DNA of 10,951 nucleotides, from assembly GCA_017509375.1 (NCBI GenBank), contig JAFWPT010000252.1, positions 1 through 10,951 on the forward strand, written 5' to 3'. Position numbers and translations under genes: made by a program. Numbering within the stretch: position 1 is the first letter of the stretch; each line of letters opens with the position of its first letter. Source of the DNA: Bacteroidales bacterium (GTDB taxonomy: Bacteria > Bacteroidota > Bacteroidia > Bacteroidales > UBA932). Shown here piece by piece: positions 1 through 10,951 of the stretch. The notes under the pieces are model-generated. The model was given only the letters and a program-made list of their open reading frames with translations. It was not told where the DNA came from and searched no databases.

Positions 1-1136
1 CAGAAACTCACCTGGAAATTGGCCGGCGGAGTGTCGGGCATACCGTTCACTATGGTTTCCAGCAGGCTCAAGAGCAAAACCGCAAATACAATTCCGAAAG
101 AGCCTGCCACCAGGGTGAGACTGATACTCTCCATTATTATCTGGCTGAGAATATCCCTGGGCGTAGCCCCGATTGCCCTGCGGATTCCGATTTCCGTGGT
201 TCGCTCCTTCACCGTGACCATCATGATATTGCTCACGCCTATCACTCCCGCCAGAATCGTTCCGATGCCTACCAGCAGGATAAGGAAGTTCAATCCGGTA
301 AACAAGTTGTCCATGATTGAGAAAAGCTGCTCAGTATTCACGAAAAACAGGGCGTCATTGTCGGTAGGATCGAAATTGTGCTCCCTTGCCAGAATCTGCC
401 TTATTTTGGACTCGAGCGTCCCCATCTTGATACCGCTCCTCGCAGTAACGCAAAGCAAGTCGATGTTGTTGCCCCTATGGTATATCTTCTGGGCAACCGG
501 CAAGGGAATAGTAACAGCTTCGTCGGCATTGCCGTTGATGCTCATGTTGCCGGAATTGTAATCCACGCCTACTACCTGATAATAGACGGGGCCAACTTTT
601 ATCATAGTGCCGCAGGGATCTCCTCCGTCGGGGAAGAGACTGGTATAGATACGCTTACCTATTACGCATACTTTCCGTTCCTGCGCTATGTCAGCTTCGT
701 TGAGATAGCGGCCGTACCGGATGCGCGGTTCCTCTATCTTGGAATAATCGGCATAAACTCCCTTGATGTCGGAATCGACGGTATTGATGCCGTTGACCGC
801 CTCCTGGCTCCAGCTGGACACCAACGGAGTAATCGTCTCAAGTTCGGGGACCATAAGCCTCAGACGCTCCAGGTCTGTATATGTGAGTTCCCAGCCCCTG
901 CCCTCCTTGAGGCCTTTCCAAGGCTTGCCTGTACGGCTGGAGGCCATCACCTCAGTGTTGGTGGCAAAGCCCTCGAAGTTGGCGGTAATCACTTGCTTGA
1001 GTCCCTGCCCGCCGCCGAGCAGGAAGAGCAGCATGAAGATGCCCCAGAACACGCCGAACCCGGTCAGCAGGCTGCGGCTCTTGTTCCTCACCAGGGAATC
1101 CGCAATCTCACGGTATGTATCTACGTCGAATCTCAT
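1..1136 (-). CDS. MacB/FtsX-type ABC transporter permease, second of a tandem pair (3' end outside window)
   Basis: This is the N-terminal 378 residues of an inner-membrane permease of the MacB/FtsX family; the reading frame stays open to the window edge. The ATG at 1136-1134 overlaps the TGA of the preceding permease as ATGA. A cytoplasmic N-terminus (RNKSRSLLTGF) leads into membrane segment 1 at about 22-44. A large periplasmic MacB_PCD-type domain follows at about 45-280, then membrane segments at about 282-306 and 335-362. The FtsX core motif is clear: SNIMMVTVKERTTEIGIRRAIGAT at about 302-325. The last membrane segment and C-terminus lie beyond base 1. It resembles the first permease in layout and in the first 45 residues, so the two are probably ancient paralogues that pair with the single ATPase upstream. 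MacB-type systems use ATP to drive periplasmic substrate export or lipoprotein handling rather than direct transmembrane transport. The substrate cannot be told from sequence. Confidence 0.93.
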   Translation of the reverse strand, partial: MRFDVDTYREIADSLVRNKSRSLLTGFGVFWGIFMLLFLLGGGQGLKQVITANFEGFATNTEVMASSRTGKPWKGLKEGRGWELTYTDLERLRLMVPELETITPLVSSWSQEAVNGINTVDSDIKGVYADYSKIEEPRIRYGRYLNEADIAQERKVCVIGKRIYTSLFPDGGDPCGTMIKVGPVYYQVVGVDYNSGNMSINGNADEAVTIPLPVAQKIYHRGNNIDLLCVTARSGIKMGTLESKIRQILAREHNFDPTDNDALFFVNTEQLFSIMDNLFTGLNFLILLVGIGTILAGVIGVSNIMMVTVKERTTEIGIRRAIGATPRDILSQIIMESISLTLVAGSFGIVFAVLLLSLLETIVNGMPDTPPANFQVSF

Positions 1137-2398
1137 TCTGCCCTGAGTGCTTCTATAGGTCTCACGCTCGCCGCTTTCCTGGCAGGGAAAAAGCCCGCAA
1201 GGGTACCGGCCACAATCAATACAAGAGTTGCTTCAAGAGCTATGTCCAGGCCGACACCCGGATTCACCAGCATTGCCACCTGCTGGTCGAACATGCTCAT
1301 TTTGGCCTGGCCGAGAGTCTGGTCCAGTATCATACAGGTAACCATGCCCAGAAACATGCCTATGTAACCGAAAATGGCGGTGATGGCAACGCTTTCAGAA
1401 ATGATGAGTTTGGTGATGCTGGCCGGACTTGCGCCTATGGCCTTGCGTATGCCGAATTCGTGAGTGCGCTCTTTAACTGTAATCAGCATGATGTTGCTCA
1501 CACCCACAATACCGCCCAGCAAAGTGAAGAGACCTATTATCCACAGGGCAGTGCTGATAATACTGCGGGCCCGCTTCATCTGGACATCCTGATGAGCCCT
1601 GTTCCACACCCATATTGCACGTTCGTCGTCGGGAGCGGCCCGATGGTGCAGATTGATAACGGCCTTATACTGTTTCTCGAAAGCTTCATTCGCCGCTTCG
1701 GTATCCAGGTTTTTAGTGGTGAAAGAGATGCTTCCCACTTCCTGGCCCTTGCCATACACGGTCTTCACGGTGGTATAAGGAGCATAAAGGTTGTTGTCGT
1801 TGCGCATATTCTCCGACTTGCTTATACCTACCACCCTGAAAGCCAGGGAACCCACTTTCACATAACGGCCGATCAGGCTCTCCGCGGATTCTCCGTTCTC
1901 AAGCAGCCTCCTGGCCGTATTTTCAGGCATCACTACAACCTTGCGGCTGTCGCTGATGTCCTTGTCGTTCAGAAAACGTCCGTAACGTATTTCAATCTTC
2001 GACATCTCCTGCGCGGCAGGATACTGGCCGTCAATATATCCGGAGAAAGACTTTTTACCGAGCGAAACCATGGCGCCAGTGCCGACGGTGGCGGATACCT
2101 GGTCCACGTAGTCCGAGAACAAATTTCCGCCGGTGAGCTCTATATCTTTATCGTCCAGGCGGATACGTCTGCCCGACTTGAGCCCGTCATAGGGTTTGGA
2201 AGTCCAGCCGCCGCCCACGCTCACGGAGTTGGACGCGAAGCCCTCCCGCCCCTTCATGAAAGAATTCATAAGGCCGTTGCCGGTACCCAGAAGCACGATG
2301 AGCATAAAGATACCCCAGGAAACGGCAAAACCGGTGAGGCAGGTGCGCATCTTGTTCCTGCGTATGCTCTCCCATATTTCGGTAAACAGGTCTTTCAT
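1133..2398 (-). CDS. MacB/FtsX-type ABC transporter permease, first of a tandem pair
   Basis: The protein is a complete 421-residue permease. The chosen ATG at 2398-2396 overlaps the ATPase stop as ATGA and gives the usual short MKDLFTEIWESIRRNK cytoplasmic start; a longer in-frame start at 2500 would add 34 basic residues that are only ATPase coding in another frame. Membrane segment 1 is at about 20-43 (LTGFAVSWGIFMLIVLLGTG). The periplasmic domain spans about 45-275, with three further segments at about 281-305, 332-358 and 386-406. The FtsX signature SNIMLITVKERTHEFGIRKAIGAS lies at about 301-324. The C-terminus FPARKAASVRPIEALRAE is the classic coupling tail of MacB permeases. It is expected to form an inner-membrane complex with the ATPase and the second permease, powering export with a periplasmic adaptor and an outer-membrane channel. 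Neither partner is in the window. The stop overlaps the next start by 4 bp, implying translational coupling. Confidence 0.96.
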   Translation of the reverse strand: MKDLFTEIWESIRRNKMRTCLTGFAVSWGIFMLIVLLGTGNGLMNSFMKGREGFASNSVSVGGGWTSKPYDGLKSGRRIRLDDKDIELTGGNLFSDYVDQVSATVGTGAMVSLGKKSFSGYIDGQYPAAQEMSKIEIRYGRFLNDKDISDSRKVVVMPENTARRLLENGESAESLIGRYVKVGSLAFRVVGISKSENMRNDNNLYAPYTTVKTVYGKGQEVGSISFTTKNLDTEAANEAFEKQYKAVINLHHRAAPDDERAIWVWNRAHQDVQMKRARSIISTALWIIGLFTLLGGIVGVSNIMLITVKERTHEFGIRKAIGASPASITKLIISESVAITAIFGYIGMFLGMVTCMILDQTLGQAKMSMFDQQVAMLVNPGVGLDIALEATLVLIVAGTLAGFFPARKAASVRPIEALRAE

Positions 2399-3117
2399 TT
2401 CATTATCGTCTCTGTGCCGAACATGGATGCGTGATGCTCCCGGTTGTCTTCTATACGCCCTATAACGCCGTCTTTGATATGCACTATCTTGTCGGTGCAA
2501 TTAGCAACTCCGCTTTCGTGGGTAACTACTATGATAGTCACCCCGTCCTCCCGGTTAAGCTGTCCCAGGAGCTGCATCACCTCTTCGGAAGTCTTGGAAT
2601 CCAGGGCGCCGGTGGGCTCGTCTGCAAGGATTATTTTGGGATTCGTTATGAGGGCGCGCGCAATCGCCACGCGCTGCTTCTGCCCGCCGGACATTTCATT
2701 GGGATAGTGGCCTGCCCAGTCGGCAAGTCCCAGGCGGTCCAGGAACTGCATTGCCATTTCGTGGCGTTTGTGCCGGCTCACTCCCTGGTAGAACAGGGGC
2801 AATTCCACGTTCTCCACTGCAGTCTTGAAACCGATAAGGTTGAAAGACTGGAAAATGAAGCCTATCATACGGTTGCGGTAATCGGCCGCTTGCCTCTCGC
2901 TCAAGTTCTTGATCAGCTTCCCGTCGATGTAGTACTCGCCGGTATCGTAATTGTCCAGAATTCCCAGAATATTGAGAAGGGTGGACTTGCCTGAGCCGGA
3001 AGCTCCCATGATGGACACGAATTCCCCGCTGTCAATCCCGAGATTGATGCCCTTAAGGACATGCAGAGGCTGCCCGTTATTGTACGTCTTGTTGACGTCT
3101 TTCAGTTCAATCAGCAT
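2395..3117 (-). CDS. ABC transporter ATPase, MacB/LolD type
   Basis: This 240-residue protein is the cytoplasmic ATPase that energises the two permeases downstream. All motifs are intact: Walker A GASGSGKST at 38-46, Q-loop Gln90, ABC signature MSGGQKQR at 142-149, Walker B IILADEP at 162-168 with catalytic Glu167, the D-loop ALDS at 171-174, and the H-loop His200. The length and the FQSFNLI sequence after the Q-loop fit the MacB/LolD/FtsE branch, where ATPase and permease are often separate polypeptides in Bacteroidota. ATG is at 3117-3115. The 39 bp to the upstream PspC-like gene show no promoter, and the stop overlaps the next start as ATGA, so it is an internal gene of the operon. An LolD role is less likely than MacB-like export, because the permeases resemble MacB and lie in a PspC/PadR context, but sequence alone does not settle it. 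Confidence 0.96.
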   Translation of the reverse strand: MLIELKDVNKTYNNGQPLHVLKGINLGIDSGEFVSIMGASGSGKSTLLNILGILDNYDTGEYYIDGKLIKNLSERQAADYRNRMIGFIFQSFNLIGFKTAVENVELPLFYQGVSRHKRHEMAMQFLDRLGLADWAGHYPNEMSGGQKQRVAIARALITNPKIILADEPTGALDSKTSEEVMQLLGQLNREDGVTIIVVTHESGVANCTDKIVHIKDGVIGRIEDNREHHASMFGTETIMK

Positions 3118-3156
3118 AGCGCCGGACTTGCCACAATTATTATTCCAAAACTCTGA

Positions 3157-4170
3157 TTAAATGCTACTTGCCGAGAAGGCGCAAGCACAAATCAGCACTG
3201 TAAGCACTACAATTACGATCAGCCACACTACAAACAGCACCAAACCCGGCCTCCATTTGGGTGCTTTGATCCGGAAAAGCAGGAGAACACTGCAGTAAAG
3301 CATACCCAGGAAAGGGATGGAAAAGGCAAGGATGCCCAAAACCTGAACCCAAATGGTGTTCAATATATCCAGACCCGGGGGGAAGTTTGCTGACAGTTCC
3401 GCAAATCCCTCATTTACAAGGGACGACAGGCCCAGCCACTTCCAGCCGAAAAGTCCGAGGCCACCCGCAAAGAGGCCGGTTACACCGGTAATCAAAAGCA
3501 AGATTCCAATGATAACTTCCAGTATGCGGCCCATGCTGCTCCAGGCCGGAGAATTGCCTACCTGGTGTACTGCGTTGCGAATCTCACCTGCACCGCTTTC
3601 TATAGAGCGCCTTACACTTTCCACGCTCCCGTCATCGCCCCGCATCTGCCAGCGCTGACGGGCTGTCTTGGCGGCAGGAATGCAAATCCAGAGGATGATG
3701 TATATAAGAGGAACGGTTAGGGTAAGATATCCGTTTTTATCCACGAAACCAACCAGTCCGGCAATTCCGAGTGCGAGGAAAGCCACCCGGAGTATTACAG
3801 GGTCGAAATTGAAGTATGCAGCGATTCCGCCGCATACGCCCGCAAGCTTTGCGTGCTCTATGTCCCGGTACAAGCGCTTAACAGGCTTCTCCGCTTTCCC
3901 CGGATTCACGTCATCCGGTTCATCCTGGGCAATGCGCTCGGGACGGCCAAGGATATTTATGATATCCAGGATAGCAGACCGGCTTACTACCCCGTCGGCC
4001 ACTGTCCGCTCACGGAGCAGTTCGGCCATACGTTCTTCTATACCTTCGCTGATTTCAGGATTATCGTAGAAATTAGCGACTTCGTCGAGGTATTGCCTGG
4101 CTTCTGCAGCGGCTTCCGTATCAAACGTGAAGGCATAACCTCCAATACTTGCTTTTTCTATCTGTTTCAT
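3157..4170 (-). CDS. PspC-domain membrane protein with extra C-terminal membrane segments
   Basis: The 337-residue protein has three parts. Residues 1-80 form a soluble N-terminal domain starting with a GGYAFTFD strand and then helices; it is related to the same region of the smaller PspC protein two genes upstream. Residues about 98-168 are the PspC domain (KRLYRDIEHAKLAGVCGG, then NFDPVILRVAF and the hydrophobic YIILWICIPAAK end). After a polar linker at about 170-210, three more hydrophobic stretches follow at about 215-245, 272-298 and 308-332. PspC proteins are inner-membrane members of the phage-shock response that sense or transmit envelope stress. The extension is longer than in minimal PspC proteins of 60 to 190 residues. 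The ATG at 4170-4168 overlaps the PadR stop as ATGA. Its position before an ABC exporter suggests it modulates or reports on the same envelope process, which is inferred. Confidence 0.9.
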   Translation of the reverse strand: MKQIEKASIGGYAFTFDTEAAAEARQYLDEVANFYDNPEISEGIEERMAELLRERTVADGVVSRSAILDIINILGRPERIAQDEPDDVNPGKAEKPVKRLYRDIEHAKLAGVCGGIAAYFNFDPVILRVAFLALGIAGLVGFVDKNGYLTLTVPLIYIILWICIPAAKTARQRWQMRGDDGSVESVRRSIESGAGEIRNAVHQVGNSPAWSSMGRILEVIIGILLLITGVTGLFAGGLGLFGWKWLGLSSLVNEGFAELSANFPPGLDILNTIWVQVLGILAFSIPFLGMLYCSVLLLFRIKAPKWRPGLVLFVVWLIVIVVLTVLICACAFSASSI

Positions 4171-4496
4171 TGCTTGAGTGTTTCTATTGCCTTTACCATT
4201 TCTTGCCAGGCGCTGTCCATATCGGCCAGTTGAGAGCGCCCTTTTTCAGTGATGCAGTAATACTTGCGCGGAGGGCCCTGGGTGGATTCTTCCCACCTGT
4301 AAGAAAGCAGGCCCTGGTTCTTTTGACGTATCAGCAGAGGGTAGAGTGTCCCCTCAACCACTATCATGTCGGCCTTTTTAAGTTCCTCAATGATATTGGA
4401 TGCATATGCTTCGTGCTTTGCCAGTATGCACAGGATGCAATACTCAAGCACGCCTTTGCGCATTTGCGAGCGCACGTTATCGGCATTGCTTTCCAT
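4167..4496 (-). CDS. PadR-family transcriptional regulator
   Basis: This is a 109-residue winged-helix repressor of the PadR family, close to the minimal size for the family (PadR-s2 type). The start at 4496-4494 (MESNADNVRSQMRKGVLEYC) lies 4 bp after the stop of the upstream PspC gene; a longer frame opening at 4553 only reads through that gene. The N-terminal helix RKGVLEYCILCILA at 13-26 and the recognition region EGTLYPLLIRQKNQGLL at 48-64 are typical. So are the wing GPPRKYYCITEKG at 74-86 and the C-terminal dimerisation helix at about 88-108. PadR proteins usually repress their own operon or a neighbouring efflux gene until a ligand or stress signal releases them. Here the gene sits between two PspC genes and before an ABC exporter. 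An inverted repeat at 5104-5122 over the operon promoter is the natural candidate target. Confidence 0.95.
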   Translation of the reverse strand: MESNADNVRSQMRKGVLEYCILCILAKHEAYASNIIEELKKADMIVVEGTLYPLLIRQKNQGLLSYRWEESTQGPPRKYYCITEKGRSQLADMDSAWQEMVKAIETLKQ

Positions 4497-4500
4497 ATCT

Positions 4501-5058
4501 TTATTGTTTATTTGAGTTAGTAAATTTGGCCAGATTCTCGGCAGTGGGCACATGCCCCCGGAGCTCGCACTTCTCCGCAGACGTATTGGCTTTGGGAACC
4601 GCTATCCAAAGAATCACGTAAATCCAGAAGCCGGCTGAACCTACGATCAAAGCTACCAGCATGATAATCCTGATGAGAGCAGTATCCACTCCGAAGTAAA
4701 GAGCTAGACCTGAGCATACACCGGCAATCCGTACATCATCTGTATCCCGATACAGCCTGCGGGCTTTAGTATTGGATGATGTATCGGCATTGCTGGTGGA
4801 AGTACTGCTTCCATCCGGCATGCCCAGCTGATCTATCACTTTCTCTACAAGGTTAAGGTCGACCACTTTGCCGCTATCCCCTGTGGATTCGTAGAAAAGA
4901 TCAGCTATACGCGACTCCAGCTCATCCATAACCTCCTCTGTTCCAATCTCTTTCACATGGTCACGAAAGAGCTTGAGATATGCATCCAGACGCACGTATG
5001 CATCTTCGTTGATGGTGAAATTCCGGCCTCCTATGCCGGCTGAAATTACTTTTTTCAT
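4501..5058 (-). CDS. PspC-domain protein, first gene of the operon
   Basis: The 185-residue protein begins with the Bacteroidetes-type N-terminal domain at 1-80 (MKKVISAGIGGRNFTINEDA, then a helix ending VEKVIDQLGMPD). A Ser/Thr/Asn-rich linker follows at 83-98, then a PspC domain at about 99-157 (RRLYRDTDDVRIAGVCSGLA, YFGVDTALIR, and a membrane segment at about 129-155). A short cytoplasmic tail follows. PspC is an inner-membrane component associated with the phage-shock envelope-stress response. It is the promoter-proximal gene, with ATG at 5058-5056 about 24 bp downstream of a TAnnTTTG element. The next gene, a PadR regulator, starts 4 bp after its stop. It shares its two-domain plan with the longer PspC protein downstream, so the two look like paralogues flanking the regulator. 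Interaction with the PadR protein or the ABC permeases is possible but not shown by sequence. Confidence 0.92.
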   Translation of the reverse strand: MKKVISAGIGGRNFTINEDAYVRLDAYLKLFRDHVKEIGTEEVMDELESRIADLFYESTGDSGKVVDLNLVEKVIDQLGMPDGSSTSTSNADTSSNTKARRLYRDTDDVRIAGVCSGLALYFGVDTALIRIIMLVALIVGSAGFWIYVILWIAVPKANTSAEKCELRGHVPTAENLAKFTNSNKQ

Positions 5059-5081
5059 TGTTTGGTTGCTTAATTACGATG

Positions 5082-5113
5082 CAAAGATATAAATATTTTT
5101 TAATACTTTGCAA
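5082..5113 (-). promoter_or_regulatory. Bacteroidetes-type promoter for the PspC-PadR-ABC operon
   Basis: On the minus strand TATCTTTG at 5089-5082 matches the Bacteroidetes -7 consensus TAnnTTTG exactly. A TTG at 5113-5111 lies 21 bases upstream, close to the spacing expected for the -33 element. The start codon of the first PspC gene is 23 bases past the -7 box, leaving a leader of roughly 15 to 20 nt. The region is very A+T rich compared with the flanking genes, as expected for a promoter. This is the only good match in front of any gene in the window. Confidence 0.7.
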
Positions 5114-5122
5114 TACAAAGTA
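5104..5122. promoter_or_regulatory. Inverted repeat over the -33 element, candidate PadR operator
   Basis: TACTTTG at 5104-5110 and CAAAGTA at 5116-5122 form a perfect 7+7 inverted repeat with a 5-base spacer (centre at 5113). The spacer and arms cover the TTG -33 element of the promoter just described, so a dimer bound here would block the polymerase. PadR dimers bind inverted repeats of this general size, often within their own promoters. Assignment to the PadR gene two positions downstream is inference from position and symmetry; the sequence is not the classical ATGT/ACAT PadR motif. Confidence 0.45.
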
Positions 5123-5125
5123 CAT

Positions 5126-5170
5126 AAAATTAAAAAATATTTTGCGGCACAATATTTTTTGTACCGCAAA
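5126..5170 (-). terminator. Rho-independent-like terminator after the esterase-EEP gene
   Basis: Read on the minus strand, bases 5170-5161 (TTTGCGGTAC) can pair with 5150-5141 (GTGCCGCAAA), giving a 10-bp stem with one G-T wobble and a 10-base A/T loop. It is followed by ATATTTTTTAATTTT at 5140-5126. The stem begins 36 bases after the TAG of the secreted esterase gene. It separates the metG-linked transcript from the PspC operon promoter immediately beyond. The stem contains three or four G-C pairs, so its efficiency may be moderate. Confidence 0.6.
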
Positions 5171-5206
5171 ACATTATTCTGCAAAAGGCCAACTATGAAA
5201 AGAGCC

Positions 5207-7420
5207 CTAGAACAGGAGGTCAGAAAAGACTGGATAGTGGTCGGAGATATAAGGTCTGCCGGCATACTGGTCCGTGACCACCTTGAAGCGGCGGCTGGAC
5301 TTGAATCCGCTATAGTATATATAGTCTATCATTTCCTGCGTGTCATTTCTGAATCCGTTGAAAGAGCCTCTGGGGTCCGATTCAGCAGAGTATATGCGGG
5401 CGTTTTTCATCAGCGCCGATATGTCTTTCAGGCACTCGTCGTCCGGGAAGACATTGAAGTCGCCGAGAAGAATCATAGGATAGCCCTCGGGATTCATCTT
5501 CTTGATGTTGTTGTAAACCACGGCGAGGCCTTCCCTGCGGGCTATGGCACCCTTGTGGTCGAGGTGGGTGTTGACGAAGTAGAACCTGCGGCCGGTGGCT
5601 TTCTGCTCCAGCAGCGCCCATGTGGCGGTGCGCCTGCAGGCGGCGTCCCAACCGAAACTGGGGACGTCCGGAGTCTCGGAAAGCCAGTAGGTACCCCAGT
5701 CTATCATATTGAGGCGCTTGGTATCATAGAAGACGGACATCTGCTCGCCCTTCTGTACTCCGTCATCCCTGCCTACACCTACCATCTTGTAGTCGGGGCA
5801 ATGTTCGAGAATGTAATCCACCTGGTTCTGGTAGGCCTCCTGCACGCCGAACACTTCCGGATGTATGTCAAGTATCATCGCCGGGGTGGCGTCGCAGCGT
5901 ATATCCCATGCATTGTCGCCGTCCTTGGCCTTGGAGTTGCGGATGTTGTAGGACATTACCCTGAGCAAATCGCCGCTGAAACGTTCAAGTTCCCAGTTGT
6001 CACTGCGGAAGGGACCGGCCGGAATGCCCCAGCCATTGAACAAGTTGCCCTCATTCCAGTTGCGGAAGCAATAGCGGACCGCTGCCGGCTCAGGGACGTC
6101 GGGGCTCGTGACTTCGACGTTTTTGCCATCCTTGACAAGGCCTGTAGCGGGATGGAATATCATATCGGAGCCGGCAAGATCGAATCCGGTGATGTCCTTG
6201 CCCATAGGGGAGAGTCCGCGGTCGTCCACCTTCATCGTGACGATGGCCTTGCAGCCATCGAATTTAACGCTTTCAAAAGTAGGGGCAACAGGGTCGGCGC
6301 CCTTTAAGCCATACTCTCCGACAAGCGCATTGTAGGCAAGGCGGAAGCCTACTTCCTTCTTCTTGCATGGATGGATTGTACCGAATTCTCCGATGTCGCC
6401 GGTGGTTACCATACCGCTCTTGGGAATCAGGTCGAGAGCTTTCTGCTGCGCTTCGCGAAGGTAGCCTGAGGTGAACTCTTCCGGATTACCGTATTTGTAC
6501 GGCGCTATCTGCACATAGTAGAACGGGGCGTCGGGATTGTTGAACAGCCGGCGCATCATAGCCACATACTCCTGCTGCAGGCGGAGATATTGATCGTGGC
6601 GGTGCCTGTTGGATTCTCCCTGGTACCATAGCATTCCCTTGAAAGTAAAGGGTATGAGGGGATTTACCTGACCGTTGAACAAGGTGCAAGGAGCTTGATG
6701 CTTCTTAGCCGGCATATCTCCGCTGTCGAGGAAAGAAAGGTCGAATTCGCCGGGGAAACGGCCGCTTATCGTTTCCCTGTCCATCCAGGCCTCTATGGTG
6801 GAACCGCCCCAATCGGTGATGAGCAGGCCTACAGGTACTCCAAGGACCTCCTGCAACTTGAGAGCGAAGAAATACGCAGTTGCGCTTGTGGACGCTACGG
6901 CCTCTGGAGTATTCTCTTCCCAGGAGCCCCCACATTTGTCGACGGGCGACAGGGAGGCGTTGCGCTTGATTGTGCACATACGCACAGGGAGGTCAGGCTT
7001 TGCGGAGAGTATCAGATCGCCGGCTCCTTCCACGGGCTGGCTGCGGAAGCCTTTCATGGGCATTTCCATATTGGACTGACCGGAGCAGAACCAGACTTCT
7101 CCCACCAGGACGTTCTTCAGGACGGTCTTCTCGCCGTCGGAGATTGTTACGGTGTAAGGGCCGCCGGCGGGTGGTGTCTGTATCTTTGCGGACCATTTGC
7201 CCCCGGCATCGGGAACGGCAACCGTCTTTTTAGATGTCCAGGAAGGACTGATGCTTACCTTTTTCCCGGAATCGGACCAGCCCCAGACTGCTGCCTGGGT
7301 ATTCTGCTGGAATACCATATTGTCGCTGAAAAAAGACGGAAGAGTAACTTTGGAATGGGCTTCAAAACTCGCTGCTGCGAGTACGGCCAAGACGATTGAG
7401 ATACGGATAAACTGTTTCAT
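5207..7420 (-). CDS. Secreted bifunctional protein: sialate O-acetylesterase-type SGNH esterase fused to EEP hydrolase
   Basis: The 737-residue protein has an N-terminal signal peptide (MKQFIRISIVLAVLAAASFEAHS, cleavage near residue 23). The start is ATG at 7420-7418; a TTG two codons earlier is less likely. Residues about 25-478 are a SASA/sialate O-acetylesterase unit: GQSN with nucleophile Ser116, WYQGESN at 265-271, and FGTIHP with catalytic His350, ending with GIPAGPFRSDNW. Only about eight residues later an endonuclease/exonuclease/phosphatase domain starts (LLRVMSYNIR, Asn492). All its metal and catalytic positions are visible: Glu528 (GVQE), His619 (NTHLDH), Asp654 and Asn656 (GDFN), Asp699, and Asp727-His728 (SDH). 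The first half should remove acetyl esters from sugars such as sialic acids. The second is a Mg-dependent phosphodiesterase or phosphatase whose substrate is not fixed by sequence. Both would act in the periplasm or outside the cell. It follows the phosphatase-glycosidase gene by 31 bp. Confidence 0.93.
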   Translation of the reverse strand: MKQFIRISIVLAVLAAASFEAHSKVTLPSFFSDNMVFQQNTQAAVWGWSDSGKKVSISPSWTSKKTVAVPDAGGKWSAKIQTPPAGGPYTVTISDGEKTVLKNVLVGEVWFCSGQSNMEMPMKGFRSQPVEGAGDLILSAKPDLPVRMCTIKRNASLSPVDKCGGSWEENTPEAVASTSATAYFFALKLQEVLGVPVGLLITDWGGSTIEAWMDRETISGRFPGEFDLSFLDSGDMPAKKHQAPCTLFNGQVNPLIPFTFKGMLWYQGESNRHRHDQYLRLQQEYVAMMRRLFNNPDAPFYYVQIAPYKYGNPEEFTSGYLREAQQKALDLIPKSGMVTTGDIGEFGTIHPCKKKEVGFRLAYNALVGEYGLKGADPVAPTFESVKFDGCKAIVTMKVDDRGLSPMGKDITGFDLAGSDMIFHPATGLVKDGKNVEVTSPDVPEPAAVRYCFRNWNEGNLFNGWGIPAGPFRSDNWELERFSGDLLRVMSYNIRNSKAKDGDNAWDIRCDATPAMILDIHPEVFGVQEAYQNQVDYILEHCPDYKMVGVGRDDGVQKGEQMSVFYDTKRLNMIDWGTYWLSETPDVPSFGWDAACRRTATWALLEQKATGRRFYFVNTHLDHKGAIARREGLAVVYNNIKKMNPEGYPMILLGDFNVFPDDECLKDISALMKNARIYSAESDPRGSFNGFRNDTQEMIDYIYYSGFKSSRRFKVVTDQYAGRPYISDHYPVFSDLLF

Positions 7421-7451
7421 ACTCAAAGAATTAGCGGTGCGGCAAAATATA

Positions 7452-9545
7452 CTATTTTACTATTATTACATTGGGAACCACCCTTTCCCCCTCATGGTCG
7501 AAAACTTGATTGTCGTAAGGGTGATTGATCACGCCGGAGCTCTGAGTCCACAATGTGGAAGACCCTCCGCCGTCAAGGTTTATGGCCTCGTACAGACCAA
7601 GGGACTCGCAGAGGACCTGCAATTCGGAGATGGACATGCCATCTGCCATTGAGGGGAAACGCCCGTCCACCACGACGAAATACAGCCATCCGTCGCTTGT
7701 GTATCCCAAGAGGGTGCGCGGGTGGCGCTTGGCATAGAACTTTTTGTACAGCCGGGAACCGTCGTCTTCGTATTCAGGAATCATTCCGTCTTCCACCAGC
7801 ACCGGGCCGGAAACTATGGCCTCGCGCCATCCCTTGGCAGCTTTTGATGCAGCTTGGGAATCTGCCGAAACTATATCTACTGTTTTGCCCTTCTTGTCCA
7901 AAATGCGCAACATTCCGTTGCAGCGATATGAGCCGTCGGATGTCCGGGCACACTTCACCCGCCCGTCGTCTTTCACGAAAGTAGCAGGCGTAAGGTCTTT
8001 TTCGAAATAACTGCCGTTGATTGCCGCTATCGCCCTGGCTTTTTCCCCGAAGCTGCTGGTAATAGCTGCGGAAGGGCCGTCGGACTCAACCAGGGAAAGG
8101 GAGTATTCACGTATGGGGAATCGTGCCAGGGAAATACTCTGTACGCTGCCGAAGACATTGACTGATGCCGTTCCGGCCTCGACCTTGGTGTTCCCCACAG
8201 GCCGCCATCCCCAGTCAACAGTCTTCAGGGCAGCCAAAGGCTCCGAGCAGATTATCCTGCGTTGAGAGGCTCGTATGACAGGCCGGTAATACTCCTTGAA
8301 ATCATTCCAGCTGTAGTACGGCCCGCACGCCGCAGGGACCGGAAGAGTGGCCTCACGTTCGTTTACGAGGGCCTTCAACAGGATATTGCCTTGTGCATTT
8401 CTGTAGAACACGAGCTGAAGCGACGCCCCCATGGGGATGTCATAGCTGGGCAGAATCTCCAGGCTCTGGTCAAAAGATGACGCGCAGCGGCCGCAGCCGT
8501 CGGCATCCATTATCACCAGCAGCGGAGCTATGCCGGAGTCGTGCCCGAAGCGCAAGCGCAACTGTGTATCTCCCGAAAGCATGTCGCTGTCTGCCGATGC
8601 TATTATCTGCTCAAGGGTATAAGCCGCATAGTCCACAGCAAGGTTCTCCGAGCCCTCAAAGCGGGCGACGTGAAGGAAGAAACGGGCTGACAGACCCCTC
8701 CAAAGCGACATTGCTTCATCTCCCGAGAAAACATCATCGAAACATCCCCTGTCTTCGTCCAGGCACCACGTGCCGAAAATTACCGCACCTAAAGTATTGA
8801 AAAACTGTATGGGAGACAGATTAAGCCCCTTCGTAACTTCATCAGGGTCGGTGAAAAACTTTCCGGCCAGCTCTTTCCAGTGGACCCTGTCCTCGAAATA
8901 ATCGCCCAGGGCGCCGTTGGCCGCTTTTCCGCAGTGGAACGCATTCTTCACCAGATAAGGGTTGGACGGCAGGGCCGGCTGTAGCCATGAGGCATACTTT
9001 CCGGAAGCGTCGGCCTGTATTTCCATATCGTCATCCAGCTTGGAAAGTTGCGACAGGCAGGACCACATGCTCATTATTACCCGGGGAGATTCTGTAGATA
9101 CCGCATCCACATGGGTAGCCCCCTCAAAGACCTCAGGGAAATGCTCAAACATACGCGTTGCAATATCCCTGTGCTGTGCCTTACCAAGTCCGGTAAGATT
9201 GCCGCCGCAATACTTGTACTTCTCGTAGAAATCTTTGTACCGGGCATAAAATGCCTTGCCTGCGTCAGTAAGCACCCCCTTTTCCGACGCCATTCCAAAC
9301 CACTTGTAAACGCTGTCGTATTCGCTTAGGCAAAAGCGTGCGCCATGACGTGCGTAATGGCTGATATAAAAAGGTTTATACCCTTCCGGTGCAGGAGTGG
9401 CAGCAGGCAGGGCGCCGCTGTCGTAAACATAATAATTGCCGGCCGTCTTCTGCGGGTCCAGGAGAACGGCGCCACAAGGCTCCTGGGCAAAGCAAAGCCC
9501 CCAGAAGCAAAAGAGAGAGACCGCAGTAAATAACAAGTTTCTCAT
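7452..9545 (-). CDS. Secreted bifunctional protein: histidine acid phosphatase fused to phosphodiester glycosidase (NAGPA/DUF2233)
   Basis: The 697-residue protein has a signal peptide (MRNLLFTAVSLFCFWGLCFA, likely cut after residue 20; no good lipobox). Residues about 35-430 are a histidine acid phosphatase of the phytase/MINPP type. ARHGARF at 65-71 holds the nucleophile His67, LTGLGKAQHRDIATRM at 117-132 is a family block, and FGHDSGIAPLL at 333-343 holds the His335-Asp336 acid pair. Residues about 443-697 are a phosphodiester alpha-N-acetylglucosaminidase-like domain (PF09992). Its marks are AAINGSYF at 507-514, RHPRTLLGY at 608-616, VVVDGR at 624-629 and NLDGGGSSTLW at 656-666. This domain is the human NAGPA 'uncovering enzyme' fold, which cleaves sugar-phosphate-sugar diesters; the phosphatase half would then take the exposed phosphate. 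It lies 14 bp after metG. Thirteen or so cysteines, including a CGRC just after the HD pair, fit an exported protein. Whether both halves share one substrate is inference. Confidence 0.92.
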   Translation of the reverse strand: MRNLLFTAVSLFCFWGLCFAQEPCGAVLLDPQKTAGNYYVYDSGALPAATPAPEGYKPFYISHYARHGARFCLSEYDSVYKWFGMASEKGVLTDAGKAFYARYKDFYEKYKYCGGNLTGLGKAQHRDIATRMFEHFPEVFEGATHVDAVSTESPRVIMSMWSCLSQLSKLDDDMEIQADASGKYASWLQPALPSNPYLVKNAFHCGKAANGALGDYFEDRVHWKELAGKFFTDPDEVTKGLNLSPIQFFNTLGAVIFGTWCLDEDRGCFDDVFSGDEAMSLWRGLSARFFLHVARFEGSENLAVDYAAYTLEQIIASADSDMLSGDTQLRLRFGHDSGIAPLLVIMDADGCGRCASSFDQSLEILPSYDIPMGASLQLVFYRNAQGNILLKALVNEREATLPVPAACGPYYSWNDFKEYYRPVIRASQRRIICSEPLAALKTVDWGWRPVGNTKVEAGTASVNVFGSVQSISLARFPIREYSLSLVESDGPSAAITSSFGEKARAIAAINGSYFEKDLTPATFVKDDGRVKCARTSDGSYRCNGMLRILDKKGKTVDIVSADSQAASKAAKGWREAIVSGPVLVEDGMIPEYEDDGSRLYKKFYAKRHPRTLLGYTSDGWLYFVVVDGRFPSMADGMSISELQVLCESLGLYEAINLDGGGSSTLWTQSSGVINHPYDNQVFDHEGERVVPNVIIVK

Positions 9546-9559
9546 AAAAGCTGACTATT

Positions 9560-10951
9560 TCAGCCCACTTGGGAGCCGTTGGCAAGTACTTCCTGAGGAG
9601 TGATGAAACGCATGGTGCCATCGCCCTGCTTGGCCATCAGAATCATTCCGTGGCTTTCTATGCCGCGGATTACCCGGGGCTTGAGGTTGGCCAGGATGCA
9701 GATCTGCTTGCCCTGCATATCTTCCGGTTTATAGTATTCCGCTATACCAGAGACTATTACACGGCGGTCAACACCGGTATCGATAGTAAGTTTGAGAAGC
9801 TTGTCGGTCTTGGGCACGCGCTCGGCTTCCAGCACCGTGGCGGTGCGTATATCCATCTTCTCGAAATCCTCGAAAAGGCACTCTTCCTTAAGCGGGGCAA
9901 GCTGCCTTGCTGCCTCCGCCTTGGCACGGGCTTCCATTTCAGCTTTGATAGCTTCGAGCCTGGCTATCTGGGCGTCAATCACATCATCCTCTATCTTGGC
10001 AAACAGCAGTTCGGGTTCCGCTATGGAATGACCGGCGGGCAGCACCTGAGGACGACCGAGCAGTTCCCAGTCAAGGACTATGGCTCCGGGTGACGGCACG
10101 TGACCTGTGTGCAGGGCACAACCTTCACCTTCCCTGTATGTGTTCACGGTTTCCTGCTCGCCTTTGCGGTGGTCGAAACCAGCCTGGAGATCCACTCCGA
10201 GCATCCTGCGCAGCCTCTCGGCCGCGAAAGGAGTGAAGGGCTCGAAAGCAATGGCAAGATCGGCGCAAATCTGTATGGAGATGTTCAGGATGGTGGCGGT
10301 ACGCTCCATGTCAGTTTTGGCAAGCTTCCAGGGCTCAGTGTCGGATATGTATTTGTTGCCTGCCCGCGCTATTCCCATCGCGTCTTTGAGGGCCTCGCGG
10401 AAACGGTAGTTTTCCAGGTTCTTCTCCATTGAGGCCTTGAGTGCGGGTATCTCGGCCAGCACTTCCTTGTCCACGTCCTGAAGCGCTCCGCACGCCGGTA
10501 CCTTGCCGCCGAAATACTTATGGGTAAGCACCACGGCACGGTTTACGAAATTGCCGAAAATCGCTACCAGTTCACTGTTGTTGCGGGTCTGGAAGTCTTT
10601 CCAGCTGAAGTCGTTGTCGGCCGTCTGGGGGGCGTTTGCAGTGAGCACGTAGCGCAGTACGTCTTCTTTCCCGGGGAAATCTTTCAGGTATTCGTGAGCC
10701 CATACCGCCCATCCGCGGGAGGTGGAAATCTTGTCGCCTTCCAGGTTCAGGAATTCGTTGGCCGGCACATTTTCGGGCAGTATGTAGCCGCCGTAGGCCT
10801 TAAGCATGGAAGGGAACACAATGCAGTGGAACACAATATTGTCTTTGCCTATAAAGTGAATGAGACGTGTGTCCTGGTCTTTCCACCATGTTTCCCACTG
10901 TCCATATTTGTCCGGATGGGCATCGCAAAGTTCTTTGGTATTGGAAATATA
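9560..10951 (-). CDS. metG: Methionyl-tRNA synthetase, C-terminal 463 residues (5' end outside window)
   Basis: This is the C-terminal two thirds of MetRS, the cytoplasmic enzyme that charges tRNA-Met. The frame is open to the window edge, reading [20 protein letters not shown] at the start. The second half of the class I catalytic core includes the ATP-binding KISTS loop (the KMSKS equivalent, residues 74-78 of this fragment). It continues through an anticodon-binding helical domain ([20 protein letters not shown], then WKLAKTD). A coiled, charged linker ([20 protein letters not shown]) leads into a C-terminal OB-fold tRNA-binding domain at about 355-463 ([20 protein letters not shown] through [20 protein letters not shown]). 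This full-length, two-domain form is usual in Bacteroidota. An in-frame GTG at 10834 is internal, not a start. The next gene begins 14 bp after the TGA, so the secreted hydrolase genes may share its transcript. Confidence 0.97.

Follow-up and report, generated by a model that had tools for sequence, protein, structure and literature searches.

Phosphodiester-linked glycans are found in capsules, teichoic acids, phosphomannans and lysosomal tags, and ordinary glycoside hydrolases are insufficient for them. A gene that joins a histidine acid phosphatase (HAP) domain to a NAGPA/DUF2233 domain raises the question of whether a single exported protein could take such linkages apart. The gene lies in a stretch of DNA of 10,951 nucleotides, the whole of which was analysed and is referred to as the window (Table 1). 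The reading favoured here, which has a reasonable probability, is that the protein is an exported, probably periplasmic hydrolase with two active sites that acts on glycans with sugar-1-phosphate diester links, and that the same pair of domains recurs in loci of the glycan-utilisation type.

Table 1. Features of the fusion gene, its product and the adjoining genes in the window
Feature	Position	Strand	Details
Upstream gene, methionyl-tRNA synthetase (metG)	9560..10951	-	Truncated at the window edge; lies 14 bases ahead of the ATG of the fusion
HAP-NAGPA fusion gene	7452..9545	-	One open frame, 697 aa
Signal peptide-like segment	9486..9545	-	Residues 1-20, ending CFA, then Q21; from sequence
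Histidine acid phosphatase (HP2) domain	8247..9470	-	Residues 26-433
RHGAR motif	9336..9350	-	His67 catalytic by family analogy (available part of PMC3969271)
WLQP	8976..8987	-	Residues 187-190; roughly where BtMinpp has Arg183 (32-row alignment A1)
GHDSG motif	8532..8546	-	Residues 334-338; Asp336 proton donor by family analogy (available part of PMC3969271)
NAGPA/DUF2233 domain	7455..8189	-	Residues 453-697 (Pfam core 504-696)
NGSYF motif	8004..8018	-	
NLDGGGSS motif	7557..7580	-	
Downstream gene, SASA acetylesterase + EEP (Exo_endo_phos) fusion	5207..7426	-	Listed start 25 bases past the fusion stop
Terminator-like hairpin	5136..5175	-	Follows the SASA-EEP stop; stem of 17 pairs and a T-rich tail; judged by consensus match only

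Domains of the fusion protein

The original prediction had claimed that one exported polypeptide carries both domains with intact motifs, and this is confirmed. In the 697-residue frame the HAP domain is N-terminal and the NAGPA/DUF2233 domain C-terminal, both motif sets are intact, and both halves gave confident structure models. The protein begins with a signal peptide-like segment in which no lipobox was seen on inspection by eye, and Ala20 and Gln21 are almost invariant in a 32-row alignment (A1). An NCBIfam scan assigned no family to the fusion.

The NAGPA half matches PF09992 with 125.8 bits (cut-off 25) and takes the fold of solved NAGPA/DUF2233 structures. It is 22-24% identical to NAGPA, the animal mannose-6-phosphate uncovering enzyme (PDB 6pku), and to the bacterial DUF2233 protein BACOVA_00430 (PDB 3ohg). 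In contrast to these two proteins, the NAGPA domain of the window follows a fused phosphatase and is predicted to be exported from a bacterium. Its catalytic residues are given as family motifs and not as mapped residues.

The HAP half belongs to histidine phosphatase branch 2 (PF00328) by its score, its RHGxR and H(D/AE) motifs, and its core and cap fold. The whole HAP fold and the RHGxR nucleophile motif are shared with MINPP-type phosphatases of Bacteroidales, namely those of Prevotella sp. CAG:617 (7r5y) and B. thetaiotaomicron (BtMinpp, 4fdt). The solved structures nearest to the HAP half are inositol-phosphate phosphatases, which counts against the favoured reading. Alternatively, the HAP half might be an inositol-phosphate phosphatase of the phytase kind, with the NAGPA half acting on an unrelated glycan and the fusion serving only for common export. 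This is unlikely for several reasons. The MINPP hallmarks of BtMinpp described in the available part of PMC3969271 are the HAE tripeptide and Arg183. In the window protein HDS (within GHDSG, residues 334-338) replaces the tripeptide, and the position of Arg183 is occupied by Pro190, or by Gln189 at the gap, in a pairwise alignment that is approximate so close to a gap. Both phytase hallmarks are missing, the catalytic core is retained, and WLQP is invariant across alignment A1. The pairing also appears to have been made more than once, and many copies lie in loci with more NAGPA genes, as described below. The window protein differs from BtMinpp in having HD for HAE, no residue like Arg183 and an extra C-terminal NAGPA domain. 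The Prevotella protein, a MINPP by its deposition, likewise has HD and not HAE, and the window protein is set apart from it by the C-terminal NAGPA domain.

Occurrence and origins of the pairing

The fusion is found in many proteins. Both Pfam domains are present in 94 of the best 120 homologs (window protein included) out of 1340 matches with E below 1e-3. The original prediction would have fallen if the fusion were a rare or assembly-specific artefact, and the recurrence of the same architecture rules this out. Among the matches listed, a few homologs are named 'phosphodiester glycosidase family protein', and HAP-only relatives are 51-62% identical, some of them perhaps being fragments. A census with HMMs counted both domains in 144 proteins, HAP alone in 100 and NAGPA alone in 61. 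The fusion looks restricted to a clade, because none of 393 genomes sampled evenly across the order, with at most two candidates scored in each, gave a row spanning both halves. In 299 genomes from the family to which the closest metG relative belongs, there are at least three close and at least six divergent full-length fusions. The 121 genomes from the genus of G597 have eight close fusions, one of which is cut at a contig end (G735) and another of which is without part of the HAP half (G705).

The domain trees point to more than one origin of the HAP and NAGPA pairing and to an exchange of NAGPA halves within a single HAP lineage. The forward-order fusions comprise type A, to which the window protein belongs, type B, with 30-34% identity to the window protein, and type C (P0124-like). 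The HAP tree has 75 rows and the NAGPA tree 65, all selected from the proteins of the HMM census. The trees for HAP were built in quick mode and have long branches, and the type B row L090 falls with type C in them. In the HAP tree, type A forms one starred set with six solo HAPs nested inside it, and its nearest outside relatives are also solo HAPs. In topology tests picked after the trees had been viewed, a single HAP clade of type A (with the nested solo HAPs) and type B is rejected (p-AU 0.0008, L090 left out), and a clade of A and C is not rejected (p 0.264, P0128 left out). One clade of all fused HAPs is rejected as well, and so is one of A and C from which the nested solo HAPs are left out; both results are confounded by secondary losses. 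One of the nested solo HAPs (P0106) retains a vestige of a lost NAGPA half, so some solo HAPs are secondary losses and the pairing can be lost. Such losses and the unrejected clade of A and C weigh against the favoured reading. In the NAGPA tree, type B clusters with the extra NAGPAs from its own loci (100/99, starred). A clade of A and C is rejected there (p 2e-45), as is type A with P0093 and P0095 included (p 0.0002). These two proteins have type A HAP halves and NAGPA halves from other lineages, and P0128 and P0130 likewise have halves drawn from different groups in the two trees.

The domains also occur in the opposite order. NAGPA precedes HAP in all five loci read for this arrangement, and RHGSR, GHD and DGGGS are present in each. 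The apparent rule that all 130 fusions are HAP-first arose from the choice of query, which biased the sample. A Pfam scan of two reverse-order proteins found NAGPA in both and His_Phos_2 in neither; the HAP half of these proteins scores 410-428 bits with our own HMM and is 51-56% identical to a type B HAP by BLAST. The reverse order looks like a rearrangement and not a separate origin, since both halves sit close to type B in the two trees. At another locus (L146) an unfused, type C-like HAP gene, whose product is 77% identical to the HAP of P0130, lies directly after two NAGPA genes and downstream of a SusC/SusD pair.

Gene neighbourhoods of the fusions

Many fusion genes have GLUG, NAGPA or SusC/SusD genes nearby. 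GLUG genes, extra NAGPA genes or both lie beside six of the nine type A loci (L083, L084, L085, L119, L122 and L123); the negatives are L120, L121 and the window, and L124 was too short to be counted. At L083, L119, L122 and L123 the GLUG and NAGPA neighbours are partly joined as GLUG-NAGPA. SusC and SusD are in view at L084, L085 and L122, the SusC of the last being cut by the end of the stretch. L084 and L085 have the order FecR, SusC, SusD, a GLUG/BT_3987-N protein, an NAGPA-like protein with a lipoprotein-like start, and HAP-NAGPA. FecR, SusC and SusD were identified by Pfam in L084, and the order in L085 was established by BLAST. With these three genes the two loci match the polysaccharide utilisation loci of Bacteroidota. 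They differ in that the span from SusC to the fusion holds only SusD, the GLUG protein and the NAGPA gene, with no glycoside hydrolase. Glycoside hydrolases are found near other fusion loci, namely GH95 and GH3 (L083), GH2 (L124) and GH106 (L127). The window's own gene stands outside such a locus, as its neighbours within the 10.9 kb are metG and SASA-EEP, and no SusC/SusD pair was found beside it.

Similar neighbours accompany the other types. GLUG, NAGPA or SusC/D genes lie near seven of the eleven type B loci (L086, L089, L090, L128, L130, L131 and L147), where L128 is nearly identical to L086 and L147 was placed by BLAST only. The remaining four (L087, L088, L127 and L129) are without them. 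SusC/SusD genes are present at L089 and L090 and at the reverse-order locus L138; at L089 and L138 the end of the stretch truncates SusC. NAGPA or GLUG genes are near all five reverse-order loci. The sole type C locus with context (L126) has no GLUG, NAGPA or SusC/D neighbour. Chance adjacency would be rare, judging by the count of 82 NAGPA matches across 20 such genomes and not by a formal null. The window gene, L120, L121 and L126, which are not beside GLUG, NAGPA or SusC/D genes, argue against the favoured reading.

Some neighbours and fusion partners would fit a broader role in phosphate metabolism. The pair could belong to general phosphate mineralisation, acting on glycerophosphodiesters, teichoic acids or nucleotides, and not to a dedicated phosphoglycan pathway. 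HAP partners in the wider family include GDPD, calcineurin-like, 5'-nucleotidase_C, NAGLU, GH2 and EEP domains, and the fusions with GDPD, calcineurin-like, 5'-nucleotidase_C and EEP partners are what this explanation would predict. Type B fusions have a calcineurin-like phosphatase gene (L088) or a GDPD gene (L129) next door. EEP-family genes adjoin L089, L130, L131, L144 and L147, and one lies near L090 (L144 and L090 by Pfam, the others by BLAST at 27-28% identity). However, many fusion loci contain SusC/SusD pairs, FecR and GLUG proteins, which characterise loci for the uptake of glycans, and a mineralisation role is improbable. Several HAP partners open phosphodiesters, so a diester-then-monoester design fits, while the fusion alone is a weak guide because HAP domains join many partners.

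Other features were observed in and around these loci. Proteins with two phosphoesterase domains combine HAP with a calcineurin-like domain (L133:719-3583), 5'-nucleotidase_C (L059, L072) or GDPD (L062). The EEP domain of the window's SASA-EEP gene has relatives fused to GDPD, PF00756, GH3, melibiase and HAP. Pfam scans of 60 proteins gave no family for five. A protein of 246-257 residues occupies the same place in three type A loci (L083 13833-14606, L119 6317-7090 and L122 13208-13948), its recurrence being judged by size, position and N-terminus and not by alignment; Pfam gave no match for the L083 and L122 copies. MacB-type transporter genes are found within about 10 kb of the fusions at L083, L087, L089, L130 and L131 and in the window (3-3117), and their orientation varies. 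A second, separate HAP gene (L089:11058-12350, by Pfam) lies directly upstream of one type B fusion, and L130 and L131 have same-sized genes at this place (by size only).

Proposed reaction and possible substrate of the pair

In the favoured reading, a two-active-site hydrolase for sugar-1-phosphate diesters, the NAGPA half would hydrolyse the glycosyl-phosphate bond and free the capping sugar. A phosphomonoester would remain on the acceptor sugar, and the HAP half would then remove the phosphate by forming a phosphohistidine at His67, to which Asp336 would contribute as proton donor. In relatives the pair recurs in loci of the glycan-utilisation type, with SusC/SusD, GLUG proteins, extra NAGPAs and often an EEP-family gene. 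The earlier idea that the two halves are functionally coupled gains comparative support from the repeated joining, the two orders, the unfused neighbouring pair and the glycan-utilisation loci with more NAGPA genes.

The motifs of both halves are widely conserved. HMMs for the two halves both matched 130 distinct proteins, some of them fragments. HD or HAE is kept in all 130, DGGGS in 126, RHGxR in 125 and a relaxed NGSYF pattern in 118. Judged from these sequences, NGSYF is not retained throughout the fusions, and of the 12 proteins that miss it ten belong to type B and have both halves at full length. DGGGS is missing from P0094, P0098 and P0101, which have cut-down NAGPA halves, and from P0058, which is also short (639 aa). 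DGR and DGGG persist in the extra NAGPA genes at type A loci, but the motifs of these genes are altered at both ends (DGGGG, NGPMA or similar), so their products may be inactive; this opposes the favoured reading. That reading is also slightly less firm because Pfam finds no His_Phos_2 in the reverse-order proteins and type B proteins lack the NGSYF pattern. The NAGPA half might serve for binding or structure and hydrolyse nothing, as could be suggested by the altered extra NAGPAs, the type B fusions that lack NGSYF and a literature search whose listed papers gave no assay of a bacterial NAGPA member. This is very doubtful, given the near-universal DGGGS, the short or cut-down state of the four proteins that miss it, and the presence of both NGSYF and NLDGGGSS in the window protein.

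The identity of the sugar is hinted at by other fusions. GH92-NAGPA fusions (P0127, P0140 and others) are among the nearest NAGPA domains outside HAP fusions in the matches listed, with 41-46% identity, and hint at mannose. They differ from the window protein in that the partner is GH92 and not a phosphatase, and their loci have a TonB-type barrel and a BACON protein. A NAGLU-HAP protein beside an NAGPA end fragment hints at alpha-GlcNAc. Yeast phosphomannan, which falls within the phosphomannans that the original prediction proposed as candidate targets, is suggested by the GH92-NAGPA fusions but is weakly supported and has lost ground; a bacterial or other phosphoglycan may be the substrate instead. 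In the genus sample of 121 genomes, GH76 shows no association with the fusion, being present in one of eight type A fusion genomes and in 11 of 113 others. GH92 does not discriminate because it is present in 102 of the 121 genomes (seven of the eight with fusions).

These results suggest an undescribed route for digesting phosphate-linked sugars. Among the papers listed by a literature search largely confined to work outside subscription, there was none on the HAP and NAGPA combination and none that showed a utilisation locus for phosphodiester-linked glycans. NAGPA joined with other domains is described for Bacillota in the available part of PMC12419801. More tentatively, the loci may be a previously undescribed class that serves the utilisation of phosphoglycans. 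Here SusC/SusD would import fragments of a polymer that sugar-1-phosphate diesters either make up or decorate, and one exported chain, joined repeatedly and in both orders from the two enzyme families, would alternately remove sugar and phosphate as a processive exo-depolymerase. The repeated pairing provides a concrete enzyme and locus for studying how gut-type bacteria break down phosphodiester-linked polymers, and the fusion enzyme might serve as a one-pot uncapping and dephosphorylating tool.

Two further arrangements were seen among the relatives. At the GH92-NAGPA loci L091, L092, L094, L095, L135 and L136, two genes on the strand of the fusion lie upstream of it, one for a large TonB-type barrel and one for a BACON-domain protein (by domain scan in L091, by BLAST in L135 and L136, and by similar sizes only in L092, L094 and L095). 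The NAGLU (alpha-N-acetylglucosaminidase) and HAP protein is encoded at L125:260-3613, where its gene overlaps the end of an NAGPA-like gene, and its HAP domain is 60% identical to that of the window.
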